64,000 nt of DNA, from contig NZ_VFQE01000001.1 in assembly GCF_006717095.1 (NCBI RefSeq), forward strand, positions 992,001 through 1,056,000, in the 5' to 3' direction. Shown here piece after piece: positions 1-64,000 of the stretch. The DNA comes from Blastococcus colisei (GTDB lineage: Bacteria > Actinomycetota > Actinomycetes > Mycobacteriales > Geodermatophilaceae). Position numbers and translations under genes: made by a program. How positions within the stretch are numbered: position 1 is the first letter of the stretch; each line of letters opens with the position of its first letter. The notes beneath the pieces are model-generated. The model did no database searches, was not told the origin of the DNA, and saw only the letters and a program-made list of their open reading frames with translations.

Positions 1-1
1 G

Positions 2-106
2 GCCACCGCCCGGGCGGTCCTCGGCATGGTGGAGGAGGCCGCGGCGTGCCGTGAGCCGCGCGCTGCGCCTGGACTCGCGACACAGCGTGAGACGCTGAGA
101 AGCTGA
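2..106 (+). CDS. Possible 3' end of an upstream gene, cut by the window edge
   Basis: A frame open from the first bases ends at a TGA at 104-106 and codes for about 34 residues, the first 15 of which look helical (alanine, glutamate and leucine rich). It could be the tail of a regulator or of any other gene. Nothing in so short a piece identifies a family. The next gene starts 26 bases later on the same strand. Confidence 0.3.
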   Translation, partial: ATARAVLGMVEEAAACREPRAAPGLATQRETLRS

Positions 107-132
107 CGCCGGAAGACGGACGAGGAGCACGA

Positions 133-1158
133 GTGCGGCCTGTGGGAGGACGCCCCGCGGACGGCCGTCCTCCGGGCGGTCGCCCCGATGACGTGCGCCG
201 TGTTCGCCCCGGCCCACCGGTCCCGCCGTCCGCGCGCCCGGTGACGGCGCGTCCGGAGGTCCGCACCGCCGAACGTCCTGGCCCGCTGGTCGCCCGCCCG
301 GGCCTTCCCGACCCGGCCGGCCCGCGGCCGAGCGCACGGCAGCGGCCGGGGAGGCTCCGCGGCTTCGCCCGGCGCTACGGCTGGCGCGCGTACGCGATCC
401 CGCTGCTCGCCCTCGCCACCATCGCGGTCCTGGTCGACCTGGCCCGCACCACGCCCGGCGTTCCGGCCGACACCGCCGCAGCCGCGCCGGCGACCGCGTC
501 GGCTCCGGTCACCCAGCCCGCGCCGGTTCCGCAGCCGGCCACGGAGACCACCCCGACCGCTCCGGCGGAGGGTGACGTGGCGCCGCCCGAGGCGCCGCCC
601 ACCGCCGGCGTGGAGAGCTACGTGGAGCAGGGCGCCGGGAGCCTGACGGTCGTCGACGGCACCTCCGCCGTCTCCGGCGCCGGCCCGCTGCGCCGCTTCA
701 TCGTGGAGGTGGAGGACGGCAGCGGCGTCGCCGGCGCCCCCTTCGCGCAGGCCGTCGAGGCCACCCTCGCCGACCCGCGATCCTGGGGGAGCGAGGGCCG
801 GATGTCCTTCCAGCGGGTCGGCGCCGCGGAGGCCGCGGCCGGGCAGTTCGACTTCCGGGTGAGCCTGGTCACCCCGGGCAGCATGGAGACCTACTGCCCG
901 GGTGTGGGCACCGGTGGATACACCTCCTGCCGCTACGGCGATCGCGCCGTCATCAACCTGGCCCGGTGGGCGACCGCTGTCCCGCACTACGACGGCGACA
1001 TCGCCACGTATCGCCAGTACGTCGTCAACCACGAGGTCGGGCACGTCCTGGGCAACGGGCACGTCGACTGCCCGGGGGCGGGTCTGCCGGCCCCGGTCAT
1101 GGTGCAGCAGACCCTGAGCCTCGGCGGCTGCGTCAAGAACGCCTGGCCCTACCCATAG
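133..1158 (+). CDS. DUF3152 secreted or membrane-anchored metzincin-like protein
   Basis: This is a 341-residue protein of the actinobacterial DUF3152 family. The first 80 residues are rich in Pro, Arg and Gly. One hydrophobic segment at about 86-103 looks like a membrane anchor or uncleaved signal. A Pro/Ala/Thr-rich linker to about 150 leads to the extracytoplasmic domain. That domain contains HEVGHVLGNGH at 300-310, a perfect HExxHxxGxxH zinc motif, and a following Met at 324 that could form the Met-turn of metzincin proteases. Several Cys residues suggest disulfides outside the cell. The GTG start is supported by GAGGAG at 122-127. Its position upstream of moeZ matches mycobacterial order (Rv3207c-Rv3206c, from memory). 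The protease activity is inferred from the motif; the substrate is unknown. Confidence 0.88.
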   Translation: MRPVGGRPADGRPPGGRPDDVRRVRPGPPVPPSARPVTARPEVRTAERPGPLVARPGLPDPAGPRPSARQRPGRLRGFARRYGWRAYAIPLLALATIAVLVDLARTTPGVPADTAAAAPATASAPVTQPAPVPQPATETTPTAPAEGDVAPPEAPPTAGVESYVEQGAGSLTVVDGTSAVSGAGPLRRFIVEVEDGSGVAGAPFAQAVEATLADPRSWGSEGRMSFQRVGAAEAAAGQFDFRVSLVTPGSMETYCPGVGTGGYTSCRYGDRAVINLARWATAVPHYDGDIATYRQYVVNHEVGHVLGNGHVDCPGAGLPAPVMVQQTLSLGGCVKNAWPYP

Positions 1159-1387
1159 TCGTCCCTCCGGGACGACACCGCGGCCAGTCTCCGTTCCCCT
1201 GTCGCGCTGAGCCGTTTCCGCGCACCCGTCGGGGAGCCTCCGGCCCCCGCTCCGCGCACGCGCCTCGCAGGGCGGCTTGCCTCGTGATCCGCGACTCAGG
1301 TGCCGCCCCGGTGGCGCAGCGCGGCTCCGGCGGTCCGCTCGGGGAGCCTTCGGCCCCCCTCACGGACCGCCCCAGCACACTGACGGC
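1159..1387. other. Intergenic region with two GC-rich hairpins
   Basis: This 229-base gap separates the DUF3152 gene from the MscS gene. It holds two near-identical short inverted repeats of form GGGGAGCC-loop-GGCCCCC, around 1231-1248 and 1340-1357, which could act as terminators although no T-run follows. A stretch at about 1168-1200 resembles another intergenic stretch at about 25727-25760. I see no convincing gene here. Just before 1388 the sequence CACACT (1376-1381) could be a weak -10 box. Confidence 0.4.
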
Positions 1388-2341
1388 ATGACCGTCGAGG
1401 TGTTCGGACAGGAAATCCGGCTGCTGTTCCTCAGCGAGGAGAACGGCATCAAACTGCTGCTCACCCTCGGGCTGGTGCTGGCCCTGCTCCTCCTGCGATG
1501 GGCCGCCCGGTTCCTCGCCCGGACCCTCCTGCGCGGCCTGCACTACGAACGGGCGAGGTTCTGGACCCGGCAGGCGATCAACCTGGTCGCCGCGCTCCTG
1601 CTGCTGCTGGGCTTCCTGTCCATCTGGTTCGACGACCCGAGTCGCCTCGCCACGGGGATCGGCCTGGTGACGGCGGGTCTGGCGTTCGCGCTGCAGAAGG
1701 TCATCACAGCCCTCGCCGGCTACGTGGTGATCCTCCGCGGGGACACCTTCAACGTCGGGGACCGGATCACGATGGGCGGCGTCCGCGGCGACGTCATCGC
1801 CCTCGGGTTCATCCGCACCACGATCATGGAGATGGGGCAGCCGCCCGCCGTCCAGAACGCCGATCCCGCACAGTGGGTCCGCAGCCGGCAGTACACGGGG
1901 CGAGTGGTGACCGTGACCAACGACAAGGTCTTCGACGAGGCGGTCTACAACTACACCCGTGACTTCCCCTACCTGTGGGAGGAGGTCACCCTGCCGATCC
2001 GCTACCAGGACGACCGGGCGCGGGCCGAGGCCATCCTGCTGGCGGCGGCGCGGCGGCACACCGTCGCGGCCGAGGACATGCCGGCCGAGGCGCTGGCCCA
2101 GATGCGCCAGAAGTACTTCGTCCGCGGCGCCGATCTCGAGCCGAAGGTGTACTGGCGGCTCACCGACAACTGGCTGGAGCTCACGGCCCGCTTCCTGACC
2201 GGCGTGTACGGGGTGCGCGACGTCAAGGACCAGATGGCCCGCGAGCTGCTGACCGAGCTCGACGAGGCCGGCATCGGCCTGGCCTCGGCCACCTTCGAGG
2301 TCGTCGGGCTGCCGCCGCTGCGGGTCACCCCGGACGCCTGA
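1388..2341 (+). CDS. MscS-family mechanosensitive ion channel
   Basis: This 317-residue membrane protein is likely a small-conductance mechanosensitive channel that releases solutes on hypo-osmotic shock. Hydrophobic helices lie at about 20-42, 62-80 and 85-110. The last merges into the MscS signature region (AFALQKVITALAGY, then FNVGDRI), where the pore helix enters the beta domain. The C-terminal cytoplasmic domain is shorter than in large MscS homologues. The ATG at 1388 is preferred over upstream frame extension because the extension is low-complexity intergenic sequence. CACACT ends six bases upstream, so the mRNA may be leaderless. Which ions or solutes pass cannot be told from sequence. 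Confidence 0.9.
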   Translation: MTVEVFGQEIRLLFLSEENGIKLLLTLGLVLALLLLRWAARFLARTLLRGLHYERARFWTRQAINLVAALLLLLGFLSIWFDDPSRLATGIGLVTAGLAFALQKVITALAGYVVILRGDTFNVGDRITMGGVRGDVIALGFIRTTIMEMGQPPAVQNADPAQWVRSRQYTGRVVTVTNDKVFDEAVYNYTRDFPYLWEEVTLPIRYQDDRARAEAILLAAARRHTVAAEDMPAEALAQMRQKYFVRGADLEPKVYWRLTDNWLELTARFLTGVYGVRDVKDQMARELLTELDEAGIGLASATFEVVGLPPLRVTPDA

Positions 2342-2455
2342 GCCGATCCGCGGCGACCCTCCCAGGCGCGGCGGGAAGAGCCGGGCCTGTTCCGCTGTTG
2401 TCCGCGTGAACGCTGGTCCCACGGGGCCGCTGTCCGCTGATCAGAGGAGCAATCC

Positions 2456-3616
2456 GTGTCCCTGCCACCCCTGGTGGAGCCCGCCGCCGACCTCTCCATC
2501 GAGGAGGTCCGGCGCTACAGCCGCCACCTGATCATCCCCGACGTCGGGATGGACGGGCAGAAGCGACTGAAGAACGCCAAGGTGCTCGCCGTCGGCGCCG
2601 GTGGCCTCGGGTCGCCCGTGCTGATGTACCTGGCCGCCGCCGGTGTCGGCACGCTGGGCATCGTCGAGTTCGACACCGTCGACGAGTCCAACCTGCAGCG
2701 CCAGATCATCCACGGGCAGTCCGACGTCGGCCGGTCCAAGGCCGAGAGCGCGCGCGACTCCATCAAGGAGATCAACCCGCTGATCGACGTCCGGCTGCAC
2801 GAGACGCGGCTGGACAGCGACAACGTGCTCGACATCTTCGGCGAGTACGACCTGATCGTCGACGGCACCGACAACTTCGCCACGCGCTACCTGGTCAACG
2901 ACGCGTGCGTGCTGCTGGGCAAGCCCTACGTCTGGGGCTCGATCTACCGGTTCGACGGCCAGGTCTCGGTCTTCTGGAACGAGCACGGCCCGAACTACCG
3001 CGACCTGTACCCGGTGCCCCCGCCGCCCGGCATGGTGCCGTCGTGCGCCGAGGGCGGCGTGCTCGGCGTCCTGTGCGCCACCGTCGGCGCCATCCAGGCC
3101 ACCGAGGCGGTCAAGCTGATCACCGGTATCGGCGAGACGCTGCTCGGCAGGCTGATGGTCTACGACGCCCTGGAGATGACCTTCCGCACGATCAAGGTGC
3201 GCAAGGACCCCGAGGGCGAGCCGATCACCGGGCTCATCGACTACGAGGCCTTCTGCGGCGTCGTCTCGGTCGAGGCCCAGGAGGCGGCGGCCGGCTCGAC
3301 GATCACCGTCGACGAGCTCAAGGACATGATGGACGCCGGCAAGGACTTCGAGCTCATCGACGTCCGCGAGCCCAACGAGTACGAGATCGTCTCCATCCCC
3401 GGCGCGAAGCTGATCCCCAAGGACGAGATCCTCTCCGGCCGCGCCCTGGCGCAGCTGCCGCAGGACAAGCCGATCGTGCTGCACTGCAAGACCGGCGTGC
3501 GCTCGGCCGAGGCCCTGGCCGCGGTCAAGAACGCCGGCTTCCGGGACGCCGTGCATGTGCAGGGCGGCGTGACGGCGTGGGCGACGCGCATCGACAAGGC
3601 GCTGCCCACCTACTGA
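2456..3616 (+). CDS. moeZ: Adenylyltransferase/sulfurtransferase MoeZ
   Basis: This 386-residue protein joins an E1-like (ThiF/MoeB) adenylating domain to a rhodanese domain. In actinobacteria MoeZ activates the C-terminal glycine of sulfur-carrier proteins (MoaD, ThiS, CysO, QbsE types) and transfers sulfur to make the thiocarboxylate used in molybdopterin, thiamine, cysteine or thioamide synthesis. The ATP-binding motif GAGGLGSP lies near residue 43 and the acidic DESNLQRQ stretch follows. A Cys sits in the VPSCAEGG segment. The C-terminal rhodanese loop HCKTGVRS contains the persulfide-forming Cys. GTG at 2456 follows an AGAGGAG ribosome site. It lies downstream of the DUF3152 gene, as in mycobacteria, with the MscS gene in between. 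Confidence 0.93.
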   Translation: MSLPPLVEPAADLSIEEVRRYSRHLIIPDVGMDGQKRLKNAKVLAVGAGGLGSPVLMYLAAAGVGTLGIVEFDTVDESNLQRQIIHGQSDVGRSKAESARDSIKEINPLIDVRLHETRLDSDNVLDIFGEYDLIVDGTDNFATRYLVNDACVLLGKPYVWGSIYRFDGQVSVFWNEHGPNYRDLYPVPPPPGMVPSCAEGGVLGVLCATVGAIQATEAVKLITGIGETLLGRLMVYDALEMTFRTIKVRKDPEGEPITGLIDYEAFCGVVSVEAQEAAAGSTITVDELKDMMDAGKDFELIDVREPNEYEIVSIPGAKLIPKDEILSGRALAQLPQDKPIVLHCKTGVRSAEALAAVKNAGFRDAVHVQGGVTAWATRIDKALPTY

Positions 3617-3654
3617 GAGCAGGGCGTCCTCCCCGCCCGCACGCTGGCCTCGCC

Positions 3655-3692
3655 CGGAGGCTCGGCCCGAGCTTGCTCGGGTTGAGAGGGGC
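3655..3692 (+). terminator. Hairpin after moeZ
   Basis: CCCGAG-CTTG-CTCGGG around 3667-3682 forms a 6-bp GC stem with a four-base loop 50 bases after the moeZ stop. A short TTGAG follows rather than a T-run, so it is only a candidate terminator. Confidence 0.35.
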
Positions 3693-3716
3693 GAGGTCCT
3701 TCTATTGACTGACGGC

Positions 3717-4301
3717 ATGTCGGACTTCTCCCCGGTGGAGTTGCTTGAGCTCTTCCAGCGCGCGCAGAACGAGTTCACCGACCGGGTCGACGCCGTGGAG
3801 CCAGGTCAGTGGGACGACGAGGCGCTCCCCGGCTGGACCGTCGCCGATCTCGTCGCGCACCTGGTGAACGAGGCACTGTGGGTGCCGCCGCTGCTGGCCG
3901 GCGAGCCGGTCGACCTGATCGAGGGCCGATTCCCGGACGGGACCGACGACCTGCTCGGCGACGATCCGTTCACCGGCTGGGAGACCGCTGCGGACGGCGC
4001 ACTGTCGGCCTTCGCGGAGGACGACGCCCTCAAGCGCACCGTGCACCTCTCCCGCGGCCCGATGCCGGCGGCCGAGTACATCTTCGAGATGACCGCCGAC
4101 CTGACCGTGCACGCCTGGGATCTGGCGTCGGCCACCCACGGCGACACCAGCCTGGACGGCGAACTGGTGACCGCCGCGCTGGTCTACGCCGAGCGGCTGC
4201 CCGAGGACGGCGTGCCGGGGCTGTTCGAGCCCCCGCTGGGGGTCCCGCCGTCCGCGTCGCCGCAGACCCGGCTGCTGGCGCGCTTCGGTCGCCGCGGCTG
4301 A
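3717..4301 (+). CDS. DinB-fold maleylpyruvate isomerase/TIGR03086-like protein
   Basis: This 194-residue protein belongs to the DinB-like superfamily containing mycothiol-dependent maleylpyruvate isomerase. The N-terminal helix carries the WTVADLVAHLVNE segment, in which His is a usual metal ligand, and a later segment LTVHAWDLA supplies a second conserved His. These proteins are metal-binding four-helix bundles, often using mycothiol in detoxification. The exact substrate is not predictable. A TTG at 3705 would add four residues; ATG at 3717 is preferred. It stands between moeZ and the alkyltransferase-like gene on the same strand. Confidence 0.8.
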   Translation: MSDFSPVELLELFQRAQNEFTDRVDAVEPGQWDDEALPGWTVADLVAHLVNEALWVPPLLAGEPVDLIEGRFPDGTDDLLGDDPFTGWETAADGALSAFAEDDALKRTVHLSRGPMPAAEYIFEMTADLTVHAWDLASATHGDTSLDGELVTAALVYAERLPEDGVPGLFEPPLGVPPSASPQTRLLARFGRRG

Positions 4302-4395
4302 GTCCGCGCCACTGGCGCCGCCACGCTGTCCCTCGGGCGGACATCGTCGGCCCCGTCCTGGCCGTCTCAGGGTCATCGCTTGCCATGATCGGCGG

Positions 4396-4689
4396 GTGAC
4401 CCCGGACCCGGCCGACGTCGACGAGGCGGTGTTCGACGTCGTCGAGCGCATCCCACCCGGCCGGGTCAGCACGTACGGGGCGGTCGGCGCCCTGATCGGC
4501 ATCGGCCCTCGGCGGGTGGCGCGGGCACTGTCCTCGGGCGGCGGCGCGGTGCCCTGGTACCGCGTCGTGCGGGCCGACGGGTCGGCGGCCGAGCCGGTGC
4601 GGGTGCGGCAGCTGGAGCTGCTCGCCGCCGAGGGCGTGCCGATGCGCGACGGGCGCGTGGTGCTGTCCGCCGTCCGCTGGCCGGACTGA
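4396..4689 (+). CDS. Alkyltransferase-like protein (ATL), MGMT family
   Basis: This 97-residue protein matches the C-terminal DNA-binding fold of O6-methylguanine-DNA methyltransferase. GRVSTYG marks the helix-turn-helix region. The usual active-site PCHRV is replaced by PWYRV, so the alkyl-accepting Cys is missing. ATL proteins bind O6-alkylguanine lesions and pass them to nucleotide excision repair. The GTG at 4396 has no strong ribosome site, but CATGAT ends six bases upstream and could be the -10 of a leaderless mRNA. Its place next to adnAB and close to uvrD2 fits a DNA-repair neighbourhood and mycobacterial gene order (Rv3204, from memory). Confidence 0.9.
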   Translation: MTPDPADVDEAVFDVVERIPPGRVSTYGAVGALIGIGPRRVARALSSGGGAVPWYRVVRADGSAAEPVRVRQLELLAAEGVPMRDGRVVLSAVRWPD

Positions 4690-4719
4690 GTCGGTCGCCG
4701 CCGGCCGCTACAGCTCACC

Positions 4720-4914
4720 GTGGTTCCTGCCGAACTCTTGGGCATGAACAGCATCGCGTGCAGTGCCGTGGCGCAGGCCGGGCTCGTCGCGGCGACGGCG
4801 TCCCTCGACTGCGAGGGCGAGTGGCCGCTGCTGCAGGTGGCCGGCTGGCTGACGACGGCAGCGGACCTGATCGTGGAGGCAGGCATCAGGGAGGCCGCAC
4901 TCGCCCTGACCTGA
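4720..4914 (+). CDS. Possible small hypothetical protein
   Basis: A GTG-initiated frame gives 64 residues; an internal ATG at 4744 would give 56. The product is Ala/Leu-rich with two Cys and could form two amphipathic helices. No family is recognised and no clear ribosome site precedes either start. It fills most of the 289-base gap between the ATL gene and adnA. High GC makes chance frames common, so this may not be a gene. Confidence 0.3.
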   Translation: MVPAELLGMNSIACSAVAQAGLVAATASLDCEGEWPLLQVAGWLTTAADLIVEAGIREAALALT

Positions 4915-4978
4915 GGCGTTTGTCCCACCCACCCCAGACGTCGGCGGAACTGTCGGCCGTCCGTGATTCCATCGAGGG

Positions 4979-7900
4979 GTGGCACAGGGGGGAGCGGCAC
5001 CGGTCTACCGGCTCGTGGCCGGTGAGGCGCCGCGCCTCTCCGCTCCGCGGCTCGACCCCACGCAGCAGGCGGTCGTCGACCACGGGTCCGGTCCGCTGCT
5101 CGTGCTGGCGGGCCCCGGTACGGGGAAGACGACGACGATCGTCGAGGCCGTCGCCGCCCGCATCGATGCCGGGACCGACCCCGAGCAGATCCTGGTCCTC
5201 ACCTTCAGCCGCAAGGCCGCCGCCGAGCTGCGCACCCGCATCACCGGCCGGGTGGCCCGCACCATCCGCGAACCGCTCGCCCGCACCTTCCACTCCTACG
5301 CCTACGGCGTCCTCCGCCGGGCCGCTCTGCTGCGCGGTGACCCGCCGCCTCGCCTGCTCGCCTCGGCCGAGCAGGACGCCGTCGTGGCCGAGTTGCTCCG
5401 CGGCGACGCCGAGGAGGAGGGCGCGGTCCGCTGGCCGGATGCCCTGACCCCGGCGCTCGGCACGGCCGGGTTCCGCGCCGAGCTGCGTGACCTGCTGATG
5501 CGCGCCACCGAGCGCGGCGTGGGCTCCGACCGGCTGGCCGCCTGGGGACGGGAGACCGGCCGCGACCACTGGGTCCTCGCCGCCGCCTTCCAGGAGCAGT
5601 ACGAGAACGTGACGACGTTCGCCACCGTCGGTCGTGGTGACGCCTCCGGCTACGACCCGGCCGAGCTCGTGCGAGCCGCCATCGCGGAGCTCGACGGCGA
5701 TCCGGAGCTGCTGCGGCAGGAGCGCGAACGGGCCCGCTGGCTGTTCGTCGACGAGTACCAGGACACCGACCCCGCGCAGGTCGAGCTGCTCGAGCTGCTG
5801 GCCGGCGGTGGAAGCAACCTCGTCGCGGTCGGCGACCCCGACCAGGCCATCTACGCCTTCCGCGGCGCCGAGCCGCGCGGCATGACCCAGTTCACCGACC
5901 GGTTCCGGCACACCGACGGCCGGACGGCGGGGCGCGTGTCGCTCGGGGTCTGCCGGCGGTCCGGTGAGGAGCTGCTGCGGATCAGCCGCCGGGTGGCCGA
6001 GGGCCTCCCCGGTCCCTGGGAGCACCGGCGCCTGGCCCCCGGCGAAGGCACCGATCCCGGCAAGGGTGAGGTGCACGTGTTCGGCTCCGCCGCGGTCGAG
6101 GCCGCCTATCTGGCCGATGTCCTGCGCCGCGCCCACCTGCTCGACGGCGTGCCGTGGTCGCAGATGGCCGTCGTCGTGCGCTCTGCCGTCGCGCTCGGGC
6201 CGCTGCGTCGTGCCCTGGCCTCGGCGGGGGTTCCGGTCGCGGTCTCGGCCGACGACCTGCCCCTTGCCGGACAGCCGGCCGTCGCCCCGTTCCTGACCGC
6301 GCTGAGCGCCCTCCTGCCGGCCTCCGGCTCGGGACCGGAGGCCGAAGGGTCGGCGGTGGGGCTGGACGAGCCGGCCGCCGAGGCGCTGCTGGCGTCGCCC
6401 CTGGGTGGTGCGACGGTGCTGGACCTGCGCCGGCTCCGGCGTGCGGTGCGGATCGCGCTGGTCACGCAGGGCGTGGACCCGGCCGAGCGTGGGGCACCGC
6501 TGGCCCTCGCGCTCGGCGACGACACGCTGCTCGACTCGCTGCCCGAGCACGTGTACCGCCCGGCTCGCAGGGTGGCCGACGTCCTGGCCGCCGGACGGCT
6601 CGCGCTGGCGGACGACGGCACGGCCGAGGACGTGCTGTGGGCGATGTGGCAGCGCAGCGGGCTGGCCGCGCGGTGGGCCCGGGCCAGTGCGGCGGGCGGG
6701 CCCTCGGGAGCGGTGGCCGACCGCGACCTCGACGCAGTCGTCGCCCTCTTCGACGCCGCCGCCGGCTTCGTCGACCGGCTGCCGTCGGCCGACGTCCGCG
6801 CCTTCGTCGCCCACCTCTCGGCGCAGGAGCTCCCCGGTGACAGCGGCGCGGCCCGCGCGGTGGTGGGGGAGACCGTCCGGCTGCTGACCGCGCACGCCTC
6901 CAAGGGCCTGGAGTGGGACGTCGTGTGCGTCGCCGGTGTCCAGGAAGGCGTCTGGCCCGACCTCCGCGAGCGGTCCACCCTGCTCGGCACCGAGGAGCTG
7001 GTGGAACGGGCCTCGGGCGTCGACGGCACGGCGGTCGACCGTCGCACCCTCGCCCTCGCCGAGGAGCGGCGGTTGTTCTACGTCGCCTGCACCCGCGCCA
7101 GGCAGCGTCTCGTCGTGACCGCGGTCGAGGGAGCTCTGGACGGCGCGGACGCCGGAGCCACCGCCTCCCGCTTCCTCGACCTCGTCGCCCCGCCCCCGGA
7201 GGAGGGCCGGCCGCTCACCGAGCTGCCCCGCTCGCTGACCCTCCCGGCGCTCGTCGCCGACCTGCGCCGCGCGCTGACCGACCCGCAGACGCCGGCCTCC
7301 CGCCGGGCGGCCGCCGCGTCGGTGCTGCACCGGCTGGCGGACGAGGGCGTCGCGGGAGCCGCGCCCGCGAGCTGGTGGGGGCTCGCCGCGCTGTCCGACG
7401 AGGCACCACTGGTGCCGGAGGCGGACGCCGTGCGGGTGCGCCCGTCGGCGATCGAGACCTTCCAGCGGTGCCCGCTGCGGTGGGTGCTCGGGGCGGTCGG
7501 CGCCGAGGCGTCGCCGGACACCACCCGGACCGTCGGCTCCGCGGTGCACGCGGTCGCTCAGCAGGTGGCCGAGGGGCTGCAGCCGGCCGAGGCGCCCGCC
7601 GTGCTCGCCGCCGAGCTCGACCAGCTCGACCTGGGCCCCGGCTGGTCCGACCAGCGGCAGCGGGTGTCGGCCCAGGAGATGCTCGACAAGTTCCTCCGCT
7701 GGCACGCGGCCAACGGCCGCGAGCTGCTCGGCGCCGAGGAGGACTTCCACGTGACCGTGGGCCGCGCCCGCATCCGCGGGCAGGTCGACCGGCTCGAGCG
7801 CGACGCGGAGGGCCGGCTGGTCGTCGTGGACCTCAAGACCGGGAAGACGGCGGCGAAGAACACCGAGGAGCACGGCCAGCTGGCCGCCTACCAGGTGGCG

Positions 7901-8173
7901 ATCGCGGCCGGGGCCTTCGGCGACCGCGGCGCCGTCCCGGGCGGGGCCGCGCTGCTGCAGGTGGGCACCGGTGCGAAGGCCAAGGAGCAGCACCAGGAGC
8001 CGCTGCCCGCCGACGTGCCCGTCGACCAGACCTGGGCCGGTGAGCTGCTGGCCCAGGTCGGCGAGGGGATGGGCGCGGCCACCTTCGAGGTGCGCACCGG
8101 ATCGCACTGCTCCCGGTGTCCCGCCCGGCGCAGCTGCCCGTTGCAGGAGCCCGGCCGGCAGGTGACCGCATGA
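4979..8173 (+). CDS. adnA: AdnA-type UvrD/Rep helicase with C-terminal nuclease domain
   Basis: This 1064-residue protein is one subunit of the actinobacterial AdnAB motor-nuclease, which resects double-strand DNA ends as the functional counterpart of RecBCD or AddAB. The UvrD-like motor starts with the Q-motif and Walker A GPGTGKT at 45-51. It continues with DEYQDTDP (Walker B), GDPDQAIYAFRG, and ASKGLEWD. The C-terminal quarter is a PD-(D/E)XK nuclease with VVDLKTGK and GQLAAYQ. Cys residues before it (CPLRWV) and after it (CSRCPARRSC) fit an iron-sulfur staple. The gene overlaps adnB by ATGA, so the subunits should be co-translated. GTG at 4979 places the Q-motif at residue 29. Confidence 0.92.
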   Translation: MAQGGAAPVYRLVAGEAPRLSAPRLDPTQQAVVDHGSGPLLVLAGPGTGKTTTIVEAVAARIDAGTDPEQILVLTFSRKAAAELRTRITGRVARTIREPLARTFHSYAYGVLRRAALLRGDPPPRLLASAEQDAVVAELLRGDAEEEGAVRWPDALTPALGTAGFRAELRDLLMRATERGVGSDRLAAWGRETGRDHWVLAAAFQEQYENVTTFATVGRGDASGYDPAELVRAAIAELDGDPELLRQERERARWLFVDEYQDTDPAQVELLELLAGGGSNLVAVGDPDQAIYAFRGAEPRGMTQFTDRFRHTDGRTAGRVSLGVCRRSGEELLRISRRVAEGLPGPWEHRRLAPGEGTDPGKGEVHVFGSAAVEAAYLADVLRRAHLLDGVPWSQMAVVVRSAVALGPLRRALASAGVPVAVSADDLPLAGQPAVAPFLTALSALLPASGSGPEAEGSAVGLDEPAAEALLASPLGGATVLDLRRLRRAVRIALVTQGVDPAERGAPLALALGDDTLLDSLPEHVYRPARRVADVLAAGRLALADDGTAEDVLWAMWQRSGLAARWARASAAGGPSGAVADRDLDAVVALFDAAAGFVDRLPSADVRAFVAHLSAQELPGDSGAARAVVGETVRLLTAHASKGLEWDVVCVAGVQEGVWPDLRERSTLLGTEELVERASGVDGTAVDRRTLALAEERRLFYVACTRARQRLVVTAVEGALDGADAGATASRFLDLVAPPPEEGRPLTELPRSLTLPALVADLRRALTDPQTPASRRAAAASVLHRLADEGVAGAAPASWWGLAALSDEAPLVPEADAVRVRPSAIETFQRCPLRWVLGAVGAEASPDTTRTVGSAVHAVAQQVAEGLQPAEAPAVLAAELDQLDLGPGWSDQRQRVSAQEMLDKFLRWHAANGRELLGAEEDFHVTVGRARIRGQVDRLERDAEGRLVVVDLKTGKTAAKNTEEHGQLAAYQVAIAAGAFGDRGAVPGGAALLQVGTGAKAKEQHQEPLPADVPVDQTWAGELLAQVGEGMGAATFEVRTGSHCSRCPARRSCPLQEPGRQVTA

Positions 8174-11100
8174 CCCCGCTGACCGGGGCGGCCGCCGAGG
8201 GGCAGCTCTCCTTCGACGACCTGCTCAGCGAGACGGCGCTCCAGCAGCCCACGGTTCGCCGGCGGCTCACCCCGGCCGAGGTGGCCGCCCGCTGCGCGCT
8301 CTCCTACGCGCCGTCACCCGAACAGGCCCGCGTGGTCGAGGCCCCGGCCGACCGGCCGCTCGTCGTCGTCGCCGGCGCAGGGTCGGGCAAGACGGAAACC
8401 ATGGCCGCCCGGGTCTCCTGGCTCGTGGCCAACCGCGTCGTCGCGCCCGAGGAGATCCTCGGCCTGACCTTCACGCGCAAGGCGGCCAGCGAGCTCAACG
8501 AGCGGATCCGGCTGCGGCTGGGCGCCCTCGCCCGGCATCCCGAGACCGACCCCGACCTCCGGGAGCGGCTGGAGATCGCCCAGCCCACGGTCTCGACCTA
8601 CCACGGCTACGCCGCCGCGCTGGTCGCCGAGCACGGCCTGCGGATCGGCGTGGAGCCCGGTGCCGGGGTGCTCGGCCCAGCCATGTGCTGGGGGCAGGCG
8701 GCGCAGGTCGTCACGGCCTACACCGGCGACATGAGCGACGTCCCGCTCACCCTGCTCACCACCGTCGAGGACGTCCTCGCCCTGGCCGCGGACCTGGGCG
8801 AGCACGACATCAGCCCGGCGGCGCTGCGGAACTGGACGGCGCGGCTGGAGTCGCAGATCGCCGGCTACCCGGACGCGCCGCGCAAGAAGGGGCCGTACGC
8901 GCCCGTCCTCGAGATGCTGGCCCGGCAGAAGGCGCGGGTGGCGCTGCTGCCGCTCGTCGAGGCGTTCGAGGCCCGCAAGCGCGCGGCCGGAGCCATCGAC
9001 TACGCCGACCAGGTCGCCTACGCCGCCCGGATCGCCGTCGCCTCGCCGGAGGTGGGTCGCCGCGAGCGCACCCGCTGGAAGGTCGTGCTCCTCGACGAGT
9101 ACCAGGACACCAGCGTCGGCCAGCTCCGGATGCTGGAAGCCCTGTTCGGCCGCGAGACCGGCCACCCGGTGCTGGCCGTCGGCGACCCGCGGCAGTCCAT
9201 CTACGGCTGGCGGGGAGCGTCGGCGGGCACCATCGAGCGGTTCGCCCGCACCTTCCCCGGGTTGCCCGGACGGCGGGCCGAGCGGCTGACGCTGGCCACC
9301 AGCTGGCGCAACGACGACGCCGTCCTCGCCGTCGCCAACGCCGTGTCCGGGATGCTGCCGCCCCCCGACCAGCCGCTGCCCGACCTCGCGCCCGCGTCCA
9401 CCGCCGGGCGGGGGGCGGTCACCGTCGGGCTCTACGACACCGTCGCCGACGAGACCGAGGCCCTGGCCGACCGGCTGGCCGCGTGCTGGCTGAACGAGGA
9501 CCCGCTCGTCGCCCGCCAGGACGGGAAGCACCCGACGGTTGCGGTGCTGGTGCGTGCACGGAAGCAGCTGCCCGGCATCGCGGCCGCCCTGCGGGAGCGC
9601 GGCCTGCCGGTCGAAGTGGTGGGCCTCGGCGGCCTTCTCGAGGTGCCCGAGGTCTCCGACGTCATCGCGACGCTCACCGTGCTGGTCGACCCGACCGCCG
9701 GCGACGCGCTCGGCCGGCTGCTCACCGGCGCGCGCTGGCGCGTCGGTCCGCGCGACCTCGCCGCCCTCGAGGCCCGCGCACGGGCGCTCGTGCACTCACG
9801 CCGCCCCGCCCCCGCCGAGTCCGCGGAGGGGGCGCCGCCGGCCGTCGAGGCGCCGTCCGAGCGCGGCAGCATCGTCGAGGCGCTGGACGACCTCGGCGGT
9901 CCCGATGCGTACTCGCAGGCCGGCTACCGGCGGCTGCGGCGGCTGGGACAGGAGCTCGGGCACCTGCGTACCCGGCTGAGCGAGTCGCTGCCCGACCTCG
10001 TCGACGAGGTAGCCCGCACGCTCGGGCTGGAGACGGAGCTGGCCAGCGCACCGGGTGCCAGCCCGGCCGGAGCACGGGCCCATCTCGACGCCCTGCACGG
10101 TGTCGCCGCCGAGTTCACCGAGCTCGCCGAGCTGCCCTCGCTGCCGGCTTTCCTCGGGTACCTCCGCGACGCCGAGGAGCGCGAGCGCGGACTCGAACCC
10201 GGCGAGGTCGCCGTGAACCCCGACGCGGTGCAGCTGCTCACCGGTCACTCGGCCAAGGGCCTGGAGTGGGACGTCGTCGCCGTCCCCGGGCTCACCACCG
10301 ACCAGTTCCCCTCGAAGGCCGACACCAGCGACTCCTGGATCCGCGACCCGGGAGCGGTGCCGGCCGACCTGCGACTCACCGACCGCGAGGAGCTGCCGCG
10401 GCTGCGGCTGCCCGTTCCGGGCTCCGGTGACCAGGCCGTGGTCAAGCAGGCGCTGGAGGAGTACGTCCAGGAGTGGAAGGACTTCGGCACCTCCGAGGAG
10501 ATCCGGCTGGGCTACGTCGCCGTCACCCGCGCCCGGCACCTGCTGCTGTGCTCGGGCAGCTGGTGGCGGGACGGCGTGAAGCCGTGCGGGCCGTCGTCTC
10601 TGCTCCTCACCGCCCGGCAGGCGTGCGACGACGGCGCCGGCATCGTCGTGCATTGGGCCGAGCCGCCGGCCGACGACGCGACGAACCCGGCGCTGGCGGA
10701 GTGGCCGGTGGGGATCTGGCCCGCCGACCCGCTCTCGTCCGGACGGCGCCGGGCGCTCACCGCGGCGGCCGAACTGGTCACCGGTGCCGCGCCGCACCCG
10801 CTCCAGCCCGAGCAGGTGCTCGACGGCTCCGATCCCCTGGTCGAGCAGTGGGTGCGCGACGCCGACCTGCTCCTGAGGGAGCGGTCGCGGCACGCCAGCT
10901 CGACGGTCGACGTCCCGCTGCCCTCGCACCTGTCGGTCTCGGCTCTGGTCGCCCTCCGACGGGATCCGGCCGAGCTGGCCCGGCGGCTGCGCCGGCCGAT
11001 GCCTGCGGCACCGGCGCCGCAGGCCCGTCGGGGCACCGCCTTCCACGCGTGGCTGGAGGAGCGTTTCGGTGCGGCGAAGCTGGTCGACCTCGACGAGCTG

Positions 11101-11514
11101 CCGGGTTCCGGTGACGAGTTCGCGGCTCCGGACGGCGCCCTGGCAAAGTTGCAGGAGGCGTTCCTCGCCAGTGAATGGGCCGACCGCCAGCCCGCCGAAG
11201 TGGAGGTGCCCTTCGAGACGCCGCTCGGGCCGCTGACCCTGCGCGGGCGGATCGACGCCGTCTACGCCGACGCCGACGGCGGCTTCGAGGTGATCGACTG
11301 GAAGACCGGACCGCCGCCGTCGGGCGCCGAGCTCACCGCGGCCGGGGTGCAGCTCGCGGCCTACCGGCTGGGCTGGTCACGACTGACCGGCGTACCCGTC
11401 GAGCGGGTCAGCGCCGGCTTCCACCACGTGGCGGCCAACCTCACGCTGCGCCCGGTGGATCTGCTCGACGAAGCAGGCCTGCTCAACCTCGTCACCGGCT
11501 CGCGCGAGACCTGA
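8170..11514 (+). CDS. adnB: AdnB-type UvrD/Rep helicase with C-terminal nuclease domain
   Basis: This 1114-residue protein is the partner subunit of AdnAB. It has its own complete motor: Walker A GAGSGKTE near residue 60, DEYQDTSVGQ, GDPRQSIYGWRG, and HSAKGLEWD. The C-terminal PD-(D/E)XK nuclease contains GTAFHAWLEERF, VIDWKTG and QLAAYRLGW. In mycobacteria AdnB is the leading motor and each subunit cuts one strand. The ATG at 8170 overlaps the adnA stop as ATGA. An upstream frame extension of 18 codons exists but lies inside adnA and is unlikely to be used. No Chi site can be predicted from the protein. Confidence 0.92.
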   Translation: MTPLTGAAAEGQLSFDDLLSETALQQPTVRRRLTPAEVAARCALSYAPSPEQARVVEAPADRPLVVVAGAGSGKTETMAARVSWLVANRVVAPEEILGLTFTRKAASELNERIRLRLGALARHPETDPDLRERLEIAQPTVSTYHGYAAALVAEHGLRIGVEPGAGVLGPAMCWGQAAQVVTAYTGDMSDVPLTLLTTVEDVLALAADLGEHDISPAALRNWTARLESQIAGYPDAPRKKGPYAPVLEMLARQKARVALLPLVEAFEARKRAAGAIDYADQVAYAARIAVASPEVGRRERTRWKVVLLDEYQDTSVGQLRMLEALFGRETGHPVLAVGDPRQSIYGWRGASAGTIERFARTFPGLPGRRAERLTLATSWRNDDAVLAVANAVSGMLPPPDQPLPDLAPASTAGRGAVTVGLYDTVADETEALADRLAACWLNEDPLVARQDGKHPTVAVLVRARKQLPGIAAALRERGLPVEVVGLGGLLEVPEVSDVIATLTVLVDPTAGDALGRLLTGARWRVGPRDLAALEARARALVHSRRPAPAESAEGAPPAVEAPSERGSIVEALDDLGGPDAYSQAGYRRLRRLGQELGHLRTRLSESLPDLVDEVARTLGLETELASAPGASPAGARAHLDALHGVAAEFTELAELPSLPAFLGYLRDAEERERGLEPGEVAVNPDAVQLLTGHSAKGLEWDVVAVPGLTTDQFPSKADTSDSWIRDPGAVPADLRLTDREELPRLRLPVPGSGDQAVVKQALEEYVQEWKDFGTSEEIRLGYVAVTRARHLLLCSGSWWRDGVKPCGPSSLLLTARQACDDGAGIVVHWAEPPADDATNPALAEWPVGIWPADPLSSGRRRALTAAAELVTGAAPHPLQPEQVLDGSDPLVEQWVRDADLLLRERSRHASSTVDVPLPSHLSVSALVALRRDPAELARRLRRPMPAAPAPQARRGTAFHAWLEERFGAAKLVDLDELPGSGDEFAAPDGALAKLQEAFLASEWADRQPAEVEVPFETPLGPLTLRGRIDAVYADADGGFEVIDWKTGPPPSGAELTAAGVQLAAYRLGWSRLTGVPVERVSAGFHHVAANLTLRPVDLLDEAGLLNLVTGSRET

Positions 11515-11553
11515 CCGCGACACGCCGTCCCTCCGGCCCGATGTGTCCGTGAG

Positions 11554-11570
11554 CCGCCCACTATGGGCGG
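11554..11570. terminator. Hairpin between convergent genes
   Basis: CCGCCCA-CTA-TGGGCGG forms a 7-bp stem 40 bases after the adnB stop and before the 3' end of the convergent membrane-protein gene. It is a candidate bidirectional terminator without a T-run. Confidence 0.4.
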
Positions 11571-11649
11571 TCCGAACGTCCGCCGCACGGCCGCGCCGCG
11601 GCGCACGGCAGACGGCGGGGCGGCGGAGGAATCGGCGACCGTCGCCCGC

Positions 11650-12105
11650 TCACAGGAAGGCCTGCGGGCGACCGGGCGCGTGGATCCACGCCCGCAACCG
11701 CGCGGCGTGGCGCTCGAGGGCGCGGTTGAAGCCGGGACGAAACGGGGCCTCGGTCAGCTGGACATGGTGGCGCGAGCCGTTGTGGAGGAGGAGCCACACC
11801 GTCCAGCCGGTGCCCAATCGGCCGTGGGCCCTGTCGACCACCGCATCGGCCAACTCGTCGCGATGGAAAGTGCGGGTCGTGAACTGGTTGCGAACCGTCA
11901 GCCGGCCGTCGGAAGTGCCAACGGCGCCCATCACGAACATCCGGGCGCCCAATGCCAAGCCGAAGGCCGCGACCAGCCAGCCGACCATCCCCGGCCCGTC
12001 GGACTGCTGGACAACGATCCACAGCCACGCCGGGAGGAACACCACGATCCATAGCCGGGCCCACAGCGGCGGGTGGATGTGCAGCTCTGGTTGCGACGCG
12101 GGCAT
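11650..12105 (-). CDS. Small membrane protein with a PH-like domain
   Basis: This 151-residue protein starts with HIHPPLWARL followed by two hydrophobic helices at about 15-35 and 42-60. A soluble domain follows whose alternating strands (RLTVRNQFTTRTFHRDEL, TVWLLLHNG) resemble bacterial PH-like or DUF3093/DUF6141 membrane-associated proteins. The function is unknown. The start at 12105 is chosen because the longer frame to 12189 adds residues that look non-coding. It is convergent with adnB and divergent from the next small membrane-protein gene. Confidence 0.6.
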   Translation of the reverse strand: MPASQPELHIHPPLWARLWIVVFLPAWLWIVVQQSDGPGMVGWLVAAFGLALGARMFVMGAVGTSDGRLTVRNQFTTRTFHRDELADAVVDRAHGRLGTGWTVWLLLHNGSRHHVQLTEAPFRPGFNRALERHAARLRAWIHAPGRPQAFL

Positions 12106-12334
12106 CACTTGATCATGCAGGTGGCCACTGGCACTCGCGATCTTGGCGGCAGACCTGCTGCGTCGACCTGCTGGCCCTGTGCGGCCCACGATGGGATCCG
12201 GATCAACGACGGCCCGCAGAGGACGACAGGCACACGTCTGGCCGACGTGGCCGTTGTCAGCGACGCCCGGACTGTCGTCGCCCGGCGTCCTCCCACAAGA
12301 TCACGGGCATGGCAGACCGGGCGGGCGCAACGGA

Positions 12335-12601
12335 ATGAGGCTTCGGTGGTGGCGTCCCGCCGAGGACGTCCCTGGCTGGGCGACAAGCCGCCTGGTACAG
12401 GCCCTGTTCCTGTCGGGCATCGGCATCCTGATCGGCGGATTCGTCGCCCTCGACCACGTCTGTCCCACCACCCCTGGCCTTCGGCCATACCTGACGGCAT
12501 TCCTGGGACTGGGTGCGTGCCTACTCGTGACGGTGCTCCTGCGCCTGGAACAGGTTCGCCGTCACAAGCGCAGGGGCAGGCGTCAGTCGCCGGAGCCGTA
12601 G
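12335..12601 (+). CDS. Small two-helix membrane protein, hypothetical
   Basis: This 88-residue protein has two predicted membrane helices, at about 20-40 (LFLSGIGILIGGFVALD) and 50-68 (LTAFLGLGACLLVTVLL), and a strongly basic C-terminal tail (RRHKRRGRRQ) that should face the cytoplasm. No family is recognised. The ATG at 12335 is chosen because upstream frame extension has no membrane-protein character. It converges on the alpha/beta hydrolase gene. Confidence 0.5.
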   Translation: MRLRWWRPAEDVPGWATSRLVQALFLSGIGILIGGFVALDHVCPTTPGLRPYLTAFLGLGACLLVTVLLRLEQVRRHKRRGRRQSPEP

Positions 12602-12755
12602 GGCTCCGTGTGTCCCTGAGGCCGCGTTCGGGACAGTTCCGGCGCCGCTCTCACGCCCTCTGTCAGGGGACGGTGCGGTCACCCCGGTAACCGGACGAAC
12701 AAGGGACGCCCCGCGCCCCTTGGCCGCGGTCACGGCGAGCCGACGCGCGGCTTGG

Positions 12756-13607
12756 TCAGCTCGATGCAATCCGGTCCAGGATCGCGCGGGTCAGCTCGTC
12801 AGGGGCCTGCTCGGGGATCCAGTGCGTGATGCCGGCCAGTTCCACGAAGCGGTAGTCACCGGCCACGTAGTTGGCACACGCCTCGGCCGCGGTCCGCCCG
12901 ATGGCGACGTCGCCGTCGCTCCACACGTACGTCGTCGGCACAGCGACCGGGTCGACCCGGATGTCGGAGCTCATCGCCCGGTACCAGTTCAGCGCCGCGG
13001 TCAGTGCGCCCGGCGCCGACAGCACCGCCACGTACTCGTCGATCGCCTCGGCCGGAATGCCGCTGTCCTGCTCGCCGCCCGACAGCATCCGCCGCAGTCG
13101 CCTTGCGTCGTCGGCGAGCAGCACCTCCTCGGCCTTGCCCGCCTGCCAGAACAGCCGGATGTAGGCCGACCGCTCCTTCTGCTCGGGGTCGGCACGGAAC
13201 GCCGCGGTGTAGGCAGCCGGGTGCGGCACCGACACCGCCGTCAGCGAGCGCACGCGGTCGGGGTGCCAGGCCGCCAGGGTCCAGGCGACGTTCGCGCCCC
13301 AGTCGTGCCCGACGACATCGGCCACCGGGATCTCCAGCGCCGTCATCAGGTCGGCGGTCACCTGCGCGAGGTTCTGCATCGAGTACGCCTCGACCTCGCC
13401 GGGTCGCGCGCCGGGGGAGTACCCGAGCTGGTCGGGGGCGTAGGTACGCAGCCCGGCCTGGGTCAGCAGCGGCGTGACGGCGGCCCACGACGCCGACGTC
13501 TCCGGGAAGCCGTGCAGCAGCAGCACCGGTCGCCCGTCCTCGGGACCGTCGACGCGGACGTCGAAGGTCAGGTCGCCGACGTCGGTGCGCAGCAGCTCTC
13601 CAGACAT
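12756..13607 (-). CDS. Alpha/beta hydrolase, epoxide-hydrolase-like
   Basis: This 283-residue alpha/beta-fold enzyme has the oxyanion-side HGFPETS motif near residue 33 and the nucleophile elbow GHDWGANVAW near residue 95. An Asp nucleophile rather than Ser points to epoxide hydrolases or haloalkane dehalogenases. The HGxP motif favours epoxide hydrolase. A conserved His lies near the C terminus (AGITHWIPEQ). The substrate is unknown. ATG at 13607 lies only 57 bases from the divergent M20 peptidase start, so the two promoters share a short region. Confidence 0.87.
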   Translation of the reverse strand: MSGELLRTDVGDLTFDVRVDGPEDGRPVLLLHGFPETSASWAAVTPLLTQAGLRTYAPDQLGYSPGARPGEVEAYSMQNLAQVTADLMTALEIPVADVVGHDWGANVAWTLAAWHPDRVRSLTAVSVPHPAAYTAAFRADPEQKERSAYIRLFWQAGKAEEVLLADDARRLRRMLSGGEQDSGIPAEAIDEYVAVLSAPGALTAALNWYRAMSSDIRVDPVAVPTTYVWSDGDVAIGRTAAEACANYVAGDYRFVELAGITHWIPEQAPDELTRAILDRIASS

Positions 13608-13664
13608 GGTGCGGACGCTAGCCGGGGGCGGGCCGCGCTGCTCACGGCGCTACCGTCCAGGACC

Positions 13665-15080
13665 GTGACCAGCAGTCCGGAACGCGCATTCGTGCTCGAC
13701 CACCTCGATGACCTGCACGCCGACCTAGACGCCTGGCTGCGGATCCCCTCGATCTCCGCCGACCCGGCGCACGCCCCCGACGTGGCCGACAGCGCCGCCT
13801 GGCTGGCCGATGCGTTGCGCCGCACCGGCTTCCCGACCGTCGAGATCTGGCCGACGCCGGGCGCGCCGGCCGTCTTCGCCGAGTGGCCGTCGTCGGACGC
13901 GGACGCACCGGTCGCGCTCGTCTACGGCCACCACGACGTCCAGCCGGTCGATCCGCCCGAGCTGTGGGTGCACCCGCCGTTCGAGCCGACCCGCGTGGAC
14001 GGGCCCGACGGCCCGGAGCTGCACGCGCGAGGCGCGATCGACGACAAGGGCAACGTCGCCTTCCACCTGCTGGGCATGCGCGCCCACCTCGCCGCCACCG
14101 GCCGCGACACCCCCTCCGTCACCGTGAAGCTGCTCATCGAGGGCGAGGAGGAGTCCGGCTCCCCGCACTTCGCCGCCCTGCTGGAGGAGAAGGCCGACCG
14201 GCTCGCCTGTGACGTCGTCGTCGTCAGCGACACCGGCATGGCCGCACCCGACGTCCCGAGCGCCGTCACCGCCATGCGCGGCCTGGCCGACGCGGAGATC
14301 ACCCTGCGCGGACCGGCGATCGACCTGCACTCGGGTTCCTTCGGCGGCGCCGTCCCCAACCCCTTGCACGCTCTTGCCCAGCTGCTGGCGAAGCTGCACG
14401 ACGACCAGGGCCGCGTCACGCTGCCCGGGTTCTACGACAAGGTGCGGCCGCTGTCCGACCGCGAGCGCGAGCTCATGAGCCGGGTGCCCTTCGACGAGCA
14501 GGCCTGGCTGGCCGGCCCCGCCGCCTCCCGCGCCACCTACGGAGAGGCGGGCTTCAGCACGCTGGAGCGCACCGGCGCCCGGCCGACCGCGGAGGTCAAC
14601 GGCATGTGGGGCGGCTACACCGGCCCCGGCCACAAGACGATCATCCCGGCCGAGGCGCACGCCAAGGTCACCTTCCGGCTGGTCGCCGACCAGCGCCCGG
14701 AGGACGTCGGACCGCAGCTGAAGGCGTGGGTGGAGGCCAACGTCCCGACCGGCATCGAGGCCGAGGTGCGCACCCCGCCCGGCGGCGTCGCCCCGTGTGC
14801 GAGCGACCTCGACTCGCCGGCCATGGACGCCCTCCTCCGCGCCATCGGTCAGGCCTTCGACGTCGACCCCGCCGACGTCCTCTTCACCCGGGAGGGCGGC
14901 AGTGGACCGGAGGCCGACCTCGTCGAGGTGCTCGGGGCGCCGCTGCTCTTCCTCGGCGTCGGGCTGCCCACCGACCGCATCCACTCGCCGAACGAGCGCG
15001 TGCTGCTGCCGATGCTCCACCGCGGCGCCGAGGCGGCGGCGCACCTGTGGCGGGAGCTGGGAGCCATGCGGCCGCGCTGA
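13665..15080 (+). CDS. M20-family dipeptidase
   Basis: This 471-residue metallopeptidase fits the M20/M25/M40 dipeptidase group, close to carnosinase or PepV-like enzymes that cleave short peptides using two zinc ions. Signature pieces are YGHHDVQP with His and Asp ligands, RGAIDDKGN with the bridging Asp, and EGEEESGSP with the catalytic Glu pair. The lid domain in the middle contains GAVPNPLHALAQLL. The GTG at 13665 follows TACCGT (13651-13656) by eight bases with no ribosome site, suggesting a leaderless transcript. It is divergent from the epoxide-hydrolase-like gene. Confidence 0.9.
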   Translation: MTSSPERAFVLDHLDDLHADLDAWLRIPSISADPAHAPDVADSAAWLADALRRTGFPTVEIWPTPGAPAVFAEWPSSDADAPVALVYGHHDVQPVDPPELWVHPPFEPTRVDGPDGPELHARGAIDDKGNVAFHLLGMRAHLAATGRDTPSVTVKLLIEGEEESGSPHFAALLEEKADRLACDVVVVSDTGMAAPDVPSAVTAMRGLADAEITLRGPAIDLHSGSFGGAVPNPLHALAQLLAKLHDDQGRVTLPGFYDKVRPLSDRERELMSRVPFDEQAWLAGPAASRATYGEAGFSTLERTGARPTAEVNGMWGGYTGPGHKTIIPAEAHAKVTFRLVADQRPEDVGPQLKAWVEANVPTGIEAEVRTPPGGVAPCASDLDSPAMDALLRAIGQAFDVDPADVLFTREGGSGPEADLVEVLGAPLLFLGVGLPTDRIHSPNERVLLPMLHRGAEAAAHLWRELGAMRPR

Positions 15081-15090
15081 GACGCCCCCG

Positions 15091-15858
15091 TCAGGCGGCA
15101 GTCCCGACGACGACGGTCGCACTCAACTCGTCGTCGGTGACCACGCGCGGGACGAGTCCCGCTTCGGCGACGACCCGGACCGCCGTCGGCACCTGAGCGT
15201 TACCCACCTCGAAGAGCAGCGAGCCGGCCGACGCCAGCCACACCCTGGCGCCGGCCACCACCCGGCGGGCGACGTCCAGCCCGTCGGCCCCGCCGTCGAG
15301 GGCCACCCGGGGCTCGTGCTCCCGGGCCTCCGGCGGCATCAGAGCGACGGCGGCGCTCGGCACGTAGGGCACGTTGGCGACGATGACGTCGACCCGGCCG
15401 TGCAGGTGCGCGGGCAGGGCGCCGAACAGATCGCCGGCGTGCACCGTCCCGTACGGGAGGTTGCACCGCGCGCAGTCCACCGCTGCCGGGTCGAGGTCCG
15501 AGGCGTGCACCTCCGGGGCGTCCAGCACCGCGCTCAGCGCGGCGGCCACTGCGCCCGATCCGCAGCAGAGGTCGACGACGACGGGCCGCGACGGGGCCAG
15601 CGCGGCGGCCTGGGCGACGAGCAGTTCGGACCGGCGGCGCGGGACGAACACGCCCGGGGCCACGGCGATGCGTAGGCCGCAGAACTCCGCCCAGCCCAGC
15701 AGGTGCTCCAGCGGATCGCCGGCGACGCGGCGGAGCACCAGCTCCTCCAGCCGAGCCGGCGAGCCCGCCTCCGCCGCGAGCAGGCGGGCCTCGTCCTCGG
15801 CGAAGACGCAGCCGGCGGCGCGCAGCCGCGCGGCGACGGTGGGTGTTCCAGCGGACAC
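15091..15858 (-). CDS. PrmC/HemK-related N5-glutamine methyltransferase, unknown target
   Basis: This 255-residue SAM-dependent methyltransferase resembles the PrmC/HemK family and fits the actinobacterial PrmC-related group of unknown substrate. The SAM site is VVDLCCGSGAVA. The amino-group binding motif, NPPY in PrmC, reads NVPYVP here. The N-terminal helical part, with DPLEHLLGWAEFCG and FVPRRRSE, matches the PrmC substrate-recognition region. PrmC methylates the GGQ glutamine of release factors; the variant motif makes another target possible. The GTG start at 15858 places the first helix correctly. It is convergent with the M20 gene, 10 bases apart. Confidence 0.85.
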   Translation of the reverse strand: MSAGTPTVAARLRAAGCVFAEDEARLLAAEAGSPARLEELVLRRVAGDPLEHLLGWAEFCGLRIAVAPGVFVPRRRSELLVAQAAALAPSRPVVVDLCCGSGAVAAALSAVLDAPEVHASDLDPAAVDCARCNLPYGTVHAGDLFGALPAHLHGRVDVIVANVPYVPSAAVALMPPEAREHEPRVALDGGADGLDVARRVVAGARVWLASAGSLLFEVGNAQVPTAVRVVAEAGLVPRVVTDDELSATVVVGTAA

Positions 15859-15910
15859 GGCACCTCCCGGCTGAGCCGGGAACGCTACCCGCCGTCCTAG
15901 GGTGAGAGCC

Positions 15911-16801
15911 GTGACCGGACCTGGCCAGCCGGCCCCACCTCCCGGCTGGTACCCCGATCCCGACGGCACGCCGGGATTCGTGCGCTGGTGGGACGGCGCG
16001 GCGTGGTCCGACGTCGCGACGCCGGCCGGTCCCGGGGTGGCCGTGCAGTTCTCGCCGGTGCTCGCATCCCCGGAGCCCGCGTCCTCGCCGATGCTGCCGG
16101 AGGAGGAGCCGCGCGCCGGTGGAGACGGCGCCCGCACCGCCTGGGTCATCGGCGTCTCGCTGCTGGTGCTCGTCGCGGTGGTCGTCGCCGCCGTCGTCCT
16201 CGGCCGGCCCGAGCCCGACCCGGTGGCGCAGACGCCGGCGCCGTCGGCCCAGCCGCTGCCCCCGCCCGGCACGGAGTTGCCGCCGGGAACGGTGCGGATC
16301 ATCGACGAGGCGGCCGGCATCTCCTACCCCTATCTCGGCGAGAACTGGTACGAGTTCGACCTGGGCATCCAGGCCGAGGTCACCGCGATCGCCGGGCAGT
16401 ACTTCGTCACCCAGGATCTGACGCCCGACGGCAGCACCTTCATCGCCCAGTGCACGTCGGGTCCGCTCGCCGAGACCCTCGGGTGGGCGGGCCCCTCCAC
16501 CCTGCAGCGCACCACGCGAACCGTCGCGGACAGCGTCCGCTTCAACTACTACCCGCGGCCCAACGAGCGGACGGTGCTGCGCGAGGAACCCCGGACCGTC
16601 GACGGGCACCCGGCGTACCTCTACGAGTTCCAGCTGGCCTGGGACGCACCCGGTTACGACGCGAGCGGCGAGCGGGCTGTGCTGATGCTCATCGACGTCG
16701 GCCGGCCGGTGCCTGCGCTGCTCTACATCTCCATCCCGAACACCCACGCCGAGCTCTACGGCGTGATCGACCGCGTCATCGAGGACGTCGACGTCCTGTG
16801 A
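15911..16801 (+). CDS. DUF2510 membrane-anchored protein
   Basis: This 296-residue protein starts with a DUF2510 motif (PGWYPDPDGTPGFVRWW at about residues 10-26), a short tryptophan-rich module common in actinobacterial membrane proteins. A membrane helix at about 75-100 (AWVIGVSLLVLVAVVVAAVV) and a Pro-rich linker follow. The extracytoplasmic domain of about 180 residues has no recognised family. The role of DUF2510 is not settled. GTG at 15911 follows TAGGGT (15898-15903) by seven bases and has no ribosome site, so a leaderless start is likely; GTG at 15902 in the same frame is the alternative. Confidence 0.75.
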   Translation: MTGPGQPAPPPGWYPDPDGTPGFVRWWDGAAWSDVATPAGPGVAVQFSPVLASPEPASSPMLPEEEPRAGGDGARTAWVIGVSLLVLVAVVVAAVVLGRPEPDPVAQTPAPSAQPLPPPGTELPPGTVRIIDEAAGISYPYLGENWYEFDLGIQAEVTAIAGQYFVTQDLTPDGSTFIAQCTSGPLAETLGWAGPSTLQRTTRTVADSVRFNYYPRPNERTVLREEPRTVDGHPAYLYEFQLAWDAPGYDASGERAVLMLIDVGRPVPALLYISIPNTHAELYGVIDRVIEDVDVL

Positions 16802-16808
16802 CGCTCAT

Positions 16809-16874
16809 CCCTGATGATGAGCTTTCCTGGTCATCAGGGGTCCTCCCTCGCGGTCGACCATGAGGGAGGACCCC
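16809..16874. terminator. Two overlapping hairpins after the DUF2510 gene
   Basis: A 13-bp perfect stem (16837-16849 with 16862-16874, 12-base loop) follows the DUF2510 stop. A second stem, CCCTGATGA (16809-16817) with TCATCAGGG (16831-16839), shares three bases with the first, so the two cannot both form fully. The strong stem is probably a terminator isolating the M16 operon; no T-run follows. Confidence 0.55.
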
Positions 16875-16947
16875 ACACGGTGAGGGAGGACGCACCGAGC
16901 CAGGACGCAGCGACCCCGGACCGCGCCCAACGATTACTGTCGGGCGC

Positions 16948-18258
16948 GTGACGACTGCTGGTGCCGAACTGACCCTGCGGCACCCGGTGGAGCGGTTCAC
17001 GCTCGACAACGGGCTGCGCGTGGTCCTCGCCCCCGACCGGAGCGTCCCCGTGGTGGCCGTGAGCGTCTTCTACGACGTCGGGATGCGCAACGAGCCCGAG
17101 GGGCGGACCGGTTTCGCCCACCTCTTCGAGCACATGATGTTCCAGGGCTCGGCCAACGTCCCGAAGATGGAGCACGCCCGCCTGGTGCAGGCCGCGGGCG
17201 GCACGTTCAACGGCTCGACCCACCAGGACTACACGAACTACTTCGAGGCGCTGCCGGCCGAGGCGCTGGAGCGCGCGCTGTTCCTCGAGGCCGACCGCAT
17301 GGCGGCGCCGGCGATCACCGAGGAGAACCTCCGCAACCAGATCGACGTGGTGAAGGAGGAGATCAGGGTCAACGTGCTCAACCGGCCCTACGGCGCCTTC
17401 CCCTGGCTGCAGCTGCCGCAGATCGCGTTCGACAGCTTCGCCAACACCCACGACGGCTACGGCTCCTTCGTCGACCTGGAGTCCTCGACGGTCGACGACG
17501 CGACCGACTTCTTCTCCCGCTACTACGCGCCGGGCAACGCTGTCCTCTGCATCGGCGGTGACCTCGACGTCGCCGAGACCGAGCGACTGATCCAGCGCTG
17601 GTTCGGACCCGTCGCCGCCCGCGAGGTACCGCCGCTCCCGCCGACCGGGGAGCCCCTGCCGACCACCGTGCGCACGGCGGTCGTCGAGGACGCACTGGCG
17701 CCGGCCCCCGCGCTGGCCATCGGCTGGCGGGTGCCCGACCCCGTCGGCGAGTTCGACCGCTACCTGGGCACCGTGCTGCTGGCCGAGCTGCTCAGCGAGG
17801 GCGACGCGTCGCGGCTGGAGCGCCGCCTCGTGCACGCCGACCGCATCGCCATCGCGCAGAGCAGCTACGTCGGCCTGTTCGGCGACCCCTTCGACGTCCG
17901 CGACGCGACCCTGCTGACCACCCAGGTGCACCATCCCGCCGCGGTCCCCGCCGACCGCGTCCAGGCCGCCGTGCACGAGGAGGTGCGGCGGATCGCGGAG
18001 GACGGCGTCCCCGTCGACGAGTTGCGTCGCGTGCAGGCCCGTACCGAGGCGCAGCTGCTACGCCAGGCGGACTCGGTGCTCGGCCGCACCCTCGGCTTCG
18101 CCGCTGCCGAGATCGTGCACGGCCGGGCCGAGCTGGCCGGTGAGCTCGCCGCCCGGCTGGCCGCGGTGACCCCCGACCAGGTCCGGGCCGCCGCCGGAGA
18201 GCTGGACCCCGACACCGCCGCCGTCCTCGAGCTGCGCGCCACGGGAGGACGGCGATGA
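16948..18258 (+). CDS. M16-family zinc peptidase, catalytic subunit
   Basis: This 436-residue protein is a pitrilysin/processing-peptidase type M16 enzyme. The inverted zinc motif HLFEH lies at 58-62, and the downstream Glu ligand falls near VVKEEIRVN. M16 enzymes form clam-shell chambers that degrade or process peptides. The next gene encodes a second M16 protein overlapping by ATGA, so the pair probably forms a heterodimer like mitochondrial processing peptidase. GTG at 16948 follows TACTGT (16935-16940) by seven bases, which suggests a leaderless mRNA. Confidence 0.92.
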   Translation: MTTAGAELTLRHPVERFTLDNGLRVVLAPDRSVPVVAVSVFYDVGMRNEPEGRTGFAHLFEHMMFQGSANVPKMEHARLVQAAGGTFNGSTHQDYTNYFEALPAEALERALFLEADRMAAPAITEENLRNQIDVVKEEIRVNVLNRPYGAFPWLQLPQIAFDSFANTHDGYGSFVDLESSTVDDATDFFSRYYAPGNAVLCIGGDLDVAETERLIQRWFGPVAAREVPPLPPTGEPLPTTVRTAVVEDALAPAPALAIGWRVPDPVGEFDRYLGTVLLAELLSEGDASRLERRLVHADRIAIAQSSYVGLFGDPFDVRDATLLTTQVHHPAAVPADRVQAAVHEEVRRIAEDGVPVDELRRVQARTEAQLLRQADSVLGRTLGFAAAEIVHGRAELAGELAARLAAVTPDQVRAAAGELDPDTAAVLELRATGGRR

Positions 18259-19610
18259 GCCTCGATCTGTCACTCATCCCGCCCCTGGGGGAGCCACGCC
18301 CTCAGCCGGTGCCCACCGCGGTGGAGTCGACGCTGCCCAGCGGGTTGCGGCTGATCGTGGTGCCCCGGCCCGGCGTGCCGCTGATCGAACTGCGCCTCCG
18401 GGTGCCGTTCGCGGCGACGACGGCGGCCGACGCCGGACTGCACACCGCCCGCGGGTCGGTCCTCTCCGGCGCCGTGCTCCTGGGGACGGCGGCGCACGAC
18501 CAGACGGCCATCGCGCAGCTGCTGCAGGGACACGGCGCCGAGCTCTCGGTCTCCACCGACCCCGACCGGCTGCTGTTCGCCACGACGCTCCTGCCCGGCG
18601 GCCTCCGTCCCGTCCTGGACGTCCTCGCCGAGCTGCTCACCGGCGCGACCTACCCCGACGGCGAGGTCGAGGGGGAGCGCGACCGCGTGGCCGAGCGGAT
18701 CGGCATCGCGCTCTCCCAGCCGGGCGTCATCGCTCGCGGTGCGCTCGCTGCCCGCCGCTACGGCGACCATCCCTACGCGATCACGCTGCCCGACCCGGGG
18801 CTGGTGAGCGCCGTCGACGGCGGCGCGCTGCGGGAGCTGCACAGGTCCCGGGTGCTCCCGGCCGGCAGCACCCTGGTCCTGGTCGGTGACCTCGACCCCT
18901 CCGCCGCGGCCGACGTCGTCGCCGGCGCCCTGGGGGAGTGGACCGGGATCGGGCACGCCGTGGAGGCGCCCCCGGCACCGGACCTGCGGGCGGTCGGCAT
19001 CGAACTGGTCGACCGGCCGGGTGCGGTGCAGTCCAACATCCGGCTCGGCGGCCCCGCCCCCGGCCGGACCGATCCGGCGCTCCCGGCCGTGCGGTTGGCC
19101 AACATGATCTACGGCGGGTACTTCTCCTCCCGGCTGGTCGAGAACATCCGGGAGCGGCGCGGGTACACCTACAGCCCGCGCAGCTCGGTGGACCACCAGG
19201 CCGCCGGGTCCTCGTTCCTCGTCGAGGCCGACGTCGCCACCGAGGTCACCGGGCCCGCGCTGCTCGAGACCTGGTACGAGCTGGGTCGCATGGCCCTGCT
19301 GCCGGTCACCGAGGCCGAGCTCGACGGGGCCCGCCGCTACGTCCTGGGGAGCATGGCGCTGTCGACGTCCACCCATGCGGGGCTCGCCAGCACCCTCTCG
19401 GCCCTCGTCGGTGCAGGTCTGCCGCCGGGCTGGCTGGCCGAGCACCAGCAGGCCCTCGCCGAGGTGACCGTCGAGCAGGTCCAGGAGGCCGCGCACCGCT
19501 ACCTCGCGTCGTCCGGACTGACCGCGGTCGTCGTCGGGGACGCCGACCGGATCGCCGGGCCGCTGGGTGCCCTGGCGCCGGTCAGCGTGCGCGCCGGCGC
19601 CCCGGAATGA
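18255..19610 (+). CDS. M16-family peptidase-like subunit, non-catalytic
   Basis: This 451-residue M16 protein lacks the HxxEH zinc motif at its N terminus, where the sequence reads HTARGSVLSG instead. It keeps the C-terminal motif ENIRERRGYTYS, the Arg/Tyr element that contacts substrate in partner subunits. It is therefore probably the non-catalytic half of the M16 pair. The start overlaps the catalytic gene's stop as ATGA, and its own stop overlaps the nudC start in the same way, giving a tightly coupled three-gene operon. Confidence 0.9.
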   Translation: MSLDLSLIPPLGEPRPQPVPTAVESTLPSGLRLIVVPRPGVPLIELRLRVPFAATTAADAGLHTARGSVLSGAVLLGTAAHDQTAIAQLLQGHGAELSVSTDPDRLLFATTLLPGGLRPVLDVLAELLTGATYPDGEVEGERDRVAERIGIALSQPGVIARGALAARRYGDHPYAITLPDPGLVSAVDGGALRELHRSRVLPAGSTLVLVGDLDPSAAADVVAGALGEWTGIGHAVEAPPAPDLRAVGIELVDRPGAVQSNIRLGGPAPGRTDPALPAVRLANMIYGGYFSSRLVENIRERRGYTYSPRSSVDHQAAGSSFLVEADVATEVTGPALLETWYELGRMALLPVTEAELDGARRYVLGSMALSTSTHAGLASTLSALVGAGLPPGWLAEHQQALAEVTVEQVQEAAHRYLASSGLTAVVVGDADRIAGPLGALAPVSVRAGAPE

Positions 19611-20530
19611 CGGTGCCCGCCTCGGCGTGGCCGGAGAACACTGGGCCGTCCCGCGGGGAGGTCCCGGTGCTCTCCCGCGTCGCCCACGACCGCACCCACC
19701 TAGCGCGGTCCCTGCCCGACCCGACCGGGGGACGGCCGGTCCGCGTGCTGACCGTCGACGCGCAGCGCAGCGTGCCGGTGGCGGAGGGGCCGGACGGTCC
19801 GGAGCTGGTCTGGGACGAGCAGCCCGAGCTGCCGGTCGGGGCGGTCTACCTGGGAGAGGCGGACGGCGTCCCGTACGCCGCGGTCCGCGGCGCGCGCTCG
19901 CTCACGGTCGTCGGCCGCCCCGTCGACTCGTGGTCGGGATTGCGGGAGGTGGGGGCCGACCTGGGCGCTCTGGACGCCGGCCTGCTCGTCGAAGCCATCG
20001 GGATCCTCGAGTGGCACGACCGCAACCGGTTCAGCCCGCTGACCGGAACCGCGACGACGATCGAGCGGGCCGGGTGGAGCCAGCGCGACCCGAGCACCGG
20101 CACCGAGATCTTCCCGCGCACCGACCCGGCCGTGATCATGCTCGTCCACGACGGCGCCGACCGGGTGGTGCTGGGACGGCAGGCCGTGTGGCCGCCGGGC
20201 CGGTTCTCGATCCTGGCCGGGTTCGTCGAGCCCGGGGAGTCGGCCGAGGCGGCCGTCGCCCGGGAAGTCGCCGAGGAGGTCGGCCTCGCGGTGACCGACA
20301 TCCGGTACGTCGGCAGTCAGCCGTGGCCGTTCCCCCAGTCGCTGATGCTCGGCTTCGTGGCCCGGGCCACCGGGAGCGACGAGCTGGTCCTCGACCCGAC
20401 CGAGATCGAGGAGGCCCGCTGGTTCACCCGCGACGAACTCGGCCGGGGCGCGGGACCCGCCGCGCTGCCGCCGCCGGTGTCGATCGCCCGGCACATCATC
20501 GACCGCTGGGTGGCCGGCGAGCTCAGCTAG
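19607..20530 (+). CDS. nudC: NADH pyrophosphatase NudC without zinc-binding cysteines
   Basis: This 307-residue Nudix hydrolase would cleave NADH to NMNH and AMP and may remove NAD caps from RNA. The Nudix box is GFVEPGESAEAAVAREV followed by AEEVGL. The NudC-specific SQPWPFPQS lies about 30 residues after it. The four Cys that bind zinc in E. coli NudC are absent: the region before the Nudix domain reads HDRNRFSPLTGTATTIERAG. The first gene of this operon encodes an M16 peptidase and the starts are coupled by ATGA, a link I cannot explain functionally. Mycobacteria also have nudC near uvrD2 (Rv3199c, from memory). Confidence 0.9.
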   Translation: MTVPASAWPENTGPSRGEVPVLSRVAHDRTHLARSLPDPTGGRPVRVLTVDAQRSVPVAEGPDGPELVWDEQPELPVGAVYLGEADGVPYAAVRGARSLTVVGRPVDSWSGLREVGADLGALDAGLLVEAIGILEWHDRNRFSPLTGTATTIERAGWSQRDPSTGTEIFPRTDPAVIMLVHDGADRVVLGRQAVWPPGRFSILAGFVEPGESAEAAVAREVAEEVGLAVTDIRYVGSQPWPFPQSLMLGFVARATGSDELVLDPTEIEEARWFTRDELGRGAGPAALPPPVSIARHIIDRWVAGELS

Positions 20531-21077
20531 CGAGGCGCCCGGCCAGCACCAGCGCCGGACGGTCGGGGTGGTCGGCCAGCACCACGGCGTCCGCGAGCGC
20601 CGCCGGGTCCACCTCGTCGTCGTAGCGGTCGAAGGCCGGGAGCTCCCACGCCTGCTCCGGTGGGGTCAGCCGCCGCCGCGCCGCCGGGGACATCCGCAGG
20701 TGCACCACGACGTCGAAGGGCAGCCCGACGCCCTGCAGCAGCGAGCCGGCCACCAGCAGCACACCCTCGTCCGGAGCCGGGCGGCGCCGCGCCCGGGCCG
20801 CCCGGTCGCGGACGACGTCCCACAGGACCGGCAGGTACTCCCCGGAACCGCCGGGGCCCACCGGGCCGAGCACCTCGCGGGTGAGGGCGCCGGCGTCGAG
20901 CCAGTCGGTGTAGCGGGCGTCGGGATCGGTCCGCCCGTGCTCGAGTCGCAACGAGGCCGGCCGGTAGAAGCCGCCGGCGGGGACGACCACGGACGGGCGA
21001 CCCAGAGCCGGCAGGCGCTCGGCCACCGCGAGGGTCAGGCGCTCCGGGGCGGCGGCGTCCGGGCCGTCGACGGCCAC
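20523..21077 (-). CDS. Uridine kinase-like P-loop protein, start uncertain
   Basis: The 184 residues read from GTG at 21077 resemble actinobacterial proteins annotated as uridine kinase: AVDGPDAAAP in P-loop position, a YRPASLRLEHGR stretch, a WLDAGALTREVLGP segment, and a base-specific HLRMSPAARRRL. The P-loop lacks the GK[ST] end, so phosphotransfer is doubtful. Protein-like sequence (LTPHALAQRLADLL) continues in frame upstream to about 21160 without ATG, GTG or TTG. A CTG at 21176 overlaps the stop of the ANTAR gene as CTGA. The true start may be that CTG. The 3' end overlaps nudC by eight bases on the opposite strand. Confidence 0.65.
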   Translation of the reverse strand: MAVDGPDAAAPERLTLAVAERLPALGRPSVVVPAGGFYRPASLRLEHGRTDPDARYTDWLDAGALTREVLGPVGPGGSGEYLPVLWDVVRDRAARARRRPAPDEGVLLVAGSLLQGVGLPFDVVVHLRMSPAARRRLTPPEQAWELPAFDRYDDEVDPAALADAVVLADHPDRPALVLAGRLAS

Positions 21078-21172
21078 CCGTAGCGCGGTCGCGCCGGGCT
21101 CCGGGGCGAGGGGAGCGAGGAGGTCGGCCAGGCGCTGGGCGAGAGCGTGCGGGGTGAGTGGCTGCGGACGGG

Positions 21173-21934
21173 TCAGGAAGCGCCGTCCGCGGGAACGACG
21201 GCCGCGGGTCCCGGAGCGGGCCGGGGGGCCGGCGGGATCACGGCAGCGACGACCGAGCCCGGCCGGCGCCGACCCGGGGTCGGGACGGACCGGCCGGAGG
21301 GCGGTGGCGGGGTTCCGGCCGACGCCGCGTCCGCGGGCGGAGGCGCCGCGGCGGAGCCGTCGCTCAGGCCGTCGAGCACCTCGCGCGCCAGCTCCGCCAC
21401 GGGGCGGCCCTGGGACCGGGCGTCACGGCGCAGCGCCTCGAACGCCGTTCGGGCACTGGTGCCGTGCCGCTCGGCGAGGACGCCGATCGCACGCTCGGTG
21501 GACACGCGGGCGGCCAGCGCGTGCTCGAGCTGGGCGACGGTGCGTTCGAGTTCGGCCACGCGTGCCGCGGCCGGGTCCAGCGGTGCGTCACCGGCGCCGC
21601 CGGGCCCACGGGCCGATCGGCGAGCGGTGCGGTCGGGCTCGGTCAGGACGCCGAACTCCTCGGCCACGAGGTCGGCCAGGGAGAGCCCTTCCACCAGGTC
21701 CCCGGCCGCCTCGCTGCCGGCGGGGGACTGCACGCACCAGCCGCGATCGGTGCGCGTGAGAGCGACCGTCGTGGCGGCGCAGTCATCGGTCGTGGCGGAG
21801 GACTCAGGCCCCGGGATGACGACCGCGGCTTCCGGAAGGGCGGCCGGTGCGGTGGGCCGGCCGACGTCGGTGCCGCGGTCGCGGCCCGCTCCAGGGCAGC
21901 TCTGCCCCTTCGAGGGCCGGGGACCGGGGATCAC
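21173..21934 (-). CDS. ANTAR-domain RNA-binding regulator
   Basis: This 253-residue protein carries an ANTAR domain at about 125-195 (STERAIGVLAERHGTS, followed by AFEALRRDARSQGR and LAREVLDGL). ANTAR domains bind paired hexaloop RNA hairpins and prevent transcription termination. A coiled-coil-like helix (VAELERTVAQLEHAL) precedes it, as is usual. The N-terminal 100 residues show no clear GAF or response-regulator domain, and the C-terminal 60 residues are a Pro/Ala-rich tail. The input signal is therefore unknown. It ends where the kinase-like gene seems to begin, suggesting co-translation. Confidence 0.82.
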   Translation of the reverse strand: MIPGPRPSKGQSCPGAGRDRGTDVGRPTAPAALPEAAVVIPGPESSATTDDCAATTVALTRTDRGWCVQSPAGSEAAGDLVEGLSLADLVAEEFGVLTEPDRTARRSARGPGGAGDAPLDPAAARVAELERTVAQLEHALAARVSTERAIGVLAERHGTSARTAFEALRRDARSQGRPVAELAREVLDGLSDGSAAAPPPADAASAGTPPPPSGRSVPTPGRRRPGSVVAAVIPPAPRPAPGPAAVVPADGAS

Positions 21935-21941
21935 GGGGTGC

Positions 21942-22208
21942 TCACGCCTCCGGCTGGGGGCCCAGCTGGGCCTTCACCTGGTCGATGGTGGGATTGGTGA
22001 GCGCGGCGCCGTCGGCGAACAGCAGGGTCGGCACGGTGCGGTTGCCACCGTTGGCCTTCATGACGAGCTCCGCCGCCTGCGCGTCGTGCTCGATGTTGAC
22101 CTCGGCGAACGGGATCCCCTCGCGCTGCATGAGCTTCTTGAGCCGCACGCAGTAGCCACACCAGTCGGTGGTGTACATGGTCACGAGGGCCGTGGGGGTC
22201 GAGGTCAT
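21942..22208 (-). CDS. mrx1: Mycoredoxin, glutaredoxin-like
   Basis: This 88-residue thioredoxin-fold protein has the redox motif CGYC at 17-20, the cis-Pro motif TVPTLLF, and a C-terminal helix typical of mycoredoxin-1. Mycoredoxin reduces mixed disulfides between proteins and mycothiol, the main thiol of actinobacteria. ATG at 22208 has a GGGAGGAT ribosome site. The gene diverges from uvrD2, as the mycobacterial neighbour arrangement suggests (Rv3198A next to Rv3198c, from memory). An 11-bp hairpin lies 30 bases upstream of its start. Confidence 0.92.
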   Translation of the reverse strand: MTSTPTALVTMYTTDWCGYCVRLKKLMQREGIPFAEVNIEHDAQAAELVMKANGGNRTVPTLLFADGAALTNPTIDQVKAQLGPQPEA

Positions 22209-22237
22209 CGGGCAGGATCCTCCCTGGTAGTTCCGGA

Positions 22238-22265
22238 CGGGTCCACCCCCTGGAGGGTGGACCCG
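22238..22265. promoter_or_regulatory. 11-bp inverted repeat between mrx1 and uvrD2
   Basis: CGGGTCCACCC at 22238-22248 and GGGTGGACCCG at 22255-22265 form a perfect 11-bp stem with loop CCTGGA. It sits 30 bases upstream of mrx1 and 109 bases upstream of uvrD2, so it could be an operator or a 5'-UTR hairpin. No known regulator site is recognised. Confidence 0.45.
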
Positions 22266-22373
22266 ACGTGTGTCCACGGCAACGCAGCGTCGTTGGGGAT
22301 GCTTCCCACCTGTGTCCCTCCGGGCTGAGAGGATCAGCGGCGCACGACGGTCGTGATCCGGGAGGAGGCTCAG

Positions 22374-24401
22374 ATGTCGCAGACGGAATCCGTACGTCAC
22401 GGTACCGAGCCGGCCTCCCGCGCGGAGTCCGTCCTGGCCGCGCTCGACGAGGAGCAGCGCGAAGCCGCGCAGGCGGTCGTCGGGCCGGTGTGCATCCTCG
22501 CGGGTGCCGGCACCGGCAAGACCCGCACGATCACCCACCGGATCGCCTACGGCGTCCACACCGGTGTCTACGTGCCTGAGCAGGTCCTCGCGGTGACGTT
22601 CACCGCGCGCGCCGCCGGCGAGCTCCGTGGCCGGCTGGCGGCACTGGACGTCGGCGGCGTGCAGGCGCGGACCTTCCACGCCGCGGCGATGCGGCAACTG
22701 CGCTACTTCGCGCCGCGGGTGCTGGGCGGCCCCATGCCGTCGCTGGTCGAGAACAAGCTGCGCCTGGTGGCCACCGCCGCTTCCCGGTCCCGGCTGTCCA
22801 CCGACCGCACCAGCCTGCGCGACCTGGCCAGCGAGATCGAGTGGGCGAAGACCACGCTCGCCACGCCGGACGACTACCCGGCCCGCGCGGAGGCCGCCGG
22901 CCGGGAACCGCCGTTCGACGCCGCCGCGGTCGCCGCCGTGTACGCCAGCTACGAATCGGCCAAGCAGCGCGACGGGGCGCTGGACTTCGAGGACCTCCTG
23001 CTGGTGACCGCCTTCGCGATCGAGGAGCACCCGCAGGTCGCCCGCGAGGTGCGCACCCAGTACCGCCACTTCGTCGTCGACGAGTACCAGGACGTCAACC
23101 CGCTGCAGCAGCGGCTGCTCGACGCCTGGCTCGGCGGTCGGGCCGAGGTCTGCGTGGTCGGCGACCCGAACCAGACGATCTACTCCTTCACCGGCGCCGA
23201 TCCGGACTACCTGCTCGGCTTCGCCGACCGCTATCCCGACGCGGCAGTGGTCAAGCTGGAGCGGGACTACCGCTCCACCCCGCAGGTCGTCGGACTGGCC
23301 AACCGGTTGATCGGCCAGGCGCCCAAGCGCAAGGGTCTCCCCGGCCTCCGCCTGCTCGGTCAGCGCCCCGACGCCGGCGAGCCGACCTTCCACGAGTACC
23401 CCGACGAGCCGGCCGAGGCGGCCGCGGTGGCCGCGAAGTGCAATGCGCTGATCGACTCCGGGATGCCGGCGGCGGAGATCGCCGTGCTCTTCCGCATCAA
23501 CGCCCAGTCCCAGGTCTACGAGGCGGCGCTGGCCGACGTCGGGGTGCCGTACGTGCTCAAGGGCGGCGAGCGGTTCTTCGAGCGGCCCGAGGTCCGTGAG
23601 GCGGTGCTGCTGCTGCGGGGCGCGGCCGCGGGGGGCAGTGATCCGGGCGCCCTCGTGCCGACCGTCCGCGACGTCCTCGCGTCGGTGGGCTGGGCCGAGC
23701 ACCGGCCGCCGGCCGGCGGCGCGGCCCGCGACCGCTGGCAGTCCCTGGCCGCCCTCGTCGACCTCGCCGTCGACCTGGTGGCCGAGGACCCGACCCTCGA
23801 CCTCGCCGGGTTCGTCGGGCATCTCGCCGAGCGGGCCAACGCCCAGCACGCACCCACCGTCCAGGGCGTGACGCTCGCGTCGATGCACGCGGCCAAGGGC
23901 CTGGAGTGGGACGTCGTCTTCGTCGTCGGACTGGTCGACGGGGTGGTGCCGATCGCCCAGTCGCTGAGCCGGCCGGCCGCGGTCGAGGAGGAGCGCCGGC
24001 TGCTCTACGTCGCCGTGACCCGTGCCCGTGAGCACCTCTCGCTCTCCTGGTCGCTGGGCCGCAACCCCGGGGCCAAGCGGGCGCGCCCGCGCAGCCGGTT
24101 CCTGGACGGCCTGGCTCCGGGGTCCGGGCCCACCGCCCCGGTGGCCCGTCGGCCGGCCAAGCGGGCCAAGGTGGTCCTGGAGGGGGAGGCGGGGGAGCTC
24201 TTCGAGCGGCTCCGCGCATGGCGCAGCCAGGCGGCGCAGTCGGCGTCGGTGCCGGCGTACGTGGTCTTCACCGATGCGACGCTGCAGGCGATCGCCGAGA
24301 CCCGGCCGTCGACCCTGCGCGAGCTGTCCGGGCTCCCGGGGATCGGGGCCAGGAAGCTCGAGCTCTACGGCGAGGACGTGCTGGCCGCCGTCAGCGGCTG
24401 A
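22374..24401 (+). CDS. uvrD2: ATP-dependent DNA helicase UvrD2 with HRDC domain
   Basis: This 675-residue superfamily 1 helicase unwinds DNA 3' to 5'. Motifs in order: GAGTGKTRT near residue 47, DEYQDVNPLQQ, GDPNQTIYSFTG, YRSTPQVV, and HAAKGLEWD. The last 65 residues are an HRDC domain (TLRELSGLPGIGARKLELYG). Mycobacterial UvrD2 has a tetracysteine motif between motor and HRDC that supports unwinding; the matching linker here (about residues 575-605) has no Cys. ATG at 22374 follows GGGAGGAGG; an upstream GTG at 22353 lies before that ribosome site and is rejected. It is next to whiB7 as in mycobacteria. Confidence 0.93.
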   Translation: MSQTESVRHGTEPASRAESVLAALDEEQREAAQAVVGPVCILAGAGTGKTRTITHRIAYGVHTGVYVPEQVLAVTFTARAAGELRGRLAALDVGGVQARTFHAAAMRQLRYFAPRVLGGPMPSLVENKLRLVATAASRSRLSTDRTSLRDLASEIEWAKTTLATPDDYPARAEAAGREPPFDAAAVAAVYASYESAKQRDGALDFEDLLLVTAFAIEEHPQVAREVRTQYRHFVVDEYQDVNPLQQRLLDAWLGGRAEVCVVGDPNQTIYSFTGADPDYLLGFADRYPDAAVVKLERDYRSTPQVVGLANRLIGQAPKRKGLPGLRLLGQRPDAGEPTFHEYPDEPAEAAAVAAKCNALIDSGMPAAEIAVLFRINAQSQVYEAALADVGVPYVLKGGERFFERPEVREAVLLLRGAAAGGSDPGALVPTVRDVLASVGWAEHRPPAGGAARDRWQSLAALVDLAVDLVAEDPTLDLAGFVGHLAERANAQHAPTVQGVTLASMHAAKGLEWDVVFVVGLVDGVVPIAQSLSRPAAVEEERRLLYVAVTRAREHLSLSWSLGRNPGAKRARPRSRFLDGLAPGSGPTAPVARRPAKRAKVVLEGEAGELFERLRAWRSQAAQSASVPAYVVFTDATLQAIAETRPSTLRELSGLPGIGARKLELYGEDVLAAVSG

Positions 24402-24499
24402 CCCGCTCGAGCCCTTCCGGACCCGGGCCGGGTCGGTACCGAGGGCGACGGCAAGCGGTGTCGCGGGGGCCGGGGCGACACGTCCTGAAGAACTCGTCG

Positions 24500-24538
24500 T
24501 TAATTCGATTGACCCGGTTTCCGCCCACCCCCTACTGT
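24500..24538 (+). promoter_or_regulatory. Candidate whiB7 leader promoter
   Basis: An AT-rich stretch TTAATT (24500-24505) lies just upstream of a -35 box TTGACC (24509-24514). The -10 TACTGT (24533-24538) follows after 18 bases. An AT-rich element directly upstream of the -35 is characteristic of WhiB7-dependent promoters, which WhiB7 contacts with its AT-hook together with SigA. This fits autoregulation. Transcription would start near 24545, giving a 5' leader of about 500 bases. Confidence 0.7.
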
Positions 24539-24613
24539 CTCGCACACACGAGCCGCACCCCCACGCTCCTGGCCGTCCGGCCAGGGCCGATACCGAGGAA
24601 GGAGGGGGCACTG

Positions 24614-24907
24614 ATGATCAGCATGACGTGGACCACGGCCTCCGCCGATCTCCTCGGCCTGGGCGGTCTCGACGTGCGCCCGGTCTACGGCCCGGGCCTG
24701 TGCGCTGCCGTCGCCGAGCGTGCCGTGGCGCCCATCGCTGCGTTCGCCGCTCCGTCGCAGGGGACCGGTCTGCCCACCGGCGGCACCGCCGTCCGCCTCC
24801 GCCCCGTCACCCGGCAGGCCATCGGCCACGGCGTCGTGACCACCAAGACCTTCGAGAACAACGGCACCACCCTCGGGAACCACTCCTCGAGGAGACCGCA
24901 GAGCTAA
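24614..24907 (+). CDS. Upstream ORF in the whiB7 leader
   Basis: This 97-codon frame starts with ATG after AGGAAGGAGGGGG, a strong ribosome site, and ends 144 bases before whiB7. The peptide has no recognised domain. whiB7/wblC genes of actinobacteria are known to have translated leader ORFs whose interrupted translation allows read-through into the regulator gene. The stop codon at 24905-24907 sits in the loop of a possible antiterminator hairpin and 22 bases before a terminator hairpin, which is the arrangement expected for ribosome-controlled attenuation. The length is long for a leader peptide; part may be dispensable. Confidence 0.72.
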   Translation: MISMTWTTASADLLGLGGLDVRPVYGPGLCAAVAERAVAPIAAFAAPSQGTGLPTGGTAVRLRPVTRQAIGHGVVTTKTFENNGTTLGNHSSRRPQS

Positions 24908-24931
24908 GCGCTCGACCGGTCCTCCACGAGG
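24885..24931 (+). promoter_or_regulatory. Possible antiterminator hairpin around the leader ORF stop
   Basis: CCTCG (24885-24889), GGAG and ACCG (24891-24898) can pair with CGGT (24917-24920), CTCC (24922-24925) and CGAGG (24927-24931), with one bulged C and one A-A mismatch. The 18-base loop contains the leader ORF stop. The stem takes the first two bases of the terminator stem, so the two structures compete. A terminating ribosome at the stop would melt this hairpin. The pairing is read from sequence; its role is inference. Confidence 0.5.
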
Positions 24932-24975
24932 CCGCGGAACCCGAACCCCGGGATCCGCGGCCTTTCTCTTTGTCT
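24930..24975 (+). terminator. Intrinsic attenuator terminator upstream of whiB7
   Basis: GGCCGCGGA (24930-24938) pairs perfectly with TCCGCGGCC (24954-24962). Inside it CCC pairs with GGG across a GAACCCC loop. The T-rich run TTTCTCTTTGTCT follows directly, so this has both parts of a Rho-independent terminator. It lies between the leader ORF and whiB7, where read-through must be controlled. Confidence 0.8.
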
Positions 24976-25051
24976 GCGGCGCCCCGGCACCGACTTCCGG
25001 TCGGCGGACCTCCGCCGGCCGTCGTAGACGAGAGAACGAGGAGGAGCGGCA

Positions 25052-25393
25052 GTGCAGCAGACGATCGCCCACCCGACGTCCCACCGCCGACCCGGGCTCC
25101 CCTGGACCGGGGACTTCCCGCCGAGACGACCCACGCCACTGGCTCCCGTGCCGGTACGGCGCCCCCTGCCGTGCCGAGTGGAGGACCCGGAGCTGTGGTT
25201 CGCCGAGAGCCCGGCCCTGCTCGACCAGGCCAAGAGCCTGTGCGGGGAGTGCCCGATCCGCGACGCCTGCCTGGCCGGCGCCCTGGACCGGGGCGAGCCG
25301 TGGGGTGTCTGGGGCGGCGAGATCTTCGAACGCGGCGCCGTCATCGCGCGGAAGCGCCCGCGGGGCCGTCCCCGCAAGGTCGTGGCCGCCTGA
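25052..25393 (+). CDS. whiB7: WhiB7-type iron-sulfur transcription factor
   Basis: This 113-residue protein has the four WhiB cluster ligands C41, C64, C67 and C73, the GVWGG turn at 85-89 and an RGRPRK AT-hook at 104-109, which is specific to WhiB7 (WblC). WhiB7 binds SigA and activates intrinsic antibiotic-resistance genes when translation is disturbed. The GTG at 25052 follows GAGGAGGAG. The leader contains an upstream ORF and an attenuator. Its position between uvrD2 and the ABC1 kinase matches mycobacteria (Rv3197A, from memory). Confidence 0.95.
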   Translation: MQQTIAHPTSHRRPGLPWTGDFPPRRPTPLAPVPVRRPLPCRVEDPELWFAESPALLDQAKSLCGECPIRDACLAGALDRGEPWGVWGGEIFERGAVIARKRPRGRPRKVVAA

Positions 25394-25458
25394 GCCACGA
25401 CCGAGAACTTCCCCTGTCGCTCGGCAGGGGGCCGATCACTCATCCAGAAGGAACCGTC

Positions 25459-25623
25459 ATGTACATGCTCGAACAGGATCTGGCCCGCAGCCGGATGGGT
25501 GAGATGCAGGCGGAGGCCGCCGCGGCCTCGCGTGCTCGTCGCCTCTACCTGGCCCGCCGCGCGGCTCGTCGCGCGGAGCGTGCGGTGCGCCGCGCCGCGC
25601 GGGCCAGCGCCGCCGTCTACTGA
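25459..25623 (+). CDS. Small arginine/alanine-rich protein after whiB7
   Basis: This 54-residue protein starts at ATG with AGAAGGA seven bases upstream. The N terminus MYMLEQDLARSRM is followed by one long basic helix (RRLYLARRAARRAERAVRRA). Its charge pattern suggests nucleic-acid or ribosome binding, but no family is recognised. It lies 65 bases after whiB7 on the same strand and before a strong hairpin, so it is probably co-transcribed and under the same attenuation control. That link is inference. Confidence 0.7.
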   Translation: MYMLEQDLARSRMGEMQAEAAAASRARRLYLARRAARRAERAVRRAARASAAVY

Positions 25624-25640
25624 GAAAGACCACCCGAGCC

Positions 25641-25685
25641 GAGGCCGGGTCACGGACGCTTCTGGTGTGTCCGTGACCCGGCCTC
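25641..25685 (+). terminator. Strong 17-bp hairpin ending the whiB7 unit
   Basis: Bases 25641-25657 pair perfectly with 25669-25685 around an 11-base loop, 17 bases after the stop of the small basic protein. No T-run follows, which is common for actinobacterial terminators. It probably ends the whiB7 transcript. Confidence 0.75.
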
Positions 25686-25771
25686 TATGACATTGCGGTC
25701 CTCCGGGACATTGCGGTCCTCCGGACCGCACCGCGGCCAAGTGCCGTCCCCTGTCGCGAGGAGCTCCCTTC

Positions 25772-25873
25772 GTCGTGCCTGCGCGGACCCTCCGGGTCCC
25801 ACTCGGCACGACCCCGCCAGCCTCATCCAGTCGGTCGTGCCTGCGCGGACCCTCCGGGCCCACTCGGCGCGAC
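25772..25873. repeat. Two tandem compound hairpins
   Basis: Two copies of a roughly 41-base element, 25772-25812 and 25834-25873, each contain an outer stem (GTCGTGCC with GGCACGAC; the second has one G-T pair) and an inner stem (GGACCC-TCC-GGGTCC; shortened in copy two). They fill the gap between the whiB7 unit and the convergent kinase gene, the second ending three bases before the kinase stop. They may terminate transcription from both sides. Confidence 0.6.
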
Positions 25874-25875
25874 CA

Positions 25876-27198
25876 TCACTCGACGAAGCCGGGGAGCCAT
25901 TCCTCGAGGACGCTCCGGAAGTCGCCGGCGGCGTCGAGCTGGCAGAGCACCCCGATGGAGCCGATCGTCACCCGGTGGATCAGCAGGTACGCCGGCGGCA
26001 GATTCAACTGACGGCCGAGCCGGCTGGCGTCATTGCGCGGGTCGGCGATGCGGGCGGCCTGCTCCTGCATCCAGGCCCGGGTGAAGTGGAAGTGCCGGGA
26101 CGCGACCGGCTCCATCAGGGGACGGACGAAGTCGAGGACCCCCTGGGGATCGACCTCCATCGACGGCCGTACGAAGCCCTCGAGACGCAGGTCGGCGAGC
26201 ACCTCGTCGGCCTTGCCGGCCAGCGCCCACCGCAGCAGCCGGCCGATCGGCTCCGGGTGGCCGTCCGGCAGCCGCGCGGTGGCCCCGAAGTCGATGACGC
26301 CGAGCCGACCGTCGGGCAGCAACCGGAAGTTTCCCGGATGTGGGTCGGCGTGCAGCATGCCCGCCCGCTGCGGACCGGAGAAGTGCAGCACCGCCAGCAG
26401 GTGTCCGGCGCGGTCGCGCTGCTCGCGGGTGCCGTCGGCGATGACCCGTGAGAGCGGTGTGCCGTCCAGCCATTCGGAGACGATGACCTTCGGCGCGCTG
26501 GCCACGACGCGCGGGACCCGGATCTGGTCGTCACCGGCGTAGGCGGCGGCGAAGGCCCGCTGCGCGTCGGCCTCCAGTCCGTAGTCCAGTTCCTCGACGA
26601 CGCGCGCCTTGAGCTCGGCGATCAGCGGCTTGACGTCCATGCCGGGGAAGAGGGCGGCGAACAGGCGCGCGAACCGGGCCAGCTGGTTGAGGTCGGCCAT
26701 GAGCGCCGTCGCCGCGCCGGGGTACTGGATCTTCACGGCGACGTCCCGGCCGTCGCGCCAGGTCGCGCGGTGGACCTGGCCGATGCTGGCCGCCGCCGCC
26801 GGCTGGTCGTCGAACTCGGCGAACCGCGTGCGCCAGCTTCCGCCGAGCTGCTGGGCGAGCACCGCGTGCACGGTGCGCGCCGGCATCGGGGGCGCCTCTT
26901 CCTGCAGCTTCACGAGGGCCTCGCGGTAGGGCGCCGCGACTTCCTCGGGAACCGCCGCCTCGAACACCGAGAGGGTCTGGCCCAGCTTCATCGCCCCGCC
27001 CTTGAGCTGGCCCAGGACAGCGAACAGCTGCTCCGCCGTCCGCTGCTGCAGCTCGGCGGCGACGGCGTCGGCGTCACGGCCGGAGAGCCGCTTGCCGAGG
27101 CCCAGGGTGGCGCGGCCGGCGGCCCCGAGAGGGAGGGAGGCCAGCCGGGCGGTCCGGGAGACCGAGCCTCGCGGCATCACCGGTCCGTCGTCACTCAC
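25876..27198 (-). CDS. ABC1/UbiB-family atypical kinase
   Basis: This 440-residue protein belongs to the ABC1 (AarF/UbiB/ADCK) kinase-like family. The family KxGQ motif appears as MKLGQTLS near residue 65, followed by the Ala-rich nucleotide loop [12 protein letters not shown] and the VAIK-type lysine in [19 protein letters not shown] carries the catalytic loop and VIDFGA the metal-binding Asp. These proteins act mainly on lipid or quinone metabolism as ATPases. GTG at 27198 follows GAGGAGGAT. It is the counterpart of the kinase next to whiB7 in mycobacteria. The actual substrate is unknown. Confidence 0.9.
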
Positions 27199-27265
27199 GC
27201 ATCCTCCTCGCCGCCGGACGCCCCGCGGCGCCCTCCGTCTCGTCTCGGTGAACTCGCGAGCCCGG

Positions 27266-28408
27266 TCAGCCGCCCATTGTTCCCTGCCGGAGGCCGTCTG
27301 CGCCCGCAGGAGGCGTCGCCGGATCGCTCGCGCGGGTGGCAGGAGCGCCGGTCCCGCTCGTGGGGACGGCGTCCCCACCCGCACCACAGTGGCAGCCGCG
27401 GTGGGCCGGCCAGCGCCGCATCCGTGGCGTGAGGTGAGGAGGGCGCAGCTCGACGGTGGCTTCCAGGACCCCCGGTGCCGCGGAGCCGTCGAGATAGGCG
27501 AGCACCTGCAGCGCCGCGGTGGCGGCGGTGAGCAGGCAGGTGATCGTGGAACCGCTCGGCGGTGGCTCGCCGGCCGTCAGCTGAGCCGCCAGCCGCGGCC
27601 AGCGTGGGTCCGCGTCACGGCGGTGCAGATCGGCGCAGTGCAGGCAGCTGGTCACCCCGGGGACGACGAGCGGACCGACCACGCCCGTCTCGCCGCGGAC
27701 CGTCGCCACCAGATGGGGCACTCCGGCGCGCTGGATCCCGGCCACCAGTGGATCGGAGGCGGCCCACGGCCGGGCCAGGACCACCAGGTCGGCGCCGGCG
27801 TGCGACGGCAGCGGCCGGAGGTCGGTGAGCGGGCTCGCGCGACGCACCGCGTCCGCGGCGGCCAGCGCGCGCGGCCGTCCCTCGTCGGCGGCGCTCAGGC
27901 CCCCGACGACGGCGTCCCCGGCCGCGGTGAGCCCGGGATCGCGAACGGTCACCCGGCCGACGCCGCTCGCGGCCAGCATCGCCGCCAGGGGAGTGCCCAC
28001 GCGCGTGGCGCCTTCCACCACGACCACCGCCTGCCGCCGTGCGCGCCAACCGCCGGGTCGCGCCACCGCAGCAGGCAGCTCCGGAGCGGTGCGCGCGGCG
28101 GCTGCGGGGCCGGCGGCCGCGGCCAGCAGGTCACCGGCGTCCAGGTCCACGAGCAGTCCGGCGGCCCGCAGGCCGTCCAGGACACCCGCCACCATGCCGG
28201 GATCGAGCCCGTCCCGGGCGGCGTCTCCCAGGACGGTCCGCTGGGCCCGCCGTCCGTCCAGCCCGCGCAGCAGGGCGACCACGTCGGCTCCGTCCGGGCC
28301 CAGCACTAGGCCGTCGCGCGCGTCGACGCCGCCCACCTGCACGCCGTCGGCGCCGTCGTGCAGCAGGGGGGTGGCGGCCGGGAGCAGGGGATGTGCGGAG
28401 TCACTCAC
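27266..28408 (-). CDS. ThiF-like/TOMM-type E1-fold protein, uncharacterised
   Basis: This 380-residue protein resembles the ThiF/YcaO-partner (cyclodehydratase leader-peptide-binding) family and the uncharacterised mycobacterial neighbour Rv3196. The N-terminal 30-95 region is winged-helix-like. Residues 125-250 form a Rossmann-like domain ([19 protein letters not shown]) in which the Gly-rich nucleotide motif of true E1 enzymes is weak. CLHC at 255-258 and CHC at 339-341 could form a zinc site. No YcaO gene or precursor peptide is seen nearby, so thiazole/oxazole peptide synthesis is not supported. It is transcribed toward the ABC1 kinase 67 bases away, likely in one operon. Confidence 0.75.
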
Positions 28409-28472
28409 CGGGGCAGCGTCGCAGCGCGGCGTCGCGCGCGCCGCGACCGTCCACAGGCCCCGGGACGACGAA

Positions 28473-28614
28473 CGGCGGCGCCCCGATCGGGGCGCCGCCG
28501 CGGTGACGTTCTGGAACGGCCACCCTTCCCCACCGGCCTCCTGCAGGGACCCACCGCGAGCCTGCGAGCGATGGGTAGCAGGGGGTCCTTCTACGAGGTG
28601 TGGGGGAAGGGTGG
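28473..28614. terminator. Palindromic hairpins between ThiF-like and DUF5679 genes
   Basis: A 12-bp perfect stem (28473-28484 with 28489-28500, loop GATC) and a wider inverted repeat (28520-28533 with 28600-28614, one extra G) occupy the gap downstream of the minus-strand DUF5679 gene. They probably terminate that short transcript before the ThiF-like gene. Confidence 0.5.
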
Positions 28615-28621
28615 TCCTTCT

Positions 28622-28774
28622 TCAGGCCTTGCCGAGGATCCGGTTCATCTTGGTGCCGCAGACCGGGCAGGTTCCCTGCGCCATGCGACGGCCGGACTCG
28701 CTGACCTTGACCTCGCCGTCGAAGTCGCGCTTCTCCTTGCACTTCACGCAGTAGCCGTTGTAGCTCTCAGCCAC
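28622..28774 (-). CDS. DUF5679 zinc-ribbon small protein
   Basis: This 50-residue protein has CVKC near the N terminus and CPVC near the C terminus, forming one zinc ribbon of the DUF5679 family common in actinobacteria. Function unknown; such ribbons often bind nucleic acid or ribosomes. GTG at 28774 follows GAGGAGATC. A longer upstream frame exists but has no support. It is separated from the ThiF-like gene by strong hairpins. Confidence 0.88.
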   Translation of the reverse strand: MAESYNGYCVKCKEKRDFDGEVKVSESGRRMAQGTCPVCGTKMNRILGKA

Positions 28775-29187
28775 GGGGATCTCCTCGAACTCGGGGTGCC
28801 TCGGCACGCGCGCCGGGCGCCGTTGCGCAGGAACGCTACCCGTGCGGGTGGGTGGGCGGGCCAGCCGTGGCGTCGCGAGTGGGCGCCCGGGCGGCGCTGC
28901 TCCCACCACGTTCCCCACAGCCTGTGGACAACCCTGTGGAGCACGTGGGGACGGTTCGGCGTGTCCCTGTGCGCGGAGCGGGGACGGGCCCGGGACAACC
29001 CTGTCCGGTCACCGGCGGATCCCTATCCCACCTGGGCAAACGCCGCCACCGCGGCTGTGGAGCGACCACCGAGCGCAAGCCTTGTCACCGGGTGGAGCGG
29101 CGGTCGTGTCCACCGTCCGTGCGACGTGCACCCGAGTGGGTGCCTTCGCACAGGCGCGGTGTCGGCGGAGTGCCTTACGGTGCCTCC
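28775..29187. other. 413-base divergent intergenic region with DnaA-box-like sites
   Basis: This gap between the DUF5679 and YgjP-like genes holds no convincing gene. It contains TGTGGACAA at 28923-28931, an exact reverse copy of the actinobacterial DnaA box TTGTCCACA. Weaker relatives are TTCCCCACA (about 28911), TGTGGAGCA (about 28935), TGTGGAGCG (about 29057) and TGTCCACCG (about 29109). TACGGT at 29176-29181 is a likely -10 box for the next gene. Confidence 0.4.
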
Positions 29188-29901
29188 GTGCCCGGATGGA
29201 CTCCTGACGCTCTCGCGTGCCCCGAGGCGGGGGCCACGTCGTCCTCCGCCGACCGGGGTGGTCGCGCGATGCCGGCTGCCCGTCCACGCCGGGGTGCCGA
29301 GGACAGCACCACGGGTCGGGACGCCGGTCTGCCGGAGCTCGCCGGCGGTCCCCCCGGCATGGGTGTCGTGGAGGTGCGCCGCAGCGCGCGGCGCCGTCGG
29401 ACGGTGACCGCCTACCGGGAGAAGGGGCGCACCGTCGTCCTGATCCCGGCCGCGTTCAGCCCGGCGGAGGAGCGGCGCTGGGTGGCGCAGATGGTGGCGA
29501 AGCTGCAGACCCGGGAGGAGCGGCGGCGCCGCTCGCTCGGCGGCGACGACGAGCTGATGGCCCGGGCCCGCGCGTTGTCGGCCGCCCACCTCGACGGGCT
29601 GGCCGAACCCACCAGCGTGCGGTGGGTGGACAACCAGAACCGCCGATGGGGTTCCTGCACCCCGGCCGATGGGAGCATCCGCCTGTCGGGCCGGTTGCGG
29701 TCGATGCCGGAGTACGTCGTCGACTACGTGCTCGTCCACGAGCTGGTGCACCTGCTCGAGCCGGGGCACGACGAGCGCTTCTGGGCGCACGTCGCCCGCT
29801 ACCCCCGAGCGGAGCGGGCCCGTGGCTTCCTGGAGGGCATCGAGCTGGCCGCCTCGGCCGGCGACGCGGACGGGGACCCCGCGGCCGACCTCGTCGACTA
29901 G
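29188..29901 (+). CDS. YgjP/SprT-like metallopeptidase domain protein
   Basis: This 237-residue protein contains the YgjP-like (DUF45) domain: HELVHLLEPGH gives a HExxH zinc motif with a downstream His, preceded by the NRRWGSC motif typical of the family. The first 55 residues are low-complexity, so a later start such as ATG at 29359 cannot be excluded. TACGGT at 29176-29181 lies six bases before GTG 29188, which favours leaderless initiation there. The stop overlaps the convergent gene's stop in the sequence CTAG. The biological substrate is unknown. Confidence 0.78.
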   Translation: MPGWTPDALACPEAGATSSSADRGGRAMPAARPRRGAEDSTTGRDAGLPELAGGPPGMGVVEVRRSARRRRTVTAYREKGRTVVLIPAAFSPAEERRWVAQMVAKLQTREERRRRSLGGDDELMARARALSAAHLDGLAEPTSVRWVDNQNRRWGSCTPADGSIRLSGRLRSMPEYVVDYVLVHELVHLLEPGHDERFWAHVARYPRAERARGFLEGIELAASAGDADGDPAADLVD

Positions 29902-31319
29902 ACGCCGTCCTGGCTGGGCCGCCCCTCGCCGCCGGGCCCTTCGCTCCCGTCGTCGCCGGAGTCGCCGCCGGCCTCGGTGCCGGGCTGCTCGCGAGCGTCG
30001 GCGTCGTCCGCGGTGAGCGCCGCCAGCTCGTCGTCCAGGCCCTGGCGCGCGACGAAGTCCAGCGGCTCGTCGAGGTCGTCGGACGTGGGCAGCAGGTCGG
30101 GGTGCGACCAGAGCCGGTCGCGGACGTCGGCTCCGTGCTGCTGGGTCATCGCGCCCCACACCGTCGCCGCGTCGCGCAGCCGCCGCGGGCGCAGCTCGAG
30201 CCCGACGAGGGTGGCGAACGTCTGCTCCGCCGGACCGCCGGAGGCGCGGCGGCGGCGCATCGTCTCGGCGAGCGCCGAATGCCCGGGCAGCCGGTCCTTG
30301 GCCGCCTCGGCGACGACGGTGTCGACCCACCCCTCGACCAGCGCGAGCAGGGTCTCCAGCCGACGCAGCGCCATCTGCTGCTCCGGGGTCTCCTCCGGCT
30401 CGAGGACGCCGCTGCCCAGCAACTGCTGGATGCTCTCCGGGTTGCTCGGATCGATGCCCCCTTCCATCCCGGACATCGCCTCGCCGAGCTTCTGCTCGAT
30501 CGCCTCGCGGTCGATGGTGATGCCACGGGCGTAGGCGTGCACCGCATCCTGCAGCTGCTGACGCAGCCACGGGACGTGGGCGAACAGACGCTGGGAGGCG
30601 GCCTCGCGAAGGGCGAGGAACAGCCGGACCTCGTCGGCGGGCCGGTCGAGACCGGCCGCGAAGGCGGACACGTTCTGCGGGACGAGCACTCCGGTGCCCG
30701 CCGGGGCCAGGGGCAGCCCGACGTCGGTGCTGGTGATGACCTCGTCGGCCAGCCTGCCGAGTGCCTGGCCGACCTGGGCGCCGAACATCAGCCCACCCAT
30801 TCGGCCCATGATCCCGGCGACCGGCCCGAACGCCATGGCCGCTTCCTGCGGGAGCGCGCTGGTCATCGCCGCGACGACCTTCTCCGCGAGCGGATCGATG
30901 AGCGCGCCCCAGGCCGGCAGCGTCTGCTCGACCCACTCGACGCGCGACCAGGCGGCGGTGCGCTCGATGCCCGAGGGCAGCTCGGTCACCTGGTCGAGCC
31001 AGAGGTCGGCCAACCGCAACGCCTCGGCGACGGCGGTTCGCTCGGCGTCCGACGACGGCTGGTGGCCGGCCGCCAGCTGGCTGATGGCGCCCTGGCGGGC
31101 GAGGTCCCAGTTGACCGGGCCGCCGGACCAGTTCATCAGCTTCTGCAGCTCGGCGAACAGCGGCATCTTGCCGAGCAGGTCTTCCGGGGAGCCGCCGCCG
31201 GCGATGCCGCCGAACAGGGCACCCAGCCCGAAGGGGTCACCGGGGTTACCGCCCTGACCGGGCTCCCGGCGCTCGGGGTCGCGGTCGGACGGTCCGAAGC
31301 CGAACGGCACGTCACTCAT
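29898..31319 (-). CDS. Zinc-dependent metalloprotease family protein (DUF2342-type)
   Basis: This 473-residue protein corresponds to the actinobacterial DUF2342 or 'hydrolase' family found at Rv3195 in mycobacteria (from memory). The N terminus is Gly/Pro-rich. The helical core includes MNWSGGPVNWDLA, the AGIMGRMGGLMFGAQVGQALG helix-turn region, and a LREAASQRLFAHVPWLR helix where family members usually have zinc-ligand residues: REAAS here stands in the position of the expected His-containing motif. The acidic tail is Asp/Gly/Glu-rich. Family annotation as a protease is not well supported by this sequence alone. Convergent with the YgjP-like gene. Confidence 0.75.
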   Translation of the reverse strand: MSDVPFGFGPSDRDPERREPGQGGNPGDPFGLGALFGGIAGGGSPEDLLGKMPLFAELQKLMNWSGGPVNWDLARQGAISQLAAGHQPSSDAERTAVAEALRLADLWLDQVTELPSGIERTAAWSRVEWVEQTLPAWGALIDPLAEKVVAAMTSALPQEAAMAFGPVAGIMGRMGGLMFGAQVGQALGRLADEVITSTDVGLPLAPAGTGVLVPQNVSAFAAGLDRPADEVRLFLALREAASQRLFAHVPWLRQQLQDAVHAYARGITIDREAIEQKLGEAMSGMEGGIDPSNPESIQQLLGSGVLEPEETPEQQMALRRLETLLALVEGWVDTVVAEAAKDRLPGHSALAETMRRRRASGGPAEQTFATLVGLELRPRRLRDAATVWGAMTQQHGADVRDRLWSHPDLLPTSDDLDEPLDFVARQGLDDELAALTADDADAREQPGTEAGGDSGDDGSEGPGGEGRPSQDGV

Positions 31320-31438
31320 GCGTCCACGGTAGACGCCAGAAGGACCCCGTCCTCCTCACCGCTCGCATGCTCGCGGCGAGCCTCTGGACGGGGCCACTCG
31401 CAGGTGATCCCCAGGTTCGCGACATAGGCTCGCCCGTC

Positions 31439-32461
31439 GTGACCCGCCGCATCGCCGTCCTGACCGCCGGTGTCGTGCTCCTGGTCCTCTTCGGGATCCT
31501 GGGGACGACGCTGCCGGTGCCCTACGTCGCGCAGGTGCCGGGGCCCACGTTCAACACCCTCGGCGACATCGACGGCGAGGCGATCATCAGCATCGAGGGC
31601 CGGGACCGTGACGAGATCGAGGGCAACCTGACCCTGACGACCGTCGGCGTGAGCCGGGGCGGTCTCAGCCTGGTGCAGGCCGTCCACGGCTGGTTCGACG
31701 ACGAGGTGAGCATCGTCCCCGAGGAGTCGGTCTACCCGCCGGACCGCTCGGAGGCGGAGACCCGCCGGCTGAACCGCGAGGCGTTTCTCACCTCCGAGCA
31801 GGCGGCGCAGACCGTCGCACTGGGCCGGCTGGGCTACCCGGTGAAGGTCGTCGTCCAGGGGTTCGCCGAGGACTCGCCGTCGGAAGGAGTCCTCGAGGAG
31901 GGAGACGCCATCGAGGCGATCGACGGCAGACCCACCCCGGACACCGAGGCGCTCGACGAGGTCCTCACCTCGATTCCCGGCGGCTCGACGGTGACGGTGT
32001 CGTACACGCGCCTGGGGGAGCCCGGAACGGCGACGGTCACCACCCGGTCCGCGGAAGAGGGCACGGGTTCGCTGCTCGGCATCACGATCCTCGAGCAGCC
32101 GGCCGCGCCCTTCGACGTGGACATCCAGGTGGAGGACGTCGGTGGCCCCTCGGCCGGCCTGATGCTGACCCTGGGCATCCTCGACCTCGTCGGGGACGAC
32201 GACCTGACCGGGGGAGCGGTGATCGCGGGAACCGGCACGATCGACATCGACGGCAACGTCGGCGCGATCGGCGGGATCCCGCTCAAGATGGTGGCCGCCA
32301 CGGACATCGGCGCGGAACTCTTCCTCGTCCCGGAGGGCAACTGCGCCGAGGCCGCGGCGGCGCCCGACCCGGGGTTCCCGCTGGCCCGGGTCGCCACCCT
32401 CGACGACGCGCTGGAGGCACTGGCCGACTTCGAGGCCGGCCGCACACCGGAAACCTGCTGA
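31439..32461 (+). CDS. PDZ and Lon-type protease domain membrane protein (YlbL-like)
   Basis: This 340-residue protein has one N-terminal membrane helix (about 6-24), a PDZ domain at about 130-215 (VVVQGFAEDSPSEGVLEEGD, then TVTVSYTRLG), and a C-terminal Lon-like serine protease domain. The catalytic Ser lies in GGPSAGLM and the Lys in IPLKMVAA. It is probably a membrane-bound extracytoplasmic protease, like the SipV-processing YlbL of Bacillus. GTG at 31439 follows TAGGCT (31425-31430) by eight bases with no ribosome site, so a leaderless start is likely. It precedes the UPF0182 gene as in mycobacteria. Confidence 0.9.
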   Translation: MTRRIAVLTAGVVLLVLFGILGTTLPVPYVAQVPGPTFNTLGDIDGEAIISIEGRDRDEIEGNLTLTTVGVSRGGLSLVQAVHGWFDDEVSIVPEESVYPPDRSEAETRRLNREAFLTSEQAAQTVALGRLGYPVKVVVQGFAEDSPSEGVLEEGDAIEAIDGRPTPDTEALDEVLTSIPGGSTVTVSYTRLGEPGTATVTTRSAEEGTGSLLGITILEQPAAPFDVDIQVEDVGGPSAGLMLTLGILDLVGDDDLTGGAVIAGTGTIDIDGNVGAIGGIPLKMVAATDIGAELFLVPEGNCAEAAAAPDPGFPLARVATLDDALEALADFEAGRTPETC

Positions 32462-32535
32462 ACCCCTCGACCTGCCGGGGAACCCCGTCGCCCCTCGAGC
32501 GTTGTGCTGGGATGACCGGAGGTTCTCTCCGGGGC

Positions 32536-32557
32536 CCGATCGAAGCCCTTCGATCGG
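32536..32557 (+). terminator. Hairpin after the PDZ/Lon gene
   Basis: CCGATCGAA-GCCC-TTCGATCGG forms a 9-bp stem in the 158-base gap before the UPF0182 gene. No T-run follows. It may end transcription or lie in the UPF0182 leader. Confidence 0.45.
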
Positions 32558-32619
32558 CCGCGGGTCGGATCCCGACCCATCGCACGCCCGCAACTGTCTG
32601 AAACTGAAGGAGAGCGCTC

Positions 32620-35601
32620 GTGGCCATGCGGCCCCCCGTGCCGGTGCCGACCCTGTCGCGCCGCGCGAAGCTGGTCCTCGGCGCCGTCGCCGTTCTGCTG
32701 GTGCTGTTCACGGTCATCGGCACGCTGACCAACGTCTACGTCGATTACCTCTGGTTCGACGAGACGAACTACACCCAGATCTTCTGGACCGAGCTCCAGA
32801 CCCGAGCCTTGCTGTTCGCCGTCGCCGGCGTGGCCACCGGTGGTGCGGTCGCCGCGTCGATCCATCTCGCCTACCGGTTCCGGCCGACCTTCCGGCCGAT
32901 GTCGCTGGAGCAGCAGAACCTCGAGCGCTACCGCCAGTCGCTGGAGCCCCGCCGCGGCCTGGTGCTCACCGCCGTCGCCGTGGTGCTGGGCCTGTTCGCC
33001 GGTTTCACCGCGCAGAGCAGCTGGCAGACGTGGCTGACCTTCCGGAACAGCACCGACTTCGGGAGTACCGACCCGCAGTTCGGCATCGACATCTCGTTCT
33101 TCGTCTTCGAGTACCCCTTCTACCGGCTGCTGCTGGGCTTCGGCTTCGCGATCGTGCTGCTGACGCTGATCGGCTCGGTGCTCACCCACTACGTGTTCGG
33201 CGGGCTGCGCCTGCAGACGCCGGGGCAGAAGCTCACCGCCGCCGCCCGCGTGCAGCTGTCGGTGCTCCTGGGCCTGTTCGTGGCCCTCAAGGCGGTGGCG
33301 TACTGGCTGGACCGCTACGGGCTGGTCTACTCCGACCGCGGTGACGTGTTCACCGGCGCCAGCTACACCGACGTCAACGCGCTGCTCGTGCCCAAGACGA
33401 TCCTGGTGTTCGTCGCCGCCATCTGCGCCATCGCGTTCTTCGCCAACATCTTCGTCCGTAACTTCCTGCTCCCGGCCGCCGCGCTGGTGCTGCTGCTGCT
33501 TTCCAGCGTGGTCATTGGCGTGGCCTACCCGGCGATCGTCCAGCAATTCGTGGTCCGGCCCAGCGCCAACGAGAAGGAAGCGCCCTACATCGAGCGGGCC
33601 ATCGAGATGACCCGGCAGGCCTACAACCTCGTCGACGGCGACGACGTCGAGTACGTGAACTACGCTCAAGAGACCACCGGCGAAGCGGGTGAGGAGGTGG
33701 ACCCGCAGGTCGCGCTCGCCGAACTGCGCAACGACACCGAGACCATCCCGAACGCCCGTCTGCTGGACCCCAACGTGCTCTCCGAGACGTTCACCGCGCG
33801 CCAGCAGATCCGAAACTGGTACGGCTTCCCCGAGAAGCTGGACGTCGACCGCTACGCCGTCGACGGTGAACTGCGTGACTACGTCGTGGCGGTGCGCGAG
33901 CTCGACAGCGCGGGGCTGTCGGAAAACCAGAGCACCTGGATCAACCGGCACACCGTGTACACGCACGGGCACGGTTTCGTCGCCGCACCGGCCAACGAGG
34001 TCGTGGGCGGCTCCGACGGCGGCGAGCCGAACTTCACCACCGGCGACCTGCCCGTCCGCGGGGACATCGTGCCCGAGCAGAGTCGGATCTACTACGGCGA
34101 GCTGATCGAGGACTACTCCGTGGTCGGTGCGCCCGAGGGCACCGCTCCCCGTGAGTCCGACCTGCCCGAGGGCGGCTCCGACGACCGTCAGATCAACAAC
34201 ACCTACGACGGCGAGGGCGGGGTGTCGGTCGGCAGCTTCTTCCGCCAGCTGACCTTCGCGATCAACTTCCGGGAGCGCAACTTCCTGCTCTCCAGCGCGG
34301 TGAACGAGGAGTCGAAGGTGCTCTACGTCCGCGACCCGCGGGAGCGGGTGGAGAAGGCGGCGCCGTTCCTCGAGGTGGACGGCGACCCGTATCCCGCGGT
34401 GATCGACGGGCGGGTGACCTGGATTCTCGACGGCTACACCACGTCGGATTCCTACCCCTACGCCGAGCAGATGCAGCTGGGCGAGGCCGCCGCGGACTCC
34501 TTGACCGGCACGGGCACCACCGCGTTGCCGAACGAGACGTTCAACTACATCCGCAACTCGGTGAAGGCCACCGTCGACGCCTACGACGGCACGGTCACGT
34601 TGTACGAGTACGACACGGAGGACCCGGTCCTCCGGACCTTCATGAAGGCGTTCCCGGGGGTCGTCCAGCCCAAGAGCGAGGTGTCCCAGGAGCTGGAGAG
34701 CCACTTCCGCTACCCGGAGGACCTGTTCAAGGTGCAGCGGGACATCCTGACCCGCTACCACGTGGACGACCCGATCGCCTTCTACGAGGGCAGCGACCGG
34801 TGGCAGGTCCCGACCGACCCGACCCAGGACGTCGAGGCGGACCAGCCGCCATACTACATCCTCGCCCAGCGGCCGGGGGATGACGAGGCCACCTTCCAGC
34901 TGACCAGCGCGCTCAACGCCTTCCAGCGGCCGAACCTGTCGGCGTTCGTGTCGGCGTCGAGCGCGCCGGACACCTACGGCGACATCCAGGTGCTGCAGCT
35001 ACCCGGAAACACGCCGTTCCTGGGACCGACACAGGTGCAGAACTCGTTCGAAGCGAACGACGACATCCGCCGCGACCTCACCCTGTTCGATAGCGACGAC
35101 TCCAACTCGGTGTTCGGCAACCTGCTGACGCTCCCGATCGGTGACGCCGGCCTGCTGTATGTGGAGCCGCTCTACGTGGAGAGCACGGGGGAGGGGAGCT
35201 TCCCCCTGTTGCAGCGGGTGATGGTCAACTTCGGTGGCCGCATCGGCTACGCGAGTACGCTCGCCGAGGCGCTGGACCAGGTCTTCGGCGCAGGAATCGG
35301 GGAGATCGCGACGGACAGCGACGGCGCCCCGCCGACGCCGGACGATGACGGCGACGAGACGCCGACGCCCGCGCCGACGGATCCCGCGGATCCGACGACT
35401 CCACCGGACACCGGTGGAACGCCGGCGACCCCGGGCATGGAAGCGGCCGTCCAAGACATCAACGCCGCCCTGGAGGCGCTCGCCACCGCCCAGCAGGCCG
35501 GTGACTTCGCCGGACAGGGGCAGGCGCTGGAGGACCTGCAGACGGCCGTCGACGCCTACCAGGCCGCCCAGCAGGCGGCCGGGGCCACACCCGGCGGATG
35601 A
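32620..35601 (+). CDS. UPF0182 family large membrane protein
   Basis: This 993-residue protein belongs to UPF0182 (DUF8158-type naming varies), a widespread actinobacterial and cyanobacterial membrane family of unknown function. About seven membrane helices occupy residues 1-310, for example near 15-37, 60-80, 108-128, 160-185 and 265-305. A large extracytoplasmic region to about 900 follows, with YVRDPRERVEKAAPFL and NTPFLGPTQVQN. The C terminus has a Thr/Pro-rich linker and an Ala-rich helix. GTG at 32620 is seven bases after GAAGGAGAG. In mycobacteria it has the same neighbour (Rv3194c-Rv3193c, from memory). Confidence 0.9.
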   Translation: MAMRPPVPVPTLSRRAKLVLGAVAVLLVLFTVIGTLTNVYVDYLWFDETNYTQIFWTELQTRALLFAVAGVATGGAVAASIHLAYRFRPTFRPMSLEQQNLERYRQSLEPRRGLVLTAVAVVLGLFAGFTAQSSWQTWLTFRNSTDFGSTDPQFGIDISFFVFEYPFYRLLLGFGFAIVLLTLIGSVLTHYVFGGLRLQTPGQKLTAAARVQLSVLLGLFVALKAVAYWLDRYGLVYSDRGDVFTGASYTDVNALLVPKTILVFVAAICAIAFFANIFVRNFLLPAAALVLLLLSSVVIGVAYPAIVQQFVVRPSANEKEAPYIERAIEMTRQAYNLVDGDDVEYVNYAQETTGEAGEEVDPQVALAELRNDTETIPNARLLDPNVLSETFTARQQIRNWYGFPEKLDVDRYAVDGELRDYVVAVRELDSAGLSENQSTWINRHTVYTHGHGFVAAPANEVVGGSDGGEPNFTTGDLPVRGDIVPEQSRIYYGELIEDYSVVGAPEGTAPRESDLPEGGSDDRQINNTYDGEGGVSVGSFFRQLTFAINFRERNFLLSSAVNEESKVLYVRDPRERVEKAAPFLEVDGDPYPAVIDGRVTWILDGYTTSDSYPYAEQMQLGEAAADSLTGTGTTALPNETFNYIRNSVKATVDAYDGTVTLYEYDTEDPVLRTFMKAFPGVVQPKSEVSQELESHFRYPEDLFKVQRDILTRYHVDDPIAFYEGSDRWQVPTDPTQDVEADQPPYYILAQRPGDDEATFQLTSALNAFQRPNLSAFVSASSAPDTYGDIQVLQLPGNTPFLGPTQVQNSFEANDDIRRDLTLFDSDDSNSVFGNLLTLPIGDAGLLYVEPLYVESTGEGSFPLLQRVMVNFGGRIGYASTLAEALDQVFGAGIGEIATDSDGAPPTPDDDGDETPTPAPTDPADPTTPPDTGGTPATPGMEAAVQDINAALEALATAQQAGDFAGQGQALEDLQTAVDAYQAAQQAAGATPGG

Positions 35602-35682
35602 CGGACCCGTCGTGGGTCGAGGGGGCGGCGCGGAGGTCGTGTCCGCCCCCTCGACCGCGGCTGGTAGGGTGGTGCCTACCGA

Positions 35683-35759
35683 CGCGGGGTGGAGCAGCTC
35701 GGTAGCTCGCTGGGCTCATAACCCAGAGGTCGCAGGTTCGAATCCTGCCCCCGCTACCA
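35683..35759 (+). tRNA. Initiator tRNA-fMet (CAU), CCA encoded
   Basis: The 77 bases fold as a cloverleaf with acceptor CGCGGGG / CCCCGCT, anticodon stem CTGGG / CCCAG around the CAU anticodon loop CTCATAA, and T-arm GCAGG-TTCGAAT-CCTGC. The unpaired first base (C1 with T72) and three consecutive G-C pairs in the anticodon stem mark an initiator tRNA. CCA is encoded. TAGGGT at 35665-35670 is a likely -10, and a 17-bp terminator follows. A second copy lies at 41890. Confidence 0.95.
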
Positions 35760-35762
35760 ACC

Positions 35763-35799
35763 GACAGTGGCCCTCACAGTGCCTGTGAGGGCCACTGTC
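35763..35799 (+). terminator. 17-bp terminator hairpin after the tRNA
   Basis: Bases 35763-35779 pair perfectly with 35783-35799 around a TGC loop, starting three bases after the tRNA. The tail GTTCGTGT is only partly T-rich. It probably ends the tRNA transcript. Confidence 0.8.
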
Positions 35800-35854
35800 G
35801 TTCGTGTACGGGTATGCACGCGTTTCTACGGAGTGGTCTGTCACGTCCTCCGAA

Positions 35855-36523
35855 TCAGCCGCCGAGGCCGGCGTCCCGGGCGCGGAGCGCCGCTTGGGCT
35901 CGGTCGGCGACCTGCAGTTTGGTGAGGATGCTCGAGACCAGATTGCGCACGGTCTTGGGGCTGAGGAACAGCTCGGCGGCGATCTCGGCGTTTCTGCGTC
36001 CCAGCGCCAGCTGCTGCAGCACCTCCCGCTCGCGCGCGGAGAGATCCGGGAAGGCGTCGGGCGGCACCGGCGGCGGGGCCGAGGTGAACCAGTCGATCAG
36101 CCGCTCGGCGACTCCTGGGCCGAACAGTGCCTCGCCGTGGCCGACCGCGCGGATGGCCCGTAGCAGTTCGCTGAAGCTCGCGCCCTTCAGCACGTAGCCG
36201 CGGGCGCCTGCTCGCACCGCACGGAACACCGTCGCGTCGTCCTCGAACATGGTCACCACGAGCACCCGCACGGACGGTGCGGTCCCCACCAGCCGTCGGG
36301 TGGCCTCGATGCCGTCGAGATCCGGCATCTGCACATCCATGACCACGACGTCCGGGCACAGCTCCTGGGCCAGCGCCACCGCCTTCGCGCCCGTGTCCGC
36401 CTCTCCGGCCAGCACGAGATCCGGCGCGGCCGCCAGCACCGCGCGGAGCCCGGCGCGGAAGGTCGGGTGGTCATCGGCGGTGACCACGCGGAGGGGCGTG
36501 TCGCCGTAGGGGGGATCAGCCAT
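35855..36523 (-). CDS. NarL/LuxR-family response regulator
   Basis: This 222-residue protein has a receiver domain with acidic residues ADD at 16-18, phosphoacceptor D63 (VMDVQMP), the conserved Thr in VVTMFED and Lys in YVLKGAS. A LuxR-type helix-turn-helix follows (LSAREREVLQQLALGR, then TVRNLVSSILTKLQV). It should bind DNA when phosphorylated. It overlaps the 3' end of the sensor kinase gene by eight bases, so the two form a two-component system. A decayed copy of its C-terminal half lies at 39.5-41.1 kb. The signal is unknown. Confidence 0.93.
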   Translation of the reverse strand: MADPPYGDTPLRVVTADDHPTFRAGLRAVLAAAPDLVLAGEADTGAKAVALAQELCPDVVVMDVQMPDLDGIEATRRLVGTAPSVRVLVVTMFEDDATVFRAVRAGARGYVLKGASFSELLRAIRAVGHGEALFGPGVAERLIDWFTSAPPPVPPDAFPDLSAREREVLQQLALGRRNAEIAAELFLSPKTVRNLVSSILTKLQVADRAQAALRARDAGLGG

Positions 36524-38621
36524 GCGGCACCAGGTCCCGGATGGGAAGGAGGGCGCCGACCCGCGTGCCGCCGCCGTCGGCCGTGCCCAGGGTGCAGCGG
36601 CCGCCCAGTTCGGCCGCGCGCTCCCGCATCGAGTTCAGGCCCACCCCCGCCGACCAGGTCCGCCGGGGACCCACCCCGTCGTCCACCACCTCCACCACCA
36701 GGTCTCCAGCGGCGCAGGTGAGCCGGACCGTGCAGCGGCGGGCCCGGGCGTGCCGGACGACGTTGGTGACCGCCTCGTCGACGATCCGGTATGCGGCCAC
36801 CTCCACGGCCGCCGGCAGTGGTGGCAGCTCGTCGGCTTCGACCGCGACCTGCACGTCGCTGACTCGGTAGCGCAGCGCCGCCTCGCGCACCGCTCCGACC
36901 AGGCCCAGCTCGTCGAGTGCCGGGGGGCGCAGGTCCTCGATCAGCCGCCGCAGATCGTCAAGGGCGCGCTCGACGTCGACCTCCAGCTCGGCCAGGATCG
37001 CGTCGGCCGCTTGTGGACGTACCGGGTAGAGCGCCCGCGCCGAGCCGACCTTGAGCGTCTGCGCGGCCAGCTGCGGTCCGAGCCCGTCGTGCAAGTCCCT
37101 GCGTAGCCGGCGGCGCTCCTCCTCCCGCCCGGCGACCAGCCGCTCGCGGGCCTGCTGCAGCTCGTCGGTGAGGCGGGCAGCGTGCACAGCCGCCGCGGCC
37201 TGCCGAGCCAGGTCCTCGATCAGCGGTGCGTCGGCGTCCCGCAGCCGGCTGCGTGGCGTGAGCACGAGGGTGCCGACAGCCTCCTGCTGGTGCACCAGCA
37301 GGACCCGGAGAGGGTCGTCCTGGCCGGGCACGCCGCTCTCTGCGGCAGGTAGGTCTTCGCCGTCCGGCGTCCGCACCTCCAGGCCGGTGTAGTGCAGATC
37401 CAATGCCGAGCGCACGGTTTCGACGATGGCGCGGAGGGCGGCTGCCGGTGCGAGAGCCGCTTCCAGGTGCCGGCCCAGGCGGGACAGCACCTCGTAGGGA
37501 TCGTCCCGGCGGCCGAACACCAGCCGGTTGACCCAGCGCTGCACCCGCTCCCGCAGTGGGGCGAACATCACAGCGGCCAGACCGGTGGCCACCAGGGACA
37601 CCGCCAGGCTGTCCTCGATCTGCAACAGCGCCCCGAGCCAGGCGACCACCACGACGTACACCGCGACGACGACCGCAGACAGAACGCCGTACACGAGGGT
37701 CCGGCTGATGAGCAGGTCGATGTCGTAGAGCCGGTGCCGCAGGATGGCCACGGCCGCGCCCACCGGAAGCCCGGCCAGGGCCGCGAGGCCGGCCACCCAC
37801 AGCAGCGCGTCGAGGGGTGCGGGTGCGAACTCCGTGGCGGTCCAGCAGACGACGTTGAGGGCCGCCGGGTAGGCGATCCACTTGATCTGCTGCCGCTGCC
37901 GGACGACGGCGCGCCGGTAGCGAACCACCTGGGATCCGAGGGCGGCCAGCAGCGTAGCGGTGCCGAGCACGGTGGTCGCCGGAACGACGTCCCCGGCCAG
38001 TACGCCGACGGGTCCGTCGACCTCGACGGGGTTGCTCAGGCCCGGGAAATCGGACGCGTCGATCTCGTCGGGTCGCATGCCCAGCGCCAGTGCGCCGGCG
38101 ATCGCCGCGGCGACCGACGTCCACAGCACCGGCCGCCACCTGGGCGAAGGCAGCGCGCCGTCCGGGAAGAACAACAGCAGCACGGTCGGCGCCAGCAGCG
38201 CGAGCGGAGCCAGGCTGTTCGTGACCCAGGCGACCGCGGTGGGGTCCGGCCACCGGCCGGGTTGCACGAGGGCGAGGTCCGCCCACGCCTTCGCCGCGAA
38301 CACCGACGCCAGACCCGGCCCCACGACGGCCAGGCTCCAGCCGACCGGATTGCGCGGTCGTCGTTCGGCCACGAGCGCTCCGACGCCCGCGAACACCAGC
38401 GCGGCGGCGAGCACGACCAGGAGGAACGGGAGCGGCGCGGGATTCGGGTCGTCCGCCGGCGGACCGCCGGCGGAGACGGCGGCCCCCACCGCCAGCGTGG
38501 CCAGCGCGGCGGTGAGCAGCGGCAGTCCCCAGGCTGCCCGGGCGCGTGGTCCGGCCGGCGGCCCCCCGGCCGCCGTGTCATGGCGCGTCTCCACGGGGTC
38601 GGGTGCAGGACGTGTGCGCAT
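36516..38621 (-). CDS. Membrane sensor histidine kinase with GAF-like and HisKA_3 domains
   Basis: This 701-residue kinase has about eight membrane helices in residues 20-350, then a GAF-like region (about 380-490) and a coiled coil. The dimerisation and phosphoacceptor box is RRLRRDLHDGLGPQLA, of NarX/HisKA_3 type. The HATPase_c domain contains NVVRHARA (N box) and VVDDGVGP (G1). It should phosphorylate the adjacent LuxR-type regulator. ATG at 38621 follows GAGGAGCGCG; a longer upstream frame lacks support. The sensed signal is not predictable, but a long membrane sensor region suggests a membrane or lipid cue. Confidence 0.92.
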   Translation of the reverse strand: MRTRPAPDPVETRHDTAAGGPPAGPRARAAWGLPLLTAALATLAVGAAVSAGGPPADDPNPAPLPFLLVVLAAALVFAGVGALVAERRPRNPVGWSLAVVGPGLASVFAAKAWADLALVQPGRWPDPTAVAWVTNSLAPLALLAPTVLLLFFPDGALPSPRWRPVLWTSVAAAIAGALALGMRPDEIDASDFPGLSNPVEVDGPVGVLAGDVVPATTVLGTATLLAALGSQVVRYRRAVVRQRQQIKWIAYPAALNVVCWTATEFAPAPLDALLWVAGLAALAGLPVGAAVAILRHRLYDIDLLISRTLVYGVLSAVVVAVYVVVVAWLGALLQIEDSLAVSLVATGLAAVMFAPLRERVQRWVNRLVFGRRDDPYEVLSRLGRHLEAALAPAAALRAIVETVRSALDLHYTGLEVRTPDGEDLPAAESGVPGQDDPLRVLLVHQQEAVGTLVLTPRSRLRDADAPLIEDLARQAAAAVHAARLTDELQQARERLVAGREEERRRLRRDLHDGLGPQLAAQTLKVGSARALYPVRPQAADAILAELEVDVERALDDLRRLIEDLRPPALDELGLVGAVREAALRYRVSDVQVAVEADELPPLPAAVEVAAYRIVDEAVTNVVRHARARRCTVRLTCAAGDLVVEVVDDGVGPRRTWSAGVGLNSMRERAAELGGRCTLGTADGGGTRVGALLPIRDLVPHG

Positions 38622-38692
38622 GCGCGCTCCTCGCGGTCGTGCGGGGCCCACGGCCCGCCGGCGTGAGCGGGTCGAGGGCGCCGCGACGCGGG

Positions 38693-39247
38693 TCAGGCTA
38701 GTGGCGCGGGAGCTTGCTCGATGGTGCGGCTGCGCGCCCACAGCGCGACGCCGAGCGCAACGTAGAGCAGCCCGGCCAGGATCGTTCCGGGTCCCTCCAC
38801 CACCAGGGGCAGGGGCAGGGGCAGGATGAAGCCGAGTGCGCACCAGCGAGGGAAGACTCCCGCTCGCCAGGTGGCGACGCCGTACAGCACCGAGCCGGCC
38901 ATGAACGTGAGCACCCCGATCACGGTGAGGGGCTCATCCAGCAGGGCGACCTTGCCCGCGGCATCCACGAGCAGCCCACCGACCACCAGGGGAAGGGCGA
39001 GCACGCCGAGTCGGCCGGTGCGCTCGTGCTGCACCGCGGCGTAGCCGAGGTAGCCCACGAGCATCAGGACGACGGCGGGGCCGAGGACGACGGCGAGCGG
39101 GTAGCCCCCCGGGGAGGAGAGGGTCGTGGCGATCCCCTCGACGGCGAACAGTGAGCCGCCGATCACGAACGCGGCGGCACCCGCCCGGGCCGGCGTGCGG
39201 GGAGACGACGTCGTGCGGGGCGGGGCGATGAGCGACGAGCTGGACAT
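38693..39247 (-). CDS. Five- or six-helix membrane protein upstream of the sensor kinase
   Basis: This 184-residue protein is mostly hydrophobic, with helices near 25-45, 52-72, 83-103, 108-130 and 145-172. No family is recognised. Start ATG at 39247 has a GGAGG-like site about 10 bases upstream. The gap to the kinase gene is 71 bases on the same strand, so it is probably part of the same operon and may modulate or be the reporter of that two-component system. Function unknown. Confidence 0.7.
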   Translation of the reverse strand: MSSSSLIAPPRTTSSPRTPARAGAAAFVIGGSLFAVEGIATTLSSPGGYPLAVVLGPAVVLMLVGYLGYAAVQHERTGRLGVLALPLVVGGLLVDAAGKVALLDEPLTVIGVLTFMAGSVLYGVATWRAGVFPRWCALGFILPLPLPLVVEGPGTILAGLLYVALGVALWARSRTIEQAPAPLA

Positions 39248-39499
39248 GCGGGCCTCCTGACAGGGAGCGGTACTCGGGCTCGCCCACCGTGGCTCCGGCC
39301 GCGTCCCGCCGTCTGGTGTCCGGCGTCCCGAGAACCGTCCCGATCGCACGGTGGGCGATCCCCGCCGAGGACCCTTGCCGCGATCGGCAGGCCTGTTCCG
39401 GGAGGAAACGGACCCGGACTCGACGGTCTGCCGGGGAGGAACGTCCGGCCAGGGAGACATGGGTGGAGATCGTCTCGGGGAGGCGGTCGGAATCATCCG

Positions 39500-39784
39500 T
39501 CACGATGCCTGCGTCGTCGGACGAGCGGGCGAGTCACGTCGTGAACGGACCAGCACGGGGGTGTGCAGCTGCGTAGGCAGCAACTCGCTACCTGCGGAGT
39601 CGGCGACCTGCAGTTCGGCGAGGATGCGCGACACCAGGTTGCGCACGGTCTCGGGACAGCGGAACAGCTCGGTGGCGATCTCGGCGTTCTTGCGCCCGAG
39701 GCGAGTGGCGCCGGCACTCCCGCTCCCGGACGGAGAGCGTCGGGAAGGCGTCCGGCGGCACCGGCGGTTGGCTGAGCTGAGCCG
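39500..39784 (-). pseudogene. Decayed LuxR-type response regulator, C-terminal relic
   Basis: Minus-strand sequence here still reads PPVPPDAFPTLSVREREC and, in another frame, GRKNAEIATELF and ETVRNLVSRILAELQVADS. These match residues 156-215 of the intact regulator at 35855-36523 (PPVPPDAFPDLSAREREV; GRRNAEIAAELF; KTVRNLVSSILTKLQVAD). A deletion of part of the LuxR domain shifts the frame between the two blocks. The upstream part of the same relic reappears at 41053-41115, so the relic was split. DNA similarity is obvious by eye over roughly 180 bases. Confidence 0.8.
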
Positions 39785-40186
39785 ATGCTGACCGCGGAGG
39801 CGGTGATCAGCCCCGTACGCCTGGACGTGGACATCCCCACGCTCCGCGTCTACGCCGACGCGATGTTCCACCACGGGTACGTGGCCAAGGCCGTCATCGA
39901 CGAACACGGCGGGCTGCCATCGGACCCCGTCGTCCCCGAGCGGGTGTCGCTGTCCGTCGACCCGGACGGCAGCCTCCGCGTCATCGGCCACGCCACCGAC
40001 CCGCTCGTCGCCGCGGACCTCGCCGACACGGCGGCCGCGGCCTTCGTGCCCAAGCTGAACGAGATGGGCCGAATCCTCGTGCCCGGCGACGCCGCCCACG
40101 GGACTGAGGCCTGGAAGGAAGCCATGACCATGGCCGAGGAACTCGGCCCCGTCGGCGAGTTCACCGTCGCGGAGTGGGCCAACTGA
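39785..40186 (+). CDS. Hypothetical protein inside the response-regulator scar
   Basis: This 133-residue frame starts with ATG at 39785, exactly where the response-regulator relic stops. The product is acidic and soluble. Segments such as TLRVYADAMFHHGYV and SLRVIGHATDPLVAADLADTA recall the extracytoplasmic region of Wzz-type polysaccharide chain-length proteins, but no membrane helix is present; it may be a fragment. It converges on the secreted-protein gene, with 22 bases between the stops. The family assignment is tentative. Confidence 0.5.
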   Translation: MLTAEAVISPVRLDVDIPTLRVYADAMFHHGYVAKAVIDEHGGLPSDPVVPERVSLSVDPDGSLRVIGHATDPLVAADLADTAAAAFVPKLNEMGRILVPGDAAHGTEAWKEAMTMAEELGPVGEFTVAEWAN

Positions 40187-40208
40187 CCCGCTCCGCGACG
40201 GCGCCCGG

Positions 40209-40697
40209 TCAGTAGGTGCAGCCGGCCACGCCCACCGGCACCAGGTACGCCTGGATCTCGTAGATGTTGTACGAGGGAACGTCGCTGACCCAGTTCGGCC
40301 TCGGGTTGACGTGCGTCGAGACGCCGTTGTAGCCGCCCCGCACGTACCACCAGGCGCTCGTGCTCACGGCCTCCGGGTCGAACCGGGTGTCGTAGATGAC
40401 GTAGCGGTACCCGCTGCACCAGCCCGGGTTCGTCCACATCTGCTGCGGCTCGGAGGAGATGAGGACGTCACCGGCCTCGCCGTAGTAGCAGCCCTCGCAG
40501 ACGTACGTCTGGTGGAGCGGGTCACCGGTCTGGTCCTGGAACGAGAACAGCATGTTGGACTGACTGAGATCGGCGCGGACGTGCACGCCGACGAGGCCGC
40601 TGTTCTGCACCGCCTGCGCAGTGCCGGCCGGGCCGGCCACGGTCAAGCCCAAGGCCACGCCCAGGGCGACCAGCAGCGCGGTAATCCTGTTCTTCAT
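40209..40697 (-). CDS. Secreted small protein, unknown function
   Basis: This 162-residue protein has a clear signal peptide (MKNRITALLVALGVALGLTV then AGPAGTAQA, probable cleavage near residue 29). The mature part has four Cys (CEGC, GWC, AGC), many aromatic residues and a strand-like pattern (YRYVIYDTR, SAWWYVRGG). No family is recognised. The start ATG at 40697 follows GAAAGGG at a somewhat long distance. Local GC is lower than in neighbours. It lies between the hypothetical frame and an IS3 end, inside the sequence that split the response-regulator relic. Confidence 0.7.
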   Translation of the reverse strand: MKNRITALLVALGVALGLTVAGPAGTAQAVQNSGLVGVHVRADLSQSNMLFSFQDQTGDPLHQTYVCEGCYYGEAGDVLISSEPQQMWTNPGWCSGYRYVIYDTRFDPEAVSTSAWWYVRGGYNGVSTHVNPRPNWVSDVPSYNIYEIQAYLVPVGVAGCTY

Positions 40698-40720
40698 TTT
40701 CCGGCCCTTTCAGTCGGGAC

Positions 40721-41053
40721 TGAACCGCCCCGGGTTCGCTACAGGGCGGATTCTCCCACGAGCGGGTGCTCGGTGGAGTCGATCTGACGGTAGTGCTCGG
40801 CTTCGACCTCCGCCGGTGGTCGGTAGCCCAGCGCGGAGTGCAGGCGGGTGTGGTTGAACCAGTCGACCCAGCCCAGGGTGGCCAGCTCGAGGTCGTCGGC
40901 GCCCTTCCAGGGGCCCTCCCAGAAGACGAGCTCGGTCTTGAACAGGCCGATCACCGACTCTGCCAGGGCGTTGTCGTAGGAGTCGCCGACACTGCCGATC
41001 GAGGCCTGCAGGCCGGCCTCGGCGAGCCGGTCGGTGTAGCGGATCGAGGCTGA
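40721..41053 (-). pseudogene. IS3-family transposase, C-terminal remnant with IS end
   Basis: The minus strand encodes the C-terminal part of an IS3-type OrfB transposase: IGSVGDSYDNALAESVIGLF contains the third acidic catalytic residue (E), followed by WFNHTRLHSALGYRPPAEVE, the usual end of this protein. The stop is at 40739. The sequence at 40721 begins TGAACCGCCCC, the typical terminal inverted repeat of actinobacterial IS3 elements. The N-terminal two-thirds of the transposase and the other IS end are missing; the frame runs instead into the response-regulator relic (IDWFASA). Confidence 0.85.
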
Positions 41054-41115
41054 GGCGAACCAGTCGATCAGCGGCCCGGTCACTCGGGTCCGAACAGCGC
41101 CTCCCCGACGAGGGG
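41053..41115 (-). pseudogene. Second piece of the response-regulator relic
   Basis: In minus-strand translation, GEALFGP and, one frame away, LIDWFASA match GEALFGPGVAERLIDWFTSA of the intact regulator (about residues 134-153). The next residues of that regulator, PPPVPPDAF, are where the other relic piece begins at 39784. A frameshift and an in-frame stop lie between the two short blocks. Together with 39500-39784 it marks one former gene split by about 1.27 kb. Confidence 0.72.
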
Positions 41116-41290
41116 CAAGCCAGGTCGGGAGGTGGACGACCCGTGGGCGGATACCTGTGCACCACGTCGTGACCTGCGGAAGGACGCCGCGCCCGACAGA
41201 GAGATCGTTGGGCCGGTCGGTCCCCCGCGACGACGACGGAAGGCGCGTCCCTCCCTGGCTTCCGTGTCTTCGAGTCGAGGGGCAGACCGG

Positions 41291-41725
41291 TCAGACGACG
41301 CTCAGGTAGGCCTCGTGCTTGCGCAGGTACTGATTCCGGCGCACGCCGGCCGGGTCGCGATGCAGCGGCGGCTCGGCCGGGCCCTGGAGTGCGGGGGGCT
41401 GCACGGCGTGCGCCGGCTTGCTCGGGCGGTTGCGCATCGCCGCGAGCAGGGCGTGCGGTCGCGTTGCGTCGTCCTCCTCGCCGGTGCCCACGGGAACGGG
41501 ACGCCGCACGACCGCGGGAAACGGCTCCTTGTGCGGGGGGCGCTGGGGGTCGGGCAGTCGAAGGTCGGCCAGGTCCATCCAGGCCGAGTGCCGCAAGCCG
41601 TCGACGCGGCAGCGCACGCGCGCGGCGACCCGGCCGCTGTCCTCGTGCCGCCAGCCGATCAGCTCGCCGGAGTACCAGATGCCGCGGTGGTGGATCTCCA
41701 CCGGCTGTGGCTGCCCGGCGAACAT
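41291..41725 (-). CDS. Conserved-looking hypothetical protein
   Basis: This 144-residue protein has a beta-rich first half (VEIHHRGIWYSGELIGWRHE, RVRCRVDGLRHSAWMDLADL) like a small SH3/Tudor-type barrel and a proline-rich, arginine-rich C-terminal tail. It resembles unannotated actinobacterial proteins, but I cannot name the family. ATG at 41725 is chosen; GTG at 41746 in frame is the alternative. No strong ribosome site is visible. It lies between the IS3 scar and the second initiator tRNA. Confidence 0.6.
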   Translation of the reverse strand: MFAGQPQPVEIHHRGIWYSGELIGWRHEDSGRVAARVRCRVDGLRHSAWMDLADLRLPDPQRPPHKEPFPAVVRRPVPVGTGEEDDATRPHALLAAMRNRPSKPAHAVQPPALQGPAEPPLHRDPAGVRRNQYLRKHEAYLSVV

Positions 41726-41872
41726 GCTCGCCGTCTCGTCCCCCACCACGTAGCGGACTGTAAGCGGACAAGCACGCACGAAACGGGAAGGCGCGCGCGT
41801 GCCTGGGACCCCTGTGACGGAGTGGTACCGGAGGCGTTCCGGGGTCCCCGCGAGGGCGCTGCGGGCGAGGTG

Positions 41873-41878
41873 TACTGT
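41873..41878 (+). promoter_or_regulatory. -10 box of the second initiator tRNA
   Basis: TACTGT ends 11 bases before the tRNA. The first copy has TAGGGT ending 12 bases before it. Both genes share the leader ACCGACGCGGGG, which helps fix the promoter position. Confidence 0.55.
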
Positions 41879-41889
41879 GGAATCACCGA

Positions 41890-41963
41890 CGCGGGGTGGA
41901 GCAGCTCGGTAGCTCGCTGGGCTCATAACCCAGAGGTCACAGGTTCGAATCCTGTCCCCGCTA
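41890..41963 (+). tRNA. Initiator tRNA-fMet (CAU), no encoded CCA
   Basis: The 74 bases are almost identical to the copy at 35683, with acceptor CGCGGGG / CCCCGCT (C1 with T72 unpaired), anticodon stem CTGGG / CCCAG and CAU anticodon. The T-stem differs (ACAGG / CCTGT, still paired). The bases after A73 are CGA, so CCA must be added by enzyme, unlike the other copy. A terminator with five Ts follows at once. Confidence 0.94.
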
Positions 41964-41968
41964 CGACG

Positions 41969-42002
41969 AAAGGCTCGGTCACCGCGGTGGCCGGGCCTTT
42001 TT
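41969..42002 (+). terminator. Intrinsic terminator after the second initiator tRNA
   Basis: AAAGGCTCGGTCAC pairs with GTGGCCGGGCCTTT (two G-T pairs) around a four-base loop and is followed by TT to give a run of five Ts. It is a typical Rho-independent terminator five bases after the tRNA. Confidence 0.85.
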
Positions 42003-42023
42003 CGTGGCCCGGCATGCCGTGTG

Positions 42024-42072
42024 TTGTGCATCACCCCACCCACTCTCTAGCGTCACGGTCACCGTTGACCGT
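42024..42072 (+). promoter_or_regulatory. P450 promoter with palindromic operator
   Basis: TTGTGC (42024-42029) and TAGCGT (42048-42053) with 18-base spacing form a plausible promoter. A 7-bp inverted repeat, ACGGTCA (42055-42061) and TGACCGT (42066-42072) with a four-base spacer, covers the expected transcription start, 21 bases before the P450 gene. Its size and placement fit a TetR-type or similar repressor site. No regulator gene is adjacent. Confidence 0.55.
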
Positions 42073-42092
42073 TACTACCGGGGAGGTCCCCG

Positions 42093-43379
42093 ATGGCCGT
42101 GGACGCCGGATCCGGACTCCCCGACCTGGAAGCTGTCGACCTCTCCGACCGGGACTTCTGGGTGGAGCCCCCGGAGGTGCGGCACGCGGTGTTCGACCGG
42201 CTGCGCGCCGAGCGGCCGTTCGCCTTCTTCGCCGAGCCGGAGATCCCCGGGCTGCCGGTCGGGCCCGGCTACTACGCCGTCACCCGGCATGCCGACCTGG
42301 ACGCGATCAGCTCCCAGCCGCAGGTCTTCTGCTCCGGCAAGGGGGCGGTGTCCATCCAGAACATCCCGGCCGACCTGAACGAGTTCTACGGCTCGATGAT
42401 CAGCATGGACGACCCCCGGCACGCCCGGATCCGGCGCATCGTGTCCAAGACCTTCACGCCGCGGATGCTGGAGCGGGTCGTCGACTCGGTGCGCGGCATC
42501 GTCGAGGACGTGCTGAGCGAGGCGCGCCGCACCGCCGAGGCGAACGACGGGCGCCTCGACGTCGTCGCCGACGTCGCCGCGCCCATCCCGCTGCGGGTCA
42601 TCTGCGACATGATGGGAGTGCCCGCCGACGACCGGGCCCTGGTGCTGTCGGCGTCCACCGTCATCCTCTCCGGCGGCGATCCGGAGCTGATCGAGGACCA
42701 GGACGAGCAGCTCACCGCGCTGTTCGAAGCCGGCATCGCGCTCGCGGGGGTCATGGAGCGGCTCGCGGCCGAGCGTCTCGAGCGGCCCACCGACGACCTG
42801 ACGACGGCGCTGGTGACCACCGAGGTCGACGGCGAACGCCTGACACACCAGGAAATCGGGTCCTTCTTCATCCTGCTGCTGGTGGCGGGCAACGAGACCA
42901 CCCGCAACGCGATCTCCCAGGGCATCCTCGCGCTGTCCGAGCACCCCGAGCAGCGCGCGCGCTGGGCGGCCGACCCGTCGATCGACAAGACGGCGGTCGA
43001 GGAGCTCGTGCGCTGGACCAGCCCGATCAGCTGGATGCGCCGCACGGCGACGCGCGACGGCGAGGTGAACGGCCACCGGTTTGCCGAGGGCGACAAGTTC
43101 CTGCTCTTCTACGCGGCGGCCAACCGCGACCCGGAACTCTTCGCCGACCCGCACGTGTTCGACCTGACCCGCGACCCGAACCCGCACGTGGGCTTCGGGG
43201 GCCACGGCCCGCACTTCTGCCTCGGCGCCCACCTCGCCCGGCGGGAGATCGCGGTGACCTTCCGCCAGCTGTTCGAGCAGCTGCCCGACCTCGAGGTGGC
43301 GGGGGAGCCGGCCCGGCTGCGGTCGTCGTTCGTCAACGGCCTCAAGCGGCTGCCGGCGCGGCTGACGGACGTGCGGTGA
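42093..43379 (+). CDS. Cytochrome P450
   Basis: This 428-residue soluble P450 has the I-helix oxygen-binding motif AGNETTRN, the K-helix EELVRW (ExxR), and the heme loop FGGHGPHFCLGAH with the axial Cys. The sequence is closest in feel to the CYP124/125/142 group of actinobacterial fatty-acid and sterol side-chain hydroxylases (SMISMDDPRHARIRRIV), but the substrate cannot be fixed. ATG at 42093 has GGGGAGG upstream. The stop overlaps the start of a ferredoxin gene (GTGA), so it travels with its redox partner. A candidate operator lies in the promoter. Confidence 0.92.
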   Translation: MAVDAGSGLPDLEAVDLSDRDFWVEPPEVRHAVFDRLRAERPFAFFAEPEIPGLPVGPGYYAVTRHADLDAISSQPQVFCSGKGAVSIQNIPADLNEFYGSMISMDDPRHARIRRIVSKTFTPRMLERVVDSVRGIVEDVLSEARRTAEANDGRLDVVADVAAPIPLRVICDMMGVPADDRALVLSASTVILSGGDPELIEDQDEQLTALFEAGIALAGVMERLAAERLERPTDDLTTALVTTEVDGERLTHQEIGSFFILLLVAGNETTRNAISQGILALSEHPEQRARWAADPSIDKTAVEELVRWTSPISWMRRTATRDGEVNGHRFAEGDKFLLFYAAANRDPELFADPHVFDLTRDPNPHVGFGGHGPHFCLGAHLARREIAVTFRQLFEQLPDLEVAGEPARLRSSFVNGLKRLPARLTDVR

Positions 43380-43570
43380 CCCGCATAGCGGTGGACCGGG
43401 AGCGTTGCGTCGGATCGGGTACCTGCGAAGTGCTGGCGCCCGACGTCTTCGAGGTCGACGACGAGGGCGCCCTCGTCGTGCACCGGCCCGAGCCGGCCGG
43501 CGACGAGGTGGACGAGGTCGAGGACGCCGTGCAGGCGTGCCCGACCCGCGCGCTGTCGCTGGTGGAGTGA
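43376..43570 (+). CDS. [3Fe-4S]-type ferredoxin, P450 redox partner
   Basis: This 64-residue ferredoxin has Cys at 11, 17 and 55 (CVGSGTC and ACPT), the three ligands of a [3Fe-4S] cluster; the position that would carry a fourth Cys holds Gly or Ser. Such ferredoxins pass electrons to actinobacterial P450s. The GTG start overlaps the P450 stop by GTGA, which supports co-translation. No ferredoxin reductase gene is nearby, so a general one must serve. Confidence 0.92.
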   Translation: MTRIAVDRERCVGSGTCEVLAPDVFEVDDEGALVVHRPEPAGDEVDEVEDAVQACPTRALSLVE

Positions 43571-43602
43571 TCGGACCGGCCCGGCCGGGGTAGGGGACCG
43601 TC

Positions 43603-43887
43603 ATGGAGCCCACTGTGAAGGACGCCCCCGAGGCGAACCGGTACGAGATCCGCGACGGCGACCAGCTGCTCGGCCACGCCGACTACGAGCGGCGCGGGGA
43701 CACCGTCGTCTTCACCCACACCGAGGTCGACCAGGACTCCGGACGGAAAGGCCTGGGCAGCACGCTGGTGAAGGCCGCCCTCGACGACGTCAGGGCGAAG
43801 GGCGGCTCCGTCGTCCCGCAGTGCTCGTTCGTGCGCGGCTGGATCGGCAAGCACGAGGAGTACGGCGACCTCGTCCGGTCGCGCTGA
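43603..43887 (+). CDS. Small GNAT-like N-acetyltransferase (YjdJ type)
   Basis: This 94-residue protein fits the short YjdJ-like GNAT family. RKGLGSTLVKAALDDV holds the acetyl-CoA pyrophosphate loop, and VVPQCSFVRGWI is the conserved C-terminal strand with a Cys. These small proteins acetylate unknown targets. ATG at 43603 is the first start. It may be in the P450 transcript, 32 bases downstream. Confidence 0.85.
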   Translation: MEPTVKDAPEANRYEIRDGDQLLGHADYERRGDTVVFTHTEVDQDSGRKGLGSTLVKAALDDVRAKGGSVVPQCSFVRGWIGKHEEYGDLVRSR

Positions 43888-43916
43888 GCCGACGGGACGG
43901 CGGCCGGCTCCCACTC

Positions 43917-44414
43917 TCAGAGGACGTGGTGGCCGTACATCTCCCCGAGCGGGTCGGCGATGAGCTCGATGCGCGCGCCGTCGGGGTCGCGGAAGTAGAC
44001 CGAGACGCCGCTGTGCACCTCGTGCTCGACGCCGGCCCCGGCGAGCCGCTCGACCAGCGTCGCCCAGCGCTCGGGGTCGACGCTGATGGCCATGTGGTGC
44101 AGGCCGCCGAGCACCTCGGCGTAGGGGCCGACGTCGAGGCCCGGGAAGTCGAAGAAGGCCAGCAGGTTGCCGTTGCCGATGTCGAAGAAGAAGTGCGAGG
44201 AGCCCGGGTAGTCGCGGTTCTCGATCAGCTCGGTCAGCGGGAACCCGAGGACGTCCTGGTAGAAGCGGACGGTCCGCTCGACGTCGCTGCTGATCAGCGC
44301 CGTGTGGTGCAGCCCGCGCGCGGTCGATGCCGGACGTTCGCCGGAGGGCTTGAGGTGCGCCTCGCGGATGCGCGCGCGCTCCTGCTCGAGCGCGTCCAGG
44401 TCTCGGGTGCTCAC
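43917..44414 (-). CDS. VOC-family (glyoxalase/dioxygenase fold) protein
   Basis: This 165-residue protein has two vicinal-oxygen-chelate modules. GLHHTALISSDVERTVRFYQ begins the first with its metal-ligand His, and GGLHHMAISVD begins the second; the RIELIADP segment supplies the final Glu ligand. VOC members include dioxygenases, glyoxalases and resistance proteins, and the reaction here is not fixed. GTG at 44414 has GAGGAGGATC upstream. It is divergent from the ABM gene. Confidence 0.87.
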   Translation of the reverse strand: MSTRDLDALEQERARIREAHLKPSGERPASTARGLHHTALISSDVERTVRFYQDVLGFPLTELIENRDYPGSSHFFFDIGNGNLLAFFDFPGLDVGPYAEVLGGLHHMAISVDPERWATLVERLAGAGVEHEVHSGVSVYFRDPDGARIELIADPLGEMYGHHVL

Positions 44415-44499
44415 GCTGGTGATCCTCCTCGGTGCGGCTGCCCGGACAACCCGCGGACGTGTGATCTCGTTCCCGCACGCGGTGCGTAGCCTCCGCCGG

Positions 44500-44814
44500 G
44501 TGATCCTGGAACACGCGCCGCTGACCGTCCGACCGGGGGAGCAGGAAGCCTTCGAGACGGCGTTCGCCCGGGCGCGGTACCTCATCGCCGGCGTCCCCGG
44601 CTTCCGGCGGCTGAGCCTCTCCCGGTGTCTGGAGCGCGACACCGGATATCTGCTGCTCGTGGAGTGGGAGCGGCTCGAGGACCACACCGAGGGCTTCCGC
44701 GGCTCGCCGGTCTACCAGGACTGGCGGGCGCTGCTGCACTCCTTCTGCGCCCCGTTCCCCATCGTGGAGCACTACGCCACCGTGCTCACGGCCGAGCCTG
44801 AGGAGGGCGCGTGA
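44500..44814 (+). CDS. Antibiotic biosynthesis monooxygenase (ABM) domain protein
   Basis: This 104-residue protein has the ABM ferredoxin-like fold: VILEHAPLTVRPGEQEAF for strand and helix one, GFRRLSLSRCLERD for the middle strands and YLLLVEWERLEDHTEGF for the late strand. Members act as small monooxygenases or heme-degrading enzymes, or have no known role. GTG at 44500 follows TAGCCT (44487-44492) by seven bases, suggesting a leaderless start. It overlaps the methionine aminopeptidase gene by GTGA. Confidence 0.85.
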   Translation: MILEHAPLTVRPGEQEAFETAFARARYLIAGVPGFRRLSLSRCLERDTGYLLLVEWERLEDHTEGFRGSPVYQDWRALLHSFCAPFPIVEHYATVLTAEPEEGA

Positions 44815-45587
44815 TCGAGCTGCGCACCCTCGGCGAGCTGGATGCCATGCGCGCCGCCGGTGCGGTGGTGGCCGACATGCTGGCCGCCGTCCGGGCGGCT
44901 GCCGCGCCCGGCGTCCGCCTCACCCGGCTCGACTCGGTGGCCCGCGACGTCCTGGCCGACGCGGGCGCGACGTCACCGTTCCTCGGCTACGCGCCACTGG
45001 CCACCACCCCGCCCTTTCCGGGCGTCGTGTGCCTGTCGGTCAACGACGTCGCCCTGCACGGCATCCCGACGCCCGATGTGCTGGAGGACGGCGACCTGCT
45101 GAGCGTCGACGCGGGTGCGGTCCTCGACGGCTGGGTCGGGGACGCCGCGATCACCTTTCCGGTCGGGACGCCGCGGCCGGAGGACCTGGCCCTGGTCGCC
45201 ACGGCCGAGCGGGCCTTGGAGGCCGGCATCGCGGCAGCCGTCGTCGGCAACCGGGTCGGTGACATCTCCGCCGCGATCGGGGCAGTCGGCCGCGCCGGCG
45301 GGTGCGGCATCAACACCGACCAGGGCGGGCACGGGGTCGGCCGCACGATGCACGAGGCGCCGCACGTGCCCAACGAGGGGCGGGCCGGCCGCGGGTTGCC
45401 ACTGCGTGCCGGGCTGGTGATCGCCATCGAGCCGTGGTTCCTGGCCGGCGGCAGCGACGACTATCGCGTGGACGCCGACGGCTGGACCCTGCGCAGCGCC
45501 GACGGGAGTCGCGCCGCGCACGTCGAGCACACCGTCGCCGTCACCGACGACGGCCCCCGCATCCTCACCGCCCGCGGTGAGGTATAG
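44811..45587 (+). CDS. map: Type I methionine aminopeptidase, stop codon supplied by IS30
   Basis: This 258-residue protein removes N-terminal Met. Metal ligands are visible: LLSVDAGAVLDGWVGDAA (two Asp), GGHGVGRTMHE (His), AIEPWF (Glu) and EHTVAV (Glu). No N-terminal SH3-zinc-finger extension is present, as in the short type. It is coupled to the ABM gene by GTGA. The stop TAG at 45585-45587 is the first base triplet of an IS30-type inverted repeat, so the insertion ends the gene about five codons after the last conserved segment. Activity is probably intact. Confidence 0.88.
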   Translation: MIELRTLGELDAMRAAGAVVADMLAAVRAAAAPGVRLTRLDSVARDVLADAGATSPFLGYAPLATTPPFPGVVCLSVNDVALHGIPTPDVLEDGDLLSVDAGAVLDGWVGDAAITFPVGTPRPEDLALVATAERALEAGIAAAVVGNRVGDISAAIGAVGRAGGCGINTDQGGHGVGRTMHEAPHVPNEGRAGRGLPLRAGLVIAIEPWFLAGGSDDYRVDADGWTLRSADGSRAAHVEHTVAVTDDGPRILTARGEV

Positions 45588-45611
45588 GAACCTTTACCTG
45601 CGTTTTCGAGC
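45585..45611 (+). repeat. Left inverted repeat of the IS30 element
   Basis: TAGGAACCTTTACCTGCGTT starts here and matches the reverse complement of 49226-49252 over its first 15 bases, then with scattered mismatches. Its first three bases form the map stop codon. Confidence 0.8.
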
Positions 45612-45654
45612 CTTGGGTTCAAGGAGTCGATGCAACACCCCGCGGTGAAGTGGG

Positions 45655-46365
45655 GTGGTGTCGATGGGGCGTCCGCGGATGCCGAAGGAGATCGAGCGCA
45701 GGTTCTGGCGGCTGATCGCTGCGGGATCGGCGACGGAGCAGGCGGCGGAAGCGGTCGGCGTGTCGGCCGACACTGGGCAGCGGTGGTTCCGCGACGGTGG
45801 CGGCATGGCGCCGATGGCATTGACCGAGCCCAGCGACCGATTCCTGACCGTGGCCGAGCGGGAGACGATCGACCTGTGCTGGGCCGAGGGCTGGCCGCAG
45901 GCCGACATCGCCCGCGAGATCGGCCGGCATCCCTCGACGGTCTCCCGCGAGCTGCGCCGCAATCGACTCGAGGGCTATCCGCGGCGTCCGCCGCTGCCCG
46001 TCGGCCAGCGGCACCGCCCCGGGCCGGCGCCGGGGACTCAGGGCCCGGGACGGCGCCCACGGCTGCGCTATCGGGCCGCGCCGGCGCAAGCCAAGGCCGA
46101 GGCGCGGGGCCGCCGCCCGAAGCCGAGCAAGATCGCCGAGTTCCCCGAGCTGCAGGCCTACGTGCAGCGGCAGTTGAAGGAGGGCTGGAGCCCCGAGCAG
46201 ATCACCGGCCGTCTGGTCGTGGATTTCCTCGACGATGAACGGATGCGCATCTCACATGAGGCGATCTACCAGGCCCTGTTCGTCCAGGGCCGCGGTGGGC
46301 TGAACCGGGAGCTGACCAAGCACCTGCGCACCGGGCGGGCGCTGCGTAAGCCCCGCCGTCGTGTC
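45655..46365 (+). pseudogene. IS30 transposase, N-terminal piece
   Basis: This is codons 1-237 of an IS30-type transposase (start GTG 45655, or ATG 45664). It contains a helix-turn-helix (WPQADIAREIGRHPSTVSRE) and the LKEGWSPEQITGRL motif that precedes the catalytic domain. The frame is broken by the IS21 element and ends out of context at 46413. Joining codon GTC at 46365 to GAT at 48652 restores the frame exactly. Confidence 0.9.
46361..46365. repeat. Target duplication GTGTC, left copy
   Basis: GTGTC lies directly before the IS21 left end and is repeated at 48647-48651 directly after its right end. Five bases suit the IS21 family. Confidence 0.85.
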
Positions 46366-46433
46366 TGTCGACGACGAGTGAAAAGTGACCCCCAGGCGTC
46401 GGATGAAAGTTGACCCCCGCCGACACCTGAAGG

Positions 46434-47714
46434 GTGATCACTGTGGAGGACTGGGCCGAGATCCGTCGACTGCATCGGGCGGAGAAGGTGCCGATCAAGG
46501 AGATCTCACGGCGGCTGGGAGTCGCCCGTAACACCGTGCGATCGGCGTTGGCTGCTGACCGCCCGCCGAAGTACGAGCGGCGGCCGAAGGGGTCGCTGGT
46601 GGACGCGGTGGAGCCGCAGATCCGGGCGATGCTCAAGGAGTTCCCGCGGATGCCGGCGACGGTGATTGCCGAGCGGATCGGCTGGACCCACTCGATCACG
46701 ATCCTCAAGGACCGCATCCGGGCGATCCGTCCCGAGTACGCCGGCATCGATCCGGCCGATCGGCTGATCCACGAGCCCGGGCAGGCGACCCAGTGCGACC
46801 TGTGGTTCCCGGAGGTGAAGATCCCGGTCGGGCACGGGCAGGCGGCGGTGCTGCCGGTGTTGGTGATGACCGCGACGTACTCACGGTTCATCTCCGCGGT
46901 GATGCTGCCCTCCCGGCAGGCTGGGGACCTACTGGCCGGGATGTGGCAGCTGATCAGCGCGGTCGGAGCGGTGAGCAAGACGCTGGTCTGGGACCGGGAA
47001 TCCGCGATCGGCGGCACCGGCCGAGTGAGCGCACCGGCGGCGGCATTTGCTGGCTCGCTGGCCACCCAGATCCGGCTGCTGCCCCCGCGCGACCCCGAGT
47101 CGAAGGGGATGGTGGAACGGAACAACGGGTTCTTGGAGACCTCGTTCCTACCCGGCCGACAGTTCTCCTGCCCGCACGACTTCAACGACCAGCTCACCGA
47201 CTGGCTCCCGACGGCCAACCGCCGGCTGGTGCGGGCCACCGGCGCCCGCCCGGTCTCGGCCCTGGAGGCCGACCGGGCGGCGATGACGCCGCTGCCGCGG
47301 GTCGCCCCGGCGGTCGGGCTGAGCCACCGGGTGCGGCTGGGCCGGGACTACTACATCCGACTCGACGGCAACGACTATTCGGTCGACCCGCGAATGATCG
47401 GCCGGATCGTCGACGTGGAGGCCTCCCCCACCCAGGTGGCGGTCGTGCACGACGGCCTCGACGTCGCCGTGCATCAGCGGTGCTGGGCCAAGCGGGCGGT
47501 GATCACCGATCCCGAGCACGTGCGCATCGCCGCCGAGCTGCGCGCCGAATACCGGCTGCAAGCGGCCGAGGCGGCACGTCGGTCGCGGGCCCGTCACCAC
47601 GAGGACGGGCATCCGGTGATGCTGCGCGCCCTGCCCGACTACGACGCGCTGTTCGGCTCGGACTTCGACCCCGCCGGCGCAGTCCAGGCTTCGATGCCGG
47701 AGGGCGCGCGGTGA
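46434..47714 (+). CDS. istA: IS21-family transposase IstA
   Basis: This 426-residue transposase has an N-terminal helix-turn-helix (IKEISRRLGVARNTVRSAL), the QCDLWFP segment with the first catalytic Asp, VWDRESAIGG with the second, and PESKGMVERNNGFLETSF with the catalytic Glu. A C-terminal beta domain (NDYSVDPRMIGRIVDVE) follows. The stop overlaps istB by GTGA. GTG at 46434 is the first start; GTG 46443 in the same frame is possible. Confidence 0.93.
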   Translation: MITVEDWAEIRRLHRAEKVPIKEISRRLGVARNTVRSALAADRPPKYERRPKGSLVDAVEPQIRAMLKEFPRMPATVIAERIGWTHSITILKDRIRAIRPEYAGIDPADRLIHEPGQATQCDLWFPEVKIPVGHGQAAVLPVLVMTATYSRFISAVMLPSRQAGDLLAGMWQLISAVGAVSKTLVWDRESAIGGTGRVSAPAAAFAGSLATQIRLLPPRDPESKGMVERNNGFLETSFLPGRQFSCPHDFNDQLTDWLPTANRRLVRATGARPVSALEADRAAMTPLPRVAPAVGLSHRVRLGRDYYIRLDGNDYSVDPRMIGRIVDVEASPTQVAVVHDGLDVAVHQRCWAKRAVITDPEHVRIAAELRAEYRLQAAEAARRSRARHHEDGHPVMLRALPDYDALFGSDFDPAGAVQASMPEGAR

Positions 47715-48580
47715 GCCCGGTGATCACTCGCGGCGCGGATCTGCCCGCCGACGCCGGCCACGTTGCCGGCCGCAGCAGCAGTGAGTTGGTCTCCCACATC
47801 GCCTACCTGGCGCGAGTGCTCAAGACCCCGATCATCGGCCGGATTTGGGCCGAGCTGGCGACCCAGGCCCGCGAGGAGCACTGGTCGCACGAGGAGTACC
47901 TGGCCGCCGTGCTGGCCCGCCAGGTCGCCGACCGAGAAGCCAACGGCACGCAGATCCGTCTGGCCGGAGCTCACTTCCCGCAGGTCAAGACGCTCGAGGA
48001 GTTCAACGTCGACCACCAGCCCTCTCTGCGCCGCGACGTGCTCGCGCACCTGGCCGGCTGCGCCTACATCGGCCGAGCGGACAACGTCGTACTGCTCGGC
48101 CCGCCCGGAGTCGGCAAGACCCACCTCGCCCTGGGCCTGGGCCTCAAGGCAGTCCAGGCCGGACATGCGGTGCTCTTCGACACCGCTATCGGCTGGATCA
48201 CCCGACTGCGTGACGCCCACACCGAGGGCCGGCTGGCCGCCGAACTCAAGCGACTGCGCCGCTACCGGCTGCTGATCATCGACGAGGTCGGCTACATCCC
48301 GTTCGACTCCGCCGCGGCCAACCTGTTCTTCCAACTGGTCTCCACCCGCTACGAACAGGGCTCGATGATGATCACTTCGAACATGCCCTTCGGCCGCTGG
48401 GGCGAGGTCTTCGGCGACGACATCGCCGCCGCCGCGATGATCGACCGCCTCGTCCACCACGCCGAGGTCATCACCCTCGCCGGGGACTCCTACCGCACCC
48501 GCGCCCGCCGCGAGCTCCTCGCCCGCGACCCGGCCGCGGCCACCCGCACCACCCCGCCGGCTACCGGGCCGACGGACTGA
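47711..48580 (+). CDS. istB: IS21-family helper ATPase IstB
   Basis: This 289-residue AAA+ ATPase helps IstA choose and capture target DNA. Walker A is GPPGVGKTH near residue 135, Walker [14 protein letters not shown], and the sensor region [16 protein letters not shown]. The N-terminal part ([17 protein letters not shown]) is the DNA-binding domain. It is coupled to istA by GTGA. The C-terminal tail is Ala/Thr/Pro-rich. Length is normal. Confidence 0.93.
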
Positions 48581-48651
48581 CCAACCAACCCCAGGGGGTC
48601 AAGATTCACACGACGCCAGGGGGTCAATTTTCGGGCGCCGTTGACAGTGTC

Positions 48652-49218
48652 GATGGCCGCCGGGAACGGATCAAGGACAAAGTCATGATCTCCGAGCGGC
48701 CCGCCGAGGCCGACGACCGCGCCGTACCCGGCCACTTCGAAGGCGACCTGATGGTCGGCAAGGACAGCGGCTCGGCGGTCGGCACCCTGGTCGAGCGCAC
48801 CACCCGGTTCACCATGCTCCTGCACCTGCCGGCCGATCACGGTGCCGAAGCCGTCCGCGACGCCATCACCACCAAAATCGCCACGCTGCCGGTACATCTG
48901 CGCCGCTCGCTGACCTGGGACCAGGGCATCGAGTTGGCCAGGCACACCGAGATCACCATCGCGGCCGACCTGCCGATCTACTTCTGCGATCCGCACAGCC
49001 CCTGGCAGCGCGGCACCAACGAGAACACCAACGGCCTGCTCCGCCAGTACCTGCCCAAGGGCACCGACCTCTCGGTGCACACCATCGCCGACCTCGAGGC
49101 CATCGAGACCCGACTCAACGGCCGACCCCGCAAGACCCTCGGCTTCAAGACCCCCGCCGAAGCCTTCGCCCAGCTACTCTCCGAAGATCAACAAGCTGGT
49201 GTTGCGACGACCAGTTGA
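48652..49218 (+). pseudogene. IS30 transposase, C-terminal piece
   Basis: This is the catalytic half of the IS30 transposase: [11 protein letters not shown] gives the first Asp, TWDQGIELA the second and [14 protein letters not shown] the Glu; [11 protein letters not shown] ends the protein. Codons start GAT GGC after the second GTGTC. Total length with the N-terminal piece is 425 residues. A separate ATG at 48685 could make a fragment, but not a working transposase. Confidence 0.9.
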
Positions 49219-49225
49219 ATCCGCC

Positions 49226-49252
49226 AGCCGAGAACGTAGGTAAAGGTTCCTA
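49226..49252 (-). repeat. Right inverted repeat of the IS30 element
   Basis: The sequence ends GGTAAAGGTTCCTA, the reverse complement of the left end. It stops 10 bases before the end of metB. Confidence 0.8.
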
Positions 49253-49261
49253 TGCCTGGGG

Positions 49262-50398
49262 TCAGCGCAGCGCCTGGTCCAGGTCCGCGAGCAGGTCGTC
49301 GACGTCCTCGATGCCCACCGAGAGGCGTACGAGGTCGGCCGGCACCTCCAGCGGCGAGCCCGCGGCGCTGGCGTGGGTCATCCGGCCGGGGTGCTCGATC
49401 AGCGACTCGACGCCGCCCAGCGACTCGGCCAGCGTGAACAGCTGCGCCCGCTCGCATACCTTCAGCGCCTGCTCCTCACCGCCGCGCAGGCGGAAGGACA
49501 GCATCCCGCCGAAGCCGGACATCTGCTTCGCCGCGATGTCGTGGCCCGGGTGGTCGGGGAGCCCCGGGTAGAGCACCGAGGCGACGTCCGGGTGCCCGAG
49601 CAGGAACTCGGCGATCCGAGCCGCGTTGGCCTGGTGCCGGTCCATGCGGACGCCGAGGGTCTTGATCCCGCGCAGCACCAGCCAGGCATCGAAGGGCCCG
49701 GCGACGGCGCCCATCGCGTTCTGGTGGTACGCCAGCTGCTCGCCGAGCTCGGCGTCCGAGGTCACCAGGGCGCCGCCGACGACGTCGGAGTGGCCCCCGA
49801 GGTACTTCGTCGTGGAGTGCACGACGACGTCGGCGCCCAGGGTCAGCGGCTGCTGCAGGTAGGGCGAGGCGAAGGTGTTGTCGACGACGAGCAGCGCGCC
49901 GTGCTCGTGCGCGAACTCCGCCAACCGCGCGATGTCGGCGATGTTGAGCAGCGGGTTGGTCGGCGTCTCGCACCAGATGACCCGGGTCGTCGGCCGCATG
50001 ACCGAGCGCAGGGCGTCGAGGTCGTTGAGGTCGGCCGGCGTGTGCTCGACCCCCCACCGGGAGGCGACGCGGGAGATCAGCCGGAACGTGCCGCCGTAGG
50101 CGTCGCCGCCCAGCACGATGTGCGAGCCGGGCTCGCAGACCGTGCGGAGCACGGTGTCCTCGGCGGCCAGACCGGAGGCGAATGCCATGCCGCTCGTGCC
50201 CTGCTCGAGCGCGGCGATGGCCTCCTGCAGCGCCGTCCGGGTGGGGTTGGCGCTGCGGCTGTACTCGTAGCCGCCCCGCAGGCCGCCGACGCCGTCCTGC
50301 TTGTAGGTGGTCGTGAGGTGCACCGGGACGATGACCGCGCCGGTGGCCGGGTCGGGCTCCTGGCCGGCGTGGATGGCCCTGGTGTTGAAGCCGCTCAT
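49262..50398 (-). CDS. metB: Cystathionine gamma-synthase
   Basis: This 378-residue PLP enzyme of the Cys/Met metabolism family joins an O-acylhomoserine to cysteine. The PLP-binding Lys is K198 (HSTTKYLGGH); SGLAAEDTVL and YEYSRSANPTR are conserved family segments. The neighbouring gene is cystathionine beta-synthase, so together the pair could work in both directions of transsulfuration; a lyase activity for this protein is possible. ATG at 50398 overlaps the cbs stop as ATGA. The 3' end lies 10 bases from the IS30 element. Confidence 0.9.
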   Translation of the reverse strand: MSGFNTRAIHAGQEPDPATGAVIVPVHLTTTYKQDGVGGLRGGYEYSRSANPTRTALQEAIAALEQGTSGMAFASGLAAEDTVLRTVCEPGSHIVLGGDAYGGTFRLISRVASRWGVEHTPADLNDLDALRSVMRPTTRVIWCETPTNPLLNIADIARLAEFAHEHGALLVVDNTFASPYLQQPLTLGADVVVHSTTKYLGGHSDVVGGALVTSDAELGEQLAYHQNAMGAVAGPFDAWLVLRGIKTLGVRMDRHQANAARIAEFLLGHPDVASVLYPGLPDHPGHDIAAKQMSGFGGMLSFRLRGGEEQALKVCERAQLFTLAESLGGVESLIEHPGRMTHASAAGSPLEVPADLVRLSVGIEDVDDLLADLDQALR

Positions 50399-51789
50399 CG
50401 AGTCACCGTATGCGGCAGGCCCGCGAGGTGCCCGAGGACGTCCTGCCGGGTGACCACGCCGGCGGGCTTGCCGTCGACGTGCACGAGGAGCGCATCCGCC
50501 GAGCCGAGGGCGGTCACCGCCTCGGTGACCGCCTCGCCGGAGCCGATGATCGGCAGTGGCGGGCTCATGTGCTTCTCCACCCGGTCGGACAGGCTCGCCC
50601 GGCCGGCGAACAGCGAGTCGAGCAGCGTCTTCTCGTCCACCGAGCCGACGACCTCGCCGGCGGTCACCGGTGGTTCGGCACGCACCACCGGCAGCTGGCT
50701 GACGCCGTACTCGCGGAGGATGTCGATGGCGTCCCGGACGGTCTCGTTCGGGTGCGTGTGCACGAGGGTCGGCGTCTCGCCGGACTTGGTGTGCAGCAGC
50801 TCGCCGACCGTCTCGCCGGACGCCGACTCGAGGAAGCCGTAGTCCGACATCCAGGCGTCGCTGAAGATCTTGTTCAGGTAGCCGCGGCCGCCGTCGGGCA
50901 GCAGCACCACCATCACGTCGTCCTTGGTCAGCTTCGTCGCCGCCTGCAGGGCGGCGACCACCGCCATCCCGCAGGACCCCCCGACCAGCAGGCCCTCCTC
51001 GCGGGCGAGCCGGCGCGTCATGGCGAAGGAGTCGCCGTCGGAGACCGGGATGATCTCGTCGGCGATCTCGCGGTCGTAGGTCGACGGCCAGAAATCCTCG
51101 CCGACGCCCTCGACCAGGTACGGGCGACCGGTGCCGCCCGAGTACACCGACCCCTCGGGGTCGGCGCCGACGACGCGCACCTTCCCGCCCGATGCCTCCT
51201 TGAGGTATCGACCGATGCCGCTGATCGTGCCGCCGGTGCCCATACCGGTGACGAACGTGGTGATCCGGCCTTCGGTCTGCGCCCATACCTCCGGCCCCGT
51301 CGTCTCGTAGTGCGACTGCGGGTTGGCCGGATTGGAGTACTGGTCGGGCTTCCAGCCGCCGGGCGTCTCCCGGGCGAGGCGGTCGGAGACGGAGTAGTAG
51401 GAGCGCGGGTCGGCGGGGTCCACGGCCGTGGGGCAGACGACGACCTCGGCGCCGTAGGCCTTGAGCACGTTGATCTTCTCCTGCCCCACCTTGTCGGGGC
51501 AGATGAAGATGCACTTGTAGCCGCGCTGCTGCGCGACCAGCGCCAGGCCGATGCCGGTGTTGCCGCTCGTGGGCTCGACGATGGTGCCGCCGGGCTTCAG
51601 CGCGCCGCTGGCCTCGGCCGCGTCGACCATCCGGACGGCGATCCGGTCCTTCACCGACCCGCCCGGGTTGAGGTACTCGACCTTGGCCAGCACGAGCGGC
51701 GCGTCGGGACCCAGATCGCGGGTCACCGAGGTGAGCCGCACGAGTGGGGTGTTGCCGACCAGGTCCACGACGGACTCGGCGTACTGCAC
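50395..51789 (-). CDS. cbs: Cystathionine beta-synthase with CBS domain pair
   Basis: This 464-residue PLP enzyme condenses serine (or O-acetylserine) and homocysteine to cystathionine. The PLP Lys is K47 (GGSVKDRIA), and EPTSGNTGIGLAL binds the substrate carboxylate. The C-terminal 125 residues hold two CBS motifs (a Bateman module, for example VRDAIDILREYGVSQLPVV), probably binding adenosyl ligands. No N-terminal heme domain is present, as is usual in bacteria. GTG at 51789 follows GAGGAGGCC. It is followed by metB with a 4-base overlap. Confidence 0.93.
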   Translation of the reverse strand: MQYAESVVDLVGNTPLVRLTSVTRDLGPDAPLVLAKVEYLNPGGSVKDRIAVRMVDAAEASGALKPGGTIVEPTSGNTGIGLALVAQQRGYKCIFICPDKVGQEKINVLKAYGAEVVVCPTAVDPADPRSYYSVSDRLARETPGGWKPDQYSNPANPQSHYETTGPEVWAQTEGRITTFVTGMGTGGTISGIGRYLKEASGGKVRVVGADPEGSVYSGGTGRPYLVEGVGEDFWPSTYDREIADEIIPVSDGDSFAMTRRLAREEGLLVGGSCGMAVVAALQAATKLTKDDVMVVLLPDGGRGYLNKIFSDAWMSDYGFLESASGETVGELLHTKSGETPTLVHTHPNETVRDAIDILREYGVSQLPVVRAEPPVTAGEVVGSVDEKTLLDSLFAGRASLSDRVEKHMSPPLPIIGSGEAVTEAVTALGSADALLVHVDGKPAGVVTRQDVLGHLAGLPHTVTR

Positions 51790-51900
51790 GGGGCCTCCTC
51801 GCAACGGCACCGACCGTCGGCGTCCGTACGGCCATCCCATCAGATGGACGGCCGGGTGTCCGCCTGCGTTCCGGGCCCAGCCGGTGGGCAGGGGCGCGGG

Positions 51901-52008
51901 ATGAGCCGGACCGACGTTCCCGAGGGAATCGCGGCGGACGTCGCAATCACCGGGTTCTCGCCGACGGCCGAGGAGGGGGCTCGCATCGACGCCCTGGCGG
52001 GCGGCTGA
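51901..52008 (+). CDS. Possible 35-residue peptide, doubtful
   Basis: ATG at 51901 opens a short frame ([18 protein letters not shown] and 15 more residues) in the 241-base gap between cbs and the aldo/keto reductase gene. It may be a remnant or chance. The ribosome site is weak and no family is recognised. Confidence 0.22.
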
Positions 52009-52030
52009 GCCGTCGGGCGAGGATGCGGGC

Positions 52031-53068
52031 ATGACTTCTCCCGTGGGCACCCGCACGCTCGGACAGGACGGCCTGACCGTCTCCTCGCTCGGTCTCGGTT
52101 GCATGGGCATGAGCCAGATGTACGGCGCCGCCGACCGGCAGGAGTCGATAGCCACCGTCCACCGGGCGCTGCAGCTCGGCGTCACCTTCCTCGACACCTC
52201 GGATGTCTACGGGTTCGGGCACAACGAGGAGCTGGTGGGCGAGGCGATCGCCGACCGCCGGGACGCGGTGCAGCTGGCCACGAAGTTCTCCCTCGGGCAG
52301 GACCAGAACGGCGCCCGGACGATCGACGGGCGGCCGGAGAACGTCCGGCGCTGCGCGGAGGCCAGCCTGCGCCGGCTGGGCGTCGACGTCATCGACCTCT
52401 ACTACCAGCACCGCGTCGACCCGGAGGTCCCCATCGAGGACACCGTCGGCGCGATGGCAGAGCTCGTGGAGCAGGGCAAGGTGCGCTACCTCGGTCTGTC
52501 GGAGGCCAGCGCGGCGTCGATCCGGCGGGCCGTCGCGGTCCACCCGATCGCCGCGCTGCAGAGCGAGTGGTCGCTGTGGACCCGGGACCTGGAAGTGGCA
52601 GGGGACGGCGGGGCGCGCAGAGACACCGTGCTGGAGGTCGCCCGCGAGCACGGGATCGGCATCGTCCCGTACAGCCCGCTGGGCCGCGGCTTCCTCACCG
52701 GCGCCATCACCAGCCCCGACGACTTCGACGAGGACGACTTCCGGCGCAACAACCCCCGATTCCAGGGCGAGGCCTTCTCCGCCAACCTGCGATTGGTCGA
52801 CGCCGTGCGCGACCTCGCCGCCGAGAAGGGGGCGACGCCCGGTCAGCTCGCGCTGGCGTGGGTGCTCGCCCGGGGCGAGGACGTCGTCCCGATCCCCGGC
52901 ACGAAACGGCGCCGCTACCTGGAGGAGAACGTGGCCGCCGTGGCCGTCGAGCTGACCTCCGACGACCTGGCCCGGCTCGACGCCATCGCCCCGCCCGGGG
53001 TGGCGGTCGGCGGCCGGTACGCGAGCAGCGCCTACGCCTACGGCGACAGCCCGGAGAAGGTGGCGTGA
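52031..53068 (+). CDS. Aldo/keto reductase
   Basis: This 345-residue TIM-barrel NADPH-dependent oxidoreductase has the catalytic tetrad: Asp and Tyr in [11 protein letters not shown], Lys in LATKFSL and His in YYQHRVD. The C-terminal NADP-binding element [15 protein letters not shown] is conserved. The product is most like the PLP/yakC-type plant-related AKR family. The ATG start is 22 bases after the doubtful peptide's stop. Its own stop TGA lies within the first unit of the downstream tandem repeat. Confidence 0.9.
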
Positions 53069-53377
53069 CCGAGCTCGCGAGGTCACCGAAGAGCAGAGCA
53101 CCCGTGGGCACGTGGCCGACGAGCGCCAGCGAGGAGGGCGCGTGACCGAGCTCGCGAGGTCACCGAAGAGCAGAGCACCCGTGGGCACGTGGCCGACGAG
53201 CGCCAGCGAGGAGGGCACCAGTGACCGAGCTCGCGAGGTCACCGAAGAGCAGAGCACCCGTGGGCACGTGGCCGACGAGCGCCAGCGAGGAGGGCGCGTG
53301 ACCGAGCTCGCGAGGTCACCGAGGAGGAGAGCACCCTTGGGCACGTGGCCGACGCCCGACAAGAGGAGGGTGCACCA
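53065..53377 (+). repeat. Four tandem repeats of about 77 bases with overlapping mini-cistrons
   Basis: Units start at 53065, 53142, 53221 and 53298 (lengths 77, 79, 77 and 80) and the next gene starts at 53378. Units one to three are almost identical; unit four has several changes. Each begins GTGACCGAGCTCGCGAGGTCAC, in which GTGACC and GGTCAC are inverted, and contains the near-palindrome GGGCACGTGGCC. Each ends with GAGGAGGG just before the next GTGACC. From unit one the frame GTG...TGA codes 26 residues and its stop overlaps the next GTG. Unit two's two extra bases shift the frame. No CRISPR-like spacers are present. Confidence 0.9.
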
Positions 53378-53851
53378 GTGACCGACCGCCTGCTCGTCGC
53401 CGTCTTCGCCTCGCCGGTGTCGGAGGTGCTGCTGCGGTGGGGCGGGGAGCTGGGCTTCCGGACCGTGCTGGTGGAGCCGGGGGACGGCGCAGTCGACGTG
53501 CGGGCGGACCGCATCGCGCGCGGCTTCGCGGAGATCGAGGACGAACTGGCCGGTGGGGACGCCGACGTCGTCGTCACCGACCACCACCGCGACGAGCTCG
53601 GGAACCTGCTGCGGGACGCCCTGAGCCGGCCCGCCCGGTGGGTCGGCGTCATGGGCAATCCCCGCCACGAGGGCCCGCACGTCGCCGCCCTCACCGCGCT
53701 GGGTGTGCCGCCGGCGGAGATCGCCCGTGTCCACCGGCCGATCGGCCTGGACATCGGCTCGCGACAACCGGCCGAGATCGCCCTGTCCACCCTGGCCGGG
53801 CTGCTCGCCGACCGCAACGGCCGTGCCGGCGGCTTCGCCCACGGCGGCTGA
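53378..53851 (+). CDS. XdhC-like Rossmann-domain protein
   Basis: This 157-residue protein resembles the XdhC/CoxI C-terminal Rossmann domain, which helps insert or sulfurate the molybdenum cofactor of xanthine dehydrogenase. The segment WVGVMGNPRHE and RPIGLDIGSRQPAEIALSTL are the family's characteristic pieces. The N-terminal CxxG-type XdhC half is missing, so it is a single-domain member. No molybdenum hydroxylase is nearby. GTG at 53378 follows AGAGGAGGG at the end of the tandem repeats. It is followed by xylB after 8 bases. Confidence 0.75.
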   Translation: MTDRLLVAVFASPVSEVLLRWGGELGFRTVLVEPGDGAVDVRADRIARGFAEIEDELAGGDADVVVTDHHRDELGNLLRDALSRPARWVGVMGNPRHEGPHVAALTALGVPPAEIARVHRPIGLDIGSRQPAEIALSTLAGLLADRNGRAGGFAHGG

Positions 53852-53859
53852 CGGCGGCC

Positions 53860-55245
53860 GTGGCCGACGTCCTGCTCGGCGCCGACCTCGGGACCTCGGG
53901 CCTCAAGCTGGTGGCGCTCGATTCGGCCGGTGGCGTGGTGGCGGAGGCCGAGCGCGCCTACGGCTACGACCGCCCGGCGCCGGGGCGGGCGGAGAGCGAC
54001 GTCCGGACGTGGCACGCAGCTCTCGACGCCGCCGTGGCGGCCGTGGTCCCGCGGCTGGCTGGAACGCGCGTACGGGCACTGGGGATCGCGGGCCAGATGC
54101 ACGGCGCCGTCCTCGTCGACGGCAGCGGCGCCGCCCTGCGCCCCGCGCTGCTGTGGCCCGACCAGCGTGGCGAGCCCCACCTCGCACGGTGGCGGGATCT
54201 CGCCGCCGGCGATCGCGCGGCCCTGGGCAACCCGCTGGCCGCCGGGATGACCGGCCCGCTGCTCGCCTGGCTGGCCCGGCACGAGCCGGAGGCGCTCCGG
54301 CGGGCATCGGCGGTGCTGCTGCCGAAGGACGCCCTGCGGGCAACGCTGCTGCCCGGTACGGATCCGGCGGTCACCGACCGCAGCGACGCCTCGGCGACCC
54401 TGCTGTGGGACGTGGTCGCCGACGACTGGTCCGCGGCCGCGGTCGCCGCGGCGGATGCCGACCCGGCACTGCTGCCCGTGGTCCGGCCGTCGGAGGAGGT
54501 CGTCGGCAGCGCGCGCCTCCCGGTCGGCGAGGTGCCGGTCGTCGTCGGAGGTGCGGACACCCCGCTGGCCCTGCTGGCATCGGGTGCGAACACCGGGGCG
54601 CAGATCAACCTGGGTTCCGGCGCCCAGCTGCTGCGGCCCGGCCGACGGCCGGCGCCCTCGGTGGACCCGGTCGTGCACACCTATGCCGACACCACCGGTG
54701 GGTGGTATGCGATGGCCGCGCTGCAGAACGGCGGCTCCGCCTGGGAGTGGGCCTGTGGAGTCCTCGGGCTGTCCTGGGCGGAGTTCGTCGACGCGGCCGC
54801 GTCGGTGCCGGCCGGTGCCGGGGGAGTGGTGTTCCGGCCGTTCCTGACCGGTGAGCGCGGGACCGTCGCCGGGCCCGACGATCGCGGCGGGTGGATCGGG
54901 CTCTCGGCCGGGACCACGCGCGCCGACCTGGCCCGTGCCGCGGTCGAGGGCGTGGTCTTCGCGGTCCGGACGGCGTTCGAGCTCCTGGACGCGGCCGACC
55001 GCGAACCGGTCCTGCTCACCGGTGGGGGCGCGCGCTCCGGCGTCGTCGTCCAGCTGCTGGCCGACGTGCTCGAGCGGCCCGTGCGCCCGCTCGGGCTGCG
55101 CAGCGCCTCGGCGGTCGGTGCGGCGCTGCTGGCCGGGCGAGGGGTGGGGATGGACGTCCACCCGGAGCGGGACGCCGGGCCGCTCGTGGAGCCGAGGCCG
55201 GCACGTGGTCTCGCGGACGCCGCCGCCCGCTGGACCGGCGCCTGA
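53860..55245 (+). CDS. xylB: Xylulokinase-like FGGY carbohydrate kinase
   Basis: This 461-residue FGGY kinase phosphorylates a ketose, most probably D-xylulose. LLGADLGTSGLKLVAL is the N-terminal phosphate loop. GIAGQMHGAVLV is the xylulokinase signature, and NPLAAGMTGPLLAWL and INLGSGAQL belong to the catalytic core. LLTGGGARSGVVVQLLAD is the C-terminal ATP-binding motif. GTG at 53860 is chosen because it begins just before the phosphate loop. No xylose isomerase is seen in the window. Confidence 0.9.
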   Translation: MADVLLGADLGTSGLKLVALDSAGGVVAEAERAYGYDRPAPGRAESDVRTWHAALDAAVAAVVPRLAGTRVRALGIAGQMHGAVLVDGSGAALRPALLWPDQRGEPHLARWRDLAAGDRAALGNPLAAGMTGPLLAWLARHEPEALRRASAVLLPKDALRATLLPGTDPAVTDRSDASATLLWDVVADDWSAAAVAAADADPALLPVVRPSEEVVGSARLPVGEVPVVVGGADTPLALLASGANTGAQINLGSGAQLLRPGRRPAPSVDPVVHTYADTTGGWYAMAALQNGGSAWEWACGVLGLSWAEFVDAAASVPAGAGGVVFRPFLTGERGTVAGPDDRGGWIGLSAGTTRADLARAAVEGVVFAVRTAFELLDAADREPVLLTGGGARSGVVVQLLADVLERPVRPLGLRSASAVGAALLAGRGVGMDVHPERDAGPLVEPRPARGLADAAARWTGA

Positions 55246-55425
55246 GCCGGCAGGCATGGAACGTCGGCGCACGCAGGCCATCCGGCAGTCCACCGACAAA
55301 GGCCCAACAGCTGGCCGAGGACCGGAAGACCCGGGCGACGATCGACGACGTGCGCCGCCGCATCCAGGGTGGCGGTCGCGGAGGCAGGGGAACGGGCGCC
55401 GGCCCGACCGTCCAACCCCGCCGGA
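55246..55425. other. Convergent intergenic gap, possible frameshifted small gene
   Basis: Between xylB and the phosphatase gene (convergent), ATG at 55256 reads MERRRTQAIRQSTDK and then, in the next frame, AQQLAEDRKTRATIDDVRRR. A single-base change would join them into a basic helical protein of about 60 residues. It may be a decayed gene or chance. No clear terminator is visible. Confidence 0.3.
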
Positions 55426-56229
55426 TCAGGCGGGGTCGGGCAGCCGCACGTGCGCGAGGGCCGCGTCGTGCAGCGCTCCGTTCGTGGCGATGGCATGGCC
55501 GCCGGCCGGACCCGGGGCGCCGGTCAGATCGGTGAACCGGCCCCCGGCCTCCCGCACGATGACGTCGAGGGCGGCGAGATCCCAGACCGACACCTCGGGC
55601 TCGCACGCGATGTCGACCGCGCCCTCGGCCAGCAGGCAGTAGCTCCAGAAGTCGCCGTAGGCGCGCGTGCGCCAGACCGAGCGGGTCAGGTCGAGGAAGC
55701 CGTCCAGGACGCCGCGCTCCTCCCAGCCGGACAGGCTGGAGTAGGACAGGCTCGCGTCGCCGAGGTCGGTGACCTCCGAGACCCGGCAGCGGGTGGCGGA
55801 CTCCAGACGCCGGCCGGTCCACGCGCCGACGTCCTTGGCCGCCCACCAGCGGCGGTTGAGGGCCGGCGCGGACACCAGCCCCACGACGGGTTCCTCGCCG
55901 TCGAAGAGGGCGATGAGCGTGGCCCACACCGGCACGCCGCGGACGAAGTTCTTCGTGCCGTCGATGGGATCGAGCACCCAGCGGCGCGGGCCGTGCCCGG
56001 TCGTGCCGAACTCTTCGCCCATGACCGCGTCCCGGGTGCGGGCGCGGCTCAGGGTGATCCGGAGCATCTCCTCGACCGCCCGGTCGGCGTCGGTGACCGG
56101 CGTCAGGTCCGGCTTGGTGTCCACCGTCAGGTCCTGGGCCCTGAACCGGTCCAGGCTGATCGAGTCGGCTTGATCGGCCAGCACGTGTGCCAGCCGCATG
56201 TCCTCGGAGAATCCCCGGCCCGATGTCAT
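55426..56229 (-). CDS. hisN: Histidinol-phosphatase/inositol monophosphatase-family protein
   Basis: This 267-residue Li-sensitive phosphatase fold has metal ligands in GEEFGTTG (Glu), [15 protein letters not shown] (the two Asp) and [13 protein letters not shown] (third Asp). The actinobacterial form with DPIDGTKNF is usually HisN, which makes histidinol. The ATG at 56229 follows TAGGTT (minus strand, bases 56238-56243) by eight bases, suggesting a leaderless start; GTG at 56235 is the alternative. It is convergent with xylB and its upstream neighbour is a DUF2795 gene. Confidence 0.85.
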
Positions 56230-56251
56230 GGGCACCGAACCTAGCGGGGTC

Positions 56252-56434
56252 TCAGTCGAAGACCGCTGAACTGACCCCGCTCGGCCCCTCGTACTCCCGG
56301 TCCTCGATCTTCTTGAGGGCCTCGATCACGTCGTCGTCACCACCCTGCTGCTCGGCATGCCGGACGATGTCGTCCTTGCTCGCCGGGTAGTCCATGCCGG
56401 ACAGGGCCTTCTGGATGTCGATGGGGCTCACCAT
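56252..56434 (-). CDS. DUF2795 small acidic protein
   Basis: This 60-residue protein matches the short DUF2795 family ([25 protein letters not shown]), a helical acidic domain found mostly in actinobacteria and of unknown function. The start ATG at 56434 has no strong ribosome site. It is 22 bases upstream of the HisN start and may be co-transcribed. Confidence 0.85.
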
Positions 56435-56486
56435 GCCTCTGCCCCTACCCGGGTGAAGTCGACCAATGCGTCGATACCGTCGAGGA

Positions 56487-57023
56487 GTGGACGCCGCGAC
56501 GATCGCCGGGCTGCTCGCCGATCCGGCCCGGCTGAAGGTGGTCGCCGCGCTGGCGCTCGGCGCCGGGACGATCGAGGAGGTGTCGGCGGCCTCGGGGCTT
56601 CCGCTCAAGGACGTCGCCCTGGCCGCCCGCCGGCTGGCCCGCGCCGGGCTCGTCCACCGGGACGGGCACGTCCTCGCGTTGCGCACCGAGCGCTTCGGGG
56701 CGGCGGCCCGGGCCGCCGCCGAGTCGGCCCCGGCCCCGGAGGCGCTGTCCGACGACCCGGCGGAGAACGCCGTGCTGACCACCTTCGTCCGGGACGGCCG
56801 GCTGGTCTCGATCCCGGCCCAGCACAGCAAGCGCCGGGTGGTCCTGGAGCACCTGGTCCGGGTCTTCGAGCCCGGCGTCCGGTACCCCGAGCGCGAGGTC
56901 AACGCGCTGCTCGGCGTCTGGCACGCCGACGTGGCGGCGCTGCGCCGCTATCTGGTGGACGAGGGGCTGCTGTCCCGGGAGGCAGGCGTCTACTGGCGCA
57001 GCGGCGGTTACGTCGAGGTCTGA
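56487..57023 (+). CDS. DUF2087 winged-helix protein
   Basis: This 178-residue protein has an ArsR-like winged helix (LADPARLKVVAALALGAGTI, then ASGLPLKDVALAARRL) followed by a DUF2087 domain (IPAQHSKRRVVLEHLVRVFE and GVRYPEREVNALL). These are probable transcription regulators. The GTG at 56487 follows TACCGT (56475-56480) by six bases, suggesting a leaderless start. No metal-binding Cys cluster of typical ArsR repressors is present, and the effector is unknown. Confidence 0.85.
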   Translation: MDAATIAGLLADPARLKVVAALALGAGTIEEVSAASGLPLKDVALAARRLARAGLVHRDGHVLALRTERFGAAARAAAESAPAPEALSDDPAENAVLTTFVRDGRLVSIPAQHSKRRVVLEHLVRVFEPGVRYPEREVNALLGVWHADVAALRRYLVDEGLLSREAGVYWRSGGYVEV

Positions 57024-57096
57024 GTCGGTTTCTCGACTTGGCGACCTGTCGACGAATCCGTTCGACGACCGGCGCCGGCGTCCGCACACTGCCGGG

Positions 57097-57843
57097 GTGG
57101 TCCCGACCCCGTCCGCCGACACCTTCGCCGCCCTGGCGCGCTCGTCGCCGTGGCGCTGGTCGACCCTGCGATTCACCGTGTCCTGGGCGGAGGATCGGTG
57201 GACGACCGGTGCGGTGCGGGCCTGGCTGCGGCGGCCCGACCTGCTGCGGGTGGAGGAGCTGGACGGCGCGCTGCTCCAGGTGGTGCGCGACGCCCCGGAC
57301 GGGAATCGGGTGGTGCCGGTCCTGCGTCCCGACGGGCTCGTCGCGAGCCGTCCCGCGCCGTGGGCCTCCGGCACCGACGCCCCGATGTACCAGAACTACC
57401 ACTGGGTGGCGATGCTCGACCCGGCGGAGCTCGCCGACGGGATGGACCCCGACACCGACCGCACCGTGCCGGGCGCCGACGTGGAGTCCGTGGCCGAGGT
57501 GGAGCACGGCGGGCGGCCGGCGTGGGAGGCCGCCGTCCGCCCGACCGCCGCCTACGAGCCGCGCTGCGGCTGCTGCTCCCTGCTGCGCTGCCGCGCGGTC
57601 GACCTGGTCGAGTACCGGGACCACCCGGAGCACGTGCTGGCGGCATACCCGGACGCGTACCGGGTGCGGCTGGACGTCGGCACCGGCGTCTGCGTGCTGA
57701 CCGAGCAGATCGGCGGGCTCACCCCCGGCAAGGGGCACGACGTCCGCATCGAGGCGGTCGACGAGCCGATGGACGACGGGCTGTTCTCCGTGCCGCCCCG
57801 CCGGCCGTTCCGCCGGCGGTCGGGGTGGTCGCCCTTCCGCTGA
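57097..57843 (+). CDS. Hypothetical protein with LolA-like features
   Basis: This 248-residue protein has alternating strands and many Trp (WRWSTLRFTVSW, WLRRPDLLRVEEL) that recall LolA/LppX/outer-membrane-lipoprotein-carrier-like folds in actinobacteria. It has no signal peptide, so it is probably cytoplasmic. Cys residues cluster in CGCCSLLRCRAV near the middle. The GTG at 57097 follows CACACT by six bases. Function unknown. Confidence 0.6.
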   Translation: MVPTPSADTFAALARSSPWRWSTLRFTVSWAEDRWTTGAVRAWLRRPDLLRVEELDGALLQVVRDAPDGNRVVPVLRPDGLVASRPAPWASGTDAPMYQNYHWVAMLDPAELADGMDPDTDRTVPGADVESVAEVEHGGRPAWEAAVRPTAAYEPRCGCCSLLRCRAVDLVEYRDHPEHVLAAYPDAYRVRLDVGTGVCVLTEQIGGLTPGKGHDVRIEAVDEPMDDGLFSVPPRRPFRRRSGWSPFR

Positions 57844-57901
57844 CCGGCCCCCTCGCAGGATCTCGCCGCGAGCGTGTGAGTGGCGGGGGGCGAGGGGGTC
57901 C

Positions 57902-58918
57902 TTACCAGCCGGGGCCGACCTGCCCGACGGCGCCGAGCAGCACGCGCAGGGCGGCCAGCTGATCCTGGCGGGCCGGGGGGCCGGCCGCGGCCCACGCGTC
58001 GAGAGCGCAGCCGGGATCGTCGGCCGTGTGCCCGCAGCCCGGCGGGCAATCCACCGCCGCCTCGGCGATCTCGTCGAAGGACGCCAGGACGTCGTCGGCG
58101 GTGACGTGCGCCAGGCCGAACGACCGGATGCCCGGGGTGTCGATGACGGTGCCGCCGTCGGGCAGGTCGAACAGCACCGCCGAGGACGACGTGTGCCGCC
58201 CCTTGCCGATCTTGCTCACGTCACCGGTGGCCCGGAGGGCATCGGGGACGAGTCGGTTGACCAATGTCGACTTGCCGACACCGGACTGCCCGACGAACAC
58301 GCTCATCCGGTCGGTGATCCGGTCGAGCAGGGGTTCCAGCGACACCTCGCGGGAGATCGCCACCGCGTCGAGCCCGAGGCCGGCGTACCGGTCGAGCAGC
58401 GGCTGCGGGCTGCCCAGGTCGGTCTTGGTCAGGCACAGCAGGGGCTCGAGACCACCGGCATAGGCGGCGACCAGGCACCGGTCGAGGAAGCCCAGCGCCG
58501 GCTCGGGGTCGACGACGGCGGTGACGACGACCAGCAGGTCCGCGTTGGCCACCACCACCCGTTCCGTGGGATCGGTGTCGTCGGCGGTGCGCCGCAGGGA
58601 CGTGGCCCGTTCCTCGATGGCCACGATGCGGGCCAGGCTGTCGGTGCGGCCGCTGGTGTCGCCGACCACCCGCACGCGGTCGCCGACGACGACGCCGTGC
58701 TTGCCCAGCTCGCGGGCGCGCATGGTGGTCACGTCGACGGCGCCGTCGGGCCCGTCGACCCGGACGGTCATCCGGCCGCGGTCCACGGCGACGACGAGCC
58801 CTGGGACGGCGTCGGCGTGCGTCGGCCGGGTACGGGTGCGGGGACGGGAACCACGTCGGCTGGGCCGGACCCGGATGTCGTCCTCGTCCGAGCGGCTGTC
58901 GTGGCGTCGCCCGCTCAT
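57902..58918 (-). CDS. rsgA: Ribosome small-subunit GTPase RsgA
   Basis: This 338-residue circularly permuted GTPase helps mature the 30S subunit. The permuted order is visible: G4 TKTD at 164-167, then G1 GQSGVGKS at 210-217, then G3 DTPG at 260-263. An N-terminal OB-fold precedes them and a zinc site follows (C291, C295, H297, C304). The first 35 residues are basic. ATG at 58918 is 10 bases downstream of the aroA stop, so the two form an operon, as in mycobacteria (Rv3227-Rv3228, from memory). Confidence 0.94.
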   Translation of the reverse strand: MSGRRHDSRSDEDDIRVRPSRRGSRPRTRTRPTHADAVPGLVVAVDRGRMTVRVDGPDGAVDVTTMRARELGKHGVVVGDRVRVVGDTSGRTDSLARIVAIEERATSLRRTADDTDPTERVVVANADLLVVVTAVVDPEPALGFLDRCLVAAYAGGLEPLLCLTKTDLGSPQPLLDRYAGLGLDAVAISREVSLEPLLDRITDRMSVFVGQSGVGKSTLVNRLVPDALRATGDVSKIGKGRHTSSSAVLFDLPDGGTVIDTPGIRSFGLAHVTADDVLASFDEIAEAAVDCPPGCGHTADDPGCALDAWAAAGPPARQDQLAALRVLLGAVGQVGPGW

Positions 58919-58928
58919 GACCGGCCGC

Positions 58929-60221
58929 TCAGGGGTGCGCTCCGGCCGGCTCGCCCAGCAGACCCGCCCAACGCTCGGTGAAGTCGGGCAGCGTCTTGGT
59001 GACCGCGCCGGGGTCGGCGACCCGCACGCCGTCGATGGCCAGTCCGAGCACCGCGGCCGCCATGACCATGCGGTGGTCGGCGTAGGAGTCCAGCTCCGCC
59101 GGCCGCCGGGGGCCGGGCTCGATCGCCAGGCCGTCGGAAAGCTGCTCGATCCGGGCGCCCACCGCGGTCAGCACCTCGTCCAGGGCCTGCAGCCGGTCGG
59201 TCTCGTGGCCCCGCAGGTGGCCGATGCCGGTGAGCCGGGAGGGGCCGTCCGCGAGCGCGCAGAGGGCCGCGAGCACCGGCGTCAACTCACCCACCTCGCC
59301 GAGGTCGGCGACCAGCGGGCGGATGGTGTGCCCGCCGGTGACCTGGAGGCCCTCGGCAGTGCGGGTGACCTCCGCCCCCATCCGGGCCAGCAGCCGGTCG
59401 AGCTGGGCGCCGGGCTGGGTGGTCGCCTCCGGCCAGTCGCGGACGGTCACCCGACCGCCGGTGACCAGGGCGGCGGCGAGGAAGGGGGCGGCGTTGGAGA
59501 GGTCGGGCTCGATGACGACGTCCCGCGCGGCGACCGGCCCGGGAGCGACCCGCCAGCCGCGCTCGGTGGCGACGACGTCCACCCCGTGCGCGCGCAGCGT
59601 CGTCACGGTCATGTCCACGTGCGGCATCGAGGGCACCCCGCCGGTGAGGGCGAGGTCGATGCCGTCGTCGAACCGCGCGGCGGCGAGCAGCAGGCCGGAG
59701 ACGATCTGCGAGGACTCGCCGGCGTCGACGACGACCGCCCCACCACGCACCCGCCCGATCCCGTGCACGGTGAACGGTGCGCGGCCACGACCGCCGTCGT
59801 CCACCTCGACGCCGAGCGCGCGCAGCGCGGCCAGCAGACCCGCGTTGGGACGGTCGCGCAGGCGGGCGTCGCCGTCCAGGCGGACCGGACCGGCGGCCAG
59901 TGCGGCGACCGGCGGCAGGAACCGGAGCACCGTGCCGGCGAGTCCGGCGTCGACCTCGGCCGGCCCGGTGAGCGGGCCCGGGGTGACCAGCTGGTCCGGG
60001 TGGGTGGGCGAGCCATGGTCGTCGATCCGCACCCCGAGCGCCCGGAGGGCATCCGCCATCAGGTCGGTGTCCCGCGCGCGCAGCGGCCGGACCAGCCGGC
60101 TGGGTCCGTCCGCGATCGCCGCCAGGATCAGCGCCCGTGCGGTGATCGACTTGGAGCCGGGCAGGGCGACGACGGCATCGACGGGCGCCGTGCGGTGCGG
60201 CGTCGTCCAGACCGGGGGCAT
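58929..60221 (-). CDS. aroA: EPSP synthase
   Basis: This 430-residue enzyme makes 5-enolpyruvylshikimate-3-phosphate in the shikimate pathway. The N-terminal GSKSITARALIL carries the conserved Lys that binds phosphate. Two alternating beta-alpha domains follow; EPDLSNAAPFLAAA is the second-domain Asp motif, and DSYADHRMVMAAAV near residue 385 is the C-terminal motif. The first-domain segment near residue 90 reads AGLAGTVLRF rather than the usual NAGTAMR. This suggests class I or II-like variation in glyphosate sensitivity, which cannot be judged here. ATG at 60221. Confidence 0.94.
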   Translation of the reverse strand: MPPVWTTPHRTAPVDAVVALPGSKSITARALILAAIADGPSRLVRPLRARDTDLMADALRALGVRIDDHGSPTHPDQLVTPGPLTGPAEVDAGLAGTVLRFLPPVAALAAGPVRLDGDARLRDRPNAGLLAALRALGVEVDDGGRGRAPFTVHGIGRVRGGAVVVDAGESSQIVSGLLLAAARFDDGIDLALTGGVPSMPHVDMTVTTLRAHGVDVVATERGWRVAPGPVAARDVVIEPDLSNAAPFLAAALVTGGRVTVRDWPEATTQPGAQLDRLLARMGAEVTRTAEGLQVTGGHTIRPLVADLGEVGELTPVLAALCALADGPSRLTGIGHLRGHETDRLQALDEVLTAVGARIEQLSDGLAIEPGPRRPAELDSYADHRMVMAAAVLGLAIDGVRVADPGAVTKTLPDFTERWAGLLGEPAGAHP

Positions 60222-60269
60222 GCCTACATCCTGCCCGGTCGGACGCGCCGCACCGCCGTCAACCGTCCG

Positions 60270-61730
60270 TCAGGCGCCCGCAGGCTTGGCCTTCTTCGCC
60301 GGCACGGTGCGGACCAGGCGCCGGTTGGCGAATTCGAACATGCCGAGCTCGGACAGCTCCCGGCCGTAGCCGGAGCGCTTGACGCCGCCGAAGGGCAGCT
60401 CCGGGGACGAGCCGGTGGGCTGGTTGATCCACACCATGCCGGCCTCGAGCCGGTCGGCCACCGACCGCGCGCGGTCCAGGTCGCCGGAGAAGACGGTCGC
60501 GCCCAGCCCGAAGTCGCTGTCGTTGGCCAGCTCGATCGCCTCGTCCTCGTCCTTGACCTTGTAGACGACGGCCGCCGGGCCGAACAGCTCCTCCCGGAAG
60601 GCCCGCATCTCGGGGGTCACGTCGGTGAGGATCGTGGCCTCGACGAACGCGCCGGGCAGGTCGGGGCGCTTGCCGCCGGCCACGACCGTGGCGCCCTTGT
60701 CGATCGCGTCCTGGATCTGCGCGTGCAGGTCCTCGGCGGCGCGCTCGGAGGACAGCGGCGCCAGGGTGGTCGACGGATCGGCCGGGTCGCCGGGGGAGAA
60801 GGTGGCGAACGCCTGCTGCAGTCCGCCGACGAAGTCGTCGTACAGCTCCTCGGTCACGATGAACCGCTTCGCGGCGGTGCACGCCTGGCCGGTGTTCTGC
60901 ATCCGGCCCATGGTGGCCGCCTTGACGGTCGAGCCCAGGTCGTCGGCGTCGAGCACGATGAACGGGTCGCTGCCGCCCAGCTCCAGCACCGACTTCTTCA
61001 GGTGCCGGCCGGCGATCTCGGCGACGCTCGCACCGGCCCGCTCGCTGCCGGTCAGGGTGACGCCCTGGACGCGGCGGTCGGCGATGACCTTCTCCGTGTC
61101 CGGGATCTGCAGGAAGACGTTGGTGAACACCCCCTCCGGCGCGCCGGCGTCGGTGAACAGCTGCTCGATGGCCAGTGCGCACTGCGGCACGTTCTCCGCG
61201 TGCTTGAGGATGATCGTGTTGCCCAGCACCAGGTTCGGGCCGGCGACCCGGACCACCTGGTAGAAGGGGTAGTTCCAGGGCTCGATGGCGAGCAGGACGC
61301 CGACCGGGTCGGTCTCGACGACGGCGTCGCCCTTGCCCATCATCACGTCGATCGGCTTGGGCTCGAGGAAGCCCGGGCCCTTCTCGGCGTAGTACTTGAG
61401 GATCATCGAGCACAGGTAGAGCTCGCCCGTTGCCTCCTCGCGGCGCTTGCCCATCTCTTTCGTGATCAGACCGGCGAGCTCGTCCCGGCGCTCGTCGATC
61501 AGCTCGGCGGCCCGGGCGACGACGGCCGCGCGCTCCTCGACGGGGCGGCGGCGCCACTCCTGGTAGGCGGCGTGCGCCCGTTCGACGACGCCGTCGATCT
61601 CGCCGGTGTCGAGGAAGGGGAACTCCTGCTCCGTCTCCCCGGTGTAGGGGTTCACCGTCGCGTACGGCCGGGCGCCGGCGTCGCTGGCGGTCTTCGGGTG
61701 GTCGGTCGGGGGGGTCTGCGTCGCGGTCAC
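60270..61730 (-). CDS. NAD(P)-dependent succinate-semialdehyde dehydrogenase-like
   Basis: This 486-residue aldehyde dehydrogenase carries the catalytic Glu in LELGGSDPF and the Cys in [22 protein letters not shown] is the cofactor-binding Asn loop. The family type fits the actinobacterial GabD-like enzymes. GTG at 61730 has a GAGGAT-like site upstream. An upstream frame to 61823 is not supported. It is the next gene upstream on the minus strand from aroA, 48 bases from the aroA start. Confidence 0.9.
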
Positions 61731-61863
61731 GCGGGTGATCCTCGTCTCCTGGGGGACATCGTCCGACACGAGGTGTACCCCGGCGCCCCTGGCGCACGCA
61801 CGGCGGGTCGTCGCAGGCCGCACCTAGAGTCGGGGGAAGAGCCGGAGCAGGGAGGAAGCGCCG

Positions 61864-62610
61864 ATGTGCGGTCGCTACGCGGCCAGCCGCAACCCCGACG
61901 ACCTCGTCGTCGAGTTCGAGGCGGTGCGTGCCGACGGGCAGGAGCCGCTGCCCGCCGACTACAACGTCGCCCCGACCAAGGACGTGTACGTCGTCCGGCA
62001 CAAGAAGGAGCGCGACGCCGAAGGCGCGCCGACGGGCGGCGGGCACCGCGAGCTGCGGGCCGTGCGCTGGGGGCTGGTCCCGTCCTGGGCCAAGGACGCG
62101 TCGGTCGGCAACCGGCTGCTCAACGCCCGCGTCGAGTCCCTGACGGAGAAGCCGGCCTTCCGCAAGGCCGCAGCCTCGCGCCGGTGCCTCGTGCCGGCCG
62201 ACGGCTGGTACGAGTGGGCCAAGCGGCTGGACTCACCGACCAAGCAGCCCTACTTCCTCACCCCGCGCGACGGCTCGGTGCTCGCCTTCGCCGGGCTCTG
62301 GGAGGTCTGGGGCCGCGGCCAGGACCGGCTGTACACCTGCACGGTCATCACCACCCCCGCGGTCGGCGAGCTGACCGAGATCCACGAGCGCATGCCGCTG
62401 GTCCTGCCGCCCGACCGCTGGAGCGCCTGGCTGGATCCGGCGCGGGACGACGTCGGCGAGCTGGTCGAGCCGACGCCCCTCGAGCTGGTCGAGGCACTGG
62501 AGCTGCGCCCGGTGAGCACCGCGGTGAACAGCGTGGCCAACAACGGCCGCGAGCTCGTGGCCCGCGCGGAGTCGGTCAGTCCGCCCGCCGAGCAGCCCGC
62601 GCTGTTCTGA
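61864..62610 (+). CDS. SRAP/HMCES-family DNA-protein crosslink protein
   Basis: This 248-residue protein (YedK type) forms a covalent crosslink to abasic sites in single-stranded DNA through Cys2. The N terminus MCGRYAAS holds the catalytic Cys, which must be freed by Met removal. PADYNVAPTK carries the conserved Asn and VPADGWYEW the Glu of the active site. IHERMPLVLP has the conserved His. ATG has GGAGGAAG upstream and TAGAGT (about 61825) as a likely -10. The mycobacterial neighbour of aroA is the same family. Confidence 0.93.
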   Translation: MCGRYAASRNPDDLVVEFEAVRADGQEPLPADYNVAPTKDVYVVRHKKERDAEGAPTGGGHRELRAVRWGLVPSWAKDASVGNRLLNARVESLTEKPAFRKAAASRRCLVPADGWYEWAKRLDSPTKQPYFLTPRDGSVLAFAGLWEVWGRGQDRLYTCTVITTPAVGELTEIHERMPLVLPPDRWSAWLDPARDDVGELVEPTPLELVEALELRPVSTAVNSVANNGRELVARAESVSPPAEQPALF

Positions 62611-62612
62611 CG

Positions 62613-64000
62613 GTGAGCAGCCCCGCTCCTCCGCCACCCTCGGAACCCCTGCCGCGCTGGGTCGCGGCCGCCGTCACCTTCCTCTCCTCCGGCGCGGTGC
62701 TGGTGCTGGAGATCGTCGGGCTGCGGCTGATCGCGCCCTACGTCGGCGTCACGCTGCAGACCAGCACCGCGGTCATCGGGTTCGCGCTGGCCGCCATCGC
62801 CATCGGGGCGTGGACCGGGGGAGCGACGGCGGACCGGACCGACCCGCGCCGGCTGCTGGCGCCGCTGATGGTCGCCGGCGGTGCGCTCGTGGCCGCCGTC
62901 CTTCCGCTGGTGCGGTTCACCGGTGCCCTGCTCACCGGCGCCGACGCGGGGGGCGTGCTGCTGCTGGCCGCGGTCGCCGTCGTGGTCCCCGCGGCGTTGC
63001 TGTCCGCGGTGCCGCCGATGGTGGTCAAGCTGCAGCTGGCGAGTCTGGCGGAGACCGGGTCGGTCGTGGGCCGCCTGTCGGGCATCGGGACGCTGGGCGC
63101 GATCGCGGCCACCTTCGCCACCGGCTTCCTGCTCATCGCGGTCCTCCCCAGCAGCGTGATCCTCGTGGGCACCGGTGCGGTGACCGCCGCGGTCGGAGTC
63201 GCCCTCGGCGTCCTGATCCACCGCCGCACGCCGGCGGCCGGTCGCGTGCCGCCGGCGCTGCTGGTCCTCGCGGTGGCCGGCCTCGGCCTGGCCGCGGTCG
63301 CGCCGACGCCGTGCGAGGAGGAGACCGCGTACCACTGCGCGCGCGTCGTCGCCGACCCCGAGCGGGACACCGGGCGGGCGCTGCTGCTGGACACCCTCCG
63401 CCACTCCTACGTCGACCTCGCCGACCCGACCCATCTCGAGTTCGAGTACGTCCGGGCGATCGCGGCGGTCACCGACGTGCTCGCCCCGGCCGGCGAGCCG
63501 TTGTCGGCGCTGCACATCGGCGGCGGCGGCCTGACGCTGCCGCGCTACCTGGCGCACGCGCGGCCCGGCACGGAGAGCCTGGTCGTGGAGGTGGACCCCG
63601 GGGTCGTGGACATCGACCGGGAGCAGCTGGCGCTGGAGACCTCCGAGCAGCTGCGGGTGCGGGTGGCCGACGGCCGGGTGGCGCTCGCCGAGGAGGCCCC
63701 GGGGCAGCGCGACCTCGTCGTCGGCGACGCGTTCGGTGGCCTGTCGGTGCCCTGGCAGCTCACCACCCGCGAAGCGGTCGAGCTGGTCGACCGGGCGCTG
63801 GCCGACGACGGCGTCTACGCGCTCAACCTCATCGACCACCCGCCGCTGCAATTCGTCCGCGCGGAGCTGGCCACGCTGCGATCGGTGTTCCCGCACGTCG
63901 CGTTGCTCGCCCGCATCCCGGTGCTGGCCGGGGAGGACGGCGGGAACCTCGTCGCCGTCGCCTCCCGCTCGCCCATCCCCACCGAGGAGATCGCCGCGCG
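62613..64000 (+). CDS. Membrane-fused spermidine-synthase-like protein, partial at the window end
   Basis: This frame opens with GTG two bases after the SRAP stop and runs to the end of the window (462 complete codons). About seven membrane helices, from the first (FLSSGAVLVLEIVGLRLIAP) to about residue 215, precede a Rossmann spermidine-synthase domain: ALHIGGGGLTLPRYLA is the glycine-rich SAM-type loop, VVEVDPGVVDI the acidic strand and VVGDAFGGLSVPW the catalytic-site region. This fusion is known in bacteria as a membrane spermidine-synthase family whose true role is uncertain. The 3' end is missing. Confidence 0.85.
   Translation, partial: MSSPAPPPPSEPLPRWVAAAVTFLSSGAVLVLEIVGLRLIAPYVGVTLQTSTAVIGFALAAIAIGAWTGGATADRTDPRRLLAPLMVAGGALVAAVLPLVRFTGALLTGADAGGVLLLAAVAVVVPAALLSAVPPMVVKLQLASLAETGSVVGRLSGIGTLGAIAATFATGFLLIAVLPSSVILVGTGAVTAAVGVALGVLIHRRTPAAGRVPPALLVLAVAGLGLAAVAPTPCEEETAYHCARVVADPERDTGRALLLDTLRHSYVDLADPTHLEFEYVRAIAAVTDVLAPAGEPLSALHIGGGGLTLPRYLAHARPGTESLVVEVDPGVVDIDREQLALETSEQLRVRVADGRVALAEEAPGQRDLVVGDAFGGLSVPWQLTTREAVELVDRALADDGVYALNLIDHPPLQFVRAELATLRSVFPHVALLARIPVLAGEDGGNLVAVASRSPIPTEEIAA

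Follow-up and report, generated by a model that had tools for sequence, protein, structure and literature searches.

The window analysed here, a stretch of 64,000 nucleotides (C1:992001-1056000) of the 5.16-Mb Blastococcus genome, contains a whiB7 gene preceded by a promoter and a long leader, which comprises a small 5′ hairpin, an upstream open reading frame (uORF) with its own Shine-Dalgarno sequence (SD) and a predicted intrinsic terminator (Table 1). The gene downstream of the leader is, by its sequence, a whiB7 orthologue combining a Wbl domain with an AT-hook: the product scores 56.3 bits against the Pfam model Whib, above the cut-off of 23.6, and 16.1 bits against AT_hook, slightly below the cut-off of 17.4, the motif RGRPRK being read directly in the sequence. 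Matches to whiB7 at E≤1e-20 occur in 107 of the 112 genomes of Geodermatophilaceae (the family, in all counts below) and in 147 of the 150 genomes of the order. The neighbours are a UvrD-type helicase and an ABC1-type kinase, the best NCBIfam match of the latter being the macrolide-binding ATPase MABP-1 (537.8 bits against a cut-off of 800); both genes also flank whiB7 in M. tuberculosis.

Table 1. Features of the whiB7 locus, in window coordinates.
Feature	Position	Strand	Description	Basis
UvrD-type helicase with HRDC domain	22353-24401		Upstream neighbour of the leader	
whiB7 promoter	24500..24538	+	TTAATT (24500-24505), 3 nt, -35 TTGACC (24509-24514), 18 nt, -10 TACTGT (24533-24538)	Read from sequence
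5′ leader hairpin	24568..24585	+	CCTGGCC-GTCC-GGCCAGG, between transcription start and uORF SD	
SD of uORF	24599..24608	+	AAGGAGGGGG	Sequence
Leader ORF (uORF)	24614..24907	+	ATG 24614 to TAA 24905-24907, 97 codons	
Early hairpin	24871..24892	+	Predicted in the terminator state	MFE fold of 24865-24963
Extended anti-terminator (predicted)	24873..24944	+	Includes hairpin 24885-24931	Folds
Stop-codon hairpin	24885-24931		uORF stop codon in loop; -25.7 kcal/mol, z -4.0	
Intrinsic terminator (predicted)	24928..24975	+	Stem 24928-24964; interrupted T-tract TTTCTCTTTGTCT, 24963-24975	Fold
whiB7	25040..25393	+	SD GGAGGAG 25040-25046, GTG start 25052, 113 aa, AT-hook RGRPRK	
Small Arg/Ala-rich ORF	25460-25621 plus stop	+	54 aa, just 3′ of whiB7	
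Hairpin 3′ of small ORF	25641-25685	+	19 bp with one G.U pair, without T-run; -44.1 kcal/mol, z -7.85	
ABC1-type kinase	25876-27387	-	Opposite strand, adjoins whiB7	

The small ORF that follows whiB7 looks, on sequence grounds, like a conserved gene. Such an R-rich ORF was found by script in 95 of 103 family loci, and its profile matches the DNA 3′ of whiB7 in 41 of 98 further loci, some of them from the large-genome group f31 (probably Streptomycetaceae) and seven of them family duplicates; its pN/pS ratio is 0.24 (24 pairs). Searches of Pfam and NCBIfam return nothing above cut-off for it, and no paper title concerns it among the matches listed in the literature search. The hairpin 3′ of the small ORF possibly ends a whiB7-small ORF unit, facing the convergent kinase gene.

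The promoter displays an AT-rich element before the -35 box, as the first-pass annotation had described, and this arrangement recurs in relatives. Of 100 family loci, 87 have the -35 sequence TTGACC ahead of the uORF and 13 lack it there; in 85 of these 87 loci a hexamer with at least five A/T positions out of six ends 3 nt before TTGACC, TTAATT itself being that hexamer 54 times, and in 83 of the 87 a TANNNT also follows after 17-19 nt, a first promoter listing having used a scoring that favoured A/T. The strict promoter pattern has a single occurrence in the whole genome, at the whiB7 leader. A simple consensus scanner, which accepts a promoter with set bases and no fewer than 9 of 12 positions matching TTGACA/TATAAT, and a terminator with a loop of 3-8 nt, reported neither the whiB7 promoter nor the terminator. 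The predicted activator element, 3 nt before the -35 box, occupies the position of the WblC box, which in Streptomyces reads GAAAWY and precedes the -35 box, according to the excerpts of PMC7157823; its letters, TTAATT, are not those of the Streptomyces box.

Several near relatives carry hairpins similar to the one in the 5′ part of the leader, some with paired changes, as in L008, where GGCC/GGCC has become GGCT/AGCC. A perfect hairpin of 6 bp or more occurs in 44 of 72 family leaders, a count made without a chance control and not always referring to the 24568-24585 element, and the stability of that stretch in the window is not above that of shuffled sequences (z -0.13). With respect to known whiB7/wblC leaders, the hairpin before the SD may be a difference of detail.

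The uORF and its strong ribosome site, both proposed earlier, are read directly from the sequence, and their counterparts are nearly ubiquitous in the family. Of 102 family loci, 97 have a strong SD ahead of the uORF and 100 were scored as having a qualifying uORF, that is, an SD-led frame that comprises 35 or more codons and stops 10-40 nt short of the terminator, compared with 2.6% of 1020 dinucleotide shuffles; outside the family, in sets that contain near-duplicates (L031 and L212, for example, are the same genome), the corresponding figures are 82 of 90 loci and 4.0% of 900 shuffles. The two family misses, L110 and L114, do carry uORFs of 71 and 63 codons and were scored as lacking one because the picking script took another hairpin; L007, with 106 nt of upstream sequence, was excluded from the counts. 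Apart from these two, uORF lengths in the family extend from 64 to 134 codons with a median of 102 (n=107, including seven named duplicates, the start codons being chosen by script); the ranges of the other sets are (i) 53-122 codons for the remaining families of the order (n=24), (ii) 42-109 codons in a named set (n=21), and (iii) 43-172 codons in other orders of the class (n=34). The earlier suggestion that the long ORF may make this a variant mechanism fails, because 97 codons is a usual length. In family loci, 19-28 nt separate the stop codon from the picked terminator stem, and the uORF peptide matches no Pfam or NCBIfam family above cut-off.

Between the uORF and whiB7, a Rho-independent terminator is predicted by folding. 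Its stem comprises an 11-bp outer part and a 4-bp inner part separated by an A.A mismatch (-30.5 kcal/mol, z -5.6); the terminator previously placed before whiB7 is thus present, but with 11+4 instead of 9+3 bp and with an interrupted T-run. The core GGCCGCGGA..TCCGCGGCC is near-invariant across 96 family rows. Outside the family, among 76 distinct hairpins anchored on their 5′ letters (five loci whose picked hairpin lacks the anchor being dropped), pair 4 is GC in 61, AT in 13 and otherwise in 2, and pair 5 is CG in 70, TA in 3 and otherwise in 3.

The hairpin carrying the leader stop codon in its loop is found where it had first been noted, and it is included in an extended anti-terminator, predicted by modelling to be built from overlapping uORF and terminator sequence. 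In this structure UCGGG (24873-24877), within uORF codons 87-88, pairs with CCCGA (24940-24944) of the terminator 5′ arm, and CC (24880-24881) pairs with GG (24936-24937). RNA 24865-24950, ending before the terminator 3′ arm, folds into the anti-terminator (-37.6 kcal/mol, z -4.65, 0 of 200 shuffles as low), whereas the addition of that arm (RNA 24865-24963) gives the terminator together with two small upstream hairpins (-54.6 kcal/mol, z -6.45); the early hairpin is predicted to compete with the 5′ arm of the anti-terminator. The two hairpins had been described as sharing two bases, and an overlap does exist, but that figure understates their exclusivity, because the predicted anti-terminator takes 9 of the 17 bases of the terminator 5′ arm.

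The same pair of conformations is widely distributed. Most of 38 hand-picked class representatives show both, the full RNA lacking a clean terminator fold in L104, L212 and L251. Among the distinct sequences for which uORF and terminator had both been located by script (94 in the family, 76 outside), the pre-terminator RNA has a mean z of -3.88 in the family and -3.64 outside, and the stop codon falls within a short hairpin in 94/94 and 73/76, respectively, a count made without shuffle control. The full RNA folds the terminator in 93/94 family and 65/76 outside sequences (the other 11 of the 76 do not), and the fraction of the terminator arm paired upstream is 0.60 in the family and 0.69 outside, against 0.43 and 0.45 in shuffles.

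Coadaptation of the arm was addressed by a swap test for which a single locus was picked by hand in each of 35 families, out of 47 family labels encountered. The own arm averages -17.62 kcal/mol versus -15.75 for foreign arms, with 0 of 20000 permutations as low; it beats half or more of the foreign arms in 26 of the 35 families and 90% or more of them in 14, and in nine families it is not better than half. The outer helix in the window itself is weak: it contains two A.A mismatches, reaches -12.3 kcal/mol, and 24% of foreign arms do as well. Family members show no special complementarity between uORF tail and arm: on average 45% of other uORF windows pair as well, and the tail is the best-pairing window in 2 of 85 cases.

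RNAalifold on 91 mixed family rows yields no anti-terminator, because subclades are probably offset by 1-2 bases. The rows were divided into A3 (63 rows) and A4 (25 rows), leaving out L027, L104 and L107. A3 displays 95.2% paired cells versus at most 52.2% when slid; no pair is changed on both sides in this close set, and its covariation score lies below every shuffle because the set hardly varies. A4 displays three doubly changed pairs, no more than shuffles, and nine such cells, a value reached in 1 of 500 shuffles. The covariation proposed earlier as a check on both stems is seen in part, as paired changes of the terminator outside the family, but little or none appears for the anti-terminator in the close alignments.

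The spread of the element across the class was followed with a covariance model that combines the 96 family rows of A1 and RNAalifold's own structure, which is mainly the terminator. The Blastococcus genome gives one match (E 1.4e-20), accompanied by a weak opposite-strand echo at the same place, the next match elsewhere having an E of 0.31 (150 of 12855 first-look candidates scored). At E≤0.1 the model has matches in 45 of 59 class genomes. In 44 of these 45 genomes the best match precedes the whiB7 match by 43-302 nt on the same strand, and the remaining one (E 0.05) belongs to a genome without a whiB7 match. A whiB7 match exists in 52 of the 59 genomes, and in eight of them, four belonging to f8, the model matched nothing. 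G031 and G150, which the family model does not reach, belong to f8 (probably mycobacteria); their leaders, L212 and L214, display a variant stem, GGCCACGG/CCGTGGCC, and the uORF tail of these leaders carries GTCCGTGG, able to pair with the 5′ arm of that stem. Rfam 15 over the window returns two tRNAs only above the gathering score, and the leader gives three matches, all far under it.

The uORF combines a kept frame with a drifting peptide. In close pairs (identity of at least 0.85), 33 of 47 indels in the uORF body are divisible by three, the corresponding counts being 28 of 138 for the spacer that precedes whiB7 and 14 of 100 for the upstream region; with identity relaxed to 0.80, they become 60/127, 29/147 and 25/167, respectively. 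The GC content by codon position (70.7/64.9/90.1%) is coding-gene-like and similar to that of whiB7. On the other hand, pN/pS for the body is 0.94 versus 0.35 for whiB7 in the same 24 close pairs, and the differences are even across codon positions (201/220/215). These counts are uncorrected, and the strong GC bias restrains synonymous change, equally in the two control genes; the 24 pairs are the closest of 46 non-overlapping pairs from a larger run of 1115 pairs (median 1.04), which included distant, poorly aligned pairs. Across the 63 A3 loci the pN/pS of the tail is 1.20, and third codon positions differ less than first ones, so that, third positions being as fixed as the others, the tail is kept as RNA. 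With the frame kept and the body nearly neutral, translation and frame therefore matter and the peptide apparently does not, a sequence pattern that suggests a meter of ribosome progress and not an arrest peptide. Among the matches listed in the literature search, no title concerns selection acting on the whiB7 uORF peptide; the primary papers of 2018, 2022 and 2024 may treat it.

These data bear directly on what the leader ORF could be instead. According to an erm-like alternative, it is a sequence-specific arrest peptide that senses particular drugs, the switch being set by a stall at a fixed codon. The last ~12 residues (TTLGxHSSRRPQS) are indeed alike in near relatives, but the reading is very unlikely: the pN/pS of the body is far above those of whiB7 and the small ORF in the same 24 pairs, the tail conserves its third positions, as RNA pairing predicts, and peptide tails vary between families while uORF, stop and terminator stay. 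The erm-type class was consequently set aside, no motif under amino-acid selection being found in the body (0.94) or the tail (1.20). Classical amino-acid attenuation, in which repeated codons of one kind register a shortage of the corresponding amino acid, might draw on alanine, the commonest residue of family uORF bodies (18.2%, without a genome-wide baseline), and on the induction of whiB7 by alanine starvation announced in the title of one paper; it is nevertheless highly improbable, given that no single-codon run precedes the hairpin, that a broad range of residues is used (A, G, T, V, P, L, R) and that the body drifts freely. The trp/ilv-type class was likewise rejected, the leader peptide containing no regulatory codon run next to the switch. 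Least credible of all, with almost no probability left to it, is an ordinary small protein gene followed by a fixed terminator with basal read-through and no switching, since the length of the ORF and its strong SD are opposed by a peptide body without visible selection, by the 19-28 nt between stop codon and stem in the family, and by an anti-terminator fold that is conserved and coadapted with the terminator arm.

The locus is thus very probably a ribosome-controlled transcription attenuator for whiB7. RNA polymerase would start shortly after the -10 box, followed by ribosomes along the 97-codon ORF. A ribosome that finishes the ORF would sit at the stop codon and cover the 5′ arm of the anti-terminator, so that the terminator, some 20 nt beyond the stop, could then fold and transcription would end near 24970; the stop-to-stem distance in the family would allow a ribosome at the stop both to free the terminator and to cover that arm. 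When ribosomes are slowed, stalled or not initiating, the last codons of the ORF would stay free, RNA 24873-24944 would form the predicted anti-terminator, taking up the terminator 5′ arm, and the polymerase would read on into whiB7. The WhiB7 produced would then probably stimulate its own promoter by way of the AT-rich element beside the -35 box, as family knowledge implies. The switch logic of the first-pass annotation thereby agrees with the anatomy, the conservation and the published whiB7/wblC mechanism; its qualification as a length variant does not stand.

Attenuators of this type, with whiB7/wblC uORFs, have reportedly been described in mycobacteria and Streptomyces by Lee, Lee and Roe in 2022 and by Burian and Thompson in 2018. 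As described in excerpts of PMC10727445, PMC11550727, PMC9618640 and PMC4128351, those attenuators share with the Blastococcus leader (i) the whiB7 target, a long leader and an SD-led uORF, (ii) a Rho-independent terminator 3′ of the uORF, (iii) an anti-terminator formed from overlapping uORF and terminator sequence, and (iv) an element before the -35 box; no essential difference was found at the level of these features, TTAATT in the place of GAAAWY being a detail. Excerpts of PMC10727445, PMC11550727, PMC9618640 and PMC13393426 describe whiB7/wblC uORF attenuation in which a stalled ribosome leads to an anti-terminator and read-through, and those of PMC4128351 report that transcriptomes of M. 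bovis and M. marinum show attenuation at the whiB7 uORF. Two other systems are related. The ilvB/ilvBNC uORF attenuators of Corynebacterium and M. tuberculosis resemble the Blastococcus leader in that leader translation chooses between terminator and anti-terminator, but they reportedly rely on a short ORF and branched-chain amino acid supply, whereas the Blastococcus leader is long and without a codon run. The leaders of the ARE ABCF genes tiaA and are5sc (S. coelicolor) also respond to ribosome-targeting drugs, which relieve premature termination via a uORF, but these uORFs comprise 3-9 codons and stalling occurs at the start codon, according to the excerpts of PMC12421871. The mechanism is already published, and the Blastococcus leader displays its testable anatomical features, the activator box in position only. 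The literature search returned nothing on whiB7 in Blastococcus, and no title on the Geodermatophilaceae whiB7 leader among the matches listed, although the primary papers of 2018, 2022 and 2024 may cover it.

The whiB7 attenuator emerges as one element, associated with a single gene and present in the majority of the sampled class genomes, though no Rfam 15 family matches it in this window. Given the near-neutral evolution of the peptide body, the ORF probably monitors ribosome progress in a general way, along its first ~80 codons or so, and does not act as a specific arrest peptide. A more specific proposal, advanced tentatively and held at somewhat less than even chances, is that the uORF acts as a peptide-independent ruler that counts ribosome failures anywhere within ~80 codons, its length setting the sensitivity; selection may then keep the long open frame, the SD, the position of the stop codon and the RNA of the last ~12 codons, but not the peptide. 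The combination of a kept frame with a drifting peptide allows a clear test, contrasting ORF length and openness with amino-acid sequence, of why whiB7 answers many ribosome stresses. If true, the ruler would explain the induction of whiB7 by chemically unrelated ribosome drugs and by amino-acid starvation.
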